The notes under the pieces are model-generated. The model worked only from the letters and a program-made list of their open reading frames with translations. It did not search any database and had not been told where the DNA came from. The position numbers and the translations under genes are program-made. Below are positions 1 to 64,000 of a DNA stretch of 64,000 bases, in pieces. The stretch is from Thermoproteota archaeon (GTDB lineage: Archaea; Thermoproteota; Nitrososphaeria; Nitrososphaerales; Nitrosopumilaceae), in contig QQVN01000005.1 in assembly GCA_003352285.1 (NCBI GenBank), positions 534,380-598,379 of the forward strand, in the 5' to 3' direction. How positions within the stretch are numbered: position 1 is the stretch's first letter; each line of letters begins with the position of its first letter.

Positions 1-1
1 T

Positions 2-982
2 GAAATACAAAAATGCCTTTTACAGTCAAACAGATATGTATTATATGGATGTGATATTTCGAGGTTTGCGTTTGGTCATTATCAAAAGGGTTTCAAAGAC
101 ACATTTGTCATAAATAGAACACAATACATTAAAGAGATTAAAGAAATTGTTGAAAAATATAAAATTCATGTAATAATACCGGGAGGAGAAGAACCATTAA
201 AGATTCTTACTTCCGAAAGAGAAAGATTTCATAAAAATGGAACAATCATAGCGGCAAATTCAATTGATGTAGTAAAATTATGCTCCGATAAATTAAATTT
301 ATTTAATAATTTGAATAAGTCAATTCCCATTCCAAAATCATTTTCAAGTGATATTGAACTAAATTTAGAAATAATTCCTTATCCATGTATTATTAAGCCT
401 GCATTAGAAAGCGGTGGAAGTAAGTTTGTTTTTTTAGTTTCGAATCGTCAAGAGCTTTCTCGATATATTAAATTTTTTACAGAAAATGATCAAAAGATGC
501 TCATTCAAGAATACATTCCTTTACACGAGGGAGAATTTACAGTAGGTGTTCTGTCATCAACAAAAGGTAGTATTATAGGTTCTATTGCAATGAAGAGGAT
601 ATTTGATTCAAAATTATCTGTTTCCTTTAAATCGAAGCATGGATTAATTTCTAGTGGATACAGTCAGGGAATAATTGATGAATTTAAAGATGTCAGAATT
701 CAAGCGGAAAACATAGCTAAAAAGATCAACAGTAAAGGCCCATTAAACATTCAAGGTAGAATGTTAGAAGGTATTTTTTATCCGTTTGAGATTAATCCAA
801 GATTTTCAGCATCAACATATTTACGTTCACTAGCAGGTTTTAATGAGATAGATGTATATCTTCGTCACTTACTATTCAACGAAAATTTTACTATTAATTC
901 ATTCAAAAAAGGATATTACTTACGCAGTTTTACAGAAGAATTTGTAAAAATTGGAGATATAAAAAATGGTGAAATGGATTAG
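2..982 (+). CDS. ATP-grasp carboxylate-amine ligase-like protein (CarB-like), 5' partial
   Basis: The reading frame is open from base 2, so the N-terminus lies outside the window and 326 residues are visible. The ATP-grasp fold is recognised by the ATP-binding strand YPCIIKPALESGGSK, the hinge LIQEYIPLHEGEFTVG and the metal-binding segment FEINPRFSAS followed by a conserved helix. The visible N-terminal part (VIIPGGEEPLKIL) looks like the preATP-grasp domain of carbamoyl-phosphate-synthase-like proteins. Such enzymes join a carboxylate to an amine or thiol through an acyl-phosphate; the substrate here cannot be read. It is the first visible gene of a plus-strand operon and overlaps the next gene by 17 nt. 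A modification of a glycan precursor is inferred from context only. Confidence 0.8.
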   Translation, partial: EIQKCLLQSNRYVLYGCDISRFAFGHYQKGFKDTFVINRTQYIKEIKEIVEKYKIHVIIPGGEEPLKILTSERERFHKNGTIIAANSIDVVKLCSDKLNLFNNLNKSIPIPKSFSSDIELNLEIIPYPCIIKPALESGGSKFVFLVSNRQELSRYIKFFTENDQKMLIQEYIPLHEGEFTVGVLSSTKGSIIGSIAMKRIFDSKLSVSFKSKHGLISSGYSQGIIDEFKDVRIQAENIAKKINSKGPLNIQGRMLEGIFYPFEINPRFSASTYLRSLAGFNEIDVYLRHLLFNENFTINSFKKGYYLRSFTEEFVKIGDIKNGEMD

Positions 983-2201
983 AAAAGATTTGTGTACTTC
1001 ATCTTTTTCAGAAGTCACTGAATCGAAGGACCTGCACATTATAGATGTCAGAGATCTCGTCGATAAAAGAGGAAATTCACGAAATATTATCAGGACAAAA
1101 ATAAACGATGCTCTTAATTCATTAAAAATGGGAAAAAAGGTTGCCATTTGTTGTGATTATGGAATATCACGCAGTAATTCCATTGCTGCAGGAGTATTAG
1201 CACTCTCTGAAGAAATAAGTATGAATGATGCAATAAGAACTGTTTTAAAAAAAACAGGCGAAAAATCAATTAAAATCGATGTACTATCAACGGTAATAGG
1301 AGTTATAGAGAAAAAAAAATTGAAGAAGAAAAATAATAGATTAAGAGTTGTCATAACTGGTTCAACAGGTTTTCTCGGAAAAAAAATTATGTCCGAATTT
1401 AAAAAAGAATTTGAGATTTTTACACCGAATCGTAATCAGATTGATCTTATTAACGACATAGTGGATTTAGATTTATTTGTAAAAGATAATCAGATTGATC
1501 TTATTATTCACACTGCAAATCCTAGAATATACTCAACGAATCAATCCATGGGAAATTCACTAATAATGTTAAAAAATGTCCTTGATGTTTGTGTAGAAAA
1601 TAAATTATCTTTGATATATCTTAGTGGTTGGGAAATATATTCAGGATATAAAAAAAATAAAATGATAATTAAAGAAAACACAATTCCAAATCCTGGAAGT
1701 ACTTATGGATATACAAAATTTCTTTCTGAATCATTAATTAAAATGTATCACAAAAATTTTAAATTAAAATATACAATAATTAGATCGAGTCCTATATACG
1801 GTATAGATGGAGACAAACCAAAATTTATCTGGAATTTTCTTGAGAAGGCTGTAAAAAATGAAAATATCTTGACGCATAAATATCATAATGGTTATCCAAA
1901 ATTAGATTTGTTATATGTCGATGACTTAGTCAGTGCTATTAAAGAGATTGTGAAAAAAAGAATCAATGGGTCTATCAATATAGGAAGTGGAACGAGTATC
2001 AGTACAAAAGAAGTAGCAGAAAAAATAGTAAAAAAAATGAGATCCAAAAGTAAGATAGAGCATGTAGAAATTGATGATAGTGTAAGTAATATCATTTTAA
2101 ATACAAATTTGGCAAAAAAAATAATCAGATGGGAACCAAAAGTTTCAATTGATGATGGATTACAATTAATGATTAATACTAAATTAGATAATATAAAATA
2201 A
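966..2201 (+). CDS. Phosphatase-like domain fused to NAD-dependent epimerase/dehydratase
   Basis: Residues 1-115 look like a small dual-specificity/tyrosine phosphatase domain: an Asp-containing strand (IIDVRDL) and a P-loop CDYGISRS (C63, R69, S70) matching the Cys-x5-Arg-Ser signature. After a Lys-rich linker (117-125), residues 127-405 are an extended short-chain dehydrogenase with the nucleotide-binding motif TGSTGFLG (131-138), the catalytic pair Y247 and K251 (YGYTK), and the late motif NIGSGTSIS. The second half should act on a nucleotide sugar. The role of the first half is unknown; it could dephosphorylate a sugar phosphate or be regulatory. It sits between the ATP-grasp gene and a TylF-type gene and is clearly one continuous frame. 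Confidence 0.8.
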   Translation: MVKWIRKDLCTSSFSEVTESKDLHIIDVRDLVDKRGNSRNIIRTKINDALNSLKMGKKVAICCDYGISRSNSIAAGVLALSEEISMNDAIRTVLKKTGEKSIKIDVLSTVIGVIEKKKLKKKNNRLRVVITGSTGFLGKKIMSEFKKEFEIFTPNRNQIDLINDIVDLDLFVKDNQIDLIIHTANPRIYSTNQSMGNSLIMLKNVLDVCVENKLSLIYLSGWEIYSGYKKNKMIIKENTIPNPGSTYGYTKFLSESLIKMYHKNFKLKYTIIRSSPIYGIDGDKPKFIWNFLEKAVKNENILTHKYHNGYPKLDLLYVDDLVSAIKEIVKKRINGSINIGSGTSISTKEVAEKIVKKMRSKSKIEHVEIDDSVSNIILNTNLAKKIIRWEPKVSIDDGLQLMINTKLDNIK

Positions 2202-2206
2202 AAGTG

Positions 2207-2998
2207 ATGGAGAAAACAAATTACATGAGTAAAGATTCTGAAGAAAAATTTTCTATGCTAGATTTAAAAAATCAATCTAAAAATGATATAGAATTTTCAA
2301 AAAGAATGAATGAGTTTTTTAGTTCAAGTTTAGGAACAAATATGGATAAATTAAGAAATTTTCCAAAATTTGTTCCCAGACAGTCACTTAGTTTGTTTCT
2401 AGCAAAAAATTCTATTTTTAAAAATATTTTGAATATTCATGGTAATATTATAGAATGCGGGGTCTTTCTAGGCGGGGGATTGATGACTTGGGCTCAATTA
2501 AGCTCAATCTACGAACCAATTAATCATACAAGAAAAATTATTGGGTTCGATTCTTTTACAGGGTTTGAAAAAATACATCCAAAAGATGAGGTAGATGGTC
2601 CAGAATACATAAGACCTGGAGGTTTGGCAACCAATGCTTATGATGATTTAAAAAAATGTATAGAGATATATGATTTGAATAGACATATTTCTCATATTCC
2701 AAAAATAGAAATTATCAAGGGAAATGCAAATGAAACAATTCCAAAATTTATCGATGATAATCCTCATGAGGTTATAGCATTACTTTATTTGGATTTTGAT
2801 TTATTTGAACCTACAAAAACCGCAATAGAAAAATTTCTTCCATTAATGCCAAAGGGAGCAATTATTGTATTTGATGAATTGAACCAAGCTATATGGCCTG
2901 GTGAAACACAGGCAATATTAGAAACAATTGGGCTAAGACATCTTAAAATACAGAGATTCCCATATACTCCAGCAATATCTTATGCAATATTAGATTAA
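2207..2998 (+). CDS. TylF/MycF-type O-methyltransferase
   Basis: About 263 residues. Recognised as a macrocin-O-methyltransferase (TylF/MycF) family protein by the SAM-binding strand IIECGVFLGGGLMTWA, the segment IIGFDSFTGFE, and the metal-site region LLYLDFDLFEPT with IIVFDELN. These enzymes methylate sugar hydroxyls using SAM and a divalent metal. An in-frame GTG three bases before lies at 2204; the ATG at 2207 is preferred. The gene follows the epimerase fusion by 5 nt and abuts the CmcI-like gene, so it is probably cotranscribed. A role in O-methylating a surface glycan sugar is inferred. A more distant paralogue lies at 8372-9133 on the minus strand. Confidence 0.85.
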   Translation: MEKTNYMSKDSEEKFSMLDLKNQSKNDIEFSKRMNEFFSSSLGTNMDKLRNFPKFVPRQSLSLFLAKNSIFKNILNIHGNIIECGVFLGGGLMTWAQLSSIYEPINHTRKIIGFDSFTGFEKIHPKDEVDGPEYIRPGGLATNAYDDLKKCIEIYDLNRHISHIPKIEIIKGNANETIPKFIDDNPHEVIALLYLDFDLFEPTKTAIEKFLPLMPKGAIIVFDELNQAIWPGETQAILETIGLRHLKIQRFPYTPAISYAILD

Positions 2999-3724
2999 AT
3001 GATGACAAACAAAAAAACAAATAATAATTTAATTGAAAAAATGGGAAGTAACATAAAACTAAAAAAAATGGGAATGGATTTTATTAAGAATACTTCAGAG
3101 TATAGATATTCATATAATTTCTCTTGGTTGGGAATGAAAATAATCCAATTTCCACAAGATATGATAGCTGTACAAGAAATCATATGGAAAATTAAACCAG
3201 ATTTAATTATTGAGACTGGTATAGCACATGGAGGTTCTTTAGTCTATTATGCATCTATTTTAGAAATGATCGGTAAAGGGCAAGTTGTAGGAATAGATGT
3301 TGATATAAGAAAGCATAATTTAAAAAAAATTCAATCACATGTATTAAAAAAAAGAATTAGATTGATTCAAGGTTCCTCAATCGATGAAGAAATTTTAAGA
3401 AAGGTTGATGAATACGCTGTAGGTAAAGAAAAAATCATGGTTTTATTAGATTCAGATCATTCTCATAAGCATGTTCTAAAAGAATTACAATTATATTCAA
3501 GATTTGTCACGAAAGGAAGCTACATAATAGTTTTTGATACAGCTATACAAGATATGCCAAATAATTTCTTTCCAGACCGACCATGGAATAAAAAAGATAA
3601 TCCTAAAACGGCAGTATATGAATTTCTCAGAAATAACAAAAAGTTTGAAATTGATAAAAAAATAGAAAATAAATTACTGATTACTGTTTCGCCAGACGGT
3701 TATCTTAAATGCATTAGGGATTAA
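2999..3724 (+). CDS. CmcI/cephalosporin hydroxylase-family methyltransferase
   Basis: 241 residues. Motifs of the CmcI / rhamnosyl-O-methyltransferase family are visible: IIETGIAHGGSLVYYAS (SAM site), VVGIDVDIRKHN, the metal site VLLDSDHSHKHV, then FVTKGSYIIVFDT. Despite the family name, many members are SAM-dependent O-methyltransferases acting on sugars. The start codon follows the previous stop codon directly (TAA then ATG), so the two genes are translationally linked, and the aminotransferase gene begins 3 nt after its stop. The set suggests synthesis of a methylated amino sugar; the substrate is not deducible. Confidence 0.85.
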   Translation: MMTNKKTNNNLIEKMGSNIKLKKMGMDFIKNTSEYRYSYNFSWLGMKIIQFPQDMIAVQEIIWKIKPDLIIETGIAHGGSLVYYASILEMIGKGQVVGIDVDIRKHNLKKIQSHVLKKRIRLIQGSSIDEEILRKVDEYAVGKEKIMVLLDSDHSHKHVLKELQLYSRFVTKGSYIIVFDTAIQDMPNNFFPDRPWNKKDNPKTAVYEFLRNNKKFEIDKKIENKLLITVSPDGYLKCIRD

Positions 3725-3727
3725 TTG

Positions 3728-4852
3728 ATGAATAGAATTCCAGTTTTTATCCCTGCGGTAGGGAAAGATACTAAAAAACACCTTAGTGATGCTCTAGATG
3801 CCGGATGGTTAGGAATGGGGGATTTAACAAAAAAGTTTGAAGATGAAATTAGTATATTTCTAGGATTAAAAAATCGTTTTGTGGTAACAACTAACACTGG
3901 AACATCAGCATTACACATTGGATTAAAGATAGCAGGAGTTGGTAAAGGAGATGAGGTAATCACTCCATCATTCAACTATGTTGCAGATCATCAATCAATC
4001 AAAATGACTGGAGCAGAGGTAGTTATGTGTGATATTTGTGATGACAATCTAGGAATAGATTGTAAAAAAGCAGAAGAATTAATCACAGAAAAAACTAAAG
4101 CAATAATTCCACTTCATTTTGCTGGAATTCCTTGTAACCAAAATGAGGTTTTTAAATTGGCAAAAAAATATGGATTGCGAGTAGTAGAGGATGCCATGCA
4201 TGCAATGGGTTCTCATATTAACGGAAAAAAAATTGGAAGTTATGGAGATATTACATGTTTTAGTTTTGATCCAGTCAAAGTAATAACATCTATTGATGGC
4301 GGCTGCGTCATCATTAATAATAAAGAAGAATTGGAAAGAGCTCAACATTTAAGAATTCTGGGTGTCGATAAAGACACGATAAAACGTTACCAAAACAAAC
4401 GTTCATGGGATTATGATGTTGTAGGTGAAGGTTATAGATATCATTTAACAAACATAATGGCAAGTGTAGGATTATCTCAAATTAAAAAAATTAATCAATT
4501 TATTCATAGTCGTCAAAGAGTTTGTCAGATGTATAATCAAGCATTTGATACAATTTCAGAATTAAAAATTCCAAAGTCAGATTTTTCCGAAATATCTCCT
4601 TTCATTTACACTTTACGTGTGTTAAATGATAATAGAGAAGGACTCATAAAACATTTAGATAGATTAGAAATAGATGTTGGAATTCATTTTATACCAGTTC
4701 ATAAACATACCTATTTTGTAAATTCACGGTGCGGAGATATGACGACTACCGAAAAAGTTGTAAAAGAGGTTTTGACTCTGCCTTTACATTCAAACATGAA
4801 AAAAGAATATGTACAGCGAGTAATAGATGGGGTAACGAGTTATTTTAACTAA
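3728..4852 (+). CDS. DegT/DnrJ/EryC1-family sugar aminotransferase
   Basis: About 374 residues, full length for this PLP-dependent family. Visible features are TNTGTSALHIGL near residue 57, the PLP-contacting Asp in VVEDAMHAMGS (about 155), and the Schiff-base Lys in SFDPVKVITSIDGG (about 184). The family transaminates keto-sugar nucleotides. A TTG at 3725 is in frame, but the ATG at 3728 is more likely. It is the fifth gene of the operon that starts upstream of the window and probably supplies the amino group of an amino sugar handled by the neighbouring epimerase and methyltransferases. The 99-nt gap after it is AT-rich with no recognisable gene. Confidence 0.9.
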   Translation: MNRIPVFIPAVGKDTKKHLSDALDAGWLGMGDLTKKFEDEISIFLGLKNRFVVTTNTGTSALHIGLKIAGVGKGDEVITPSFNYVADHQSIKMTGAEVVMCDICDDNLGIDCKKAEELITEKTKAIIPLHFAGIPCNQNEVFKLAKKYGLRVVEDAMHAMGSHINGKKIGSYGDITCFSFDPVKVITSIDGGCVIINNKEELERAQHLRILGVDKDTIKRYQNKRSWDYDVVGEGYRYHLTNIMASVGLSQIKKINQFIHSRQRVCQMYNQAFDTISELKIPKSDFSEISPFIYTLRVLNDNREGLIKHLDRLEIDVGIHFIPVHKHTYFVNSRCGDMTTTEKVVKEVLTLPLHSNMKKEYVQRVIDGVTSYFN

Positions 4853-4951
4853 AGTTTTAAAGAGAATAAAAAAAGGAAAATAAATCATAAATTAATTATT
4901 AACAGAAGTTGTTGCAAGAGTTTATTATAATACCGTTAAGATTTTAAATTA

Positions 4952-5863
4952 TTGGAAAGTAATGAAAAACCAATACCAAAAATTTGTATAGGTTTACCGG
5001 TATATAATGGTGAAAAATTTATTCGAAATGCTATAGATTCTTTGTTGGCACAAACATATACAAATTTTGAGATAATAATTTCGGATAATGGATCAAATGA
5101 TAAAACAGAATTAATTTGTAAAGAATATGTAAAAAAAGATTGCCGTGTCAAATACAAACGTCATAAAAAGAACATGGGAGGAATTTGGAATTTTAATTAT
5201 GTTTTGGAAGAAGCAAAGTCTGAGTATTTCATGTGGGCCGGAGTTGATGACGTATGGTCATCAAAATTTTTAGAAAAAAATATAGTGTTTTTAGAATCAA
5301 ACAAAAAATATGTAGGAAGTATTGGAGAAGTCATAACATATAATTCCATTTCAAAGGAATTGATTTTTGAAAAAGAAAAATATGTTAAAGATAAGAATTT
5401 TGAACATGTTCATCCAATTATTGGAGATTATGGCAAAAAAGTAAATTTTATTCTAAAATTTTGTCGTGCATCATTAATTTATGGAATTTTTAACAGAAAA
5501 GTACTAAAAAATTCGTTTATAAAAAATTACTTTCCTACTTGGGATTTAGCAGTGATATTAAACATTGTAAAAAATGGAGATATTCAGGTCATACCAGATG
5601 TAGTACTCTATAGGTATGTCAGAGATAATCCATCTCCATCAAAAATTAAACGATTATTAGATCAAAATATTCCAATATTGAAAATAGTATTTTTTGAAGT
5701 TCCTTTTACTTATTGGTGTGCAAAAAATATTGGGAAAAAAAATTTTAGTAAAAATGTTCATTTATTTTTTGTGTTAAACATGAAAGCAGAATATACGATA
5801 ATTCTAGAAGTGTTAAGAATGTGTAAAAGAATGGTGTCAGGAAAAAATAAGTTTTGGATTTAA
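4952..5863 (+). CDS. Family 2 glycosyltransferase
   Basis: 303 residues. The GT-A fold is shown by the N-terminal strand ICIGLPVYNGEKFI, the helix IDSLLAQTYTNFEIIISDNGS typical of GT2, and an acidic metal site WAGVDDVW near residue 92. It transfers a sugar from a nucleotide donor on the cytoplasmic side; no C-terminal membrane helices are obvious, though the last 60 residues are basic and moderately hydrophobic. The start is a TTG, the only reasonable start in frame. Its stop overlaps that of the converging gene 5860-7464 by four bases (TTAA). Confidence 0.88.
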   Translation: MESNEKPIPKICIGLPVYNGEKFIRNAIDSLLAQTYTNFEIIISDNGSNDKTELICKEYVKKDCRVKYKRHKKNMGGIWNFNYVLEEAKSEYFMWAGVDDVWSSKFLEKNIVFLESNKKYVGSIGEVITYNSISKELIFEKEKYVKDKNFEHVHPIIGDYGKKVNFILKFCRASLIYGIFNRKVLKNSFIKNYFPTWDLAVILNIVKNGDIQVIPDVVLYRYVRDNPSPSKIKRLLDQNIPILKIVFFEVPFTYWCAKNIGKKNFSKNVHLFFVLNMKAEYTIILEVLRMCKRMVSGKNKFWI

Positions 5864-7464
5864 CAAGATTTTAAATATTTAGCGTCTATAATCGAAAGTT
5901 TGTTTGTATGATTTATTGTATGAATACCAACAATTTTTTCTGACCAAGGCAAAAATGATTTAATTTTTTTTTCTTTAAAATCATCTGGTGTTAAAACGTT
6001 GATTTCATTTAGTGATATACTTCCACCATAACTAATTGATGAGTTTTGAGATGGTCTTAAAATTTTATTTTGTGAAAAAAATATTTTTCCTGCAGAACGT
6101 GATTTTTGAATATCAGATACAACTGGATTAATAGGATGAGAAATGAAGTTATCTGATAGAATATCGTCTGAATAAAATAAAAAGAGATCATCCCAATTTT
6201 CAAGATATGGATTGGTTTTTACACTAGTAAAAATCCACCATTTGTTATCAAAAAATAGAGGCGTTGAGTCCACTGCATCAATATCTTTAATTAAATTTTT
6301 TTTAAATTTCCATTTTGATGGAAATTCAATACATTCGTAGAGGTCTATTGTTTTGTTTGAATGGGTTTCAGGAATCATGAATATTGAATTATCATATTCA
6401 AAGATATATGGATACGACATATGATACGATTCTTCTAGGATTCTTTTTGGTTCTGATATTACTTCATTCTCATCTATTGTAAGATAGGATATGTTACCTT
6501 TATCACCATAAATAAATTCTTCAAAAAATACAAAATAAGTATTATCTCTAAATAGTACAAATGGATCTGCCCAAAAACGGTCCTCTGGTGGACGAATTTC
6601 TTTGAATTTATGAAATTCAGTGGATAAAGAATTTCCAAAATTATACAGTAAAATCCATTGTTCAAGATTTTTAGAAATACTTTTGGCACGTGAATGCCGT
6701 TTCTTCATAATGCTAATCACTTCATAATAATCTTTGAAATGAGGAAAATTAATTTTAATTTCATTACTAAATTCAACATTATGGTTACTGAGCTGTTCAA
6801 AGCGAGATGGACCAAGGATATAAAAAATTTTAAGATTATTAAGAATTAGAGAGCAAGTTTTCCAATAAATCAAATTTTGAGTACGTTTAGGTGATAAAAT
6901 ATTTGTTCGAACATATGACTTATCTATAATTTGGCATCTTCCTGGCGGATAATAAAACAATAAAAGAGAATTCGTAACGTTTTGACATTTTAAAATCTCC
7001 CAAAATCCAAGAGGTTGATTAAGTTCATATGGATTAGGACCATGATGGATACTCCATAATCCATATTTAGACGCATTTGACAAATCAGATAATTTTTCTG
7101 ATGACAGATTAATAATGAGATCAAGGTTTTCATCTTTTATTTTAGAGGTGGATGATGCAGAATTAATGTTGGTGATTTTTAATGATGGATCTATTTCTAA
7201 TTTTTTTATTTTTTGTGAGTCATCTTCTCCAAGCTGACGATTCGATTCAATTTTTTCAAATATATTTTTGAAAATATTATCTATAAAGGTAAATTTGGGC
7301 GAAAAGTCATTTGTACCTGAAGATATTATTAAATTAGATATTGTTGCAAAATGAGACTTGTTTATTTCTTCTATGATATAATATTGCCAATGTGGGATTT
7401 CAATGTCTTTTACTATTATCCCAATTTTTAATATCGTATTTTCAAAATGATTCATGTTTGTCAT
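5860..7464 (-). CDS. Formyltransferase-like domain plus C-terminal beta-propeller (GINT1-N-like)
   Basis: 534 residues in two parts. Residues 1-240 resemble a degenerate formyltransferase fold: KIGIIVKDIEIPHW at the start, LDLIINLSSEKLSDL, then GLWSIHHGPNPYELNQP where true formyltransferases carry their Asn-x-His catalytic loop. Residues 270-534 resemble a five-bladed propeller related to the N-terminal domain of glucosamine inositolphosphorylceramide transferase and GH43-like proteins (EDRFWADPFVL, YFVFFEEF, HMSYPYIFEYDNSIFMIPE, WWIFTS). Such proteins occur in polysaccharide loci; the function is not established. It stands alone on the minus strand, tail-to-tail with the GT2 gene. Confidence 0.65.
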   Translation of the reverse strand: MTNMNHFENTILKIGIIVKDIEIPHWQYYIIEEINKSHFATISNLIISSGTNDFSPKFTFIDNIFKNIFEKIESNRQLGEDDSQKIKKLEIDPSLKITNINSASSTSKIKDENLDLIINLSSEKLSDLSNASKYGLWSIHHGPNPYELNQPLGFWEILKCQNVTNSLLLFYYPPGRCQIIDKSYVRTNILSPKRTQNLIYWKTCSLILNNLKIFYILGPSRFEQLSNHNVEFSNEIKINFPHFKDYYEVISIMKKRHSRAKSISKNLEQWILLYNFGNSLSTEFHKFKEIRPPEDRFWADPFVLFRDNTYFVFFEEFIYGDKGNISYLTIDENEVISEPKRILEESYHMSYPYIFEYDNSIFMIPETHSNKTIDLYECIEFPSKWKFKKNLIKDIDAVDSTPLFFDNKWWIFTSVKTNPYLENWDDLFLFYSDDILSDNFISHPINPVVSDIQKSRSAGKIFFSQNKILRPSQNSSISYGGSISLNEINVLTPDDFKEKKIKSFLPWSEKIVGIHTINHTNKLSIIDAKYLKSC

Positions 7465-7602
7465 GGCTAAGAAAATTCGGTAAAATTTAACCCTTTTAGA
7501 ATTATTATTTACAAAAATTGTAAATCATATTTACTAGTAAAATATTCTACTATTATCAAAAGTTTTATTGATAAATAATGACAAAATTCAAACAAAGAAA
7601 AT

Positions 7603-8385
7603 GTGAAAATAATGAAAAAATATGTTTATGAAGATCAAAATGAGCTAAATTGGCTTCATTATATTCGGGATATTGAACTTAGTACGATTTTGAGTTTTTT
7701 TCCTAAACAAAAAATTAAGATATTGGAATTAGGCGGAGGAGAGGGGTATTTAGCAAAACGAATCAATGAGATTGGACATGATATAACTTCCATAGACCTT
7801 AATCCACGGTTTCCTCAAGATTTTCCAGTGCAAAAAGCCAACGCTGAGAATCTAGATTTTTCAGAGGAGTCGTTTGATGTAGTTTTTTCCTCTCATGTGG
7901 TAGCTCACATAGCAGATCCAGAAAAAGTGTTTGATGAACTTAAACGGGTTTTAAAAAAGGATGGGATAATAATACATATTGTTCCATCACCTTGGTGGTC
8001 ATTAATAACAAATTTTTGGCATTATTGTTTTATTCCAAAATATCTATTCAGATCTATTAAAAAAAGAATTTCCAAAGTACAAAGTGAAAATAGGGATACC
8101 AAACACCAAGTAGATGAAAAGAAAAAAACCATCAAAGATTTATTTGCAAATCCAATAGGAGTAAATCCAAGTTTTGTTCACGAATTAATTTATTTTAGAA
8201 AAAATTCATGGAAAATATTTTTTGATAAACATGGTTTTGAGATAATTGCTGTAAAAAAGTGTCCTCAATTATCATCAGGATACGGTGTGTTTAAGAATAA
8301 ATTACTAAATCAACGAAAATTTATTGCTCAGAAATTTTTTTCTAGTTCATATTGTTTTGTTTTGAAAAAAGCTACTGCCTTATAG
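7603..8385 (+). CDS. Class I SAM-dependent methyltransferase
   Basis: 260 residues. Rossmann methyltransferase motifs are ILELGGGEGYLAKRI (motif I), TSIDLNP (acidic end of strand 2), FDVVFSSHVVAHIADPEKVFDELKRVLKKDG (motifs II-III, Methyltransf_11 type). The substrate is unknown; a sugar or lipid-linked glycan is inferred from its neighbours. The GTG at 7603 matches a leaderless start, since an AT-rich TATA-like stretch (about 7569-7580) lies some 26 nt upstream; an ATG at 7612 is the alternative. Its 3' end overlaps the converging TylF-type gene by 14 nt. Confidence 0.8.
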   Translation: MKIMKKYVYEDQNELNWLHYIRDIELSTILSFFPKQKIKILELGGGEGYLAKRINEIGHDITSIDLNPRFPQDFPVQKANAENLDFSEESFDVVFSSHVVAHIADPEKVFDELKRVLKKDGIIIHIVPSPWWSLITNFWHYCFIPKYLFRSIKKRISKVQSENRDTKHQVDEKKKTIKDLFANPIGVNPSFVHELIYFRKNSWKIFFDKHGFEIIAVKKCPQLSSGYGVFKNKLLNQRKFIAQKFFSSSYCFVLKKATAL

Positions 8386-9133
8386 CGACTCTACCAGTTT
8401 CATCAATTCGGTTTAGCAGTATTGAAATATTATTTTCAGAAAAATATTCATCAACTGCTTTTCTGGCACCTTGCCAATATCCATAGTCATCAATTATTAA
8501 CACCCCATTCTTTGTAAGACGAGGAAACAAATGAATCAATTCATGCTTTGTTGATTGATACCAATCAGTATCCAAACGAAGTAATGAAATTTTGTTAGGT
8601 GCGTTAGATGGTATTGTATCCTCAACTTTTCCTTTTATAAGATGAAATTTTTCTTGAGGATATTTAGTACTAAAAATTGCTCTTTTTACATCATCAAGGG
8701 TTGCACGACACCATTCTGAACTATCTTGGCTAATTTTGGTTTTTTCAAATTCTTTAGATGCTGGAACTTCAGAAAATGAGATATCATCACTAGAAGGTTC
8801 TGGCATTCCCTCAAAAGTATCAAATAGGTAAAGATCTTTTTCAATTTTGTTCAGATTCAAAAGTGTTTTTGCTACGGTCATCATTGATCCTCCTTTCCAA
8901 ACTCCACATTCTACAATGTCACCTGGAATTTTATTGTTAACAATGTATTTGACAGATTCGATTAAAGTAAAAATCCGTTCGTTACTTGTCATAGTATAAG
9001 GACGTACTAATTTGATTATTGAAACATGCTCTTCATTAAAGTCTGGAGGAAACTCGCTAGCTTTTCCTTGAATTATATCATAACCAGCACTCTGTGCAAC
9101 TTTTCTTACAGATTTTTTTATTAAATTTTTCAT
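8372..9133 (-). CDS. TylF/MycF-type O-methyltransferase (second copy)
   Basis: 253 residues, a second macrocin-O-methyltransferase family protein. Motifs: DIVECGVWKGGSMMTVAKTL, LYLFDTFEGMPEPS, LLRLDTDWYQSTKHEL and GVLIIDDYGYWQGARKAVDE. It is closer to the family consensus than the copy at 2207 because it keeps the double Asp in IIDDYG. Predicted to methylate a sugar hydroxyl with SAM and a metal ion. A basic N-terminal segment (KNLIKKSVRKVAQSAG) precedes the fold. It is transcribed alone towards the class I methyltransferase gene. The 137 nt after it, up to 9270, is AT-rich promoter DNA for the divergent pentapeptide gene. Confidence 0.87.
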   Translation of the reverse strand: MKNLIKKSVRKVAQSAGYDIIQGKASEFPPDFNEEHVSIIKLVRPYTMTSNERIFTLIESVKYIVNNKIPGDIVECGVWKGGSMMTVAKTLLNLNKIEKDLYLFDTFEGMPEPSSDDISFSEVPASKEFEKTKISQDSSEWCRATLDDVKRAIFSTKYPQEKFHLIKGKVEDTIPSNAPNKISLLRLDTDWYQSTKHELIHLFPRLTKNGVLIIDDYGYWQGARKAVDEYFSENNISILLNRIDETGRVAIRQ

Positions 9134-9270
9134 TATTGATAACTTGAATTAGCATAGACCTAATTATAGTTTATATCAAATGATTTTATCATCGTCTAAT
9201 AAAATACTAGAATTAATTCTCGAATAACAAATAATGTTTTTATTTAATTGAATTTTCTACTAAGCGATTC

Positions 9271-10230
9271 TTGTTAAAAAAAATCTTCTTTGTGATTCTC
9301 ATAGTCACAGCATTGATCGTAGTATCTATTCTTATAGATTCTAAAGACAATTCATATGAAATTACATATAATCCAACTTTAGATTCAATTCCAGAGAAAT
9401 GTAGCTCACTGTATGATAATGATGGTGATAGAATTCCTGAGGTTTTAATTCTTCAGCCAAATGTAGATCTATCATTTTGTTTATTGGATAATAAGAATTT
9501 ATCAAATATGGATCTAAACAACGGAAAATTTGTAAGCATTAATCTTGCAGGGTCAAATTTATCTAATTCAAATTTTAGCAACTCAGATTTTTCAGGATTA
9601 AATCCATATGGATTAAAATTAATTTCAGGGATTACTGGGCCAAATTTAAAAGGTGTTGAATTTAAAAAAGAGGATATCTTTAGAACAAATTTAATTGAAA
9701 CAAATTTTAGTCATAGTAATCTTTCAAATGCAAACTTATCTTATGCTAATTTAACTAAATCTGATCTTTCATATGCTGATTTGAGTAATTCAGTTATTTT
9801 TTATTCTGATTTACATAATGTGAATTTAACAGGTGCAATTATTGTTGACACTGATTTTTCTGGATCAGATTTAGTAAACATAGATTTCAAGGATGTTGAT
9901 TTAAAAAATGGAAATTTTTTTGGAGTTACATTTAGCGAGGTTAATTTTAAAAATGCAAATTTACAGAAGGTAAATTTTTCAAATGCATATTTAGTAAATT
10001 TAGATTTTTCTAATGCTAATCTCAGTAATGCTGATTTATCGGGAGCTGATCTTTCGGGTGCAATATTGTCAAATTCGGATCTATCAGATACTAATCTGAT
10101 AGGAGCATACTTCAGAGGAACAAATTTAGAAAATGTAATAGTGTCTCCACAAACTAAAACAGATTATTGTTTTAACTCAGATTTTTTCAATAGAGTACTT
10201 TGTAAAATTTATAGAATCATTGAAAAATAA
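9271..10230 (+). CDS. Membrane-anchored pentapeptide-repeat protein
   Basis: 319 residues. An N-terminal hydrophobic segment (about residues 4-22) after two lysines is a signal anchor or signal peptide. A calcium-site-like stretch (DNDGDRIPE) sits near residue 50. From about residue 65 to 290 there are tandem pentapeptide repeats of the A(D/N)LXX type (LSNANLSYANLTKSDLSYAD and similar), which form a right-handed quadrilateral beta-helix. The domain is predicted outside the membrane, ending in a short Cys-containing tail. No enzymatic residues can be read; such proteins usually act as binding scaffolds. The start is TTG. Confidence 0.85.
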   Translation: MLKKIFFVILIVTALIVVSILIDSKDNSYEITYNPTLDSIPEKCSSLYDNDGDRIPEVLILQPNVDLSFCLLDNKNLSNMDLNNGKFVSINLAGSNLSNSNFSNSDFSGLNPYGLKLISGITGPNLKGVEFKKEDIFRTNLIETNFSHSNLSNANLSYANLTKSDLSYADLSNSVIFYSDLHNVNLTGAIIVDTDFSGSDLVNIDFKDVDLKNGNFFGVTFSEVNFKNANLQKVNFSNAYLVNLDFSNANLSNADLSGADLSGAILSNSDLSDTNLIGAYFRGTNLENVIVSPQTKTDYCFNSDFFNRVLCKIYRIIEK

Positions 10231-10275
10231 AAATATGATATAAATTTAAAAAGAAAATCCCAAAGTATAATTCTG

Positions 10276-11235
10276 GTGACTATGTCATTAATTTATTCAA
10301 TGCTCTGGAAAATAATGATTATTTTTCTATTATTGGTTTTTTCATTTATGATAGTACTATATTCAATGGAACCAAGATTGATAGAAAGAGGACTATATCG
10401 AATTGGTATTCAGGAGAATATTTGTGAACCGTTAGATAAATCAAAAATTAAAGAAATTCCTAAGAAAATTGCTATTGTGGCAGACATCGGGACAACAGAA
10501 AATGGATTTAACACACTGGAAAATATGAAATCGATAAATCCAGAATTATTTTTATTTGTTGGAGATTTGAGTTATGAAACACCTGATCATTGGTTTAATC
10601 AAACAGGACTTATTAAAAAAGAAAAAATTAAAATTGCATTTGCTGATGAAGAGATTTCAGATAAGCAAGTTTATCTAGAGTATTATAATTTAGAAAATGT
10701 TTTTTATTCTTTTGAACTAGACTCTGTTCAATTTATTGTACTTACAATGGAGGAACCATATAATCAAAACTCCTCACAATATAATTTTCTAGTTAGTACT
10801 CTTAACCAGACAATAAATAATGAAATTCTTGAATGGAAAATAGTATTACTCCATGCACCAATATATTCTAGTAATACAGAAATTTCTCATTTGAGAGATG
10901 AACTACAACCTGTTTTTGATAAGTTTGATGTAGACCTTGTAATTCATGGAGATGTACATGGATATGAAAGAACTTTTCCACTACTGTTTGATGAAAAAAT
11001 AACTGATTTCTCAAAGTGTACTTTTGATGATCCGAAAGGAGAAATATTTATCACAGTAGGGACTGGCGGTCATAGTCACTCTCCATTCATAGAAAAGAAG
11101 GAATGGTCAATAATTCAGAATGATAATGACTATGGATTTTTAAGCATTGGGTTATACAAAAATGAAAAAACTTTGATTGGAGAGTTTATTTCAAATAACG
11201 GCAACATAGTAGACTCATTTCAAATTAGAAAATAA
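10276..11235 (+). CDS. Membrane-anchored purple-acid-phosphatase-like metallophosphoesterase with altered metal ligands
   Basis: 319 residues with a transmembrane anchor at about 13-30 and a calcineurin-like fold outside. Motifs: IVADIGTT (D70), FVGDLSYE (D97), LLHAPIYSS (H193) and HGDVHGYERTFP (H228), in the layout of purple acid phosphatases. Two normal ligand motifs are changed: where GNHE is expected there is FADEE (122-126), and the GHVH motif reads GDVH (D226). The enzyme may therefore be inactive or use a different metal set. The start is GTG, or ATG six bases later. It follows the pentapeptide gene by 45 nt on the same strand. Confidence 0.75.
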   Translation: MTMSLIYSMLWKIMIIFLLLVFSFMIVLYSMEPRLIERGLYRIGIQENICEPLDKSKIKEIPKKIAIVADIGTTENGFNTLENMKSINPELFLFVGDLSYETPDHWFNQTGLIKKEKIKIAFADEEISDKQVYLEYYNLENVFYSFELDSVQFIVLTMEEPYNQNSSQYNFLVSTLNQTINNEILEWKIVLLHAPIYSSNTEISHLRDELQPVFDKFDVDLVIHGDVHGYERTFPLLFDEKITDFSKCTFDDPKGEIFITVGTGGHSHSPFIEKKEWSIIQNDNDYGFLSIGLYKNEKTLIGEFISNNGNIVDSFQIRK

Positions 11236-11247
11236 TTCTAAATTAAT

Positions 11248-12723
11248 TCAAATTCTGAAATAAATGAAATCTTCAGAATTACCATCAAAGAAGAAAACTA
11301 TGGTTAGTAAAATTACAAAAATCATTATTGTCCAATGCAGGTGTTTTAACTTTGAAAAATACTCTATCATATTCGGTTTTTTATATGAAATATAATGTAG
11401 AACTATAAATAATGATATTAAAGCAATTGGAAGTTTATGATTCAATACAAATGGAATAATTTCATTAATTTGAATATCTACAAGAATAAATTTTTCCATG
11501 GAATATAACATGTCATTAGTATCGGATACTCGGAATGGTATCCATGCAAAAAATACTAAAATTTGAGTACCTAAAATAGCACCGATTTTTCCAATTTTCG
11601 ATTTGAAGAATTTGTTGTTTCTAAGAAGTGGGAATTTTTTTCGCAATATGGTATCTATTGAAACATAAAGTCCATGTAAAATCCCAAATAAAATAAAATT
11701 CCATCCTGCCCCATGCCATATTCCTAATATAAAAAAAGACAAAATCAGGGAGAAAAAAATTACTCCTGTAGAATTTCTCCTATGAAACACTAGTGGGTAG
11801 TAGACATAATCCCGTACCCAAGTAGATAATGATATGTGCCACCTTCTCCAGAAATCAGATGGAGACGTAGCAAAATATGGCTTGTTAAAATTTATTGGAA
11901 GTTTAAATCCTAGAATCAGAGCAGCGCCTATTGCAATGTCAGTATATCCTGAAAAATCCCCATAGATTTGAATTCCAAATCCTATTGTTCCCATAATTAT
12001 TGCAAATGAATCAAGACCAACTGGATTTGCAAAGATTTCATTTACAAATGGAGCAATGTTATCCGCAAAGAACATCTTTTTGAGAAATCCAAATGCCATC
12101 AGAGTTGTTCCTAACTTGAGATTTGAATTGTTGATGATAATTTGACGTAATCTTTCACCAGTCTCAAAATTTTCAATCTTTTCTCGTAATTGTGGTAGGA
12201 AATCTTTTGCCCTGACAATAGGTCCTGCCACAAGCTGAGGGAAAAAGGACACAAACAAAGCAAACTCCCAGAATGATTTTGATGGTGTTAGATTTCCACG
12301 ATAAATATCAACAGAATAGCTTATGGTTTGAAATGTGTAAAATGAGATGCCTATGGGCCATACTAAATTCAGCAGAGGAATCTCATTAGACAGATTAAAG
12401 TAATTACCCATTATATTAAATTGCAAGATTGCAAAATCAGCATATTTAAAAAATCCTAATAATCCTAGATTTCCTGCTAGGCTAATTATAAGAAGAATTT
12501 TCTTTCTTGAAACATTAGATGTTTTCCATATTGCTTTTCCAACATAAAAGTCAAGTAATGTAGAAGCAATTAAGATAGTAATAAGATAGTTACTCGAATA
12601 ATAAAAGAAAAATAAACTTACTCCTAAAAGAAAAAAATGATGAAACTGACGATTTTTAATTATACTTATTGTGGTTAAAACCACAACAAAAAATAACACA
12701 AATTCAAGTGTAGTAAATAACAT
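11248..12723 (-). CDS. MBOAT-family membrane O-acyltransferase (AlgI/DltB-like)
   Basis: 491 residues with about ten or more hydrophobic segments. The MBOAT signature is clear: DFSGYTDIAIG (256-266), FWRRWHISLSTWVRDYVYYPL (from 291, with H296) and the catalytic His in GIWHGAGW (H337). AlgI and DltB relatives move acyl groups across the membrane to decorate polysaccharides or teichoic acids outside the cell. Its start overlaps the stop of the upstream SGNH gene (TAATG), showing translational coupling. The pair probably O-acetylates a surface glycan; this is inferred from the family and from position. Confidence 0.92.
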   Translation of the reverse strand: MLFTTLEFVLFFVVVLTTISIIKNRQFHHFFLLGVSLFFFYYSSNYLITILIASTLLDFYVGKAIWKTSNVSRKKILLIISLAGNLGLLGFFKYADFAILQFNIMGNYFNLSNEIPLLNLVWPIGISFYTFQTISYSVDIYRGNLTPSKSFWEFALFVSFFPQLVAGPIVRAKDFLPQLREKIENFETGERLRQIIINNSNLKLGTTLMAFGFLKKMFFADNIAPFVNEIFANPVGLDSFAIIMGTIGFGIQIYGDFSGYTDIAIGAALILGFKLPINFNKPYFATSPSDFWRRWHISLSTWVRDYVYYPLVFHRRNSTGVIFFSLILSFFILGIWHGAGWNFILFGILHGLYVSIDTILRKKFPLLRNNKFFKSKIGKIGAILGTQILVFFAWIPFRVSDTNDMLYSMEKFILVDIQINEIIPFVLNHKLPIALISLFIVLHYISYKKPNMIEYFSKLKHLHWTIMIFVILLTIVFFFDGNSEDFIYFRI

Positions 12724-13679
12724 TACTCTTGAATCTCCTGTATTATCATATTTGCAATATCTTGGCTTACGATTATTGCATTTTTATTATATGAAATATG
12801 TGTTGGATTCATCCATATTGAAAGCTCTTCATATTTCTCAGTAAAATCATAAACATCTACATTAAACTCATTTGATATTTCATCGAGAATCATATTAAAT
12901 GTGGTAATTTCATTTTTATCTATTAAATTCAAGTAGTGATGATTTAACGGAGTGGTAAAAATTACTACTTTGACATTGTTATCTTGAAGTTTTTGAATGA
13001 TATTTTTGAATACATTTACTTGATTGTTATGAGTAGGATCCCCAATTTTGTATTCATCAATTGTAATTAGAGCATCATCTCTTAACAGAGATTCTTCGTT
13101 AGAAATTAGAGTTTGAGGCCTCTCATACCAGAAAAAAGGAGCATAAGCATCATACATTTTATCATCTATACTCATGGAAGGAATATCTAGAAAACTTCTA
13201 ATTATCTGGAGAGTATTAAATTTTGGATTGATAGATTCAAAACCAAATTTTTCTGGCGACAAAATTTCAGAAAATCCATTCTGAAAATTAAGGATTATGT
13301 TTTGATTAGATTCAGAATTTTGTTTAAATTCTCTATGAGATATACCGTAAAAAACTATTGTCGGATTAAATTCCAATATTTTATCTAAGTATGGTTCTCT
13401 ACGTTGAGGATTATCTTTGAAATGAGCTAGATTATACACTTCATAATTAGAAAACCTGCTAGAGATTTCTTCATTGATAAAAGTAGAATTTAATTGACCT
13501 ACATGACTAGTACCAATTATAAAAACTAGATTATGGTTTTCTGGAAATTTTTTAGAATAAAACGGATGGTTTTGTTCATTTACAGAAGTTGGATCATTAA
13601 CAATATATTGTAAAAAAAACATTAATGAAAAAACAATTATGAAAACGATCAATAAAGAAATTGCTATTTTAGTATTCAA
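12723..13679 (-). CDS. Membrane-anchored SGNH-hydrolase-like partner of the MBOAT protein
   Basis: 318 residues. An N-terminal transmembrane helix (about 5-25) is followed by an extracytoplasmic domain. The motif FIIGTSHVGQLN (54-64) places a Ser at the nucleophile position of SGNH/GDSL-type proteins (GTSH instead of GDSx). Near the C-terminus, WMNPTHIS gives the expected His two to three residues after an Asp or Asn. This layout resembles AlgJ/AlgX and DltD, which finish the transfer of the acyl group started by the MBOAT protein. It is first in a two-gene operon, coupled to the MBOAT gene by a TAATG overlap. Confidence 0.75.
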   Translation of the reverse strand: MNTKIAISLLIVFIIVFSLMFFLQYIVNDPTSVNEQNHPFYSKKFPENHNLVFIIGTSHVGQLNSTFINEEISSRFSNYEVYNLAHFKDNPQRREPYLDKILEFNPTIVFYGISHREFKQNSESNQNIILNFQNGFSEILSPEKFGFESINPKFNTLQIIRSFLDIPSMSIDDKMYDAYAPFFWYERPQTLISNEESLLRDDALITIDEYKIGDPTHNNQVNVFKNIIQKLQDNNVKVVIFTTPLNHHYLNLIDKNEITTFNMILDEISNEFNVDVYDFTEKYEELSIWMNPTHISYNKNAIIVSQDIANMIIQEIQE

Positions 13680-13783
13680 TTAAAATTTATGTCTTTATTT
13701 GATAATAAATTGTTGTGCATATTTACCTTTGACAAAGAAGGTGAAGTATTTTGGAGAGTTTTTACAATGTTATCCTGAAAGCA

Positions 13784-14275
13784 TTATTTAACTAACTTTT
13801 TCATATAGTCTAAATCCAATTTATTATCAAGTGAACGAGATTTCAGGAACTCATCTATTTCTTTTTTCTTTTCGAGTATATTTTTTATTTCTGCTTCTGA
13901 TAACTTTTCATTATTTGACAACTTCAAAATTAATTCCAGTAAGGTGATATTCAATCCCAAGGTCATTTCAGCATTTGAAAGCATACGTCTAGCATAGGGA
14001 TTGCTTTCCCAAGAAACGGTAGCTTCGGCCTTAAAGGCAGATGTTCTTTTATAATGAGCATATCCTATTGCTACCAATAAAGGAACACCTATTCCCGCTA
14101 CTGCTAAAATATAGGATTCAAAAGTAGGGAAAAATTGTTGCAAAATAGGATAATTCTCGATTGCCAAATAATATGTGACTGTAAGTGTATTGATTGCTGC
14201 AAAAATAAAGGCAAAGTAAACACTCCAACCTTGCCTAAAATAAAACCAAAATCTAAAACCTAAATTTCTAGCCAA
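13784..14275 (-). CDS. Small two-helix membrane protein of unknown function
   Basis: 163 residues. Two hydrophobic segments (about 17-37 and 50-70) flank a short loop, followed by a soluble tail with many charged residues and a predicted coiled coil (about 120-163, LSEAEIKNILEKKKEIDEFL). The N-terminus is aromatic and basic (RFWFYFRQGW). I do not recognise the family. It is a single gene, divergent from the GT4 gene at 14397 across a 121-nt AT-rich region that must hold both promoters. The soluble tail is predicted cytoplasmic. Confidence 0.7.
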   Translation of the reverse strand: MARNLGFRFWFYFRQGWSVYFAFIFAAINTLTVTYYLAIENYPILQQFFPTFESYILAVAGIGVPLLVAIGYAHYKRTSAFKAEATVSWESNPYARRMLSNAEMTLGLNITLLELILKLSNNEKLSEAEIKNILEKKKEIDEFLKSRSLDNKLDLDYMKKLVK

Positions 14276-14396
14276 TGTTTGTATCCACTTCCATATTTCA
14301 AATCACAAACTAGCTAAATATAGTTTAATTGTGAAATTATATTATTGTTAATTAAAAATTAAAAGACTTTAAGATAGTAAAAAACGTTTTATTTTT

Positions 14397-15452
14397 ATGA
14401 GGGTATTAATTGCGGCCGATAAATCTAGGTTTTTTGATCTTAGACAATTTGGCAATGAATTACTCAGAAATGAGATTGATTACAAGATTGTTGATGATCT
14501 TGAAATTTATGATGATTCAATTTCTGGAAAGAAGTTTTTAAGATGGTTTAAGACACCGAAAAAGTTTACTGAAATAATCAATGAGTATAAACCAGATTTT
14601 GTTTTCACAGAACGTGTAAGTCATTTTTCATCACTTGTCATAGATTCCGATATACCACTTTTGATTTTTTTAAGAGGAGATTATTGGAGTGAAAGTAAGA
14701 TATCAAAACAAACATTGAATAAAACCCCAAATAAAAAACTAGAAATCATAATAAAGGATCAAATTGCCAAAAAATGTTTTGAAAGATCTACTATGATTCT
14801 ACCTATTTGTAAGCATTTGAATGATATTGTAAAAATTAAATATCCTAGAAAAAAAACCAAAATTCTTTATCAAGGGATTGAATCAAAAGATTGGTTTCCA
14901 ACAAATAGCTCTTTTTTAAAACATCCTTGTGTAGGGTTGTTACAAAATGCAAATATTTGGGGTAAAACAAAAGAGATGCTAACTCTGAAAAATGTTTTAG
15001 AGGAATTACCTCATGTAACATTTTACTGGGCAGGAGATGGACCATACAAAGATGAAGTGTTATCAGTGTTAGGAAAATATGATAACTTCAAATGGCTTGG
15101 ATCATTGGAATATCCAGATAAGGTAAGAGATTTTCTAGATGAAATTGATATTTATTTACTAGTAACGGGATTAGATATGTTTCCGCATTCAATTCAAGAA
15201 GCATCGCTAATGAAAAAACCAATCATTGCTACAAACATAGGTGGAATTTCTGAAATTATTCAAAATGACAAATCAGGATTTCTAGTTAGTAACAATCCTG
15301 AAGAAATTCGAAAGAAAATAACAATACTTTTACAAGAAAAAGATAAATCTTCAGAAATGGCTTGTTCGGCTTATCATTATGTGAAAAAAAATTTTAGTTG
15401 GGAAAAGATTGCAAAAGAATTTTCAGAAACGTTAAAAAATTTAAAAAATTAA
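14397..15452 (+). CDS. GT4-family glycosyltransferase (copy 1)
   Basis: 351 residues. A GT-B enzyme of the GT4 type: N-terminal acceptor domain (RVLIAADKSRFFDLRQFG), then the donor domain with FYWAGDGPYKDE, FKWLGSLEYPDKV and the sugar-nucleotide site SIQEASLMKKPIIATNIGGISEII. It moves a sugar to a lipid-linked or protein-linked acceptor with retention. Bases 14958-15109 are identical to 17183-17334 in the paralogue at 16625, while flanking parts are diverged. It ends exactly where the converging methyltransferase gene ends (TAA then TTA). Confidence 0.9.
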   Translation: MRVLIAADKSRFFDLRQFGNELLRNEIDYKIVDDLEIYDDSISGKKFLRWFKTPKKFTEIINEYKPDFVFTERVSHFSSLVIDSDIPLLIFLRGDYWSESKISKQTLNKTPNKKLEIIIKDQIAKKCFERSTMILPICKHLNDIVKIKYPRKKTKILYQGIESKDWFPTNSSFLKHPCVGLLQNANIWGKTKEMLTLKNVLEELPHVTFYWAGDGPYKDEVLSVLGKYDNFKWLGSLEYPDKVRDFLDEIDIYLLVTGLDMFPHSIQEASLMKKPIIATNIGGISEIIQNDKSGFLVSNNPEEIRKKITILLQEKDKSSEMACSAYHYVKKNFSWEKIAKEFSETLKNLKN

Positions 15453-16496
15453 TTATTTTTTTCCTGTAACGCTTATTCCGCTCTCAATTTCTTTAAAGTG
15501 ATTAATTCTAATTTTTGTATCTTTAAACCATTTTTTAACTTCGTTTGGGGTGTGGCGAAAAGCAAATTTGGGATAATACCAATCAAAGTTCACACCAACA
15601 CTTCTTTCAAAATCGTCATTTTCATCCCAAAAGCATTTTAAAAAATGCCAGTAAACAAATCTCTGTACATCATAGGTTCCAGCCTTGACTCCAAGGAGTG
15701 GAATGTTACGTGGTATAGTAATTTTCTTTTTTAGTTTTGATAGACTTTTTCCCAGAACAGCCATGTCTTTTGAAAATTCCACGCACTCAGAAATAGACAT
15801 TTTAACAGTTTTTTTTCTTATGAAATCATCTACGTATTCCCTTACAGGTGCTTTTTTATTGTAAACATAAATGGAGATATGACCATCTTTTTGAAGAAAT
15901 TTGGTAAGATACTTGAATGATGTGGCAGTGTTTTTTGTGTGATGTAAGACTTGATCTGAATAAACATAGTCAAAAAACTTTTTTGCAAAAGGTAATTGCC
16001 TAAGATCAGCCTGTAGGAAATGAATATTTTTAATATTTCCATATTTTTTATACGCAAAATCTATGCTTTCACTTGCATCAAGTGCAAAAACTTGGGCATT
16101 AGGATTTGCAGATAATAGTTTTGCGCTGTTTCCAATTCCGGTACCGGCATCTAAAATTTTATTTTTTGTTTTTAAAAATTTTGTAAAATTTCCAAGAGTT
16201 TTCCAACCAAATCTTTCCAGAAACCATTTTTGTTGGAATAATATCCAGTCTTTTGCTTGATGATTTTTATGGTGAGTCCTCCATTTTGCAGAAAAAGCTT
16301 CTTCAGTTCTTACAAAATCCTTAGTTTGATCAGTAACAAATCTGGGAATTCCACCTTTTATGATAAAATCCTCATTACAGTGAGTACAAAGAATTTTTCC
16401 TGAGATAATTTCATCCTTAATTTTTTTATGAATTTTTATCGTAGTTGGTCTACGGCAAGTTGGACAAACAAGATATTGGATGAGTGACATTTTCAT
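15453..16496 (-). CDS. SAM-dependent methyltransferase with N-terminal Trm112-like zinc ribbon
   Basis: 347 residues. The first 55 residues form a Trm112-like zinc ribbon (LVCPTCRRPT and ILCTHCNEDFIIKGGIPRFV, giving two CxxC knuckles). A class I methyltransferase follows: ILDAGTGIGNSAKLL (motif I), VFALDASES, LRQLPFAKKFFDYVYSDQVLHH (motif II) and FLQKDGHISIYVYN. The C-terminal third (from about 235) is a family-specific extension with many aromatic residues. The substrate is unknown. It lies between two GT4 paralogues, so a glycan intermediate is plausible. A dual ATG at the start (MKMS) leaves 6 nt of uncertainty. Confidence 0.82.
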   Translation of the reverse strand: MKMSLIQYLVCPTCRRPTTIKIHKKIKDEIISGKILCTHCNEDFIIKGGIPRFVTDQTKDFVRTEEAFSAKWRTHHKNHQAKDWILFQQKWFLERFGWKTLGNFTKFLKTKNKILDAGTGIGNSAKLLSANPNAQVFALDASESIDFAYKKYGNIKNIHFLQADLRQLPFAKKFFDYVYSDQVLHHTKNTATSFKYLTKFLQKDGHISIYVYNKKAPVREYVDDFIRKKTVKMSISECVEFSKDMAVLGKSLSKLKKKITIPRNIPLLGVKAGTYDVQRFVYWHFLKCFWDENDDFERSVGVNFDWYYPKFAFRHTPNEVKKWFKDTKIRINHFKEIESGISVTGKK

Positions 16497-16624
16497 AATC
16501 TAAATGAAAAAAATCAGGCCCATAAAAACTAGTAGGAATTAATTTTACACATTAACTCAATAAAAAATAATCAAAATCACAATAGTACTTAAAACAGGGA
16601 GTAAATCATTCAGGTTATTCAAAA

Positions 16625-17677
16625 TTGAAGATACTTATTGGCGGAGCAAGTTCAAAGTTCTTTCATCTTAAAGAATTTGGAGATGAGTTAGTAAAACACA
16701 ATATAGAGTATAGACTAGTCACAGATTCTGAAATTTATGATGGTTATCCAAGTAGAAAGTTTTCTCACTGGTTTCAAACAAGAAAAAAATTCAAAAATCT
16801 TGTAGCAGATTTTAAACCAGATGCAGTATTTATTGATAGGCAGCGACATTTTGGTATCGCAGTTGTTAAAGAGAACATACCATTGTTGGTACATCTTCGC
16901 GGGGATTTTTGGAAGGAGATGGATTGGGCAAGTCAAACATTATACAAGTCGTTCCCAAAGAATCTAGCATTACATCAATGGAAGAAGATTGCACATGAGT
17001 GTTTTACAAATTCATCGCTAATTTTACCAATTTGCAAGCATCTTGAGAATAGAGTAAAAGAATACTATCCACAAAAAGATACAGCAGTATTTTATCAAGG
17101 GATTAATTCAGCAAGATGGTATCAAGAAAAAGGACTTGAACTAAAGCACCCATGTGTAGGATTACTTCAAGGAGCAGTGATCTGGGGTAAAACAAAAGAG
17201 ATGCTAACTCTGAAAAATGTTTTAGAGGAATTACCTCATGTAACATTTTACTGGGCAGGAGATGGACCATACAAAGATGAAGTGTTATCAGTGTTAGGAA
17301 AATATGATAACTTCAAATGGCTTGGATCATTGGATTATCCAGATAAAGTAAGACAATTTTTAACAGAGATTGATATTTACGCATTAATCAGCGGAATAGA
17401 CATGTCTCCTTTGACATTATTAGAAGCTCAGCTAATGACAAAACCAGTCATTGCAACCAATGTTGGAGGCATACCAGAGTTGATGAATGATAGTCATACT
17501 GGATTTTTAATTAACAAAGGAAGTAGCAAAGACATAATTGATAAAATTTCTATCTTCTTAAACGACCAAAAAACTTCCATGAAAATGGGACAAAGTGGAA
17601 AAAAGTTTGTAGAAGAAAAATTTTCTTGGGATAAAATTACGCGTGACTTTATTGATAATGTCAAAAAAGTAATTTAA
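16625..17677 (+). CDS. GT4-family glycosyltransferase (copy 2)
   Basis: 350 residues, paralogue of the gene at 14397 with the same architecture. Donor-domain motifs: FYWAGDGPYKDE, FKWLGSLDYPDKV, TLLEAQLMTKPVIATNVGGIPELM. The N-terminal acceptor domains are diverged (KILIGGASSKFFHLKEFG here), which suggests different acceptors. A 152-bp stretch (17183-17334) is base-for-base identical to the other copy, including synonymous sites. The start is TTG. The two copies flank a methyltransferase gene on the opposite strand. The gap 16497-16624 is AT-rich and holds divergent promoters. Confidence 0.9.
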   Translation: MKILIGGASSKFFHLKEFGDELVKHNIEYRLVTDSEIYDGYPSRKFSHWFQTRKKFKNLVADFKPDAVFIDRQRHFGIAVVKENIPLLVHLRGDFWKEMDWASQTLYKSFPKNLALHQWKKIAHECFTNSSLILPICKHLENRVKEYYPQKDTAVFYQGINSARWYQEKGLELKHPCVGLLQGAVIWGKTKEMLTLKNVLEELPHVTFYWAGDGPYKDEVLSVLGKYDNFKWLGSLDYPDKVRQFLTEIDIYALISGIDMSPLTLLEAQLMTKPVIATNVGGIPELMNDSHTGFLINKGSSKDIIDKISIFLNDQKTSMKMGQSGKKFVEEKFSWDKITRDFIDNVKKVI

Positions 17678-17692
17678 AAAAGCACTATAGAA

Positions 17693-18892
17693 TCATAGTG
17701 TTATTGAATCATCAATTTCTTTGCTGATAAATAACTGATACCAAATTTCTAAAGCTAGTAATCCTAAAAATTTATTCACGTATCGCGTATCTAAATTGTC
17801 CCGATCAATATGTTTTTGAATCCATTCTTTGTTAATCAATTTTGATTTAACAATGTTTGAATTAATGAGATAGGATTTGCATAATTCATGTCCAATAGAT
17901 TTCCAAAGATTGGAGGTATTGACTGAGAATCCCAGTTTTTCATTAGAGATTAGATGTTCAACTCCATGTTTTTTTAGTAAATTTCTCAGTGGGATTTTTC
18001 CAATATTGTTTTGGAAATCATATTTTTTGTTTTGATGTATTTTACAGGCATAATGGGTTAACTTAGGAGATAAGATAGGAGTAACCGATGTTATTCCGAA
18101 ATGATTGTTAATTTTACTATTTATCGGACTAAAATTATAAAGTAATTTTCCGTTATAGTCTGCTAAAAATACCTGCGTCAGTTCTGGAAGTGAGTTATCA
18201 AACCAGTGTGACAGTTTAGTGTGAATCTTACCCCATGAAAATGGAATATTTTGACCAAATAGGGATTCTTGGTCTGGTACATGATCTCTTTCATGACATT
18301 GTAAATATGCAGTACTTTTTTCAATTGGAGTGGAACTTGAATTAATCAAAGAGAGGTATTTTTTATATCTAAAAGTATAACCCCCAAATAACTCATCTCC
18401 TCCATCACCAGAAGCCAAAATTTTGGAAAAAGTTTGTGCTTCTTTTACAACATAATACCAATGTAAATCCCAAAAGGGTTGTTTAATGATGGATATAGCT
18501 TTTGGTAATTCTTCAAGATAATTTTTGAGAAAAATGACTTTATGATCAACGCCAAAGTGTTCAGTAATTTTACTTGCTTGAATAGTTTCATCTGTACTAT
18601 CCGCAAACTTTATTGAAAATGCAGTAATTTCCCAATCCGGTAAAAATTTTTTTAGATACAATAGTGTCAGGGTGGAGTCAATACCACCACTAAGAGCAAT
18701 TGAGATTTTTTTTTCTTTATTATTTGATAATGTGCTATGCAAATACTCTTTGATGATTTTTTCAATTTGTTCATCAGAATAATTTTCACTAGGGAGAAAA
18801 TCCTTCCAGGAGAGTTTTGGTAATTTTGGAGAATGGTTTGAATCATAACGAAGTGAAAGAATTTCTATGATTGATTGAGGCGATATTTCCAA
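17693..18892 (-). CDS. Asparagine-synthase-like amidotransferase lacking the glutaminase domain
   Basis: 399 residues. The C-terminal domain of AsnB-type enzymes is recognised by the PP-loop SIALSGGIDSTLTLLYLKK and the conserved ASGDGGDELFGGY. The usual N-terminal class II glutaminase domain, which starts with a catalytic Cys, is absent; only about 35 residues precede a short linker. The protein would activate a carboxylate with ATP and use free ammonia or a partner glutaminase. It lies 8 nt downstream of a nucleotide-sugar dehydrogenase gene that makes a uronic acid, so amidation of a hexuronate is a reasonable inference. The start is TTG. Confidence 0.8.
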   Translation of the reverse strand: MEISPQSIIEILSLRYDSNHSPKLPKLSWKDFLPSENYSDEQIEKIIKEYLHSTLSNNKEKKISIALSGGIDSTLTLLYLKKFLPDWEITAFSIKFADSTDETIQASKITEHFGVDHKVIFLKNYLEELPKAISIIKQPFWDLHWYYVVKEAQTFSKILASGDGGDELFGGYTFRYKKYLSLINSSSTPIEKSTAYLQCHERDHVPDQESLFGQNIPFSWGKIHTKLSHWFDNSLPELTQVFLADYNGKLLYNFSPINSKINNHFGITSVTPILSPKLTHYACKIHQNKKYDFQNNIGKIPLRNLLKKHGVEHLISNEKLGFSVNTSNLWKSIGHELCKSYLINSNIVKSKLINKEWIQKHIDRDNLDTRYVNKFLGLLALEIWYQLFISKEIDDSITL

Positions 18893-18900
18893 TGAATTCC

Positions 18901-20289
18901 TTATCCTCTACCTACTCCTTTGAAGATTAAACCAACTTTTTCGACTTCTTTTGGTTCAAAAACACCTCTAGAATCAATCAGTAAAGGATTTTTCATTCTT
19001 GATTTCAAAAAGCCAGGATCAATGTTTAGAAATTCATTATGAGCTGTAAGTAAGACTAAACAATCAATATCGGAAAGAATTTCTGCAAAATTATTTTCCA
19101 CCATAATATCATATACAGTAGAATTTGAAAAATATGGATCGTAAATCTTGATTTTTGCTCCTTTTTTCTTTAATTCATCAATAACAATTTTTGCAGGAGA
19201 TAGTTGAAGATCTTTTACATTGGGTTTATACGAAACTCCTAGAATTAGAATAGAGCTTTCCTTTAATCCAATGTTTGCATCTGAGAATGCTTGTGTTATC
19301 AAATCTACCACGTGAAATGGCATTTTTTCATTAATTTTTCTTCCAGCTTTAACAATACTAAGTTCATTTAGGCCTGCAGCTGTCGAAGAATTCAGTAATT
19401 GGTATGAATTTACTGGGAGGCATGGACCCCCTACACCAGCTCCAGGATAATGCACTTGAAAATTATATTTTGTTTTAGCAGCCTCTAACACTGTCATTGT
19501 ATCTATTCCGAGTTTTTCAAAGAGTAATGCTAATTCATTTATGAATGCAATATTAATATCCCTAAAAACATTTGTGGTAAGTTTTACAGCATTAGCTGTT
19601 TTGCAATTGGGCATTGGAATCAAATCTACGGGAAAAACATGTTTGTATAATTCTATAATTATGCGCTGAGTTTTCTCATTAATTGCACCAACCAATCTAG
19701 GTAATTTCGAAAAATCTATTGCAATCTCTCCTGGATTGGCTGTTTCAGGACATACGCCGATAGAAAAATTTACTCCTACCTTCAATCGATTATCATCTCC
19801 TTCAATTATTTTGATTAATTCATTTTCAATAAAACCAGGTTCAATGGTGCTTTCTACTATTACTAGAGTGCCATCAGCCAATAATTTGTTAAGTTGTTTT
19901 CCAACAATTCTCAATGCAGAATAATCAGGAACATTAGTTTCATCCATGGGAGTGGGTAATGAGAGAAGAATTACATCAGAGGCAGGAACAGCTCTCTCAA
20001 TATCATTTGTAGCTTGAAATTTTTTATTTTTTGTTACATTTTCAAAAATTACGTCATATTCAGGTTCATCTTTTAATGGGTAGATGCCTGAATTTATTTT
20101 ATCGATTAACTCAGAGTTAATATCCACTCCAACAGTCATTAAACCAGATTTTGCAAATGATAGCGCAGTGGGTAATCCAATCCTACCAATACCGATAACA
20201 CATACTGTGATTTTATCTTCATTGATTTTTTTTATTATTTCGTTTATCTCCAAATTCAGGATTTTGTTATTATTTTCAGACATTTCCAT
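18901..20289 (-). CDS. wecC: UDP-N-acetyl-D-mannosaminuronate dehydrogenase-like nucleotide-sugar dehydrogenase
   Basis: 462 residues, typical for the UDP-glucose/UDP-ManNAc 6-dehydrogenase family. The N-terminal NAD site is VCVIGIGRIGLPTALSFAKSG, the catalytic Cys is in GAGVGGPCLPVNSY, and the C-terminal UDP-binding domain carries ILILGVSYKPNVKDLQLSP. It oxidises the C6 hydroxyl of a nucleotide sugar to the uronic acid in two NAD-dependent steps. The substrate (ManNAc, GlcNAc or other) cannot be settled from motifs; the gene symbol is a best match only. First gene of an operon with the asparagine-synthase-like gene; divergent from the epimerase at 20396. Confidence 0.88.
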   Translation of the reverse strand: MEMSENNNKILNLEINEIIKKINEDKITVCVIGIGRIGLPTALSFAKSGLMTVGVDINSELIDKINSGIYPLKDEPEYDVIFENVTKNKKFQATNDIERAVPASDVILLSLPTPMDETNVPDYSALRIVGKQLNKLLADGTLVIVESTIEPGFIENELIKIIEGDDNRLKVGVNFSIGVCPETANPGEIAIDFSKLPRLVGAINEKTQRIIIELYKHVFPVDLIPMPNCKTANAVKLTTNVFRDINIAFINELALLFEKLGIDTMTVLEAAKTKYNFQVHYPGAGVGGPCLPVNSYQLLNSSTAAGLNELSIVKAGRKINEKMPFHVVDLITQAFSDANIGLKESSILILGVSYKPNVKDLQLSPAKIVIDELKKKGAKIKIYDPYFSNSTVYDIMVENNFAEILSDIDCLVLLTAHNEFLNIDPGFLKSRMKNPLLIDSRGVFEPKEVEKVGLIFKGVGRG

Positions 20290-20395
20290 TTCCTAAGAGT
20301 TTAATTGATTTGAAGCAAATTTGGTACTTTATTTAATTTTGGATTATTAAGAATTTTTTATTAAAACTTAAAGATATGACAGAACTAGCATCCGC

Positions 20396-21301
20396 ATGAG
20401 ATTTGTTGTTACAGGAGGAGCGGGTTTTATCGGAAGTCATATCGTTAAAAATTTGCTCAAAAGTGGTCATGAAGTATCTGTTATTGATAACATGCATACA
20501 GGAAGAAAGGAAAATATCAGTTCAATTCTTGATAACATAAATTTTTACGAATATGACATAAGAGATTATGAAAAAATTGAATCGGTCTTGAGTAGCTGTG
20601 ACGGGATTTTTCATGAAGCTGCTTTAACAGTTGTACAGGAATCTTTCATAAAACAGAAAGATTATCATGAGGTAAATGTTGTTGGTACAAGAAATATTTT
20701 TGAAATTTCAAAAAAATATGATTTAAAAGTGATCTTTGCTTCTAGTTCAAGCATATATGGTAATGCATTAAAAATTCCAATAAATGAAGATGCTCCACGT
20801 ATGCCAATTAATCCATATGGACAAACAAAATTGGATGATGAAAAACTTGCTCAACAATTCAATATTGATGGAGGAAAAATCATTGGATTAAGATACTTTA
20901 ATGTTTTTGGTAAGGGACAAACTGGTTCATATGCAGGCGTCATCACTAAATTCATGAACAATCTAAATGAAAAATTAGATCTTGTAATTAATGGAGATGG
21001 AACTCAAGTCAGAGATTTTGTTCATGTAGAAGATGTTGCAAAAGCAAATCTATTAGCTATGGAGAGTAGTATTAGCAAAGGATTCTTTAACATTGGTACT
21101 GGTGTAAAAACTTCAATTACTGAATTGGCAAAAATGATGATTGATATTTGGAATTCATCTTCAGGGATAAAATTTGCCAAAGCCCTAGAAGGAGATGTAA
21201 AAATTAGTCAAGCAGATATTAAATTGACTCAAAAAACCCTAGGTTGGAAATATAACATGAGCTTAAGAGAAGGATTAAAAAATCTCAAAAAGCAAGGTTA
21301 G
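20396..21301 (+). CDS. NAD-dependent nucleotide-sugar epimerase (GalE/WbpP-like)
   Basis: 301 residues. Extended SDR with FVVTGGAGFIGSHIVKNLL at the N-terminus, ASSSSIYGNA (catalytic Ser) and YGQTK (catalytic Tyr and Lys), and the C-terminal VRDFVHVEDVAKANLLAM. These enzymes epimerise C4 of UDP-sugars or act as dehydratases; the 4-epimerase assignment rests on overall similarity. It faces the dehydrogenase gene across 106 nt that must hold both promoters. The 3' end shares the four bases TTAG with the stop codon of the converging GT4 gene. Confidence 0.88.
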   Translation: MRFVVTGGAGFIGSHIVKNLLKSGHEVSVIDNMHTGRKENISSILDNINFYEYDIRDYEKIESVLSSCDGIFHEAALTVVQESFIKQKDYHEVNVVGTRNIFEISKKYDLKVIFASSSSIYGNALKIPINEDAPRMPINPYGQTKLDDEKLAQQFNIDGGKIIGLRYFNVFGKGQTGSYAGVITKFMNNLNEKLDLVINGDGTQVRDFVHVEDVAKANLLAMESSISKGFFNIGTGVKTSITELAKMMIDIWNSSSGIKFAKALEGDVKISQADIKLTQKTLGWKYNMSLREGLKNLKKQG

Positions 21302-22248
21302 TTTTTCAAAAGATTTTTGTAAAAATTAAGATATTTGTCCAACAGTACATCCCAAGTAAAATTCTTGATGATATACTCATATGCATGATCTGAAAAGAAG
21401 TTTGCCTTATCCTGATTTTTTAAGAGATCGTTTATTGCTTCAAGTAATTTTGTTGGTGAATTGGGCGGTACTAAGATTCCAGTTTTGGAATTCTCAATAA
21501 TTTCTGGAACACCTCCTACTTCAGTACTTACTACAGGAATTTTTAAAAAAAAGGCTTCTTTGATTACCTGAGGAATACTTTCTATTCTAGAAGGAATGAC
21601 CAACATTCTGGATTTGCAGAGTTGTGTCATAGCCTCGTTCCAAGAGACGTTTGTACAATATACAACATCAGCATTAATTTTTGGTTCGATCTCTTTTAAG
21701 ATATCAATTCCTTTTTCATAGCTGTCTCTGCCAATATAGATAATTTGATTTAATTTCTGTGATGCCTTTGGTATATCATCGAATTTTTTTGTATCTAATG
21801 GGGCTGGAAGATATTCAAAGTTAATTTTTAATTTTTCTCGATATGAATGTTGTACAGTTTTGGAGTCGGTAGTTAATACATCTGCCAATGCAAGTGCTTT
21901 TTTTTCTCCTATTTTTGCCAATGTGCCAGTGGGTGATGAGTGTATCATGGAAACTTGTTCAGAGTAAACTCCATGTACCGAAAGAACTTTTTTCCTGGCA
22001 TTAACTTGTTTCATAACAAATGCAGAAGGAATATTCCACGCATGAACTATATCGTATTTTTCTTTGGCAAATTTTGCTTTTAGTGTACCAAATAATGTAA
22101 ATGATGGATTCTTCAGTTTTTTTATTGGTATATGTGGTACATCCATTAGATCTACTTCAATATCATTTTCACGTAATTTCTCAGCAACTCTTTTTGCATG
22201 TCCTCCAATTCCACCCTTGTAGGTAGGAGCAATATACAGGATTTTCAT
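21298..22248 (-). CDS. GT4-family glycosyltransferase (copy 3)
   Basis: 316 residues. GT-B fold with ILYIAPTYKGGIGGHAKRVAEKL at the start (Gly-rich nucleotide-sugar loop), IYIGRDSYEKGIDILKEI, and the donor site PSRIESIPQVIKEAFFLKIPVVSTEVGG. Not closely related to the paired copies at 14397 and 16625. Predicted to add a sugar to a growing glycan at the inner membrane face. It marks the right end of the glycan region; the tetraether-synthase-like gene follows upstream on the same strand, 55 nt away, but has its own context. Confidence 0.88.
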   Translation of the reverse strand: MKILYIAPTYKGGIGGHAKRVAEKLRENDIEVDLMDVPHIPIKKLKNPSFTLFGTLKAKFAKEKYDIVHAWNIPSAFVMKQVNARKKVLSVHGVYSEQVSMIHSSPTGTLAKIGEKKALALADVLTTDSKTVQHSYREKLKINFEYLPAPLDTKKFDDIPKASQKLNQIIYIGRDSYEKGIDILKEIEPKINADVVYCTNVSWNEAMTQLCKSRMLVIPSRIESIPQVIKEAFFLKIPVVSTEVGGVPEIIENSKTGILVPPNSPTKLLEAINDLLKNQDKANFFSDHAYEYIIKNFTWDVLLDKYLNFYKNLLKN

Positions 22249-22303
22249 TTACAAAAAAATAGTTTCTAGATTTAAAAGGTATTAGATTAAAAAATTAATT
22301 TTT

Positions 22304-23968
22304 CTACATTACTGCCTGTGATGCTTCATGAAACATCTGGCTTTTTGCACAACCTGCAGCAAGTTCATCGCCTGCTCCACGTCTCATTAGACCTCTGTAA
22401 AGACCGTCTTCTAGCTTAACGCCTTCTCTTTGTTCCCATTCTTCTACAGTAATAGAATATTTCTTTTGGATTCTGTCTCTGTACCATTCTGGAATTACAT
22501 TGAATGCACAGAATGGAATGATTCTAAGATCTGGGGTTACATAATGAATGTCACATCTTTGTAGTCTCTCTAGGTCTTCATTGTATTTGTCTTGGAAGTG
22601 CATCATACCAAGGAATAATCCCTTGACATGCCAAGAGCCAACAGAATCAAATGATCTCTTCATGAGTATGTTACCAAACATCTTTGCAAGATCCAAGCCT
22701 GCGGGTTGTTTCTTTGTATCAACAAAACCTTTGAGTTTTCTGACAACTTCAAGCATTGTAAAGTACTTGTTTTTACCAGAACGAATCTCTTCTGCTTTAT
22801 CCTCAAATAATTCTAGCATACCTTGAATATCACAGAATCTTGTTAGTGGGACGAATTTCTTGGTTTCAGCATCCTCAAAGATGTATGTTCCTGCACCACA
22901 TGCAAAGTGGATTGATAATTCATACTTTGGTTTACTAGAAAATGCTTCAATTACGTTTGTTAATGGCATGCAACTTGGAACTGGGAACCAGTCATCAACT
23001 GTTACATCACCGTTTGTTTGCTCTTCAATTCTTTGAATACAATCTGGAATGGTAATTCTATATTTTTCACGCTCTTGCTTACCCATTCTTCCTGTCAAGG
23101 AAACTGGTTGGAAATTTACTGCGTGAACTACATCCATGTTCTTTTGTGCATATCGGATAATACCGCCTAATTCATGGTCATTAATTGATTTGATGACAGT
23201 TGGAACAAATACTACTGTTGTACCTGTTTTTCTGCAGCTATCAAGAGCATAAGGAATTTCCCAATGATTCTTTGGGTTTGTTCTTGCAGTTACACCGTCA
23301 AAGCTTAAGTAAAGATTGTTACATCCTGCTAGTCTTACTTCACGAGCAGCTTCAGGATCCATTGCATGTCGGATACCATTGGTATTCATTTGGACATGTT
23401 CAACTCCTTCTTCTTTCATAATTTTGATAACATCAGCGATATCCTCTCGCAACATTGGTTCACCACCAGTAATTTGCATAGAGTTGCCTGGAATTGGTCT
23501 TTCAGAGCGTAGAGTCTTCATCATTGCTCTTACTTGATCTTGTGATGGCTCATACATGTAAGCGCCTTCTAGCCCTTTCTTTACATAGAAGAAGCAGTAC
23601 CAGCATGTGAGATCACATCTATTAGTAACTATCATGTTTGCTAATCCACTGTGTGAAAGATGGTTTGAACACAATCCACAGTTATTTGGACATGAACACT
23701 TGTCAATCATAACATTTGGAGCATGGGCACCTTTGCCATCCATCCAATAAGTACTAAATTTCTTGTACATCTCATAAGAACCAAAGTAAAGCTCCTCACA
23801 TTCACCGTGCGTAGGGCAAGTCTTTGTCATGTAGACTCTGCCATTTCTCTCAAAGACTTCGGCATCTAATATCATGTTACAATCTGGACAGATGCTTTGA
23901 GTAAATCTAATAGTAGATTTCTTACCTACTTGTTTAGTAGATTGATTTGCAATCTGAATTAGAGCCAT
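22304..23968 (-). CDS. tes: Radical SAM tetraether lipid synthase homologue (Tes/GDGT-MAS-like)
   Basis: About 554 residues from the chosen start. Before the radical SAM core lies a Cys-rich region with SICPDCN, TCPTHGEC and CSCPNNCGLC, as in the Tes family; the cluster motif CDLTCWYC (Cys 118, 122, 125) binds the SAM [4Fe-4S], followed by ITGGEPMLRED. A C-terminal region carries further conserved Cys. Tes (from Methanocaldococcus and Methanosarcina relatives) joins two archaeol lipids through their biphytanyl chain ends to make tetraethers. The frame is open to 24115, but a TATA box at 23997-24004 would start transcription near 23974, so the ATG at 23968 is chosen over that at 23983. Confidence 0.82.
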   Translation of the reverse strand: MALIQIANQSTKQVGKKSTIRFTQSICPDCNMILDAEVFERNGRVYMTKTCPTHGECEELYFGSYEMYKKFSTYWMDGKGAHAPNVMIDKCSCPNNCGLCSNHLSHSGLANMIVTNRCDLTCWYCFFYVKKGLEGAYMYEPSQDQVRAMMKTLRSERPIPGNSMQITGGEPMLREDIADVIKIMKEEGVEHVQMNTNGIRHAMDPEAAREVRLAGCNNLYLSFDGVTARTNPKNHWEIPYALDSCRKTGTTVVFVPTVIKSINDHELGGIIRYAQKNMDVVHAVNFQPVSLTGRMGKQEREKYRITIPDCIQRIEEQTNGDVTVDDWFPVPSCMPLTNVIEAFSSKPKYELSIHFACGAGTYIFEDAETKKFVPLTRFCDIQGMLELFEDKAEEIRSGKNKYFTMLEVVRKLKGFVDTKKQPAGLDLAKMFGNILMKRSFDSVGSWHVKGLFLGMMHFQDKYNEDLERLQRCDIHYVTPDLRIIPFCAFNVIPEWYRDRIQKKYSITVEEWEQREGVKLEDGLYRGLMRRGAGDELAAGCAKSQMFHEASQAVM

Positions 23969-23990
23969 ACCTATTAGTGGCATTTTTTCA

Positions 23991-24010
23991 AAATGGTATA
24001 TAATCCATTT
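23991..24010. promoter_or_regulatory. Inverted repeat enclosing the TATA box of the tes-like gene
   Basis: AAATGG (23991-23996) and CCATTT (24005-24010) are perfect inverted arms around TATATAAT (23997-24004). Read on the minus strand, the TATA box lies about 26 nt ahead of a predicted transcription start near 23974, just before the ATG at 23968. A dimeric regulator bound here would block TBP. A second, weaker repeat GGAAT-N10-ATTCC lies at 24027-24046, nearer the TrmB gene. The binding protein is not known; TrmB and DtxR are encoded next door. Confidence 0.5.
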
Positions 24011-24084
24011 CCCACTAGGCCCCGTTGGAATGTGTGTAATTATTCCTGTGGAGTTTAAATACAAAGAACGATCGATTAGATCGC

Positions 24085-24849
24085 ATGAGCATTTCTGATA
24101 AGACACGAAAATCACTAGAAAAAATAGGTTTGACTAGTTATGAAATTAGGACTTTTTCCTCCCTTCTCAAAGACGGAGAATTAACTGCGTCTGATCTTAG
24201 TCAAAAATCAGGAGTGCCATATTCAAAGATCTACGAAGTGTTAGGAACACTTGAGGATAAAGGATGGATTGGCTCTGATGACTCTCGTCCAACAAAATAT
24301 TTCCCAAAATCTCCAAAGACCGGCTTAGAGACCACAAAGCAAAAAATGGAGATAGACTTTGCAGCAAACCAGAGTATTATTTTAAATGAACTTGTTCCAC
24401 TCTATGAAAAAAGTGGTACTAGTGAAAGGCCTGACATTTGGGTCTTATCAGGTACCGTAAACATTGCAGCAAAAATCTTGGAAATGGTAGAATCTTGCAG
24501 AAGTGAAGTCATGATTGCTCTCCCTGAGGCAGGTCAGGCCTTAGTAAAGCAGGCATTACCAAAATTACGATCATTGCATGATAGGGGTGTAAAAATAACA
24601 ATTCTAACATCAGATAAGATGGATAAAGAGTCACTAAAAGCAATCACTAGAGTAGCCACAGTAAAAGTGAAAAAAGGTCTTTTTGGAGGAGGTATTATCT
24701 CTGATAAACGCTATGTAGTAATTTTGTTAGGACCTGAAATTGGAAGTACAAATGCTGAAACAGTCGCAATATGGGCAGATCATGCTGGATTAGCAGGATT
24801 TGCAAGGGAATACTTTGAATATTTATTAAAAGATTCAAAGAAGTCATAG
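24085..24849 (+). CDS. TrmB-family transcriptional regulator
   Basis: 254 residues. An N-terminal winged helix-turn-helix (about 10-75: IGLTSYEIRTFSSLL, LTASDLSQKSGVPYSKIYEVLGTLEDKGWI) is the hallmark of TrmB regulators. The rest (90-250) resembles the phospholipase-D-like effector domain of this family (EVMIALPEAGQALV, RGVKITILTSDKMD). TrmB proteins sense sugars or other small molecules and repress or activate genes. A TATA-like TTTAAATAC lies near 24053. It is divergent from the tes-like gene, with 116 nt between the two starts, and sits 1 nt ahead of a DtxR gene, so both regulators are probably cotranscribed. Confidence 0.88.
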   Translation: MSISDKTRKSLEKIGLTSYEIRTFSSLLKDGELTASDLSQKSGVPYSKIYEVLGTLEDKGWIGSDDSRPTKYFPKSPKTGLETTKQKMEIDFAANQSIILNELVPLYEKSGTSERPDIWVLSGTVNIAAKILEMVESCRSEVMIALPEAGQALVKQALPKLRSLHDRGVKITILTSDKMDKESLKAITRVATVKVKKGLFGGGIISDKRYVVILLGPEIGSTNAETVAIWADHAGLAGFAREYFEYLLKDSKKS

Positions 24850-24850
24850 T

Positions 24851-25309
24851 ATGGATTCATTGGATCAGGAAGTTCTTTTTGTTGGAACTGCTGAAGCAGA
24901 GCATGTTGAGATGTATCTCAAAGCAATCTGGCATATCAAAGAACGTGGAGAGGACGTCAAGATTAGCTCAATTGCAAAGATGCTCAATGTAAGACAACCA
25001 AGTGTGGTTCAAATGCTCAAAAAGCTCAATGAACAAAAATTAGTCAATTATAACAAAGCAGGAGTAACATTAACCCAAGAGGGAGAAAGGATAGGATCCG
25101 TAATGATGAGAAATAGTAGACTCCTTGAAGTTTTGATGGACAGTGCACTAAAAATAGAAATTGATGAAGAGATGGTTTGCGGAGTAGAGCATCATATGAA
25201 TAAACAATTTACAAATGCATTATGTACCATGCTAAAACACCCTAGAAAGTGTCCTCATGACCATGAAATTCCAATGGGTGAATGTTGTAAACAAAACAAT
25301 GAAGAATAA
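24851..25309 (+). CDS. DtxR/MntR-family metal-dependent transcriptional regulator
   Basis: 152 residues. The N-terminal winged helix (about 15-75: AEHVEMYLKAIWHIKE, ISSIAKMLNVRQPSVVQMLKKL) is typical of DtxR/MntR. The dimer and metal domain carries likely ligands MVCGVEHHMNK (Cys, Glu, His) and a Cys/His-rich end CPHDHEIPMGECC. No SH3-like third domain is present, as in MntR-type members. It should repress metal uptake or homeostasis genes when Fe or Mn is bound. It starts 1 nt after the TrmB stop codon. The gap that follows holds an ATG of a small zinc protein. Confidence 0.88.
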   Translation: MDSLDQEVLFVGTAEAEHVEMYLKAIWHIKERGEDVKISSIAKMLNVRQPSVVQMLKKLNEQKLVNYNKAGVTLTQEGERIGSVMMRNSRLLEVLMDSALKIEIDEEMVCGVEHHMNKQFTNALCTMLKHPRKCPHDHEIPMGECCKQNNEE

Positions 25310-25365
25310 GAATAACTTGTAATTCAAAACCTAAGAGATATAATTAACAAATTTTAAGATTAAAC

Positions 25366-25530
25366 ATGGCATGCTTTTGTGGCTGTGAAACATATCAAAA
25401 AAACGAAGATGGTTTCAAATTAGCTTGTGTAAAATGCGGTCATGGACCACAAAATCATGAAGAAGAATTTCGAGCTGCAGCAAGAGCTAATGAGCAGCAG
25501 AGTCAAAAAAGAGACGCAGATTTTGGATAA
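25366..25530 (+). CDS. Small zinc-binding protein of unknown function
   Basis: 54 residues, starting MACFCGCETYQ and containing LACVKCGHGPQNH. The CxCxC and CxxC-x-H arrangement suggests one bound zinc. The C-terminal half is charged and Gln/Ala-rich and probably helical. I do not recognise a named family. An upstream AT-rich stretch (about 25337-25355) could be its own promoter. The stop TAA (25528-25530) abuts the stop of the converging YjbQ-like gene with no base between. Confidence 0.7.
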   Translation: MACFCGCETYQKNEDGFKLACVKCGHGPQNHEEEFRAAARANEQQSQKRDADFG

Positions 25531-25950
25531 TCATTCGCCTATTATTTTTACTAAAACACGTTTTTGCCTTTTTCCATCAAATTCACCATAAAAGATCTGC
25601 TCCCATGGACCAAAGTCTAGCTTGCCATCTGTGATTGCAACTACAACTTCCCTGCCCATAACTTGTCTCTTTAGATGAGCATCAGCATTATCTTCACCAG
25701 TATCATTATGTTTGTATTGTGAAATTGGTTCGTGAGGAGCCAATCCTTCTAACCATTTTTCATAATCACTATGTAATCCAGATTCATTATCATTGATAAA
25801 GACACTAGCAGTAATATGCATGGCATTCACAAGACACAAACCCTCACGAATTTTACTTTTGTAAACTAATTTTTCTATGTCTTGTGTGATGTTAAGAAAA
25901 GAGATCCTTCTTTTTGTATTAAATGTCAAATATTCAGTAAGTGATTTCAA
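25531..25950 (-). CDS. YjbQ-family protein (UPF0047)
   Basis: 139 residues. The family signature [18 protein letters not shown] followed by [22 protein letters not shown] is complete, with the conserved His in NAMHITASV. The family forms a trimeric cupin-like barrel, and one member was reported to have thiamine-phosphate synthase side activity in E. coli; the true role is not settled. The start is TTG. It is preceded on the same strand by a hairpin and the C/D sRNA candidate. Confidence 0.92.
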
Positions 25951-25965
25951 TAGAAATTAAAAATT

Positions 25966-25990
25966 GCTTCTAGAATAAAATTCTAGAGGC
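25966..25990 (-). other. 11-bp hairpin followed by a T-rich stretch
   Basis: TCTAGAAT-AAA-ATTCTAGA is a perfect 8-bp inverted repeat, extended to 11 bp by G-C, C-G and a G-T pair. On the minus strand it comes directly after the sRNA candidate (sharing two bases with its terminal stem) and is followed by AATTTTTAATTT, so it could end or protect that transcript. It lies 16 nt before the YjbQ-like start. A terminator function is inferred, not shown. Confidence 0.4.
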
Positions 25991-26048
25991 AGGCTCAGAA
26001 CTCAAGATCCATATCATCAATCAATGGGATACGTTCATCAACGCCTGC
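25989..26048 (-). ncRNA. C/D box sRNA candidate, D guide matching tRNA-Leu(CAA) anticodon arm
   Basis: On the minus strand the order is terminal stem GCAGGC (26048-26043), C box TTGATGA (26041-26035), 10-nt guide, D' box TTGA (26024-26021), C' box TTGATGA (26020-26014), 15-nt guide (26013-25999), D box CTGA (25998-25995) and closing stem GCCTGC (25994-25989), fully complementary to the first. Length (60 nt) and order match archaeal C/D sRNAs bound by L7Ae, Nop5 and fibrillarin. The D guide would pair with GACUCAAGAUCC, the usual loop of tRNA-Leu(CAA), and the D-plus-five rule points to C34. The D'-C' gap is very short and the C box lacks its first purine. The target tRNA is not in this window. 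Confidence 0.68.
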
Positions 26049-26120
26049 ACATCAGTTTAAACAAAATCCTAATTGAGTCTTTCAAGAAGCTTGATAAATG
26101 GCATATGACTAGGTGACATA

Positions 26121-26537
26121 ATGGTAGCCATCGATACACCTGCATCATTAGAAAGTTTTAGACGATTTATCATCACAAGTACATGTAGCTCATATGCTCC
26201 AAAAAGTTATCTTGATGATTTTGAAGTATTTGCAGAACGTGATGAAAGCCTAGGTTCAATATATGTAGAAGCAGCTGATAAAGTTACAATCAAAAAAATT
26301 CGTGATATAACATTTGTAAATGCAAGAGATGTGTTAGGAATTATTTACAATTCAAAAAGTGGAAATACTGCATTAAAGTGGCGTCAAATTAGAAGAAACA
26401 CAGGCAAAGTTACTGGTGAAGCATCATCAAATTCTCTTGTTAACTTGGCTGAAGCAGGAGTGATAACTCTTGATTGGGTTGAAAATTACGTTCGTAAAAA
26501 GACTAAAGACGATAAGGTAAATGAGATAACAAGTTAA
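26121..26537 (+). CDS. Conserved-looking protein of unknown function
   Basis: 138 residues, alpha/beta in composition, no membrane segment. The C-terminal part (NSLVNLAEAGVITLDWVENYVRKK) could be a small helix-turn-helix-like unit, and the middle is basic (LKWRQIRRNTGK), compatible with nucleic-acid binding, but I do not recognise a family. A TATA-like TTGATAAATG around 26091-26100 lies 26 nt ahead of the ATG, suggesting a leaderless transcript. It precedes pelota by 41 nt on the same strand. Confidence 0.7.
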   Translation: MVAIDTPASLESFRRFIITSTCSSYAPKSYLDDFEVFAERDESLGSIYVEAADKVTIKKIRDITFVNARDVLGIIYNSKSGNTALKWRQIRRNTGKVTGEASSNSLVNLAEAGVITLDWVENYVRKKTKDDKVNEITS

Positions 26538-26578
26538 GATTATCTTAATTTTTTAACTACACATTCATAATTCAAATA

Positions 26579-27634
26579 ATGATTAAAAAAATTATTGATG
26601 AAAATTCAATTTCGGTTATTCCCGAAGAATCAGATGATTTGTTGATTTTGCGTCGTATAATTCAAAAAGATGATAGAGTTATTGCAGATACAACGAGAGT
26701 AATAAAACAAGAAAAAGAATACTCTAGGCCAGATAGAGGAGAAAAAGTTAGAATTAGAATTGCATTAAATGTTGAAAAAGTTTCTTTAGATAATGTCCTT
26801 GATAGGTTACGAGTTCATGGAGTAATTATTGAATCAAATAATGAATCAGTTCCTCATGGTTCACATCATTCTATTTCAATAAAACCTGATGAAGGAATTA
26901 CTATTTTCAAGAAAAAATGGAATCAGATGGAAAAAAAACTTTTAGAATCAAAAGATCAGAATGTTGGATTCTTACTAATTGCAATTGATACTGCAGATTG
27001 TGGAATAGGAAAACTAAAAGGAACTCATTTACAGATAATGCCAAATATTTACTCAGGTGCAAGTGGGAAAAGATACAAAACAAATTTCAATATAGAAAAA
27101 TTTTTTGAAGAAGTACATAGTGCATTATTATCACTAATTAAAGACAATGATACAATAATTGTTTTTGGGCCTGGTGAAACTAGGAAGAAATTTGCAAATT
27201 ATTTAGAAAAGAAATTCTCAAAGAAGAAATTTCAGATTAAAATTGTTGATGGGATTGATTCGGGAGGTGAAGATGGTATCTACACCTTTACTAAGTCACC
27301 GGTAATGAAAGAAATTCTCTCAAATAGTAAGCTAGCAATTGTTTCTACAATAATTGATGAGATAATGTACATGGCAAATAAAAAAAGTCAAAAATTTACG
27401 ATGGGTTTTAGTGAAACAAAAGAGGCAGGAGATATTGGTGCAATTGAGTCATTAATTTTTTCTGATAAAATCATTCAGACAGAAAATGAAGACAAAATCA
27501 TTCAATTTTTAAATGATATTGAGAGTAAAGGTGCCAAAGTTTTCAGCGTGGATTCATCAACAGATGTAGGATTACGTGTTGATGGACTTGGCGGAATAAT
27601 TGCAACATTACGTTATTCAGTTTCTAAAGGGTAG
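26579..27634 (+). CDS. pelA: mRNA surveillance protein pelota (Dom34)
   Basis: 351 residues, full length. The N-terminal Sm-like domain (residues 1-125: DLLILRRIIQKDDRVIADTTR, VRIRIALNVEKVSLD) and the eRF1-like middle and C-terminal domains (LIAIDTADCGIG, FGPGETRKKF, GLGGIIATLRY) are recognisable. Pelota enters stalled ribosomes with aEF1A/ABCE1 and triggers splitting; it lacks the GGQ motif of release factor, as here. It overlaps the converging CutA gene by 11 nt. Confidence 0.95.
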   Translation: MIKKIIDENSISVIPEESDDLLILRRIIQKDDRVIADTTRVIKQEKEYSRPDRGEKVRIRIALNVEKVSLDNVLDRLRVHGVIIESNNESVPHGSHHSISIKPDEGITIFKKKWNQMEKKLLESKDQNVGFLLIAIDTADCGIGKLKGTHLQIMPNIYSGASGKRYKTNFNIEKFFEEVHSALLSLIKDNDTIIVFGPGETRKKFANYLEKKFSKKKFQIKIVDGIDSGGEDGIYTFTKSPVMKEILSNSKLAIVSTIIDEIMYMANKKSQKFTMGFSETKEAGDIGAIESLIFSDKIIQTENEDKIIQFLNDIESKGAKVFSVDSSTDVGLRVDGLGGIIATLRYSVSKG

Positions 27635-27935
27635 AACCGACTACCCATTTTAGATATGATTTGTTAATTGAATTCAAATTAATCTCAGCTATTTCAGGAA
27701 CATCATATGGATGTGTTTTTTGGATTTTTTCTTTGAGTTTTTTCTTATTTTTTTGTGTGGTTTTGAATAATGCAAGGTATTCAGAAGTATTTTCTATTTT
27801 ATTATTCCAAGAATAAATCGATGAGATTTTAGAAATGTTTACACAGGCTACAATTTTTTCTTTAACTAATTGATTTGCGATTTTGGTGATTATTCTTTTA
27901 TTGGGATATGTTGAAATTATTATGACTGGATTCAC
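27624..27935 (-). CDS. cutA: CutA1-like divalent-cation-tolerance protein
   Basis: 103 residues, the usual CutA1 length. Motifs: STYPNKRIITKIANQLVKEKIVACVNI, SIYSWNNKIENTSEYLALFKT and HPYDVPEIAEI, which form the ferredoxin-like trimer and its conserved pockets. The protein is linked to copper tolerance in E. coli, but the biochemical role in archaea is unclear. The start is GTG; the divergent protease gene starts 43 nt away. Confidence 0.94.
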   Translation of the reverse strand: MNPVIIISTYPNKRIITKIANQLVKEKIVACVNISKISSIYSWNNKIENTSEYLALFKTTQKNKKKLKEKIQKTHPYDVPEIAEINLNSINKSYLKWVVGSTL

Positions 27936-27978
27936 AGTAACCGATAAATGTACGTAATTAAAAAAAGTACCAATTAAT

Positions 27979-29181
27979 TTGGAATTTGATTTTATAACGG
28001 AAAATTCAATTATTTACGTTCTTTTGGCTTGGGTAGTAATCGTACTTGTAGCAAAAGGGCTCAAACTCGAAAAGCATGGGTTTGAGATAAAGGCTTACAG
28101 TCTGGTGTATAAGAACAAAGGTGTCCAATCCGTGCTTACAAAAATGCTCTCGCGAACTAGGAGAGGCATTCGTGTGTTTGCAGATGTTAGTGTCATTTCA
28201 GGTTTTATTATGATGGGCTTTGCATTCTGGTTTTTGTTATCAAATATTTCAAAATTTTTTGTTGCTCCAACAGAATTTGCTGAAGTTACGGTTTTAATTC
28301 CAGGAATTACATTAACTTCTTCAGCTTCTATTACTTACTTTTTGTTATCAATTCCAATAGTTCTTGTAATTCATGAAGGAGCTCATGGAATTGTAGCTAC
28401 GCTTGAGAAGATTAAGATCAAAACTGGTGGCTTTGCAATATTCATTGCAATGTTTGCTGGATTCGTAGAACCAGATGAGGAAGAATTCGATAAGGCAAAA
28501 AAGATTTCAAAACTACGAGTAATTGGAGCAGGTGCTACTTCTAATGTTATTTTTGCACTTGTTTTAGGAGCAATTTTACTAACGAATCCGCTCTTTGCAA
28601 TTGTACTTCCAGAACCAATCCTTGGTGCATTTTATGATGCTCCTGAAGGTGTTATGGTACTATCTTTAATCGATGGACTTGGAGCAGAGAAGGCAGGGAT
28701 ACAACCCAATGATATCATAACTGCCATAAATGACCAGAGAATTTTGACGCCGATAGATTTTCAGAATATTGAATTAAAGTCAGGTGAAACAGTTACTGTA
28801 AGCGTTCTAAGAGATGGAAATGAACTACAGATTCCAGTAGAAATAATGCCATCACCTGAAGATCCTGAAAGAGGATTAATCGGAATAATGAGAGATAATT
28901 CTTTTGCGTATAAACCAGTCTACAATTTTATTGAATGGAATAATCCACAACTTTCCATGTTTCTACTATGGCTTTGGATGATCTCATTTTTTATTGGTAT
29001 TATCAATATGTTGCCTCTACCAATTTTAGATGGAGGTAAATTCATTCACAGTATTATTGATAAAAAAATTTCTGATAAATCAGTGAACATCATGATGTGG
29101 TCAATCTATGGATTTACATTTATTCTATTTGGGCTAAACATTGGCTTGTCATATTTTAAATCAGGTTGGTTTACAATATAA
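27979..29181 (+). CDS. Site-2-protease-family (M50) membrane metalloprotease with PDZ domain
   Basis: 400 residues with several transmembrane helices. The zinc motif HEGAHG (132-137; H132, E133, H136) and the distal NMLPLPILDGGKF (D351) are the S2P/RseP hallmarks. A PDZ domain (about 215-300, VLSLIDGLGAEKAGIQPNDIITAINDQ) lies between them. Such proteases cut membrane anchors within the bilayer, commonly in envelope-stress signalling. The start is TTG (the only in-frame choice near the TATA-like region). It is followed by the tRNA thiolase gene after 34 nt. Confidence 0.93.
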   Translation: MEFDFITENSIIYVLLAWVVIVLVAKGLKLEKHGFEIKAYSLVYKNKGVQSVLTKMLSRTRRGIRVFADVSVISGFIMMGFAFWFLLSNISKFFVAPTEFAEVTVLIPGITLTSSASITYFLLSIPIVLVIHEGAHGIVATLEKIKIKTGGFAIFIAMFAGFVEPDEEEFDKAKKISKLRVIGAGATSNVIFALVLGAILLTNPLFAIVLPEPILGAFYDAPEGVMVLSLIDGLGAEKAGIQPNDIITAINDQRILTPIDFQNIELKSGETVTVSVLRDGNELQIPVEIMPSPEDPERGLIGIMRDNSFAYKPVYNFIEWNNPQLSMFLLWLWMISFFIGIINMLPLPILDGGKFIHSIIDKKISDKSVNIMMWSIYGFTFILFGLNIGLSYFKSGWFTI

Positions 29182-29215
29182 AAAAACATAAAGTACAAAA
29201 AAATTCTTGAAAATT

Positions 29216-30130
29216 ATGAAATGCGATAGGTGTGATAATAAGGCAGTTTATTCAAGAAAATATTCTGGAGAGAATTTTTGTTCAGATTGTTTTTCAAATG
29301 CTATTTTACGTAAAACTGCAAAAACCATTTCTAAGTATAAAATGATAAAAAATAACGAATTAGTATGTGTAGGTGTATCAGGAGGAAAAGATTCCCTTGC
29401 ATTATTACACATATTGAATCAAATGTCAAAGACGCATAACTTTAGAATTAAAGCTGTTACTATCGATGAAGGAATTCCAGGATATAGAAATGAAGCTTTA
29501 GAAATTGTTGAAAAATTTTGTTCAAAACTTGAAGTTGATCATACTGTTTATTCTTATGAAAATCTTTTTGATTTAACATTAGATGATGCTTTATCACAAA
29601 GAGAAAATGAAAAGACATCCTCATGTTCGATTTGTGGAATACTACGTAGGAGAGCACTTGACTATGCTGCAAAACAAAACAATGCAGATGTAATTGCAAC
29701 AGGCCATAATTTGGATGACATATTACAGACATTTTTAATTAACATGATATCAGGCGATACCAACAAAATCGGCTGGATGAATCCAGATACATCAAATAAT
29801 ACATTACGAAAAATCAAACCATTTTGTGAGATATACGAATCTGAGATTGTATTTTATGCATTTACAAATGAATTGCCTTTCCAATCAGAACCATGCCCAC
29901 ACATGAATGAAGGAATTAGAACCGAAATACGCGAATTTCTAAATTCCTTAGAAGGACAACGTAGTGGAATAAAAAATAATTTGTTTAATTCAATTCTAAA
30001 GATTTCTCAAGTAGTGAAAGATGCGAACTACAAAGAGAAAACAATATGCTCAAAATGTGGGAAAGAATGTACTGGAAAAATTTGTTCTGTATGTCAAATG
30101 GTATTACGATTGAAAGATAATCAAACCTAA
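29216..30130 (+). CDS. TtuA/Ncs6-family tRNA 2-thiolation protein
   Basis: 304 residues from the ATG; a TTG start 9 nt upstream is possible. N-terminal zinc ribbon MKCDRCDNKA and FCSDCF, a PP-loop VGVSGGKDSLALLHIL (about 54-69), the catalytic CSICGILRRRALDYAA and C-terminal CSKCGKECTGKICSVC make it a TtuA/Ncs6-type enzyme. It adenylates and thiolates uridine in tRNA (position 34 or 54) using a ubiquitin-like sulfur carrier. The SRP RNA follows 32 nt downstream. Confidence 0.92.
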   Translation: MKCDRCDNKAVYSRKYSGENFCSDCFSNAILRKTAKTISKYKMIKNNELVCVGVSGGKDSLALLHILNQMSKTHNFRIKAVTIDEGIPGYRNEALEIVEKFCSKLEVDHTVYSYENLFDLTLDDALSQRENEKTSSCSICGILRRRALDYAAKQNNADVIATGHNLDDILQTFLINMISGDTNKIGWMNPDTSNNTLRKIKPFCEIYESEIVFYAFTNELPFQSEPCPHMNEGIRTEIREFLNSLEGQRSGIKNNLFNSILKISQVVKDANYKEKTICSKCGKECTGKICSVCQMVLRLKDNQT

Positions 30131-30133
30131 TGC

Positions 30134-30141
30134 AAATATAA
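30134..30141 (+). promoter_or_regulatory. TATA box of the SRP RNA gene
   Basis: AAATATAA centred at about 30137 lies 26 nt upstream of the predicted 5' end of the SRP RNA (30163), exactly the archaeal spacing. It is inside the short gap after the tRNA thiolase gene. Confidence 0.6.
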
Positions 30142-30162
30142 CATTCAATTCTATAAAACATT

Positions 30163-30478
30163 GGTAGTAGGGAGGATCAGGGTGCCAGCCGTGCCCTTTT
30201 CTGAAACCGGCTATACGCAGAGATCAGTAACTGTTGGGTAAATCTCTAGATAGGTAATTCCCGCTTGGTGTGCGGAAATGAAATCACGCCGAGGCGGGTG
30301 GTTGCAGCTCTGGAAATATCCGAAGGGATAACTTCCAAGAGCGAACCAGCGAAAGGGATGAGGTCCGGGAGGGAGCAATCCTAAGTTGGAGCATCCACGC
30401 TTCCTCGTCAACGTGGCGGATCTTGTATGCCTTGAAATGGGGCTATCCGTCTAGACTGGAACCAACAGATCTACTACC
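30163..30478 (+). ncRNA. Signal recognition particle (7S) RNA
   Basis: About 316 nt. The ends pair perfectly: GGTAGTAG (30163-30170) with CTACTACC (30471-30478). The S-domain helix 8 signature AGGTCCGGGAGGGAGCAATCC lies at about 30361-30381 and matches the SRP54-binding loop of archaeal SRP RNA. Near the 5' end, TGCCAGCCGTGCCC and the CTGAAACCGG stretch fit the Alu-domain loops. GC content is far above the surrounding DNA, as for structural RNAs in AT-rich archaea. It directs SRP54/SRP19-dependent protein targeting. Confidence 0.93.
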
Positions 30479-30505
30479 TTATAATACTCGAAATTAATTT
30501 TGTTT

Positions 30506-30838
30506 ATGGACGGATTAATTTCCTCAGGAAATAAGAGAACATATGCTGATTTTAAAAAACAGATTCCGAAGAATGTCATACCGTTATTTGATACCCTAAG
30601 GGAGTTCTGCTTATCATTAGGTGAAAAAACGATTGAAGATGTAAGAATGCATAGAGTTGTTTTTTGTAAATCATTTACCTTTAGATGGTTTGCAGATATG
30701 GAACCACAAAAAGATCATATCATCATTAAAATTCAAAAGAATCGAAAAGAACCTGTTATAATTAATGAGATTTCGTTAAAGAGTGATATCACAAATATCA
30801 AAAAAACTATTCAAAATGCGTATGAATCAATTCATTAA
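30506..30838 (+). CDS. DUF5655-like small protein
   Basis: About 110 residues from the ATG (an in-frame TTG lies 6 nt upstream). Features: a helical first half (ADFKKQIPKNVIPLFDTLREFCLSLG) and a strand-rich second half (VVFCKSFTFRWFADMEPQKDHIIIKIQKNRK), resembling the DUF5655 / predicted transport-protein domain. No known catalytic residues. The stop shares TTAA with the converging acylphosphatase gene. Confidence 0.7.
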   Translation: MDGLISSGNKRTYADFKKQIPKNVIPLFDTLREFCLSLGEKTIEDVRMHRVVFCKSFTFRWFADMEPQKDHIIIKIQKNRKEPVIINEISLKSDITNIKKTIQNAYESIH

Positions 30839-31113
30839 TACAAAACTTCAAATTTTTTGAATTCTCCAGAAAATTTTTCATTTTTTATATCTATGTCTTC
30901 AACTCTTGCGTTTGCAGGTCCAGCATGACACCATTCAACTACATGACTAACGTCAACATCTTCTCCTTCTAAAACTGCCTCAACACGTCCATCCTTTAGA
31001 TTTCGAACCCATCCAAATACATTATTTTTTTTAGACATTACTTTGAGTGCTTGTCTAAAAAATACTCCTTGTACTTTACCAGTTACAAAGATTCGAACAC
31101 GTTGTTTAGACAT
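30835..31113 (-). CDS. acyP: Acylphosphatase
   Basis: 92 residues, standard length. The signature RIFVTGKVQGVFFRQA (with the catalytic Arg in FFRQ) and GWVRNLKDGRVEAVLEG (catalytic Asn) are complete. It hydrolyses acyl-phosphates such as carbamoyl phosphate or 1,3-bisphosphoglycerate. It lies 47 nt downstream of L2 on the same strand. Confidence 0.95.
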   Translation of the reverse strand: MSKQRVRIFVTGKVQGVFFRQALKVMSKKNNVFGWVRNLKDGRVEAVLEGEDVDVSHVVEWCHAGPANARVEDIDIKNEKFSGEFKKFEVLY

Positions 31114-31160
31114 GCAAAATTGTGGAAAAACAGCTATTAATCAATTTTAGGAATTTTAAG

Positions 31161-31892
31161 TTACTTTCGTTCCTTAATTCTTGCTCGTCCAGTTTTTCTA
31201 GCAGCAATGCTACCAACTTTGGCTCCGGGCGGGGCATCACGAGATACAGTAGAGCTTTGTCCAACATGTTGATGTCTTCCACCACCGTGAGGATGAACAT
31301 ATGCTGCTTGAGCAACACCCCTGACAATAGGATATTTTCTTCCTCTTGATCTGAAATTTCTCCATTTTCTACCAGCACTCATAAATGGTCGTTCGCTAGT
31401 ACCTCCGCCTGAGAGAGTACCAATCATGGCTCTATTTTTAGGATTAAATGTTGCAAATTTTCCAGATGGGAGTTTTACAGTAACTCCTTCCTCATTATGT
31501 GAGAAAATTGTTGCGTTAGTTCCAGCTGATTTTACAATACTTCCACCATCACCAAATTGTTTTTCTAAATTACATACAATGGTTCCATCAGGAATGTTTT
31601 GAATACTAATTACATTACCGTCTTGAATTTTTGATTTTAAACCAAATTCTAGAGTATCGCCTACTTTAGTACCAAGAACCGCAGGTACAAAAGAGACAGA
31701 TCCGTCTTCAAATCGAATTTTTGCTAAAGGTGCATCTCTTCCTCGCTCATGTACGAGATCAATGACTTTTCCCTCATGTTGCTCAGATAATGTAAAACTT
31801 GGATATTTGGAGCGAGCTACTTTACCAGTTACTGTAGCCCTAAACTGCATGCCTCCGCGGCCACGTCTTCTAACTAATGGTCGTTTTCCCAA
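31161..31892 (-). CDS. rpl2: Large ribosomal subunit protein uL2
   Basis: 243 residues, full-length archaeal L2. Start MGKRPLVRRRGRGGMQFRA, the OB-type part (VIDLVHERGRDAPLAKIRF) and the C-terminal signature MSAGRKWRNF with PHGGGRHQHVG and APPGAKVG. L2 stabilises the peptidyl-transferase centre and subunit joining. Unusually for archaea it is not next to L3, L4, L23 or S19 here; its neighbours are acylphosphatase and Cdc48. A TATA-like TTTTAAG (31917-31923) lies about 26 nt upstream on the minus strand. Confidence 0.97.
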   Translation of the reverse strand: MGKRPLVRRRGRGGMQFRATVTGKVARSKYPSFTLSEQHEGKVIDLVHERGRDAPLAKIRFEDGSVSFVPAVLGTKVGDTLEFGLKSKIQDGNVISIQNIPDGTIVCNLEKQFGDGGSIVKSAGTNATIFSHNEEGVTVKLPSGKFATFNPKNRAMIGTLSGGGTSERPFMSAGRKWRNFRSRGRKYPIVRGVAQAAYVHPHGGGRHQHVGQSSTVSRDAPPGAKVGSIAARKTGRARIKERK

Positions 31893-31969
31893 GTAGATCG
31901 ACTACTTTTCACTACGGATTTTAAGTTTGTGATTGTTGGTGGTAATTGTCAAGAATAAAACGCCAAAGA

Positions 31970-31977
31970 TATAAAAA
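31970..31977 (+). promoter_or_regulatory. TATA box of the cdc48 gene
   Basis: TATAAAAA with preceding A (31970-31977) is centred 26 nt ahead of the ATG at 31999, indicating a leaderless mRNA. It is in the 106-nt divergent region shared with L2. Confidence 0.6.
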
Positions 31978-31998
31978 ATAGGCAGAGAGAGTTTTCCT

Positions 31999-34185
31999 AT
32001 GAGTCAGAATTCTCTTTCGTTAAAAGTTTTAGAGGCATATACTAGAGATGTTGGAAGAGGAGTAGCCAGAATAGATTATGACTCAATGGATACACTAAAT
32101 GCTTCTACTGGAGATGTTATTGAGATCAAAGGAAAAAGAAGAACAGTAGCAAAATGTCTTCCATTATATCCCTCTGATGAAGGGAAAGGAATTATCAGAA
32201 TTGATGGATTAGGTCGAAATAATTCTGGTATTGCCATTGGAGATACTATTACTGTGAGAAAAATCAAAGCGGTCGCTGCAGAAAAAGTTGTAGTAGCCCC
32301 ACTTGAAGCAATACCTCCAATTGATGAGAGATATCTTGCAGATGCATTAGAAAGTGTTCCATTAATCAAAGGAGATAATGTTATGGTTCCATATTTTGGT
32401 GGAAGATTAACCTTTCAAGTTATTGGTGTTACCCCTGCAGCAGATGCAGTTTTAGTTACACAAAAAACAGTTTTCCATATTGCAGAAAAGGGAGAGACTC
32501 TTCGTGGTGTACCGCAAGTAACATACGAAGACATTGGTGGATTAACAGATGAAATAAAGAAAGTTAGGGAAATGATCGAGTTACCATTACGTCATCCAGA
32601 AATTTTTGAAAAACTTGGTATTGAAGCTCCAAAAGGTGTGTTACTTTATGGTCCACCAGGAACTGGAAAGACTTTACTTGCAAAAGCAGTTGCAAATGAA
32701 AGTAATGCTCATTTCATAAGTATCTCAGGTCCAGAAATCATGAGCAAGTTCTATGGAGAAAGTGAAGCTAGACTAAGAGAAATTTTCAAAGAGGCAAGAG
32801 AAAAAGCTCCATCAATAATTTTTGTAGATGAGATCGATTCCATAGCTCCAAAACGAGAAGAAGTTACAGGAGAGGTTGAACGACGAGTTGTTTCACAGAT
32901 GTTATCATTAATGGACGGTTTAGAAGCTAGGGGAAAAGTTATTGTCATCTCTGCTACCAATAGACCCAATGCAATTGATCCAGCATTAAGAAGACCAGGT
33001 AGATTTGATAGAGAAATAGAAATTAAAGTACCGGATAAGAAAGGACGAAAAGATATTCTTGCAATTCATACAAGAAACATGCCATTATCAGATGATGTTG
33101 ATGCCGACAAGGTTGCAGCTGTTAGTCATGGGTATGTAGGAGCAGATTTGGAATATCTCTGTAAAGAAGCAGCGATGAAATGCCTCAGAAGATTATTGCC
33201 AGAACTAAACCTCGAGGATGAAAAAATTCCCCCTGAAACTTTGGATAAATTAATTGTCAATTCAGAGGATTTCCAAAAAGCCTTGATTGAAGTTACTCCT
33301 TCAGGCATGAGGGAGGTGTTTATTGAAAATCCAGATGTAAAATGGGAAGAAGTGGGAGGATTAGAAGAAGTAAAAAGAGAATTACAAGAAGCTGTTGAAT
33401 GGCCAATGAAATATCCATCATTATATGATAAACTAGGTCATAGAATGCCTAGAGGAATTTTATTGCACGGTCCAAGTGGAACTGGAAAGACTTTACTTGC
33501 AAAAGCAGTTGCAACTCAAAGTGAAGCTAACTTTGTATCAGTAAGGGGTCCCGAACTATTATCAAAATGGGTTGGTGAATCAGAAAGAGGTATAAGAGAA
33601 ATTTTTAGAAGAGCACGTCAAGCTTCTCCATGTGTAATATTCTTTGATGAAATAGACTCCATTGCTCCTATAAGAGGTGCAGGAGGCGAGACTGCCGTTA
33701 CTGAAAGAGTAGTAAGCCAATTACTAACAGAATTAGACGGTATGGAAAATATGCATGGAGTTGTCGTGTTAGCAGCAACAAATCGTGCAGACATGATTGA
33801 TCCAGCATTATTACGACCAGGAAGATTTGACAAAATTATACAAATTCCACTTCCAGATAAAGAGAGTAGAAAGAGAATTCTTGAAATAAACACTGCAAAG
33901 ATTCCAGCTGTTACCGAAGTTAGCGATCCGGAACATGTTGATCTAGATAAGATTTCTGAATTAACTGATGGAATGAGTGGAGCAGATGTAGCATCAATTG
34001 CAAATACCGCAGTATCATTAGTAATTCATGAATACTTGGATAGTCATCCAGATGCAATTCAGGTAGAAAAGAGTTCAGACGAAGCCAGAGTTACCATGAG
34101 ACATTTCGAAGAAGCAGTTAAGAAAGTAAGAGAACAAAAAGACCTAAAGATTGGTCAAAAAGTTGTTGCCTCATATTATAGGTAG
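31999..34185 (+). CDS. cdc48: Cdc48/VCP-type AAA ATPase
   Basis: 728 residues. An N-terminal double-psi barrel/Cdc48 domain 2 region (1-190) is followed by two AAA modules: D1 with GPPGTGKT (218-225), [15 protein letters not shown], and D2 with GPSGTGKT (491-498, Pro to Ser), [11 protein letters not shown]. It ends in the usual HbYX-like tail YYR. The hexamer unfolds proteins for the proteasome. A 37-bp stretch is identical in the two Walker A regions. The first two codons follow the TATA-box spacing described above. Confidence 0.97.
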
Positions 34186-34186
34186 T

Positions 34187-34196
34187 TTTAATAAAA
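34187..34196 (+). promoter_or_regulatory. TATA box of the gatD gene
   Basis: TTTAATAAAA centred at about 34191 lies 26 nt before the ATG at 34218, indicating a leaderless transcript for gatD. Confidence 0.55.
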
Positions 34197-34217
34197 TAGT
34201 TACTTTAACTCAGACAA

Positions 34218-35507
34218 ATGTCCGAATACAGAGGCTACCAAGGTAGATCTCTAGAATTTTTACAGAAAAATAATATCAAGATAGGCAGCAAGGTGAAAAT
34301 TTTTTCAGATATTGTTTATGATGGTATCATAATGCCCAGATATGAAAAATCAGATTCAAATCACATCACACTGAAATTAAAAAGTGGTTACAACATTGGT
34401 CTTGAAATTGATAAGATTGAAAAAATCGAGAAATTAGAATCTCTAGAAATTAAAACTGAGCATAAAAGACCTATAGAGAAAAAGGCAAATTTAGAAAAAA
34501 TTCTTTTAATTTCAACCGGTGGTACTATTGCTAGCAAAATAGATTATAGAACAGGAGCCGTAACACCTGCCCTAAGTCCAGAAGAACTCAATTCATCAAT
34601 CCCAGAGTTAGCAGAAATGGCAAATATTGATACAGAATTAATCTTATCAGAGTATTCAGAAAATTTACAGCCAAAAGATTGGAAGAGAATTGCCCAAAAA
34701 CTAGATGATTATTCCAATTCAGATTACAAAGGGATTATTGTGGCACATGGAACAGATACCATGCATTACACATCTGCGTTTCTTAGTTTTGCGTTATCAG
34801 GATATCCTATTCCAATAGCTTTAGTAGGCTCTCAACGTTCATCAGACAGACCGTCATCGGATGCAGCACTAAATTTAATTGCTGCAGTAAAATTTTTGAC
34901 CGAAGCTAATGAAAAAGGAGTTTATGTCATAATGCACAATGATGAAAACGACAAAACAATTGCTTGTCATCTAGGAACAAGAGTAAGGAAAAATCACACA
35001 AGTAAACGCGGTGCATTTCAAACAATTGGTGGGAATCCAGGATTTCTTATCGTTGAGAATTCAATTCAAAAAAACATTACAAAGAAATTCTTTCAGACAG
35101 AAAAATATCTTCCTAGAATAAACGTAGATTCACGAGTTGCTTTATTGAAATATTATCCAGGATTTGATCCTAGAATTGTAGAAAATTTGATTGATTTAGG
35201 TCATAAGGCGATAATTTTTGAAGGAACTGGTCTCGGACATATTGGAAAGAACATGTATGAAGTTGTCAAAAGTGCAAATCAATCAGGGTTATTTTTGGGG
35301 ATGACATCACAATGCATTGATGGTAAAGTTAGAATGACAGTGTACGAAAGTGGCCGAGATTTAATGGATATGGGAATTATTCCATTAGGAAATTTAATTC
35401 CCGAAGTAGCACTTGTAAAAGCTATGTGGGCATTAGGAAATACTGAAGATATATCAAAAATTAAAGAAATTATGCTGCAAGAAATTTCCTCTGAATATTC
35501 TAATTAA
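34218..35507 (+). CDS. gatD: Glutamyl-tRNA(Gln) amidotransferase subunit D
   Basis: 429 residues. An N-terminal small barrel (1-85) is followed by an L-asparaginase-type domain with LLISTGGTIASKIDYRTGAV (first catalytic Thr), VAHGTDTMHYTSAFLSFAL (second Thr, Asp) and the C-terminal GMTSQC. GatD releases ammonia from glutamine for GatE. Archaea use GatDE to make Gln-tRNA(Gln) from Glu-tRNA(Gln). It is followed by gatE after 31 nt; the tRNA-Gln(UUG) gene is also in this window. Confidence 0.96.
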   Translation: MSEYRGYQGRSLEFLQKNNIKIGSKVKIFSDIVYDGIIMPRYEKSDSNHITLKLKSGYNIGLEIDKIEKIEKLESLEIKTEHKRPIEKKANLEKILLISTGGTIASKIDYRTGAVTPALSPEELNSSIPELAEMANIDTELILSEYSENLQPKDWKRIAQKLDDYSNSDYKGIIVAHGTDTMHYTSAFLSFALSGYPIPIALVGSQRSSDRPSSDAALNLIAAVKFLTEANEKGVYVIMHNDENDKTIACHLGTRVRKNHTSKRGAFQTIGGNPGFLIVENSIQKNITKKFFQTEKYLPRINVDSRVALLKYYPGFDPRIVENLIDLGHKAIIFEGTGLGHIGKNMYEVVKSANQSGLFLGMTSQCIDGKVRMTVYESGRDLMDMGIIPLGNLIPEVALVKAMWALGNTEDISKIKEIMLQEISSEYSN

Positions 35508-35538
35508 GTATTAAAGAGGTTTAAGAGTCATCAAGAAA

Positions 35539-37431
35539 ATGGCAGAAATAGATCCGAAAAGTATTGGGCTTAAAGTTGGATTGGAAATACATCAGCAATT
35601 GGCCACCAACAAAAAGCTATTTTGTGATTGCCCTCCCTTAGAACTAGATGAATATGATTCAAAATTTTCCCGAAAACTACGAGTATCAAAAAGTGAAATG
35701 GGCGAATATGATCCTGCAGCACTATTTGAAAATATTAAATCAAAAACGATTGTTTATTGTGCAAATGAAAAAAGTAGTTGCCTGGTAGAAAGAGATGAAG
35801 AGCCGCCTCATGATTTAGATAATGATGCAAAAAAAATTGTGCTAATCATAGCCTCAGCCTTAAAATCCAATATCTTCAGTGAGGTTTATCCCATGAGAAA
35901 AATGGTGTTAGATGGTTCCAACACTTCCGGTTTCCAACGAACAATGTTGGTTTCTCAGGGAGGGTATTTGGATGTAGATGGGGAGCAAATTGGTGTTCAA
36001 TCAATCTGTCTTGAAGAAGATGCAGCTAAGCTTCTAGGTGATAAAGATAATACTAGAGAATATAGTTTGGACAGACTTGGAGTTCCACTAATTGAAATTG
36101 CATTAGAGCCAGTTAGTGCAGATTCCAAAGAGATGAAAAAAATTGCATTAACTTTAGGAAGATTACTACGAACTACAAAAAAAGTCACTAGGGGATTAGG
36201 TTCAATCAGACAGGATGTAAATGTCTCTATAACAGGCGGCGGAATTGTCGAAGTAAAAGGAGTACAACAATTAGATCAATTAGAAAAGGTAGTTGAATAT
36301 GAAGCAAAAAGACAACATGGATTACAAATTATTGCAAAAAAACTACATGAAAAAAATTTAGAAAAAATATCTAATGATGATATCTATGATATAACAGAAT
36401 TTATGAAAAAATCAAACTCAAAGATAATAAAAAATGCATTAAAAACGAATGCAATAATCAAAGTAGTAAAAATAAAAAATTTTTCAGGGATGTTTAGTTT
36501 TTCACCTTATGATGGCATTAGACTTGGAAAAGAATTAGGCCAATTAGTTAGATTCTTTGGAATTGGAGGAGTATTTCATTCAGATGAGCTTCCCAATTAT
36601 GGAATAGAGTTGAATGAAGTTAAAGAAATTAGAAAAATAATTGATGCTAATGAAAAAGATGCTTTCTTAATTATTGCAGCAGATAATGTAAAAATTAGAT
36701 TTGCCATAGAATCAATTATTCAACGTATCGAAAGTGCGAAATATGGAGTTCCTTCTGAAACAAGACTAGCTACTCAAACAGGAGAAACGGTGTATCTTAG
36801 ACCAAAACCGGGAGCATCAAGAATGTATCCTGAGACAGATATACCGCCAATCATAATAAATAAAGACGAAATTGAATTTGCAAAGAAGAATATCCCAAAA
36901 TCATGGGACGAATCATTAAAAGAGCTACAAGAAAAATATAATTTGAATCAACAATTAGCAGAGCAAATTTTTGATTCAGATTATCTACCATTATTTGAAA
37001 AGATCTCGTCTAGATTTAATATTTTACCAAACTTTGTTGCGTCTACATTATGTTCCACCATAACAAATCTTCAAAGACAAGAATTTTCTGTTATTGAGTT
37101 AGATGAATATCAAATAATGAAATCGTTTGAGTTGTTAGATGCTCAAAAAATTTCCAAGGAGTCACTAGAAATAATATTTTCAGAAATAATGTCAGGAAAA
37201 GTAAAATCAGTAGAAGAGGCAATTGAAAAATCTTCTATAACCAATTTATCAGATGAAGAATTGGAAAAAACATTAGAAAAAATAGTTCAAGAAAATTTAA
37301 GTTTGGTGAAAAAGCAAGGTCAAAGATCAGTTGCACCGTTAATGGGAGTAGCTATGAAATCGTTAAGAGGAAAAGCTCCAGGAGAGAAAATTAATCAAAT
37401 CTTGCAGGAAAAAATTAAAAAGTTAATTTAA
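35539..37431 (+). CDS. gatE: Glutamyl-tRNA(Gln) amidotransferase subunit E
   Basis: 630 residues. GatB-like kinase/amidotransferase core: LKVGLEIHQQLATNKKLFCDCP, GSNTSGFQRTMLVSQGGYL, SICLEEDAAKLL, RLGVPLIEIALEPVS and SIRQDVNVSI; an AspRS-like inserted domain; and a C-terminal YqeY-type tail (QGQRSVAPLMGVAMKSLRGKAPGEKINQILQE) that contacts tRNA. It activates the gamma-carboxyl of Glu-tRNA(Gln) with ATP and amidates it using ammonia from GatD. Cotranscribed with gatD. Confidence 0.97.
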   Translation: MAEIDPKSIGLKVGLEIHQQLATNKKLFCDCPPLELDEYDSKFSRKLRVSKSEMGEYDPAALFENIKSKTIVYCANEKSSCLVERDEEPPHDLDNDAKKIVLIIASALKSNIFSEVYPMRKMVLDGSNTSGFQRTMLVSQGGYLDVDGEQIGVQSICLEEDAAKLLGDKDNTREYSLDRLGVPLIEIALEPVSADSKEMKKIALTLGRLLRTTKKVTRGLGSIRQDVNVSITGGGIVEVKGVQQLDQLEKVVEYEAKRQHGLQIIAKKLHEKNLEKISNDDIYDITEFMKKSNSKIIKNALKTNAIIKVVKIKNFSGMFSFSPYDGIRLGKELGQLVRFFGIGGVFHSDELPNYGIELNEVKEIRKIIDANEKDAFLIIAADNVKIRFAIESIIQRIESAKYGVPSETRLATQTGETVYLRPKPGASRMYPETDIPPIIINKDEIEFAKKNIPKSWDESLKELQEKYNLNQQLAEQIFDSDYLPLFEKISSRFNILPNFVASTLCSTITNLQRQEFSVIELDEYQIMKSFELLDAQKISKESLEIIFSEIMSGKVKSVEEAIEKSSITNLSDEELEKTLEKIVQENLSLVKKQGQRSVAPLMGVAMKSLRGKAPGEKINQILQEKIKKLI

Positions 37432-37467
37432 AAATCGAAAACATTATAGAAATTAGAATAGATATTT

Positions 37468-37722
37468 CTAATCTAATTTTCGTCTACCGGTTCCACGGCC
37501 CATGGAGACATATCGTCCCTTTGTTGATGTTGATTTTGATTCTTTAAGATCGCTTAGTTTAATCTTTGTAGTTCCTCGTCCTACAGTAACATAAGCATCT
37601 CCCAAAGCTTCTTTTCGTTTGCGTTGATACTCTTTGAAGTCTTCGCCAGACCAATTGTCTTCGGATTTGTCAGAAACTCGTCTAGAAGTTCCTCTGCCGC
37701 CAACTCGAATTACTTTGCCCAT
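37468..37722 (-). CDS. Small basic protein with three VGRGT-type repeats
   Basis: 84 residues. The motif occurs three times: VGGRGTSRR (about 7-15), VGRGTTK (about 47-53) and MGRGTGRR (about 74-81), each with Gly-Arg-Gly-Thr and basic residues. The middle is charged and helical (DFKEYQRKRKEALG). I do not recognise the family; RGG-like repeats suggest RNA or DNA binding. It is a single gene next to tRNA-Leu. The translation start is ATG with an SD-poor upstream region. Confidence 0.75.
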   Translation of the reverse strand: MGKVIRVGGRGTSRRVSDKSEDNWSGEDFKEYQRKRKEALGDAYVTVGRGTTKIKLSDLKESKSTSTKGRYVSMGRGTGRRKLD

Positions 37723-37785
37723 AAATCATGATGAATTTACTATGGTTTAAAGTTGTTCATTATTATACGAATTTTAGTGATATAG

Positions 37786-37870
37786 TGCGGGAAGTGGGAT
37801 TTGAACCCACGAACTCCTAGGAGATAAGGATCTGAACCTTACGCCTTTGACCAGGCTGGGCGACTCCCGC
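37786..37870 (-). tRNA. tRNA-Leu (anticodon CAG)
   Basis: On the minus strand the acceptor stem GCGGGAG pairs with TTCCCGC (seven pairs, one G-T), the anticodon loop is TTCAGAT between TAAGG and CCTTA (CAG), and a long variable arm CTCCTAGGAG marks a class II tRNA. The T arm carries GGGTTCAAATCCC. The discriminator base A is at 37786. CCA is not encoded (next bases CTATA). CAG reads the Leu codon CUG. Confidence 0.97.
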
Positions 37871-37961
37871 ATCGTAGAATTTAGGAATCTAGAATAAGTT
37901 TCTTTATTGTTCAAATTAGATACAGATACAAATACAAATCAACATTTTGTAATTTGCTTAT

Positions 37962-38123
37962 ATGGAATTTAGAGAAATTTACTGTAACAATTGTAAAAAA
38001 GTTCTTGGAAGATATAACATGAAGTATTATTCAGACGATAAAATTGGAGAAGTAATCAAAACCAGTCATACCATACATGTAAGAGAAGGTCATGAAATAG
38101 AGTTAAGAAGAATCAAAGAATAA
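37962..38123 (+). CDS. Small zinc-ribbon-like protein
   Basis: 53 residues, starting MEFREIYCNNCKKVLGRYN. One CxxC pair could bind zinc in a dimer; the C-terminal half is strand-rich (THTIHVREGHEIELRRI). I do not recognise a named family. It lies 91 nt downstream of the tRNA on the opposite strand and ends 5 nt before the stop codon of the converging dnaJ gene. Confidence 0.7.
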   Translation: MEFREIYCNNCKKVLGRYNMKYYSDDKIGEVIKTSHTIHVREGHEIELRRIKE

Positions 38124-38128
38124 TGAAA

Positions 38129-39223
38129 TTAGTTAAAGGATTCCTCAAATTCTTTTAGTAGATTTTTTTGATGGTTGTTCAGTTTTTTAGGAATGTTTAC
38201 CACTAATCGTACATATTGATCTCCTCTTGATGAATTATGAAAAGGAACACCTTTACCTTTTAATTTTAGTATAGTATTTGGTTGGCTTCCATTTTCAATC
38301 TTTATTTTTTCTTCACCATCTAACGTTGGTACAACCATCTCTCGACCTAGTGCTGCATCAATCATGGAAATTTCTTGATCATAGAAAATATCTCTTCCAT
38401 CACGCTTGAATTTTGGATGTGATTGAACTCTCACCCGAACTATAAGATCCCCATTAATCCCATCTGGAATATATTCTCCTTCACTTTGAATTGTGTAATC
38501 GCCATTATCAATTCCTGGTGGTAAATCAAAACTAAGATGCTTTGAGCCTTTTTTTGTTCCCTTACCATTGCATGCATTACATGGTTTTTCTATAGCTGTT
38601 CCTTGTCCCTTACAAGAATTACATGGTTCAACTGTAACAAACGATGCAAATCCCATTTTTCTGGTTTTCCGTAATTGCCCTTGACCATTACATGAACCAC
38701 ATGATTTTTTATTTGAACCTGGAGCACAACCTGATGCACCACAAGCATCACACTCAATATCTTTTTTCAAGTCAATGTCGATTTTTTTGCCATGTAATAC
38801 ATCTTCTAGAGTAATTGAGGTTTCATATAGTAAGTCAGCACCTTTCTGCTGCCGATATTGATTAAATCCACGTCTGTTTCCAAATAATGTATCAAAGATA
38901 GAATCAAATCCGCCGCCTGATCCTCCGAAAAGATCATTGAAAACATCATTAAAGTTTCCACTTGCACCCCTAAAGATATCGTCAGTACTGTATTTTCCAT
39001 CAACACCGGCATGCCCATATTGATCATATGTTTTTCTTTTTTCAGAATCTGACAATACTGCATAAGCCTCTGAAATTTCTTTGAAATGTTCTGATGCCTC
39101 TGCAGATTTGTTTCTATCAGGATGGAATTTTAATGCTAATTTTCGATATTGTGATTTTATTTCACTAGCGGAAGCTGATTTTGAAACTCCTAAAACTTCA
39201 TAATAATCACGTTTACTGCTCAT
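38129..39223 (-). CDS. dnaJ: Chaperone protein DnaJ
   Basis: About 364 residues. J domain (1-70, [32 protein letters not shown] with HPD), a Gly/Phe-rich linker ([16 protein letters not shown]), four zinc motifs ([32 protein letters not shown]) and a C-terminal substrate-binding region. It stimulates DnaK ATPase. The ATG at 39223 is preferred over GTG 9 nt earlier; an SD-like GGTG lies about 9 nt before it. Third gene of the grpE-dnaK-dnaJ operon. Confidence 0.97.
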
Positions 39224-39257
39224 TGTCAACACCTTGTATCTATGAAGTATAAATTAA

Positions 39258-41108
39258 CTAATTTGATGTTTTTGAATCAGAGTTTTCTTTAGTTTGAGAT
39301 GTGTCTTGATTCGTTTGTTGTTCATTATTTTGTGATTGTTCACCTGGAGGGGGAGAGACGTTTTTGTACAATTCGGTAGTTATTTCATTTACAATCGCTT
39401 TAAGGGCATCTAATTTGGATTTTAATTCTGTTGCATCCTTGTCAAGAACTTCTCGTACCTCTTTTATTGCATCAGTAACTTTGATACCTTGTTCTTGTGA
39501 GATTTTATCTTTAAGATCATGATTCACAAGTTTTTCAGTAGTATAGATATAACTTTCAGCTTCATTTCGTAGATCAATTTTTTCTTTTTTCTTTTTATCT
39601 TCGTCAGCAAATTTTTCCGCATCTTGACGTAATTTTTCAATTTCATCTTCAGATAATTTTGATGAAGATTCAATTGTGATCTTTGCTTCTTTCTGTGTAC
39701 CTAAATCTTTCGCAGTTACGTTGATAATTCCGTTAGCATCAATATCAAATTTGACTTCTATCTGAGGAACTCCACGTGGTGCAGGCGGTAAATCAGTTAG
39801 ATTAAAGCTTCCAAGAGATACATTATCAGCTGCCATAGGTCTTTCGCCTTGAACTACATGAATTGTAACTGCTGTTTGATTATCAGCTGCGGTAGTAAAC
39901 ACCTTGCTTTTTGAAGTTGGAATAGTTGTATTCCTTTCAATTAGTGGCTCTCTAACGCCTCCTAATGTTTCAATTCCCAAAGTTAATGGAGTAACATCTA
40001 GTAAAACTATATCACTTGTTACATCCCCTCCGATAATCCCTGCCTGAATTGCAGCGCCCATCGCTACTGCTTCCATAGGATCAACTCCAGATTCTGGCTC
40101 TTTACCTAACACTGTACCAACAAATTTTTTCACTAATGGAATTCTTGTTGGTCCTCCAACCATCACTATTTTTGAGATATCAGATTTTGTTAATTTTGCA
40201 TCCTCAAGTGCTTTTTCTATTGAGGGTTTACATTTTTCAACGATTGGATTAATCAATTCCTCTAGTTTAGCTCTAGTTAATCTTAATTCAAGATTTTTTG
40301 AGCCAGATGATGGGTCATGAGCAATAAATGGTAAATTAATGTCAGTTTCCATTACAGTAGAAAGTTCAATCTTTGCTTTTTCTGCTGCTTCTCGTATTCT
40401 TGTCATTGCTGTATTATCAGATGATAAATCAATTCCTTCTTTTTTCTTGAATTGATCAACTACGTAATCAATTAGTATTTTATCCATATCAGTACCTCCT
40501 AATTGAGTATCTCCAGAAGTACTCATGACTTCAAATACACCTCCACCCATTTCCATTATAGTTACATCAAGAGTTCCTCCACCAAAATCAAAAACTAGAA
40601 TTTTCATATCTTCTTTGGCTTTATCAAGACCAAATGCAAGTGACGCTGCCGTTGGTTCATTAATAATTCGAACAACATCTAAACCTGCTATAGTACCAGC
40701 ATCTTTTGTAGCCTGACGTTGATTATCATCAAAATATGCAGGAACCGTGATTACTGCTTTTTCTACTTTATCTCCCGTGAATGCTTCTGCATCTTTTTTA
40801 ATTTTTTGTAATATAAAGGCCGAAATTTGCTGTGGTTTGTACTCTTTATCACGAATTTTAAAAATATGATCTGTACCCATTTTTCTTTTTGCTGCAACAA
40901 TTGTGTTAGCAGGATTTGTCACTGCTTGTCTACGTGCAGGTTCCCCAACAAGAAGATCTCCATCTTTAGAAAATGCAACTACCGAAGGGAAAGCTTTGCC
41001 ACCAACAGTTGTACCTTCTGCAGCTGGTACAATGGTTGGTTTACCACCCATAATTACAGCAGCAGCCGAATTACTTGTTCCCAAATCGATACCAATAATT
41101 TTTGCCAT
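39258..41108 (-). CDS. dnaK: Chaperone protein DnaK (Hsp70)
   Basis: 616 residues. N-terminal actin-like ATPase [46 protein letters not shown], then the substrate-binding domain ([13 protein letters not shown]) and a disordered Gln/Asn/Ser-rich tail. It folds proteins with DnaJ and GrpE. An SD-like AAGGTGA precedes the start. Hsp70 is present mostly in mesophilic archaea and is thought to have come from bacteria. Confidence 0.98.
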
Positions 41109-41120
41109 TTTTTCACCTTG

Positions 41121-41690
41121 TCATTTTTGTTTTTTTGATATTTCTACTAATGTTGGCCTAATAACTCTATTATGAGAAATATATCCTTTCCTGATTTCTT
41201 TTGTAATTGTATCATCATCTAGTGAAGGATCCTCTCTGATCGCAATAGCTTCATGAAGATTGGGATCAAATATTTCTCCTAAGGCATCTATTGGCACTAT
41301 ACCATTTTTACTTAAGAGAGCATCCATATTTTTGAGAATTGAATCTAAACCGGTGGTTTCAATTTTATTTTCTGAATATGCATTCTTAGCTCGTATAAAA
41401 TCATCATATATTTGCAAAAAATCTAGAATAAATTTATCCATAAGATTATTGATTGAATTTTTTATCTCGGTTTGGGATTTTTTTTCTAAATTTTGAAAAT
41501 CAGCAAATACTCGTTTTAATTTATCTTCTAGATCAAGAGATTTTTGTTTTTCTTTGTTTAAGGAGTCTGTTAATTGCTCTAGAATTTCCGAAGCGTTAGA
41601 TTCTTTTTCAGAGTTTTCCTTTTCTGTGGAAACAATATCATCGTCTTCTGAAAAATCTAGTTTTACTTCATTTTTATCATCTTCAGACAT
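41121..41690 (-). CDS. grpE: Nucleotide exchange factor GrpE
   Basis: 189 residues. An acidic start (SEDDKNEVKLDFSEDDDI), a long coiled coil (about 35-100), then the beta domain with GIVPIDALGEIFDPNLHEAI and the end KGYISHNRVIRPTLVEIS. It releases ADP from DnaK. It is the first gene of the operon and lies 12 nt before dnaK. Confidence 0.95.
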   Translation of the reverse strand: MSEDDKNEVKLDFSEDDDIVSTEKENSEKESNASEILEQLTDSLNKEKQKSLDLEDKLKRVFADFQNLEKKSQTEIKNSINNLMDKFILDFLQIYDDFIRAKNAYSENKIETTGLDSILKNMDALLSKNGIVPIDALGEIFDPNLHEAIAIREDPSLDDDTITKEIRKGYISHNRVIRPTLVEISKKQK

Positions 41691-41724
41691 TCTAAATTAA
41701 ATCTCGCCTCATTAGATAATATTC

Positions 41725-42864
41725 TTATTGAATTATTTCACATATTGGATTAGCTTTAATAATAATTAAATCACTGTCCTTTTTCTTTTTCTCAATATTT
41801 TCAAAATCTTCGACTGAACATGCCACAACAATTGTTGTTTTATCGCTATGAAATAGATCAAAGTTAGGATCTTCATATGCTTCAACGTCGCCTATATAAT
41901 CACGCAGTCTTGCAGTCAAATTTTGTAGCATTTCTATTTTATCTCCACGCATTTCATGTTGATCCAAAGTCCATGAAATTGCAATTTTGGTCCTGCTAGC
42001 TTTCAAATCATTTTTCTTCAGGGTTGCACGAATCTCATCAATTAATCGTTTAATGTATCCGTCAATCCCTTTAATTCCACCATTAATGAGATACATCAAA
42101 GTATTTGCACCTTCAAAGGAAGTACCTAATGAGCGTAAATCATACAGCCCATTAATCATATCATCCAAAAAGATGTTTTGAAATTGATCTGATGATAGAT
42201 CTGTTTTTGTAATTTCATCTTGTGCAAATTTACAGACTTCTAGTATGCTACATAGACTTGAAAATTGGGATAAAATATCAATTGCATGAAAATGTTCTGC
42301 TGAGGATAATGCAACAAATCTTTTAGGTTTTTTACCTGTTATCAAAAGTTCAGATAGTTTAGAATCTTCATTTCCATTAAATGATCCTATAACTGATGGT
42401 AGTTTATTGGCATCTACTACTGGGAAATAATAGTAGAAGATAGATTTACCAACTTCAAATCCTGTTACATGTTCCAATAGAGATATGTTTTCATTGTTTC
42501 CACCAAAACCTGTTGGCAAAGTGTAAATGATTGAACTGTTTTTTTTTAATGAAGAAGCGGCATCTTTGAATTTAGAATGAATTTCAGTTTTCGTATCTTG
42601 TCCTGTTTTTCGGATTCTTGGAGTAAAGAATAGATACTGAGCTTTAGAAATTGCCACATCTATTGGTTCCATTGCCAGCAATGGTTCATCCTCTTTAAGT
42701 GCTGAAACATTAGGATATGTTTTTGCAATTTCTGATTTTAGCGATATTGCAGATGGGGTAGATTCATCAATAATATGAACATCTGCTCCTTTAATTGCCA
42801 TTTGGCAGGCTAGAGAATATCCTTCAGTACTCAAACCATATACAACTACTTTGGCTCCCCCCAT
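41725..42864 (-). CDS. NAD(P)-binding Rossmann protein of unknown function
   Basis: 379 residues. The first part (KVVVYGLSTEGYSLACQMAIKGADVHIID) is a Rossmann fold resembling the N-terminus of nucleotide-sugar dehydrogenases, and TLPTGFGGNNENISLLEHVTGF also looks like that family, but no catalytic Cys of the dehydrogenases is evident. The C-terminal 60 residues end in VVACSVEDFENIEKKKKDSDLIIIKANP. Function unknown. It lies 34 nt upstream of grpE on the same strand and is divergent from the DUF354 gene. Confidence 0.65.
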   Translation of the reverse strand: MGGAKVVVYGLSTEGYSLACQMAIKGADVHIIDESTPSAISLKSEIAKTYPNVSALKEDEPLLAMEPIDVAISKAQYLFFTPRIRKTGQDTKTEIHSKFKDAASSLKKNSSIIYTLPTGFGGNNENISLLEHVTGFEVGKSIFYYYFPVVDANKLPSVIGSFNGNEDSKLSELLITGKKPKRFVALSSAEHFHAIDILSQFSSLCSILEVCKFAQDEITKTDLSSDQFQNIFLDDMINGLYDLRSLGTSFEGANTLMYLINGGIKGIDGYIKRLIDEIRATLKKNDLKASRTKIAISWTLDQHEMRGDKIEMLQNLTARLRDYIGDVEAYEDPNFDLFHSDKTTIVVACSVEDFENIEKKKKDSDLIIIKANPICEIIQ

Positions 42865-42928
42865 ACCTATGTGGTGGGTAATTAGACCAAGAAAAACTTA
42901 TTGAAGTATCGAAATCTACCCAAAATGC

Positions 42929-43990
42929 TTGAAAATCTGGTTTGATATTCTAACACCTAAACAATTACTGTTTTTTGAGCCAATGATAAAGAAATTACGC
43001 AAAAATCATGACATTCTATGTACAACACGCAATTATAATGAAGTTACTTCTCTTGCACAAATCAGACATTTTCCCCTAAAAGTTGTAGGAAGACATGGTG
43101 GTGGCGAAAAATCTGAAAAGCTAAGAGCAAGCATTGAAAGAATGGCAGAATTATCAAAAATTATTGAAGACTATTCTCCAAATTGTGTTGTTAGTTTTTG
43201 TTCTCCTGAAGCAAGTAGAATATCTTTTGGTTTAGGGATTTATCATATTGTTTTTTCTGATTCGCCTCATGCGGATGCAGTGATGAAGTTATCATTACCT
43301 CTAATTCAGAAATTACTCATTCCATGGATTATTCCAAAAAATGAATTTACAAAATTTGGTATAAAAGAAAAAGACATAATTCAATATCGAGCAATCGATG
43401 CAGCATCAATTTCGAAGCGAGTAGTAGATAATAAAATAAAACTGCCGTATAATACATCAAAAAAAACAATTCTAGTTAGAATTGAAGAAGAATATGCAGC
43501 ATATTCAAAAAAAAATAACATGATAATTCCTCTTGTGAAAGCCCTTCTAAAGAAATTTGGAGATGTCAACCTAGTAATTTCATGTAGATACCAATCGCAG
43601 GTAAAAAATTTAAGAAAAAATTTTGGAAATGACATTAAGATTTTAACAATGTCATATGATGGTAAGCAATTATTAGAAAATACGAGTGTGTTTATTGGTT
43701 CAGGAGGAACAATGACTGCGGAAGCTGCATTATTAGGTGTTCCTACAATTTCATTTAATGCAGTACCAAATTTTATTGAAGATTACTTGGTTAGAAGGAA
43801 GCTAGTGATCAGGGAAAGGAATCCAAATATTATTGCTAGAAAATCAGAAAAACTACTTTTAAATCAAATTAGTAAGAAACGGGCAAGAAATGAACTAGTG
43901 AAGATGGAAGATCCATTTGAAAAACTTGAACAAATAATTGAATTAAGAAAAAAACAGTCTAAGAAAGTTGGTAAAAATCATTCAAAATAG
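42929..43990 (+). CDS. DUF354-family GT-B-like protein
   Basis: 353 residues. DUF354 proteins resemble GT-B glycosyltransferases: KIWFDILTPKQLLFFEPMIKKL at the start, then FCSPEASRISFGLGIYHIVFSDSPHAD, and the donor-like site IGSGGTMTAEAALLGVPTISF. The target is unknown; a glycosyltransferase-like or epimerase-like activity is inferred. The start must be TTG because the ATG at 42924 is in another frame and stops quickly. It is followed by tRNA-Gln. Confidence 0.85.
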   Translation: MKIWFDILTPKQLLFFEPMIKKLRKNHDILCTTRNYNEVTSLAQIRHFPLKVVGRHGGGEKSEKLRASIERMAELSKIIEDYSPNCVVSFCSPEASRISFGLGIYHIVFSDSPHADAVMKLSLPLIQKLLIPWIIPKNEFTKFGIKEKDIIQYRAIDAASISKRVVDNKIKLPYNTSKKTILVRIEEEYAAYSKKNNMIIPLVKALLKKFGDVNLVISCRYQSQVKNLRKNFGNDIKILTMSYDGKQLLENTSVFIGSGGTMTAEAALLGVPTISFNAVPNFIEDYLVRRKLVIRERNPNIIARKSEKLLLNQISKKRARNELVKMEDPFEKLEQIIELRKKQSKKVGKNHSK

Positions 43991-44028
43991 AAAATATCAT
44001 TAAGGGATTAAAAATTCAGTTCTTCGTT

Positions 44029-44101
44029 AGCCCGATAGTGTAGAGGTCAAGCATAGGGGCCTTTGGAGCCCTTGACGGCAGTTCGAATCTGCCTCGGGCT
44101 A
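44029..44101 (+). tRNA. tRNA-Gln (anticodon UUG)
   Basis: Acceptor AGCCCGA with TCGGGCT, D arm GTGT-loop-GCAT, anticodon loop CTTTGGA between GGGGC and GCCCT (anticodon TTG), T arm GGCAG-TTCGAAT-CTGCC, discriminator A at 44101, total 73 nt. CCA is not encoded. In archaea it is charged first with Glu and then amidated by GatDE, encoded in this window. Confidence 0.97.
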
Positions 44102-44108
44102 TTTTTCT

Positions 44109-44873
44109 TCAAAAATCTAATTTTGTTAGCTGTCGCGTTGCAATGACAAATAATATACTTGCCAGAGTTACCAATATACCCATTTCAACAAGTACAAAAC
44201 CTGTGATTGAACCAAATATTCCGGCCCTGATTATATCAACAAGATATGTTAATGGATTAATGTAAAATGCAGCAGCTAGAATTGGTGGTGCACCTGAAGC
44301 AGGATAAAATGCAGTGCTTACAAATGCAAAAAATAAAAACACAGTATTAATTATTACATTAAATCCCTCACTCGAGCGAAGTCTAGTAGAAATAATTGAT
44401 GCTATAGAACCAAACAAAACAGAACCAGTGATTGCAGCAAAGATTAGAATTGGAATTGTAATAAAATTAAAATCAATGGATTGGAAAAAAATCGGAAATC
44501 CAACAAGAGCTATTAATGTTGCACTTATCATACCAACAATTCCAATTGTAAGTACGTTACTCAAAATATAGTGAACTCTAGTGAAAGGTCCTGACATGAT
44601 TTGTTCAAACATACCGTGACGTCGATCATTCCAGATAATTATTCCAGAAACTAGTGTGCTATTCATTATGTTAAAACCAATCATACCAGTTGCAAGAAAT
44701 GATGGATAGTCAAGATTTTTGTTTTCAAAAGGAACTGTATCAATTAATGATGTGTATGCAAATCCTGCGATGAAAATATAGATCAATGGAAAAACTACTT
44801 GCCAGATTAAGAATCCAGGATTTATAGAAATCGTCAGATTTCTATTAACTAATCTAATTATTGGATGAGTCAT
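44109..44873 (-). CDS. ABC-2 type transporter permease
   Basis: 254 residues, about six transmembrane helices, ABC-2 fold with FLATGMIGFNIMNSTLVSGIIIWNDRRHGMFEQIM and the late GAPPILAAAFYINPLTYLVDIIRAGIFG. It pairs with the ATPase gene, overlapping its end by 20 nt, so both form an exporter of unknown substrate, of the drug/antibiotic or polysaccharide export type. Confidence 0.92.
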   Translation of the reverse strand: MTHPIIRLVNRNLTISINPGFLIWQVVFPLIYIFIAGFAYTSLIDTVPFENKNLDYPSFLATGMIGFNIMNSTLVSGIIIWNDRRHGMFEQIMSGPFTRVHYILSNVLTIGIVGMISATLIALVGFPIFFQSIDFNFITIPILIFAAITGSVLFGSIASIISTRLRSSEGFNVIINTVFLFFAFVSTAFYPASGAPPILAAAFYINPLTYLVDIIRAGIFGSITGFVLVEMGILVTLASILFVIATRQLTKLDF

Positions 44874-45795
44874 TGTTGTTTACCATTTTCAAGAATATAT
44901 CTTCCAAGCTAGTAGGTATTGCAGATAGATTCTCAATGTCTATATTATTTTCATTAAGAATTTGAAGAGTTTTCATAAGGAGTAGTTCAGGTTTGTCAGA
45001 ATGGATTGTGATTGTTGAACCAGAATTAAATTCAATTTTACATTCTTGTATATTTGAAAATAGTGAAGGTAATTCTTTTTTAATTGATGAAATTTGTATT
45101 TTAATAGTTTTTTGATTACCAAATTTTTTCTTTAAATCATCAGGAGAATCAATTGTCATAATTTTTCCTTTGTTTATTATTGCAATATTATCACAAAGAT
45201 ATTCAGCTTCCGTTAAAACATGGGTGGTATAAAATATAGTTAGACCTTCAGATGCCTTTTTTTTCAGGAAATTTAATAGATTTCTTCGTGCATATGGATC
45301 TAACCCAACTGTAGGTTCATCCAAAAACAACAACTCCATGTCATGTATGAATTCTCTTGCCAGTTGAACTCTACGTCTTTGTCCTATGGATAGATCTTCA
45401 TTTTTTTTATGCCTGATTTCTTCTAGTTCAAAGTAAGAGATTAGTTCATTTGTTCGAATTTTTCTAATTTCTTTAGGAACATTCCACATCATTCCGTATT
45501 TTTCAATGGATTTTTCTACGGTCAAATTAGGCTCATAGCTTGGTTCCTGTAAAACAACACCAATTTTTTGTCGGACTTCCAATGGATTGTTTATGGCGTC
45601 TATGCCAAGGATTTGTAAGCTTCCTTCAGTTGGAGGAATTAAAGTGGTAAGTAACTTTATTGTAGTAGATTTTCCGGCACCGTTTGGACCCAAAAAACCA
45701 AAAATTTGTCCTGAATCAACATTAATGTCAATACCATCAACAGCATTTACAGAATTATACGATTTAGAAAGTGATTTTGCTTCAATACTGAACAT
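44854..45795 (-). CDS. ABC transporter ATP-binding protein (DrrA/NatA-like)
   Basis: About 313 residues from the ATG; a TTG start two codons earlier is possible. Walker A GFLGPNGAGKSTTIK, signature LSIGQRRRVQLAREF (Gly to Ile at the second position), Walker B ELLFLDEPTVGLDPYA, then a C-terminal regulatory stretch (about 215-305). Partner of the overlapping ABC-2 permease; divergent from the RPA gene. Confidence 0.94.
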   Translation of the reverse strand: MFSIEAKSLSKSYNSVNAVDGIDINVDSGQIFGFLGPNGAGKSTTIKLLTTLIPPTEGSLQILGIDAINNPLEVRQKIGVVLQEPSYEPNLTVEKSIEKYGMMWNVPKEIRKIRTNELISYFELEEIRHKKNEDLSIGQRRRVQLAREFIHDMELLFLDEPTVGLDPYARRNLLNFLKKKASEGLTIFYTTHVLTEAEYLCDNIAIINKGKIMTIDSPDDLKKKFGNQKTIKIQISSIKKELPSLFSNIQECKIEFNSGSTITIHSDKPELLLMKTLQILNENNIDIENLSAIPTSLEDIFLKMVNNNDSSNN

Positions 45796-45866
45796 GCTCA
45801 AACTGCGATCTTCTTACTAATGTAGTTAATGAAATTTTTATAGTACGAGAAAATATCACCTGATGA

Positions 45867-47264
45867 TTGTCAGAATTTGAAAGTTTAATTGAAAAGTTAT
45901 TGGAGCAAAAACCAGATCTTTCCAAAACAGATGTTGAAGAAATGATTAAACAGAAAAAAGAAAAGATTGGCGCAGGTTATTTGACAGACCAAGGTGCCTT
46001 GTTTTTAATTGCCTCGGATTATGGGATTACATTATCAGAACCACCAAAAACGGAAATGAATTTAAAAGATCTTTACGTGGGAGCGAAAGAAATTTCGTTA
46101 CAAACAAGAGTTTTAAACATGTCACCAGCAAAACAATATTCAAGAAAAGATGGTTCTCCATTCTTTCTACGAACTATGACGGTTTATGATGGAGATTCAA
46201 CTGCAAGTGTCAAGTTATGGGATGAAAAGGCAAAGCTTCCTGCAATTAATCAATTAAAGCCAGGAGATCTGATCAAGATAATCAAAGCGTATGTAAAGTC
46301 AGATTTTAATGGATTACCCACAATTAATGTAGGCTCAGGTTCTAGTATCGAATCTACAGACGAAGATAGTTCCATTCCATCTATTGAATCAATAACAAAA
46401 GATGTTAGTGAAATTCAAGAGGGACAAAAGGATCTAGTAGTTTCTGGTTTGTTGGATGGTCCTATTACTTCAATGCAGTTTACAAATTCTAGAGGACAAC
46501 CTGGCAGTGCGCTTAGATTGAGATTGAAAGGAAAAGATGGTAATTCGACAAGAATCGTTCTTTGGGGTAAGAATGATGAGGACATTCCAAAAGTTGTTGC
46601 TCCCAATACTAAAGTACGATTATTGGGTACAAAGGTAAAAACTGGAACTCAGGGATTAGAAATTCATGGAAATGAATCCACAATCATGGATATTGAAGGA
46701 ACTTCTGAAATAAAGCCCATTGTTACTAGAATTATTTCAATAACAACCAACGAATCAGGAAATAAAATGGTAATAGGTGTGGACAAAGAAAAAAATCTAT
46801 TCAACATCACTGATTTTTCAGAAAATCTAAACCAATTCTCTGAAGGAGATATGATTGAGTGTATGCCTTCAAAGTTATTTGGCAATGCAATAACAGTTGA
46901 TAGCGATTCATTTGTTAGAAGAGTGGATGATGATCCTTCTATTCCCACCAGAGAAAAGACGAGGACAAAAATTTCAGATGTGAAAGTTGGAGAATCATAC
47001 TGCATAGAGGCAATTGTTTTAAAAATTCCGGAAAGACGTGAGATTCAGACAAAAACAGGAGAAATGGTTCTACTAGGAGAAATGTTTGTTGAAGATGATA
47101 GTGGACAAATTTGGGTTAAAGGATGGAGAAATCAAGCAAGACTAATTGACAAATGTAGTATCGGTGAAATAATTTCAATTACCGGAGTTAATGCAAAAGC
47201 TGGATTAGAAGGAAGAGTCGAACTTACACTTTCAGCATTTTCAACAATTAATAAAAAAAATTAA
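45867..47264 (+). CDS. Replication protein A (single-stranded DNA-binding, multi-OB fold)
   Basis: 465 residues. The N-terminal helical part (EFESLIEKLLEQKPDLSKTDVEEMIKQKKEKIG) is typical of archaeal RPA, followed by OB-folds recognised by RTMTVYDGDSTASVKLWDEKA (about 98-118), LRLRLKGKDGNSTRIVLWGKN and MFVEDDSGQIWVKGWRNQA. It coats ssDNA in replication and repair. The start is TTG (the ATG 4 nt earlier is out of frame and stops quickly). Its stop shares TTAA with the converging helicase gene. Confidence 0.93.
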   Translation: MSEFESLIEKLLEQKPDLSKTDVEEMIKQKKEKIGAGYLTDQGALFLIASDYGITLSEPPKTEMNLKDLYVGAKEISLQTRVLNMSPAKQYSRKDGSPFFLRTMTVYDGDSTASVKLWDEKAKLPAINQLKPGDLIKIIKAYVKSDFNGLPTINVGSGSSIESTDEDSSIPSIESITKDVSEIQEGQKDLVVSGLLDGPITSMQFTNSRGQPGSALRLRLKGKDGNSTRIVLWGKNDEDIPKVVAPNTKVRLLGTKVKTGTQGLEIHGNESTIMDIEGTSEIKPIVTRIISITTNESGNKMVIGVDKEKNLFNITDFSENLNQFSEGDMIECMPSKLFGNAITVDSDSFVRRVDDDPSIPTREKTRTKISDVKVGESYCIEAIVLKIPERREIQTKTGEMVLLGEMFVEDDSGQIWVKGWRNQARLIDKCSIGEIISITGVNAKAGLEGRVELTLSAFSTINKKN

Positions 47265-50014
47265 GAATCCCAAAATCCTCTATTCATTACATATTGTCTT
47301 TCTGCTTCATAGATTTGTTTATAGAGAATTTCATCATCAACCATATTACGTAAAATTCTGGCTGCAGTATCAACACCTATTCCATATCCAGAGAGTACTA
47401 TCAAAGCTGTTTTTCCAAAATTTGCCAATAACGAAGAAGTTTTCCATGCGCGAGTGTATTTGTGTAATTCATCTTTGGTGAGTTTTTTTCCAGTGACTTT
47501 TTTTCGAATAATTTTTGGTAGATCGTGATCAGAGTAAAATGTGGCAGAAATTTGTTTACCTTTACAATATGGACAAGCTCGAATAGTTTCAACTTCATTG
47601 GTTTCAACAATTCTTTCCCATTTCCCACATCGTGCGCATACAAGCCTATGTTTTGTCTTAAAAAGACGCTTTTTCACTAGGTCAAGTACACCTTTATCGA
47701 TATTTGCAGGGGATGAATAATATTTTGAAGTATGATCTAAAATTGGCTCAGATAGTTTAGAAAATTTATCTAATTCATACCAATGAATCTGAATTTCTTT
47801 ATCTACTATTTTTTGAAGTGTTTTTTCTGTACCTGGTAAATCGTACTTGTCATGATATAATTCTCGTAATGCCTCTTTTACTAATGGAGTTTGAGAATAT
47901 CTTTCATATAAGAATCTGGCAGATTTTCTATCATAAATGGCCTCTCTACCTACAACACCAAATTTCTTAGCTACACACCATGTTCTCCAATTTACATTGT
48001 GAGTACCAGATAATGAAGCAGTGACAATTGAATGAAGATCATAGTTATCAGTGATGACATTTCTAAACATTTCCTCATTTATTCTTGAACGAGATGTTAA
48101 AGCAATTCTATATGCATCGGATCTTGATTCTACAATATAGCCTAACATTGATGATAGCATTGAAGAAAGCAATGTAGCTAATGTGGAATTAATTTTTGTT
48201 CCAAAACATGCATGTATTACAATTGCACCTTGAGTTTTAACAGATTCAACAACAATGTTGTCTTCATTAGGAACTAAATCATAATTTAGTTTTGAGATTT
48301 CTTTATTTAGTAAAGACAGGGTACCGTGTTTTACTTTAGTTCTAAAATTCCCAACCTTTTTTGCCGTACTATAATCAATTGGAATATTTTCACCTTCCCA
48401 ATATGGTACAGTCACACCACCTGAACGAAAAGGCTCAACATTTACAGATAATCCTTTTTCGTCAACGTTAAGAATTCTCCACTGAGAACCACGTAAAACA
48501 AATACATTTCCTGATTCGCCAAAATCCCCTACAAATCTTTGATCTAGAGTTCCAATAATTTTTTTACCTATTGAATCAAAAACTTTGAATTTTAGTATAT
48601 CTGGAATTGTGGACAAATTTTCAAAGTAATATCTGAACGATTTTCCTTTTTTAATAAAAGTCATTTTTTCTCTATTGAAAAATAACAAAAAATTAGAATC
48701 TAAAAGTTCAATGACATTAACTAAATCCTCGAGAGTCAGATTTCTGTATGGGTATGCATTTGTTAGTAAACTAAATGCATCTTCAATACTAACCTCTCCA
48801 ATTTGCATACTTAATCCTACAAGATGATGAGCTAAAACATCCAATGAACCATCATGAATTTTTTGCTCCTCTATGGATTGATCTTTTATTCTATCAAGAA
48901 TTGCAGTTGCCTCAAACTCATCATCAGGATTATTTGTAATTATCATACCTTTTGCTGAAGAACTCCTGTTATGTTTACTACGTCCTATTCTTTGGACTAA
49001 TTTGGAAACTTGTCTTGGAGATCCATAATGAATTACCAGTTCTATTGAACCAATATCTAGTCCTAATTCCAATGATGATGTACATACAACAATTCCGGAT
49101 TTTCCATCTCTTAGTGATAATTCAGTTTCTTCACGCACATTTTTTGATAAGGAGCCGTGATGAAGCTCAATGTTTATAGAAGATTTTTCTTTTAGAATAG
49201 AAGCAAGAAACTCTGCCTCACCTCTAGTGTTTGTAAATAAGAGAACGGGAGATTTTAGATCTAATTTAGTAACATAGTAGATGATAAAAGTTGCAACATC
49301 AGATATAGTGCCTTCAATATAATTTACTTCTACATCATATTTTCGAACAGATGTGTCTTGAATTATTTTATATTTTCTTTTTGTTCCAACGACAAATTTG
49401 GCTGCATCTTCTATATTACCTACAGTAGCAGAAAGTCCTATTCTAGTAATCTCTTTAGATGAATTAAATTGCAAACGTTCTAAGCTAAGAGAAAGTTGAG
49501 TTCCTCTTTCACTAGAAAGTAATTCATGTACCTCATCAATAACTATCCATTCTAATGCTGATAAAGCGTCTAACATTTTTTTCTGAGTTAATAGAATTAC
49601 TAAGGTTTCCGGAGTTGTAATTAAAACATCAGGTGGATTATTAGTTATTTTTCTTCGAGCAGTTTGTGTTGTATCTCCATGACGTATTTCTAGACTTAAT
49701 TGATTAAACTCTGCATATCTAGTAATTCTTCTAAATACATCACGGTTTAATGCTCGTAATGGTGTAACATATAGAACCTTAATTTTTCCTAACGTTTTAG
49801 TATTTTTTACATGTTGAAAAATTGGTATTACAGAACACTCAGTTTTGCCAGAACCTGTGGGTGCAATAACTAATGAATCTTTTTTTTGAAAAATTATTGG
49901 TGTTGCTTTTTTTTGGATTTCTGTGAGCTCAGTAAACCCTAATTCTTTGAATGTAGAAAGGATTTCGTTATCAAGTAGTTGATTCTTCTGTTTGTCTTGT
50001 TCTAGCTCTTTCAT
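47261..50014 (-). CDS. Lhr-type superfamily 2 DNA helicase
   Basis: 917 residues. Q-like motif GFTELTEIQKKATPII, Walker A APTGSGKTE, DEVH in VIDEVHEL, motif III LSATVG, motif V and VI (SKLVQRIGRSKHNR), then the long Lhr C-terminal winged-helix and beta-barrel domains with zinc motif CARCGKWERIVETN and CPYCKGK. Lhr helicases unwind DNA in repair or replication restart. Start ATG 50014 lies inside the 3' part of a tiny upstream gene. Confidence 0.95.
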   Translation of the reverse strand: MKELEQDKQKNQLLDNEILSTFKELGFTELTEIQKKATPIIFQKKDSLVIAPTGSGKTECSVIPIFQHVKNTKTLGKIKVLYVTPLRALNRDVFRRITRYAEFNQLSLEIRHGDTTQTARRKITNNPPDVLITTPETLVILLTQKKMLDALSALEWIVIDEVHELLSSERGTQLSLSLERLQFNSSKEITRIGLSATVGNIEDAAKFVVGTKRKYKIIQDTSVRKYDVEVNYIEGTISDVATFIIYYVTKLDLKSPVLLFTNTRGEAEFLASILKEKSSINIELHHGSLSKNVREETELSLRDGKSGIVVCTSSLELGLDIGSIELVIHYGSPRQVSKLVQRIGRSKHNRSSSAKGMIITNNPDDEFEATAILDRIKDQSIEEQKIHDGSLDVLAHHLVGLSMQIGEVSIEDAFSLLTNAYPYRNLTLEDLVNVIELLDSNFLLFFNREKMTFIKKGKSFRYYFENLSTIPDILKFKVFDSIGKKIIGTLDQRFVGDFGESGNVFVLRGSQWRILNVDEKGLSVNVEPFRSGGVTVPYWEGENIPIDYSTAKKVGNFRTKVKHGTLSLLNKEISKLNYDLVPNEDNIVVESVKTQGAIVIHACFGTKINSTLATLLSSMLSSMLGYIVESRSDAYRIALTSRSRINEEMFRNVITDNYDLHSIVTASLSGTHNVNWRTWCVAKKFGVVGREAIYDRKSARFLYERYSQTPLVKEALRELYHDKYDLPGTEKTLQKIVDKEIQIHWYELDKFSKLSEPILDHTSKYYSSPANIDKGVLDLVKKRLFKTKHRLVCARCGKWERIVETNEVETIRACPYCKGKQISATFYSDHDLPKIIRKKVTGKKLTKDELHKYTRAWKTSSLLANFGKTALIVLSGYGIGVDTAARILRNMVDDEILYKQIYEAERQYVMNRGFWDS

Positions 50015-50090
50015 ATACCATCACGCCAACTAGGCCAAGGGCAAACAATATCACTGTAACTATAGGAATAGAATCAAAAATTCCTGCCAT
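49971..50090 (-). CDS. Tiny single-span membrane protein overlapping the helicase start
   Basis: 39 residues, MAGIFDSIPIVTVILFALGL and onward: a short N-terminal part, one hydrophobic span (about 9-26), then a basic stretch ERARTR and a polar tail. ATG at 50088-50090, stop TGA at 49971-49973. It overlaps the first 44 nt of the Lhr gene in another frame. The hydrophobic-then-basic pattern is typical of small membrane proteins and the start is next to an AT-rich promoter region, but nothing proves translation. Confidence 0.5.
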   Translation of the reverse strand: MAGIFDSIPIVTVILFALGLVGVMVYERARTRQTEESTT

Positions 50091-50112
50091 AATTTTATGA
50101 TAATTTACAGGG

Positions 50113-50772
50113 TTAAATAGATTGATACGTTTCTTCTAATCCTTTTGCTGAAATTAAAAATGAAAAACTACCAGAATTTGATATGCTTTCTACATATCCA
50201 ATGTGTTTTGAGTTTGATTTTGAGAGGCGAATTTTTACATGAGTAAAGAAGCTTATTGCTCTTGAAAGATTTTCAATATTTTTGTCTATGTTATGCCGCA
50301 CTGTATTTGTTACTATTATAGGAATTTTTTTTTCTAGTGCTATAATAGATAGTTCATGCATGAAATTCATAAAAGAGATCGTTTTTTGAAGAGATTGTTC
50401 ATCCTTTGAGTATTCAAATGAGAATAACTCACTGACGTTATCAATTATGATTAAACCATAATTGGATGTTGGTATATTTTTAAAATAATTTACTTGCTCG
50501 CTGGTGTTTGTAATTCTAGATACCATGATATTATCTAGTAATTTAACATTTATTTTTTGTAAATTCATAATTTCTAATAATCTCTCTGGTCTAAATTCAC
50601 CAGTTGTATCTAAAAATAAAATTTTTTCATTACTACTGAGAAAATTAATTATTATCTGAAGTGCTAGTTGAGTCTTACCAGTACTACTTTCACCATAAAT
50701 ATCAATGATGTTACCATTTTTGATACCTCCACCCAAAATCTCATCTAATTTTTGCAATCCTGTACTAATCAT
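50113..50772 (-). CDS. RadB-like RecA-family ATPase
   Basis: 219 residues, the usual RadB size (no N-terminal HhH domain). LDEILGGGIKNGNIIDIYGESSTGKTQ includes Walker A (GESSTGKT), with Walker B in YGLIIIDNVSELF and IPIIVTNTVRHN near loop 2. RadB proteins are RadA paralogues that assist recombination. The gene lies 22 nt upstream of the tiny membrane protein and is divergent from the Lsm gene. Confidence 0.85.
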   Translation of the reverse strand: MISTGLQKLDEILGGGIKNGNIIDIYGESSTGKTQLALQIIINFLSSNEKILFLDTTGEFRPERLLEIMNLQKINVKLLDNIMVSRITNTSEQVNYFKNIPTSNYGLIIIDNVSELFSFEYSKDEQSLQKTISFMNFMHELSIIALEKKIPIIVTNTVRHNIDKNIENLSRAISFFTHVKIRLSKSNSKHIGYVESISNSGSFSFLISAKGLEETYQSI

Positions 50773-50871
50773 TGTCTGAATATTTGATGATTTTATGAAA
50801 AATAAAGGAATCTCATTTCAAAATCTTAAGAGGCAAGGCTTTTATTCTGGATAACATCGTATGCAAAACAA

Positions 50872-51123
50872 GTGAATAATCTGTCTCAAACAAGTGCAAA
50901 AAGACCACTAACAACACTTCAAAAAAGTACTAAAAAGAAAGTCACGGTAAGACTGAAAAATGAAGTAGAGTATAAGGGGAAAATGGATAATGTTGATTCA
51001 TACATGAATTTGATTATGACTGATGCAGAAGAGCTCCACGAAGACAAAGTGATTGCTAATTACGGCAGAGTTATCGTTAGAGGTAACAATGTTTTATTTA
51101 TCAAATTAGAAAATGAACTCTAG
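50872..51123 (+). CDS. Sm-like (Lsm) RNA-binding protein
   Basis: 83 residues. Sm1 motif VTVRLKNEVEYKGKMDNVDSYMNLIMTDAEE and Sm2 motif ANYGRVIVRGNNVLFIKLE are complete; an N-terminal Ser/Lys-rich tail of about 20 residues precedes them. Forms a heptameric or hexameric RNA-binding ring. The start is GTG. It precedes metK by 13 nt, with an SD-like TTAGGAG (51124-51130) between. Confidence 0.93.
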   Translation: MNNLSQTSAKRPLTTLQKSTKKKVTVRLKNEVEYKGKMDNVDSYMNLIMTDAEELHEDKVIANYGRVIVRGNNVLFIKLENEL

Positions 51124-51136
51124 TTAGGAGTTTATT

Positions 51137-52303
51137 ATGACTAAAAATTTTCTGTTTACTTCTGAATCTGTGACTGAAGGACATCCGGACAAAATTTGTG
51201 ACCAAATTTCAGATGCCATTCTCGATGAATACCTAAGGCAGGACCCGGACTCACGAGTAGCAGTTGAAACCATGACAACTACAGGATTTGTAGCAGTGGC
51301 AGGAGAGGTAACATCAAAAGCGAATTTTGGAAAAACCGAACAAGAGAGACTTGTAAGAAATACAATAAAAGAAATTGGATATGATGATCCAGACTTACTT
51401 TTTGATGCAGATTCCTGTGAAGTAATGCTTCGATTACATTCACAAAGTCCTGACATTAGTCAAGGAGTTACAGCTACCGCAGACAAGGATCAAGGGGCAG
51501 GAGATCAAGGGTTGATGTTTGGTTATGCATCAAATGAAACAGAAGAGCTAATGCCTTTACCTATACTTTTAGCTCATAAATTAACAAAAAAGTTATCAGA
51601 AGTAAGAAAGTCAAAAGAACTTCCATGGGTAAGACCTGACGGCAAATCTCAAGTTTCTGTACGATATGAAGATGATAAACCAAAAAGGATTGAAACAATT
51701 GTAGTTTCTACTCAACATGCTCCAAACATTTCAAACGATGAAATAACCAAATCAATAATTAACAAAGTAATAAAACCAGTTTGTAACGAATGGTGGAATG
51801 ATCAGATAAAAATTCATGTAAATCCTACTGGGAAATTCGAAATAGGAGGTCCTCATGGTGATGCCGGTCTTACGGGTAGAAAAATTATTGTCGATACATA
51901 TGGTGGATATGGAAGACATGGTGGTGGTGCTTTTTCAGGAAAAGATCCATCTAAAGTAGATAGATCCGCATGTTACATGTGTAGATATATTGCAAAAAAT
52001 ATTGTTGCCGCAGGTCTTGCTGATAGATGCGAAGTTCAAGTTGCCTATGCAATAGGAGTAGCTGATCCTGTTTCGTTAATGGTAAATACATTTGGAACAA
52101 ATAAGATTCCTGAAGAAGATATTGAAAGTATTTCAAGAAAGCATTTTGATATGAGACCATCTGCCATTATCACTCAGCTAAATCTAAAAAGACCCATTTA
52201 CAAAAAATCAGCTGCTTATGGTCATTTTGGCAGGAATGAACCTGAATTTGGATGGGAGAAAACGGATAAGGCAGATGTACTAAGAAAGACTGCTGGACTT
52301 TAA
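51137..52303 (+). CDS. metK: S-adenosylmethionine synthetase, bacterial/eukaryotic type
   Basis: 388 residues. Signatures [32 protein letters not shown] and the P-loop region [20 protein letters not shown] followed by GGGAFSGKD place it in the bacterial/eukaryotic MetK family rather than the archaeal MAT family (PF01941), which is common in archaea. It makes SAM from methionine and ATP, needed by the many methyltransferases and the tetraether synthase here. Translated after an SD GGAG. The end overlaps the converging SDR gene by 24 nt. Confidence 0.96.
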
Positions 52304-53134
52304 AATATTTCTAAAACTTTCAAATTCTAAATTAGATATCTGTTTTAATTTTTTTGAACTACCAATGAAGTTTCCCACCAGAATGTGTAGATCATCCACA
52401 CCATATTGACTAGTAGGGTTTCTTATCGCATCACGATAAGCAATTTCAATATCAGTTTTTTTAATAATAGTTTTGGTAGAAGATACAAATAATTTCACAA
52501 ATTTTTCATAAGAAATAATTTCAGATCCAACTAAATCCAGAAGTTTATTAGAATATTTTTTTGAAGTTGCTGCATAAAATAATATTTTGACTACATCATT
52601 AATAGAAATAGGCTGTAAAGGAAAATTTCCAGATCCTGGAATTTTTATCACTCCACTACGGATTTGTTTTTTTAGATTTTTTGATAAATGATCGCTGGTT
52701 CCAATAATGTATGAAGGTCGAAAAATGGTATAGTCTAAACCGGACTTGATAATTTCTTGCTCTGCAAGATATTTTGAGATAAAATAATCTGTGGTTGAGT
52801 TTTTTGACGCTCCTAATCCGCTATTAAAAATAATTTTTTTAATTTTTGCTTTTTTAGATATTTGTAGAATTTTTTTTGTAAGAAGAAAATTGATATCATG
52901 ATAATTATTATCAAAGGTTTGCTTTCCAACACCTACTAGATGAACCATACATGAACAATTGATCAATTTTGAAGAAAGATCCTCTGAATAGTTTTTTGTG
53001 ACTACTTTAATTTCATTTTTGTAAGTTAGGAAGTTTTTTCTTCCTATGGCAACTACCGGAATATTTTGCTTGGAGAGAAATTTTCTTAAATTTTTGCCAA
53101 CAAATCCGGTAGCTCCAGTAATTGCAATTTTCAT
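52280..53134 (-). CDS. Atypical NAD(P)-binding SDR (NDUFA9/isoflavone-reductase-like)
   Basis: 284 residues. [23 protein letters not shown] (GxxGxxG), then [42 protein letters not shown], a motif set of the atypical SDR subgroup a5 / complex I NDUFA9-type proteins. It lacks an obvious classical YxxxK catalytic site; YFISK is the nearest match. It may help quinone or lipid metabolism, but the substrate is not known. Confidence 0.8.
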
Positions 53135-53164
53135 TATAACGTATCATTAATGCCTGTTTGTTAA

Positions 53165-53187
53165 ATTTTTGGAATTCTTCCAAAAAT
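53165..53187. promoter_or_regulatory. 10-bp inverted repeat in the SDR/cbiD divergent region
   Basis: ATTTTTGGAA-TTC-TTCCAAAAAT is a perfect 10-bp inverted repeat. It lies in the 111-nt region between the minus-strand SDR start and the GTG of cbiD, upstream of the TATA-like AGAATTAATA (53216-53225) whose centre is 26 nt before cbiD. A dimeric regulator site is possible; as an RNA it would form a hairpin with a 3-nt loop. Confidence 0.4.
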
Positions 53188-53245
53188 GTTCTAATTACAA
53201 AATTGCTACCGGGAAGAATTAATACTGAATATTCATAACAAAAAT

Positions 53246-54331
53246 GTGACCGAAGAAAATAAAAAATTACGAACAGGCTTCACAACTGGAACATGTTCCA
53301 CTGCAGCATCCATGGCCTCAGTTTTATCAATTATCTATCAAAAGAAGATAGATTTTGTTGAAGTAGAATTACCTAAAGGTAATTCAATAAGAATTAAAAT
53401 TCATTCTTGTGTATTTGAGAAAAATTCAGCAAAATGTTCAGTAATTAAAGATGGAGGAGATGACCCAGATGTCACGCATGGAGCAGAAATCGTTGTTGAT
53501 GTAAGCATTACAGATCAAATTGGTCAAATTCAAATTAATGGTGGAATAGGAGTAGGGATTGTAACTAAGCCTGGTTTAGGATTAGAGATTAACAAACCGG
53601 CAATTAATCCAGTCCCAAAAAAAATGATTATTGATAATTTACTGCGTGTAGGAAAAGATTTGTTATCAAGAAAAGGAGTGAATGTAACTATTTCTGTCCC
53701 TAAAGGAAAAGAACTTGCTGTAAAAACAGATAACCCACGTCTTGGCATAGTGGGGGGAATATCTATTCTGGGAACTAGTGGCATAGTGATTCCATTTTCT
53801 ACAGCATCATATGCTGCATCAATAAGACAAAATCTTGATGTCTCTCTTGCAATGGGAGATAAGATTGTGGTGCTCACTACAGGAGGACGTAGTGAAACCT
53901 TTGCAAAAAATATTGTAGATTTACCAGAACATTGTTTTGTTCAAATGGGTGATTTTTCTGGATATACTATTCAACAGTGTGCAAAAAAAAATATTGAAAA
54001 AGCGTTTGTTGTAGGATTTATTGGAAAATTAGCAAAAATGGCAATGGGTGTAAAACAAACACATGTTAAAGGCTCTAAAGTAGATATGCAGTTTTTAGCT
54101 GATTTGGTAAAAAAAACAGGTTCTGATAATACAATTGTAGAGAGAGTAAAAGAAGCAAACACTGCAAGACATGTACTTGAGATAGTGAAAGAATCCAAAA
54201 ATTCAGATTTTTTTAAGTTGCTGTGCAAAGAGGTTTATTTACAAATGAGAAAACATTCTGAGAACAAAGTGCCAATCGAGATAATTTTGTTTGATTTTGA
54301 TGGGATAGTTCTAGAAAGATATTCTGAGTAG
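53246..54331 (+). CDS. cbiD: Cobalt-precorrin-5B C(1)-methyltransferase
   Basis: 361 residues. LRTGFTTGTCSTAASMASVL at the start, KDGGDDPDVTHGAEI and GIGVGIVTKPGLGLE, with GGISILGTSGIVIPFSTASY, are the CbiD family. It methylates C1 of cobalt-precorrin-5B in the anaerobic cobalamin pathway, with SAM. The start is GTG. First gene of a plus-strand cobalamin operon (cbiD, cbiG, cbiX, cbiC). Confidence 0.96.
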   Translation: MTEENKKLRTGFTTGTCSTAASMASVLSIIYQKKIDFVEVELPKGNSIRIKIHSCVFEKNSAKCSVIKDGGDDPDVTHGAEIVVDVSITDQIGQIQINGGIGVGIVTKPGLGLEINKPAINPVPKKMIIDNLLRVGKDLLSRKGVNVTISVPKGKELAVKTDNPRLGIVGGISILGTSGIVIPFSTASYAASIRQNLDVSLAMGDKIVVLTTGGRSETFAKNIVDLPEHCFVQMGDFSGYTIQQCAKKNIEKAFVVGFIGKLAKMAMGVKQTHVKGSKVDMQFLADLVKKTGSDNTIVERVKEANTARHVLEIVKESKNSDFFKLLCKEVYLQMRKHSENKVPIEIILFDFDGIVLERYSE

Positions 54332-54366
54332 TAAGGTATTTTATTCAATACAAAACGATCCTGATT

Positions 54367-55422
54367 GTGGAAAAAATTTCAATTATTGCTATTACAAAAA
54401 ATGGAATTAAAACTTCATTGAAATTAAAAGAAACATTCCCTAATTGGGAGGCATATGCACCTTCTAAATTCTCAGACAATAATCCAAAAATCAATTGGTT
54501 CCTAGAATCGACAACAGAGAAGATAGAGAAATTATTCAAAAACAATGAAGCTATTATTTGCTTATTTTCTTTAGGCGCAGTAATTAGGTTAATTTCTCCA
54601 CATCTCAAAGATAAAAAAACTGATCCTGCGGTAATTGTAATTGATGATCAATCAAATTTTGTAATCAGTGCACTTTCTGGTCACATAGGTGGCGCAAACA
54701 AGCTTACAGAAGACATAGCAAGAAAGATCGGTGCAACACCAGTTATAACAACTGCAGCAGATGTTAACAAAACAATCGCAGTAGATCTAGTAGGAAAAGA
54801 GTTTGGTTGGATTATTGATAATGATTCTAATGTAACAAAGATCAGTGCATTTATGGTAAATGAGGAAAAAATTGGCCTGTATCAAGATGCAGGAGAAAGA
54901 GATTGGTGGAAAAAAGAATTACCAAAAAACATAGTGGTTTGTTCATCCTTAGAGGAATTAGAGAAATCTAATGCAAAAGCATTTTTGATTATATCCGATA
55001 AAAAAATCAAAAAAGAGTTACTCGAAAAATCGGTTGTGTATAGACCAAAAACTTTGGTAGTAGGAGTGGGTCTTCATTGGGATACTTCAAAAGAAACCAT
55101 AAGAGAAGGTTTAGAGTTCTGTCTTGAAAAATTTAATTTGAGTAAAAAGAGCATTACAAAATTTACTTCAATAAAAAAGAAAGAAGATGTTCAAGGTTTG
55201 ATAGAAATTGCAAATGAAATGAATGTTTCATTAGTATATGTTCCAAAAGAGGAACTTGCCGATATTACTATACCAAATCCATCTTATGTAGTTAATACAT
55301 TTGAAGGAACGCCAAGTGTATCAGAAGCTTCAGCAATCAAAGTTTCAGGAGGAAAGTTAGTTGTAGAAAAGCAAAAATTCCCACCTAATCTTACAATTGC
55401 AATTGCGAGAATTGAAAAATGA
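54367..55422 (+). CDS. cbiG: Cobalt-precorrin-5A hydrolase
   Basis: 351 residues. CbiG N-terminal, middle and C-terminal domains: ICLFSLGAVIRLISPHLKDKKTDPAVIVID, ALSGHIGGANKLTEDIA and the C-terminal VVGVGLHWDTSKETI with the end GGKLVVEKQKFPPNLTIAIARI. It opens the lactone and releases acetaldehyde. Start is GTG, 35 nt after cbiD. It overlaps cbiX by 4 nt. Confidence 0.96.
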   Translation: MEKISIIAITKNGIKTSLKLKETFPNWEAYAPSKFSDNNPKINWFLESTTEKIEKLFKNNEAIICLFSLGAVIRLISPHLKDKKTDPAVIVIDDQSNFVISALSGHIGGANKLTEDIARKIGATPVITTAADVNKTIAVDLVGKEFGWIIDNDSNVTKISAFMVNEEKIGLYQDAGERDWWKKELPKNIVVCSSLEELEKSNAKAFLIISDKKIKKELLEKSVVYRPKTLVVGVGLHWDTSKETIREGLEFCLEKFNLSKKSITKFTSIKKKEDVQGLIEIANEMNVSLVYVPKEELADITIPNPSYVVNTFEGTPSVSEASAIKVSGGKLVVEKQKFPPNLTIAIARIEK

Positions 55423-56171
55423 AACGCGGTTTATTGTTAATTGATAGGGGAAGTAGAGAGAAAGAAGCGAAAGAAGAATTAGAGATTATTTGTAAAAAAG
55501 TTAAAGAAAAGGGAAATTACAACTATGTAGATTATTGCTTCTTAGAGGTTTTACCACCATTCATTAAAGAAGGAATAGAGAAATCATTACAAAATGAAAT
55601 GAATACATTAACTCTAGTTCCATATTTTTTGTATCCGGGGAAAAAAGTCAAAGCAGCTGTAACTGATGCCATGAAGTTTCAGGCAAACACAGAGGTAAAA
55701 TTTCTTGTAACTAAACCAATGACAATGCACAAGACCATGATTGATTTGGTTGATAATAGAATATCTACTACAATGAAAGAAAATTCAGTATCACTACCGA
55801 AAAATGATGTTGATGTTTTGATTATTGGTCACGGAAGTAAAGATCCCAATGCACAGATTTCTATAAAATATGTTGTAGATGGTCTTAAATCAACATATAG
55901 AAATGTAAATCATTGTTTCTTAGAGATAGAGCAGCCAGATATCCCTCACGGAATAAAGAATGCTGAAGAAAATAATCCAATAATTTTGATTATAGTTTTT
56001 TACTTTCTGCATGAAGGCGCTCATGTTAAAAGAGATATTTACGAGGATCTAAATCCTGCACTAAAAAATTCAAAACTCGAAAAAGTGTTTGTAACAAAAC
56101 ATATAGGAACAGATCAAAAAATGATTGACTTGATAATAGAAAGAGCGAAAGAGGTAGAAGATGCAGACTAG
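55419..56171 (+). CDS. cbiX: Double-domain CbiX-like sirohydrochlorin cobaltochelatase with degenerate first half
   Basis: 250 residues in two homologous halves. The second half (from about 130) has VLIIGHGSKDPNAQIS and FYFLHEGAHVKRDIYEDL with the metal-binding His residues. The first half has LLLIDRGSREKEAKEE and VPYFLYPGKKVKAAV, where the two usual His are replaced (GHGS to DRGS, HEGAHV to YPGKKV). One half therefore looks inactive in a family where small CbiX forms homodimers. Inserts cobalt early in the pathway. Translational overlap with both neighbours (4 and 11 nt). Confidence 0.88.
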   Translation: MKRGLLLIDRGSREKEAKEELEIICKKVKEKGNYNYVDYCFLEVLPPFIKEGIEKSLQNEMNTLTLVPYFLYPGKKVKAAVTDAMKFQANTEVKFLVTKPMTMHKTMIDLVDNRISTTMKENSVSLPKNDVDVLIIGHGSKDPNAQISIKYVVDGLKSTYRNVNHCFLEIEQPDIPHGIKNAEENNPIILIIVFYFLHEGAHVKRDIYEDLNPALKNSKLEKVFVTKHIGTDQKMIDLIIERAKEVEDAD

Positions 56172-56799
56172 AAAAGGTCAATCCATAGAAGATGCGAGTA
56201 TGGAAATGATCGAGTCAGAGATAGGAAAACATGAATATGATAAAATGGAATGGCCCATAGTAAGAAGAGTAATTCATTCAACTGCAGATTTTGATTTTGC
56301 TAAAAAAAATGCAATTGTCTTTCATAAAAATTCAATTAAAAGCGGTATGAATGCACTTGAGAATGGCTGTGACATTGTTGTCGATGTAAATGGGGTTTCA
56401 GGATTATTCAATAAACAAAATCTAAAAGATTTTGGAAACAAGATTGTATGTAAAATTTCAGATCAAGAGGTAGTTAGAAAAGCCAAGGAGGAAAATTTGA
56501 CTAGATCACAACTATCCATGAGGTTATCGAAGGATAGTATGCAAGGTGGAGTAATAGTTGTAGGAAATGCTCCAACTGCGTTACTAGAAGTCATAAAAAT
56601 GCTAAAAGAAAAGATCATCAGTCCAGCATTAATTATTGGCATGCCAGTGGGCTTTATTTCTGCAGCAGAATCAAAAGAAGAATTACAAAAACTTGACGTT
56701 CCCTTTATTTCTAATATAGGTAGAAAAGGTGGAAGTCCGTCTGCATCAGCAATAATTAATGCATTATACAAATTGATTAGAGAAAGTTCATCGCCTTGA
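56161..56799 (+). CDS. cbiC: Precorrin-8X methylmutase
   Basis: 212 residues. VRRVIHSTADFDF contains the catalytic His; CDIVVDVNGVSGLF, VGNAPTALLEVIKM and GMPVGFISAAESKEEL with ISNIGRKGGSPSASAIINAL complete the CbiC/CobH family. It moves a methyl group from C11 to C12 to form hydrogenobyrinate/cobyrinate. It overlaps cbiX at the start by 11 nt and the converging cbiA at the end by 12 nt. Confidence 0.96.
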   Translation: MQTRKGQSIEDASMEMIESEIGKHEYDKMEWPIVRRVIHSTADFDFAKKNAIVFHKNSIKSGMNALENGCDIVVDVNGVSGLFNKQNLKDFGNKIVCKISDQEVVRKAKEENLTRSQLSMRLSKDSMQGGVIVVGNAPTALLEVIKMLKEKIISPALIIGMPVGFISAAESKEELQKLDVPFISNIGRKGGSPSASAIINALYKLIRESSSP

Positions 56800-58161
56800 A
56801 TAAGCTAAACTGATATTTGCAAAATTTTGTGCAAATGATGAACTATCAAAATACAAATGGCCATAAGATGCTAATGTGTTATAATTTATCAAGCCATCTT
56901 TTTTGTTTTTTATTCCATCACCGATTGATAGGGAATAAGCAAATTTGCTATCAGAAGATAACGAATCAATCTCAGAATAATGAAATTCGTGTCCTTGAAA
57001 AATAGAGTTTTTTGGGCCAATCAAGCAATTTGAAGTAATTTTACCCTTTGTATAATTTAATTTCATTTTTTTTGTCATGATGGTTTCTGCATCAAAAACC
57101 CCTATCATTTTGAATTTTTTATTGTCATAGGAAATTGAATTTGTAAGATACATTAATCCTCCACATTCTGCATAAATTGGAATTTCATCAACTGCAGCTT
57201 TTTTAATTAATTTTTTAATTTGGTAATTTTTTGATAATTTATCCCCTAAAACTTCAGGGAACCCACCACCGATGTATATTCCATCACACTTAGGTAATTT
57301 TGTATCGGAAGTTGGACTAAAAAATTTTAGTCGAACACCTTCACGACGTAATGCATCAAGATTATCTTGATAGTAGAAATTAAAGGAATCATCAAGGGCT
57401 ACTGCGATACTAGTTTTTGTTTTTTTGTGTTTGAAAATTTTTGGGATTGTAATATGAGAAGTATTTTCAGAGACAGTAATTAATTTTTGAATGTCAATAT
57501 AAGAAGAAATCTCCTTAGCAATTTTAATTATCTTAGTTCGTATAGTTTTATCTTCCTTTGTAGGAATTAAGCCTAAATGTCTTGATGGTAAAGACAATTT
57601 TTCATCTTTTGGGATAATTCCAATAATTGGGATCTTTAATGATTCAAGTGATTGTCTGCATAGATTTTCATGCTTTTTACTAGCAATTTTATTGAGAATT
57701 ATTCCAACGATATGAGAGTTTTTATGAAATTTTTTGTATCCTAATGCAATTGCTCCTAGCGATCGTGCAGTTTTACTAGCATCTAAAACTAAGATGACTG
57801 GTGTATCAAGTATGGTTGCTACATGATGAGTACTAGAATAATTAGAAGCTCCTGAGAATCCATCATAATATCCCATTACACCTTCTATGATTGAAATGTC
57901 AGATTTTGAATGATTTACAAAGCTTTTTACAAGTTCCTCCTTACCCATTATCCATACATCGAGATTTCGAGTGTTGTTTTTTGCAACTGATGATAAATAA
58001 CTTGGATCGATATAATCAGGTCCTACCTTAAATGGCTGAATTGAATATCCTTGTTTTTTTAATCCAAAAATTATTCCACAAGTGATAGATGTTTTTCCAA
58101 CTCCACTTGTTGCACCAGATACTATCAGTCTAGGTATTTTCATTTTGTTTAATGGAATCAT
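56788..58161 (-). CDS. cbiA: Cobyrinate a,c-diamide synthase
   Basis: 457 residues. N-terminal ATPase domain RLIVSGATSGVGKTSITCGII and VGPDYIDPSYLS; C-terminal class I glutaminase with DGIYIGGGFPEVLG and EIPIYAECGGLMYLTN (catalytic Cys). Amidates two side chains of cobyrinate using glutamine. The start is ATG at 58161, with a second in-frame ATG six codons later. Divergent from cobO and converging on cbiC. Confidence 0.96.
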   Translation of the reverse strand: MIPLNKMKIPRLIVSGATSGVGKTSITCGIIFGLKKQGYSIQPFKVGPDYIDPSYLSSVAKNNTRNLDVWIMGKEELVKSFVNHSKSDISIIEGVMGYYDGFSGASNYSSTHHVATILDTPVILVLDASKTARSLGAIALGYKKFHKNSHIVGIILNKIASKKHENLCRQSLESLKIPIIGIIPKDEKLSLPSRHLGLIPTKEDKTIRTKIIKIAKEISSYIDIQKLITVSENTSHITIPKIFKHKKTKTSIAVALDDSFNFYYQDNLDALRREGVRLKFFSPTSDTKLPKCDGIYIGGGFPEVLGDKLSKNYQIKKLIKKAAVDEIPIYAECGGLMYLTNSISYDNKKFKMIGVFDAETIMTKKMKLNYTKGKITSNCLIGPKNSIFQGHEFHYSEIDSLSSDSKFAYSLSIGDGIKNKKDGLINYNTLASYGHLYFDSSSFAQNFANISLAYSRR

Positions 58162-58229
58162 TTGAATTTAAATTAATAATAATCTTGATTTTGCCAATCT
58201 TATTAGTTAGCGGTGATGATTTAGAAAAT

Positions 58230-58763
58230 ATGAGCGATAAAGGCTTAGTTATAGTCTATACAGGTAAAGGAAAAGGAAAAACTACTGCAGCATTAGGTAT
58301 GGCACTACGTGCAATAGGTTATAATCATAAAGTTTGCATGGTTCAGTTCATCAAGGGTTCATGGCATTATGGGGAGATGAGTTCATCAAAACGACTCGAA
58401 CCAGAATTTGAAATGACTGCAATAGGGAAGGGTTTTGTTGGTATAATTGATGATAAAAGTCCAAAGGAAGATCATCAAAAAATTGCAAATGAAGCAGTCA
58501 GAATATCGAAAGAAAAAATTCTATCAAAAAAGTATGATTTAGTGATTCTTGACGAAATTAATTATGCAGTAAATTTAGATTTAGTAAAAACTGGTGATAT
58601 TTTAGATTTAATTAAATCAAAACCAAATAATGTCAATCTAGTTTTGACTGGAAACTATGTAAAACCTGAGATAATTGAAGTAGCTGATTTGGTTACTGAG
58701 ATGAAAGAGGTAAAACATCCTTTTCAATTAGGAATAAAAGCAAAGAAGGGTATCGATTTCTAA
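58230..58763 (+). CDS. cobO: Cob(I)alamin adenosyltransferase, CobO/BtuR type
   Basis: 177 residues from MSDKGLVIVYTGKGKGKTTAALG, an ATP-binding P-loop (GKGKGKTTA) typical of the family; YDLVILDEINYAVNLDLV and VNLVLTGNYVKPEIIEVADLVTEM are also conserved. Attaches the adenosyl group to cobalt. The frame stays open to 58152 but that would overlap the divergent cbiA start; ATG at 58230 matches the family N-terminus. Confidence 0.95.
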   Translation: MSDKGLVIVYTGKGKGKTTAALGMALRAIGYNHKVCMVQFIKGSWHYGEMSSSKRLEPEFEMTAIGKGFVGIIDDKSPKEDHQKIANEAVRISKEKILSKKYDLVILDEINYAVNLDLVKTGDILDLIKSKPNNVNLVLTGNYVKPEIIEVADLVTEMKEVKHPFQLGIKAKKGIDF

Positions 58764-58802
58764 CTAGCAACATTAAATTACCAACAAAAAATTTTACTGC
58801 CA

Positions 58803-59606
58803 ATGTCTACTGAAACTCAAGAATTACCAGAACAAGGAGAAATTATCCTAGCAACAATAACCAAAGTAATGGATCATGGGGCATATGTTACCCTTGATGA
58901 GTATAATGGAATTCAGGGTTTTTTACATGTCTCAGAAATTGCTCCTGGATGGATTAGATCTGTTGGAAAATTTGTTAAACAAGGAGAAAAGAAAGTTTTA
59001 CTAGTCAAGAGAGTAAATTCTGAACGCGGAGATATTGATTTATCACTAAAGCAGGTTTCTACTGATCAAAAAAAGCGAAAGCTATTAGAAGCAAAAAGAT
59101 TTGAAAAAGGAAAAACTCTAATCAACAGTGTTAAAGAAAGTGCAAAACTTTCAGATAATGATGTAGAAAAAATAGAAGAAGCGATTTATGCAAAATATGA
59201 TTCTATTTACGATGCATTTTTAGATATTGCTAGAAAAGGCGAATCAGTTTTAAATGAACTAAAGATTTCAAAAAAAATTGCCACAGCAATCAAAGATGTT
59301 TGTGAAAAAATTAGACTCCCATCAGTAGAGATTAGAGGCATATTGGAATTAACAAATAACCAACCGGATGGTGTAGAGGTTATCAAAAAAATACTACTTG
59401 ATGTGATAAAAAAAGAAAAAGAATCTAACGTACAGATTACATATTTAGGTGCACCAAAATATAGAATATCAGTATCTGCTCAAGATTTCAAATCAGCTGA
59501 GAGATCATTAAAGCCGATAATTGAAGAGATACAAAAATCCATAGAAAAGAAGAAAGGTTCATTCAAATTCAGTAGAGAAGAATCAAAAAAGACAAGAGAG
59601 ACATAA
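58803..59606 (+). CDS. eif2a: Translation initiation factor aIF2 alpha subunit
   Basis: 267 residues. N-terminal S1 domain (about 10-85: GEIILATITKVMDHGAYVTL, GFLHVSEIAPGWI), helical middle part, and the C-terminal alpha/beta domain (IQITYLGAPKYRISVSAQDFKS). With beta and gamma subunits it carries Met-tRNAi to the ribosome. TATA-like ATTAAATT near 58776 is 26 nt ahead, suggesting leaderless expression. Followed immediately by Nop10. Confidence 0.96.
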   Translation: MSTETQELPEQGEIILATITKVMDHGAYVTLDEYNGIQGFLHVSEIAPGWIRSVGKFVKQGEKKVLLVKRVNSERGDIDLSLKQVSTDQKKRKLLEAKRFEKGKTLINSVKESAKLSDNDVEKIEEAIYAKYDSIYDAFLDIARKGESVLNELKISKKIATAIKDVCEKIRLPSVEIRGILELTNNQPDGVEVIKKILLDVIKKEKESNVQITYLGAPKYRISVSAQDFKSAERSLKPIIEEIQKSIEKKKGSFKFSREESKKTRET

Positions 59607-59607
59607 A

Positions 59608-59763
59608 ATGCATTTTCAACTTCGTAAATGTCAAAAGTGTAATATCTATACACTAAAGATGAAATGTTCAAAGTGTGAAACAGATACTTACTCGGTTCAT
59701 CCTGCAAAATTTTCACCAGATGATAAATACATGAGATATCGACTAGCTGAAAGATACGAATAG
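59608..59763 (+). CDS. nop10: Ribosome biogenesis protein Nop10
   Basis: 51 residues, MHFQLRKCQKCNIYTLKMKC with the zinc pair CxxC and KCSKCE, then the conserved HPAKFSPDDKYMRYR. It belongs to the H/ACA pseudouridylation complex with Cbf5, Gar1 and L7Ae. One nt after the aIF2-alpha stop; this pair is a classic archaeal arrangement. Its stop TAG abuts the stop of the converging AglB gene with no base between. Confidence 0.97.
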   Translation: MHFQLRKCQKCNIYTLKMKCSKCETDTYSVHPAKFSPDDKYMRYRLAERYE

Positions 59764-62433
59764 TTATTTCTCAATTATAGTAATTTTTTCAATTTTTGCC
59801 GAGTCAATATTTATTGGATGATCAAATTCATTTGTTTCTAAAGAACCAATTTGATCAACTACTTCTTGTCCAGAAATTACTTCACCAAATATAGTATACT
59901 GCCCGTCTAACCACGGAGAATCTCCTAACATTATAAAGAATTGAGAGCCTGCACTGTTAACATCAGCTCCTCTAGCCATAGAAACAATGTATTTTTTGTG
60001 CTGTAAGTCACTAAATTCTGGAGAAATTGAATAACCGGGTCCGCCAGTTCCCCACGTATCAGGAGAACCTGAAATAGTATTTGGATCGCCCCCTTGAATT
60101 ACAAAGCTAGGTATGATTCTATGGAAAATTGTTCCATCATAAAATCCAGATTTTGCTAATTGAACAAAATTATCCACTGTTTTTGGCGCAATGTCATCTT
60201 TGAATTCAATAGTAATCTCACCTAATGTTGTTTGTAAAACTGCTAATTCTGTTTTGGATTGTATAGTTGGAATATCGTCAATTAAAGTCGGATTATAGTT
60301 TTTATTAATTTCATAAATTAAAACACCGCTAATAGGACCTGGTGATTCACGATTTAGAGAAGGTGATTGATACACAAGTCTTAAAGGTCCATCACTATCA
60401 GAAGGATATTTCACATCTTTAATGTAAATTGGAGTATATCCAGGCGAATAAGATTCAATCTGCAAGTTATTTGCAAAGTTAACATATGCAACTGGTGTAA
60501 ATGGGAACATTTTTCCTAAGATGGTATCATTCCAGAAAAGATCAGTTCCACTCATACCATCAGCAAATAGGTATTTTGATAATGGTTCGCCAGCAATTCG
60601 GATGAACCATTGTTTTTTGCTCTCATCTGCGCCCCCAGTGAGAAGATATATCTCGGTAGGTTCAGATTGAATCTTTTGGGCTGCAACATAGACTAGAACA
60701 TAATCTGCATCTAATTCTTGTAATAGATTCCAAGCTTCATCTGGTGAACTTAGAAACATTTGGGCAATTTTTTTAATTTGCCAATCAATTAACGTAGCAT
60801 TATCTGCAAGCGATATTCTTTCCCCAAGTGTTGTGATCCAATAACCATAATCCCACCAAGATGCTACAACTGCATCTTGAGGAGTATTATTTTTTATCCA
60901 ATCCATTGCATGTGGCCAATCAGTAGTAGCGATGTTAAATTGGGTTCCGCCATTAAGTAATGTAGGTGGAGCTTTTACTGCATTAATCCATGTTGCATTT
61001 ACTGGGAGGATTACAGGTGAAATTAAAAATCCAATAATGATTATTGTAAAACTTATTTTTGTTATACTTTTAGAAGTGGAGGCAAACTTTTTCCCGTCTT
61101 TTTTAAATGAAAAAATTTCCGAAGATAATATAGCTAATGCTATTGAGGCAAGAATTAAAATTCCTACAGATGCAAAAATTTCCAGCCTAATGAATGCTGA
61201 ACTGATATAGGCACCCATCATACCTATTATCAAAGAAAATACAATCATATCTTTTTGAAGAAGAATTGAGGAATATTTCTGATTTTTTCTTAAAATTAAC
61301 CAGATCCCTAATCCAGCAAAAATCATAAGTATAGATTGGAAGTAAAAAGATTGATCCAATGTAGTAGTTGCATGCTCTGCTACTGAATCAATTAGTGGGT
61401 CTGTAGTTGTTAGAAAAGGATTGACTGCATTAAGATATCTATAAGTTGGAATTGTCACAATTCTTTCAGAATAATGAAGTGTGGAATTATAGATAATGAA
61501 GAAGCTAGCTAAAAGGATACAACCAACTAGAAATATTACAGCATTTCTTTTTCCATGATTTTTAGAAATTTTCATTATGAAAATTGATATTATCATAAAG
61601 ATTGTCGGTCCAATAAACACTAAACCACCTAAACCAGTTACAAAACTAGGACCAGGTCGAGGTAGAGAAGCTGCAATAATCAGCGAGGTTATTACAAAAA
61701 ATGGAATAGACCAAAGAAGAAAATTATAATCTTTTCTCAAAAAAGGTAAAGTCAAAAAATAAAGTCCCAAAGGAAGAATAAAGAATTGAATTCCTCCCCA
61801 AGAGGATAGTCCAAATACTAAGAAAATTCCTGCAGCAATAATTTTTATGGCTGTTATTTTTTGGTTTTTAGATTTTATTGCACTCAAAAAAAAGTATATC
61901 CCTAATAATCCATAAAAAAGTCCTAAAGGTTCTGATTTGAACCATCCAATAGTTCCTCTAATAATTATTGGTACGGATATAGAAAATATTAACGATGCAA
62001 AGAGGCCTGCTGTTGTTCCGCCAATAACACGAACAAGTCCAAAAACTACAATTGCTGTAAATGCGCCAAAGACTACTGGAAAGACTATTGTAAAATCATA
62101 AAGTGAATGTCCAGCATTAAAAATTGGATAAAGAGATGCTGCTGTAAGATGTAACATTACTTGAGATGTTTCTGATACATTTCTTCCATGTGGATGCCAA
62201 CTCATATCATCATGCCAATCAAAGTAGGCAGCGTATCCATTTTCTAAGATAAATTCTGTAGCACGAAAATTGAAGAATGGATCAAACTCATTTAGTTCAA
62301 AGCCATAATCAGCTGCTTGAGAACGAATAAGAATTGAAATTGTAAATGAAAGAGAGAGTATCCCTATGATTAATAGATGTTGTAAACGAAAATCAAATTT
62401 TCCAACTGAGAATAGTTTAGCGTTTGATAGCAA
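59764..62433 (-). CDS. aglB: AglB/STT3 oligosaccharyltransferase fused to a cyclophilin peptidyl-prolyl isomerase domain
   Basis: 889 residues. Residues 1-480 are a multi-span GT-C membrane domain with the acidic first loop NEFDPFFNFRATE (D51), the second acidic pair FDWHDDMSWHPHGRN and the SVAEHATTT loop (350-358). The catalytic WWDYG motif is at 526-530 in the globular part that follows. Residues 730-889 are a cyclophilin domain: FHRIIPSFVIQGGDP (catalytic Arg 772, Gln 780), SAGSQFFI and WLDGQYTIFG (W841), all key residues kept. The frame is continuous; the join is around ELAVLQTTLGEITIEF. AglB transfers lipid-linked glycan to Asn on proteins outside the membrane; the fused isomerase would sit on the same side. 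The start is TTG. Confidence 0.93.
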   Translation of the reverse strand: MLSNAKLFSVGKFDFRLQHLLIIGILSLSFTISILIRSQAADYGFELNEFDPFFNFRATEFILENGYAAYFDWHDDMSWHPHGRNVSETSQVMLHLTAASLYPIFNAGHSLYDFTIVFPVVFGAFTAIVVFGLVRVIGGTTAGLFASLIFSISVPIIIRGTIGWFKSEPLGLFYGLLGIYFFLSAIKSKNQKITAIKIIAAGIFLVFGLSSWGGIQFFILPLGLYFLTLPFLRKDYNFLLWSIPFFVITSLIIAASLPRPGPSFVTGLGGLVFIGPTIFMIISIFIMKISKNHGKRNAVIFLVGCILLASFFIIYNSTLHYSERIVTIPTYRYLNAVNPFLTTTDPLIDSVAEHATTTLDQSFYFQSILMIFAGLGIWLILRKNQKYSSILLQKDMIVFSLIIGMMGAYISSAFIRLEIFASVGILILASIALAILSSEIFSFKKDGKKFASTSKSITKISFTIIIIGFLISPVILPVNATWINAVKAPPTLLNGGTQFNIATTDWPHAMDWIKNNTPQDAVVASWWDYGYWITTLGERISLADNATLIDWQIKKIAQMFLSSPDEAWNLLQELDADYVLVYVAAQKIQSEPTEIYLLTGGADESKKQWFIRIAGEPLSKYLFADGMSGTDLFWNDTILGKMFPFTPVAYVNFANNLQIESYSPGYTPIYIKDVKYPSDSDGPLRLVYQSPSLNRESPGPISGVLIYEINKNYNPTLIDDIPTIQSKTELAVLQTTLGEITIEFKDDIAPKTVDNFVQLAKSGFYDGTIFHRIIPSFVIQGGDPNTISGSPDTWGTGGPGYSISPEFSDLQHKKYIVSMARGADVNSAGSQFFIMLGDSPWLDGQYTIFGEVISGQEVVDQIGSLETNEFDHPINIDSAKIEKITIIEK

Positions 62434-62490
62434 TTATGATGACTGAAAAAGATTGGCTTATTACTCTTTTCCGTATTTGGGCACGAACAA

Positions 62491-62946
62491 TTATGGTGAA
62501 AAAGTTCCTTTGAGTACAGCTTCATCCAAAATACAGTTTTTCATGGAACTCTCAAGCTCAGATTTAGTGGCACCTTTTGGAATTGATAATTTTTTGTTTA
62601 AAGAATACAATGTGAATATGTAGGTATGTTCTTTATCAGGGGGAGCAGGTCCACCATATCCATATTCGCCAAAATCATTTTTCCCATCAACCGAATTGGA
62701 AGGAGTGGTAGATTCTGGAATTTCTTTTGTAGAAGGATCTATGTTCCATAAAACCCAATGAACCCAAATTTTTCCAACTGCCCCCATAGCATCCGGATCA
62801 TCCATGATTAGAGCTAAAGATTTTGCATCAGATGATACTCCACTGATTTTTAGATGTGGACTAACATTTCCATGTTTGTATCCAAATTTTTTTGGAATTT
62901 TTTGTCCATTAGAAAACGAATTACTTTCAAGTTTAAGATTTCCCAA
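62491..62946 (-). CDS. YbhB/YbcL-family phosphatidylethanolamine-binding-like protein
   Basis: 151 residues. The family motif LALIMDDPDAMGAVGKIWVHWVLWNIDPS, GKNDFGEYGYGGPAPPDKEHTYIFTLYSLN and the end of fold SKLE-like helices are those of YbhB/YbcL (Raf-kinase-inhibitor-like). Binds phospholipid head groups or anions; cellular role unknown. No signal peptide. Lies 35 nt downstream of the PIN gene. Confidence 0.93.
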   Translation of the reverse strand: MGNLKLESNSFSNGQKIPKKFGYKHGNVSPHLKISGVSSDAKSLALIMDDPDAMGAVGKIWVHWVLWNIDPSTKEIPESTTPSNSVDGKNDFGEYGYGGPAPPDKEHTYIFTLYSLNKKLSIPKGATKSELESSMKNCILDEAVLKGTFSP

Positions 62947-62981
62947 TACAGATTAAATCAACTTGGACAAGTTAAATTTTT

Positions 62982-63365
62982 CTAATTTTCTAACACTATT
63001 CTGTCGTTTGAAAATGAAATTACTGAACCTTTATTTTCTTTGATTTTGTTCTTTAGGTCCTTATCCATTGTGGCTATAATTCCCCCATTATTTTTTACAT
63101 AAAGAATCATTTCTTTATCTGCAAATTTTCCATCTAAAGGAATTATCCTGAATTTTTTAATATATCGAAGGGTTATTGATGCGTTATTTTTTTTTGTTTC
63201 ATTAGACAGTAATTGATTTAATTCATTTATCACTACAGTTGGGACTACAAATTGTATCTGTCCAATTTCAGTATCAAGTTGAGATAAATTCTTAATTCTT
63301 TTTGTAGCTAAATGAATTAAAAAACTAGTATCACAGATAACGTCAACCAATGACGCCTGCACCAA
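62982..63365 (-). CDS. PIN-domain ribonuclease (Fcf1/Utp24-like)
   Basis: 127 residues. DVICDTSFLIHLATKRIKN (first catalytic Asp), VVPTVVINELNQLL (Glu), and IIATMDKDLKNKIKEN (Asp) form the PIN active site. Located directly downstream of aIF2-gamma, a synteny seen for the archaeal Fcf1-like rRNA-processing nuclease. It overlaps aIF2-gamma by 23 nt. A free toxin is less likely, since no antitoxin gene adjoins it. Confidence 0.85.
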   Translation of the reverse strand: MVQASLVDVICDTSFLIHLATKRIKNLSQLDTEIGQIQFVVPTVVINELNQLLSNETKKNNASITLRYIKKFRIIPLDGKFADKEMILYVKNNGGIIATMDKDLKNKIKENKGSVISFSNDRIVLEN

Positions 63366-64000
63366 TTAATCTCCATCTATCTGCAATTCTTCTACTGATT
63401 GCGATGTTTCCACCTTCAAAGAGACAAACAGGTCTTCTAAATTCCACTTGAATTTGTTCAGAGTTTACTTTGGTTACCTTAGATAATACTGGTGCAGTGC
63501 CAACATTGAGACGAAGTGCCTCACCATTCTGTATTGGCAAAACCTTTGTATCATCAGTTGTTCCTACTGCAGAATCAAAGAGACTCACTTGAAAACTTGC
63601 AGTAGTTGAATTTTCAGGTAACGTTCCAGGTTTTCCTATTACTGAACCAATAAAAGAATCACTTCTAGTTAATGACGGATCTAGTTTTGTTCCAATAGCT
63701 ACTAGACCGCCAGGTTTTACGGATTCAACTATTCCTGCAGATGTCCCTAATGAAACAATTTCAGTTTGAATTGGTTCATACAATTTCTTTTTTTCATTTA
63801 ATATTCCAGGTTTAATTTCAATTTCATCACCAACCTGAAATGTTCCCTCAGTGAGACTGCCGCCAATTACACCACCTTTAAGATCTTTAATTTTAGAACC
63901 GGGTTTGTTTACATCAAAAGATCTAAGAACATGCATGACTGCATTTTTTGATTCATCACGTTTTGGTGTTTCTATAGTTGATTCAATGGCTCCAATCAAT
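63343..64000 (-). CDS. eif2g: Translation initiation factor aIF2 gamma subunit, 5' partial
   Basis: 218 C-terminal residues, cut by the window edge so the GTPase domain is outside. Visible: VMHVLRSFDVNKPG, LKGGVIGGSLTEGTFQVGDEIEIKPG, GTSAGIVESVKPGGLVAIGTKLDPSLT and the end ISRRIADRWRLIGAG, all of domains II and III of eIF2-gamma. It binds Met-tRNAi with GTP. Translationally coupled to the PIN gene (23-nt overlap). Confidence 0.96.
   Translation of the reverse strand, partial: LIGAIESTIETPKRDESKNAVMHVLRSFDVNKPGSKIKDLKGGVIGGSLTEGTFQVGDEIEIKPGILNEKKKLYEPIQTEIVSLGTSAGIVESVKPGGLVAIGTKLDPSLTRSDSFIGSVIGKPGTLPENSTTASFQVSLFDSAVGTTDDTKVLPIQNGEALRLNVGTAPVLSKVTKVNSEQIQVEFRRPVCLFEGGNIAISRRIADRWRLIGAGVIG

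Follow-up and report, generated by a model that had tools for sequence, protein, structure and literature searches.

A cyclophilin domain fused to the C-terminus of the oligosaccharyltransferase AglB is ancient and conserved in ammonia-oxidizing archaea and suggests that exported proteins are glycosylated and folded in one place on the outer side of the membrane

AglB oligosaccharyltransferases catalyze glycan transfer on the outer face of the membrane and have an outward C-terminus, and cyclophilins isomerize X-Pro bonds; in eukaryotes, many separate proteins take part, which makes a link between the two reactions difficult to test. Two described systems come closest to the one reported here. 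At the human OST-A secretory translocon, FKBP11 places a prolyl isomerase-fold domain beside the oligosaccharyltransferase on its exit side; it is a separate, ribosome-bound protein of the FKBP fold, its catalytic site lies buried under CCDC134, and it has been argued not to isomerize nascent chains (PMC12804085). In the ammonia-oxidizing archaeon Nitrosopumilus maritimus, the parvulin-fold isomerase NmPin is held on the outer membrane surface by a lysine-rich patch and is proposed to serve S-layer folding (PMC4922055). Multi-domain archaeal cyclophilins have also been mentioned, with the isomerase domain at the N-terminus and no AglB fusion named among them (PMC8530231). As for N-glycosylation itself, Nitrososphaera viennensis expresses its one aglB and bears N-glycans on its S-layer protein and two multicopper oxidases; N-glycoproteins were detected in this species but none in Nitrosopumilus piranensis, in the only N-glycoproteome comparison that we found (PMC12153357).

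The DNA analyzed here (the window) is a stretch of 64,000 nucleotides from a Nitrosopumilaceae genome. Its aglB, the sole STT3 gene and thus the only oligosaccharyltransferase gene of that genome, continues in one uninterrupted frame into a cyclophilin, as an earlier note on this DNA had claimed, and the junction lies where that note put it, near 60246:

59764..62433, minus strand: fusion of aglB with a cyclophilin gene, 889 codons plus stop, starting at TTG
60286..62433, minus strand: AglB/STT3 core, residues 1 to 716
61009..62385, minus strand: membrane part, residues 17 to 475, with 13 long hydrophobic helices in the predicted model (our count)
60844..60858, minus strand: WWDYG sequon-binding motif, residues 526 to 530, invariant in the alignment
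60250..60285, minus strand: linker, residues 717 to 728, disordered in the model
59767..60249, minus strand: cyclophilin-type peptidyl-prolyl isomerase domain, residues 729 to 889
60118..60120, minus strand: Arg772, which corresponds to the catalytic Arg55 of human cyclophilin A

Both parts belong to known families; as far as could be checked, the combination is new, since we found no description of it in the open-access papers searched. Below, genomes are sorted into numbered families (f) and genera (g), and genus names attached to g-numbers were assigned by inference.

The first part is a recognizable member of the archaeal AglB/eukaryotic STT3 family (GT66, PF02516). The Pfam STT3 profile matches residues 47 to 288 (E = 3.3e-21; 76.7 bits against a cut-off of 24.5), phmmer aligns 565 residues (20 to 584, WWDYG included, as the earlier note had located it) with human STT3A (E = 1.4e-52), and Foldseek matches the first part of the predicted model to STT3A, STT3B, yeast STT3, and Archaeoglobus fulgidus AglB. 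It shares with the family the 13 helices, the first acidic motif (EFDP, here NEFDPFFN), the SVSE-type motif (SVAE, here SVAEH), and WWDYG, which is found in the AglBs of every family aligned. The window's AglB differs from these proteins in its tethered C-terminal cyclophilin, and from human STT3A in the second acidic DxD/DxE motif (WFKSEP, residues 164 to 169, positions 61944-61927), where the Glu is kept but Lys replaces STT3A's Asp. This Lys occurs in all sampled families f1 to f12 and in some members of f15 to f17; Asp occurs in f13, f14, f18, and one f16 genome. A 2.53-Mb single-contig genome (L088), probably of N. viennensis, carries the fusion; since that species has a single, expressed aglB and N-glycans, the AglB half probably works, glycan transfer included, in the fused state. 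In the N-glycoproteome comparison (PMC12153357), N. viennensis thus stands for a fused genus and N. piranensis for a genus that lacks the tail, but this is one pair and shows no cause.

The second part is a complete cyclophilin, as the earlier note had proposed. Pfam Pro_isomerase (PF00160) covers residues 733 to 878 (E = 3.5e-47; profile positions 4 to 156 of 159), phmmer aligns residues 732 to 875 with the cyclophilin Ppi1, and Foldseek returns Ppi1/PPIL1-type cyclophilins (3jb9_d: rmsd 1.5 Å, target TM 0.92, 46% identity). The domain is not of the FKBP fold, and its likeness to FKBP11 is one of placement only. We compared 71 complete fused copies from Nitrosopumilaceae, Nitrososphaeraceae, and Nitrosomirales-type ammonia oxidizers. 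Arg772 is present in 71 of 71, Phe777 and Gln780 in 70 each, and Phe833 in 69 (equivalents of Arg55, Phe60, Gln63, and Phe113); like Arg55, the equivalents of Ala101, Gln111, and Leu122 and a Tyr at position 846 occur in every copy. Thus the catalytic Arg, Gln, and Phe are kept as the earlier note had read them, but the Trp that it listed with them is not conserved: position 841, Trp in the window, is Trp in 27/71 copies and Phe in 34/71. In cyclophilins, Trp121 is a cyclosporin contact and is often Phe in bacteria. Relative to PPIL1/Ppi1-like isomerases (PF00160), then, the tail has the complete domain and the catalytic Arg, Phe, and Gln, and differs in its variable Trp position and in being covalently joined to an oligosaccharyltransferase. 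Both halves of the fusion are under purifying selection (NG86 dN/dS over nine pairs: 0.02 to 0.20 for the cyclophilin part, 0.03 to 0.11 for the AglB core). We infer that the tail has isomerase activity, that this activity is coupled to glycosylation, and that glycoproteins benefit from it.

Thirteen helices in the model, together with the usual N-in topology, place the tail outside the membrane, on the side that the earlier note had predicted. The predicted model of the whole fusion (mean pLDDT 76, pTM 0.64) gives a well-predicted cyclophilin (block means mostly >85) and a poorly predicted linker (<50 over residues 717 to 726), and the relative placement of AglB and cyclophilin in it carries no confidence. 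Among relatives, linker length runs from about 9 to 105 residues, with Ser, Thr, Asn, and Pro often abundant. A linker this variable and disordered favours a free tether over an isomerase pocket docked at the acceptor site, an arrangement that the earlier note had raised. Long open frames whose tblastn match ends near residue 718 could be taken to carry other C-terminal domains, but by blastp nearly all of them have the cyclophilin, set behind a longer linker.

The fusion is widely conserved within Nitrososphaerota and occurs in several families. In the window's family (f1), it is present in Nitrosotalea (g9), Nitrosotenuis (g18), g1 (the window's genus), g6, g8, g10, g13, g17, g21, and g22, and in one of the two g2 genomes; in f3, it is present in Nitrososphaera-like g28, Nitrosocosmicus (g24), and others; elsewhere, it occurs in f5, one f2 genome, and SAT137 (L244), which has been placed in Nitrosomirales (PMC10811736). 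Unfused genera are Nitrosopumilus (g12), Nitrosarchaeum (g4), Nitrosopelagicus (g20), Cenarchaeum (g11), g3, g7, g14, g15, g16, and g19. Their AglBs mostly stop within a few residues of position 716, most of them 1 to 5 residues past it. Low-complexity or proline-rich AglB tails without a cyclophilin are seen in the Cenarchaeum-like L040, L042, and L043, and in L099, which lies near a contig end; these are perhaps linkers left after domain loss. No cyclophilin remnants were seen 3′ of unfused aglB in the loci that we read. AglB is also unfused in every further family sampled, both of the order (f4, f6 to f12) and of the class (f13 to f18), and in 121 genomes sampled over the phylum, the longest cyclophilin-bearing frame from outside the order has 599 amino acids. 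The distribution search covered this phylum. Five f2 genomes of g23, probably Nitrosocaldus (G237, G240, G241, G245, and G264; >90% complete), gave no AglB match and no cyclophilin; N. cavascurensis has putative S-layer subunits (PMC5797428).

In a tree of the AglB core (121 rows, cyclophilin excluded), fused copies and unfused ammonia oxidizers form one clade (SH-aLRT 100, branch 0.48). The tree requires six changes of state, for which the simplest account is a single fusion in the ammonia-oxidizer stem followed by about five losses, mainly within Nitrosopumilaceae, that include Nitrosopumilus, Nitrosarchaeum, Nitrosopelagicus, and Cenarchaeum. The earlier note had held that close relatives with aglB and cyclophilin as two separate genes would count against the fusion; such relatives exist only as the tail-less AglBs of Nitrosopumilus-like genera, and the tree reads them as losses from a fused ancestor. 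Several independent fusions were considered as well. A first cyclophilin tree disfavoured a single fused clade (p-AU 0.026), but the window and the f2/f5 copies were missing from it, and a Nitrosocosmicus-specific copy was not counted as part of the fused group; in the corrected tree, which includes that nested copy, a single fused clade is not rejected (p-AU 0.218), and AglB gives one clade. Since the 161-column cyclophilin domain is too short to settle the matter, it is mainly the AglB tree that supports a single origin. Relatives that are not ammonia oxidizers have an unfused AglB and free cyclophilins whose N-terminus bears a hydrophobic segment (L138, L252, L163, and L164); these would be a plausible source of the tail. 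The nested copy is the C-terminal cyclophilin of a protein of about 450 to 485 amino acids (L150, L262, and L269 in g24), which sits among the AglB-tail cyclophilins of that genus; judging by this position, that protein seems to have acquired a copy of the Nitrosocosmicus AglB tail. The fusion and its repeated loss in close relatives provide matched natural comparisons, and bear on cell-surface assembly in ammonia-oxidizing archaea.

We consider it somewhat better than an even bet that the ancestral fusion couples glycosylation and prolyl isomerization by proximity, for exported clients generally. In such a mechanism, the ancestor of ammonia oxidizers would have extended the C-terminus of its one oligosaccharyltransferase with an exported cyclophilin; the AglB half would move a lipid-linked glycan onto Asn-X-Ser/Thr of proteins reaching the outer membrane face, and the tethered extracellular cyclophilin would act on these chains close to AglB, isomerizing their X-Pro bonds both ahead of glycan transfer and following it, with no fixed geometry between pocket and active site. 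Clients would be exported proteins in general. The S-layer protein, which the earlier note had named as a client, does not define them: typical S-layer proteins are reportedly missing from Nitrosocosmicus franklandus (PMC6776761), and Nitrosocosmicus (g24) is fused, so on that report the S-layer protein cannot be the sole client, and general exported clients fit better. NmPin resembles the tail in that it too gives an ammonia oxidizer an isomerase at its outer membrane surface, and differs in that its genus, Nitrosopumilus, lacks the AglB tail. The FKBP11 precedent, with its buried site, and the roughly five losses of the tail count against the proximity-coupled mechanism, and we found no assay of either half in the papers searched. 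In a stronger version, which we hold only tentatively and regard as unlikely, isomerization is coupled to sequon use and influences which sites are glycosylated before folding; the protein would then be a covalent glycosylation-plus-folding enzyme, matching in one polypeptide the eukaryotic OST translocon with its isomerase, ancestral to most ammonia oxidizers and dropped mainly in marine lineages.

The first alternative is that AglB is a mere membrane anchor and the tail a general exported cyclophilin, uncoupled from glycan transfer; we think this doubtful, though it is the strongest rival, and it turns on the other secreted cyclophilins of these genomes. A separate long secreted-type cyclophilin frame (362 to 988 amino acids) is present in 36/36 unfused genomes examined and in 14/36 fused genomes of the same family, and is absent from all sampled Nitrosotalea. 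We found none in any f3, f2, or f5 genome; Nitrosocosmicus has the different 450- to 485-amino-acid protein described above. The AglB tail is the only cyclophilin with export evidence in most Nitrososphaeraceae, Nitrosotalea (g9), and the f2/f5 genomes. Because every unfused genome has a secreted cyclophilin of its own, the tail appears to be lost only where another exported one exists, and what these cells require may be an exported cyclophilin of any kind rather than an AglB-borne one; an anchor role fits this pattern too, as it fits the unconstrained linker length and the free cyclophilins with a hydrophobic segment in non-ammonia-oxidizing relatives. Yet the fusion was retained in several families although simpler anchors existed, genera with no independent secreted cyclophilin never split AglB from cyclophilin, and the association between the fusion and a secreted cyclophilin rests on 1 to 3 independent pairs, too few to give a phylogenetic test power. 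The window's genome has two further cyclophilins, a short one (L001) and a 510-amino-acid protein (L002) with a signal peptide, a cyclophilin, and PsbP-like and CFI-box-CTERM parts. In g16, two secreted proteins of 923 to 988 amino acids (L265:3150-6113 and L266) combine cyclophilin, PQQ-type glucose/sorbosone dehydrogenase, and DsbA-like thioredoxin domains.

Less probable still is a noncatalytic cyclophilin that docks or holds chains or partners for AglB. FKBP11 is a precedent, since near OST-A and with a buried site it is argued to help recruit CCDC134 (PMC12804085), but in the AglB tail the catalytic residues are near-invariant over 71 copies and under purifying selection. The variable tether would also permit the isomerase to work on AglB, perhaps on external-loop prolines, as an intramolecular folding aid or switch; we judge this very improbable, because the core motifs are the same in the unfused AglBs of close relatives, so the core needs no tail.

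An assembly join or frameshift, for which nothing at the window locus speaks and to which only two incomplete relatives frameshifted inside the cyclophilin (L041 and L052) lend any colour, has a negligible chance of explaining the fusion and is refuted by the same architecture in the congener G022 (an 886-amino-acid frame, in line with the earlier note's expectation of same-length proteins in related genomes) and by full-length single-frame fusions in many f1 genera and beyond f1, in dozens of independent assemblies, single-contig genomes among them. The fusion is real.

Two observations concern the aglB genes themselves. Against its counterpart in congener G022 (L005), the window's gene is mostly 90 to 98% identical in its flanks, at its 5′ end, and over the 3′ end that encodes WWDYG and the cyclophilin, and the central membrane-coding part (about 62130-60990) is only 53 to 75% identical in nucleotides and 70% in protein; the two genes form a mosaic, perhaps with recombination as its source. 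Two assemblies each contain two different AglB genes (L066 and L067 in G124; L047 and L048 in G170), the result of either duplication or contamination.
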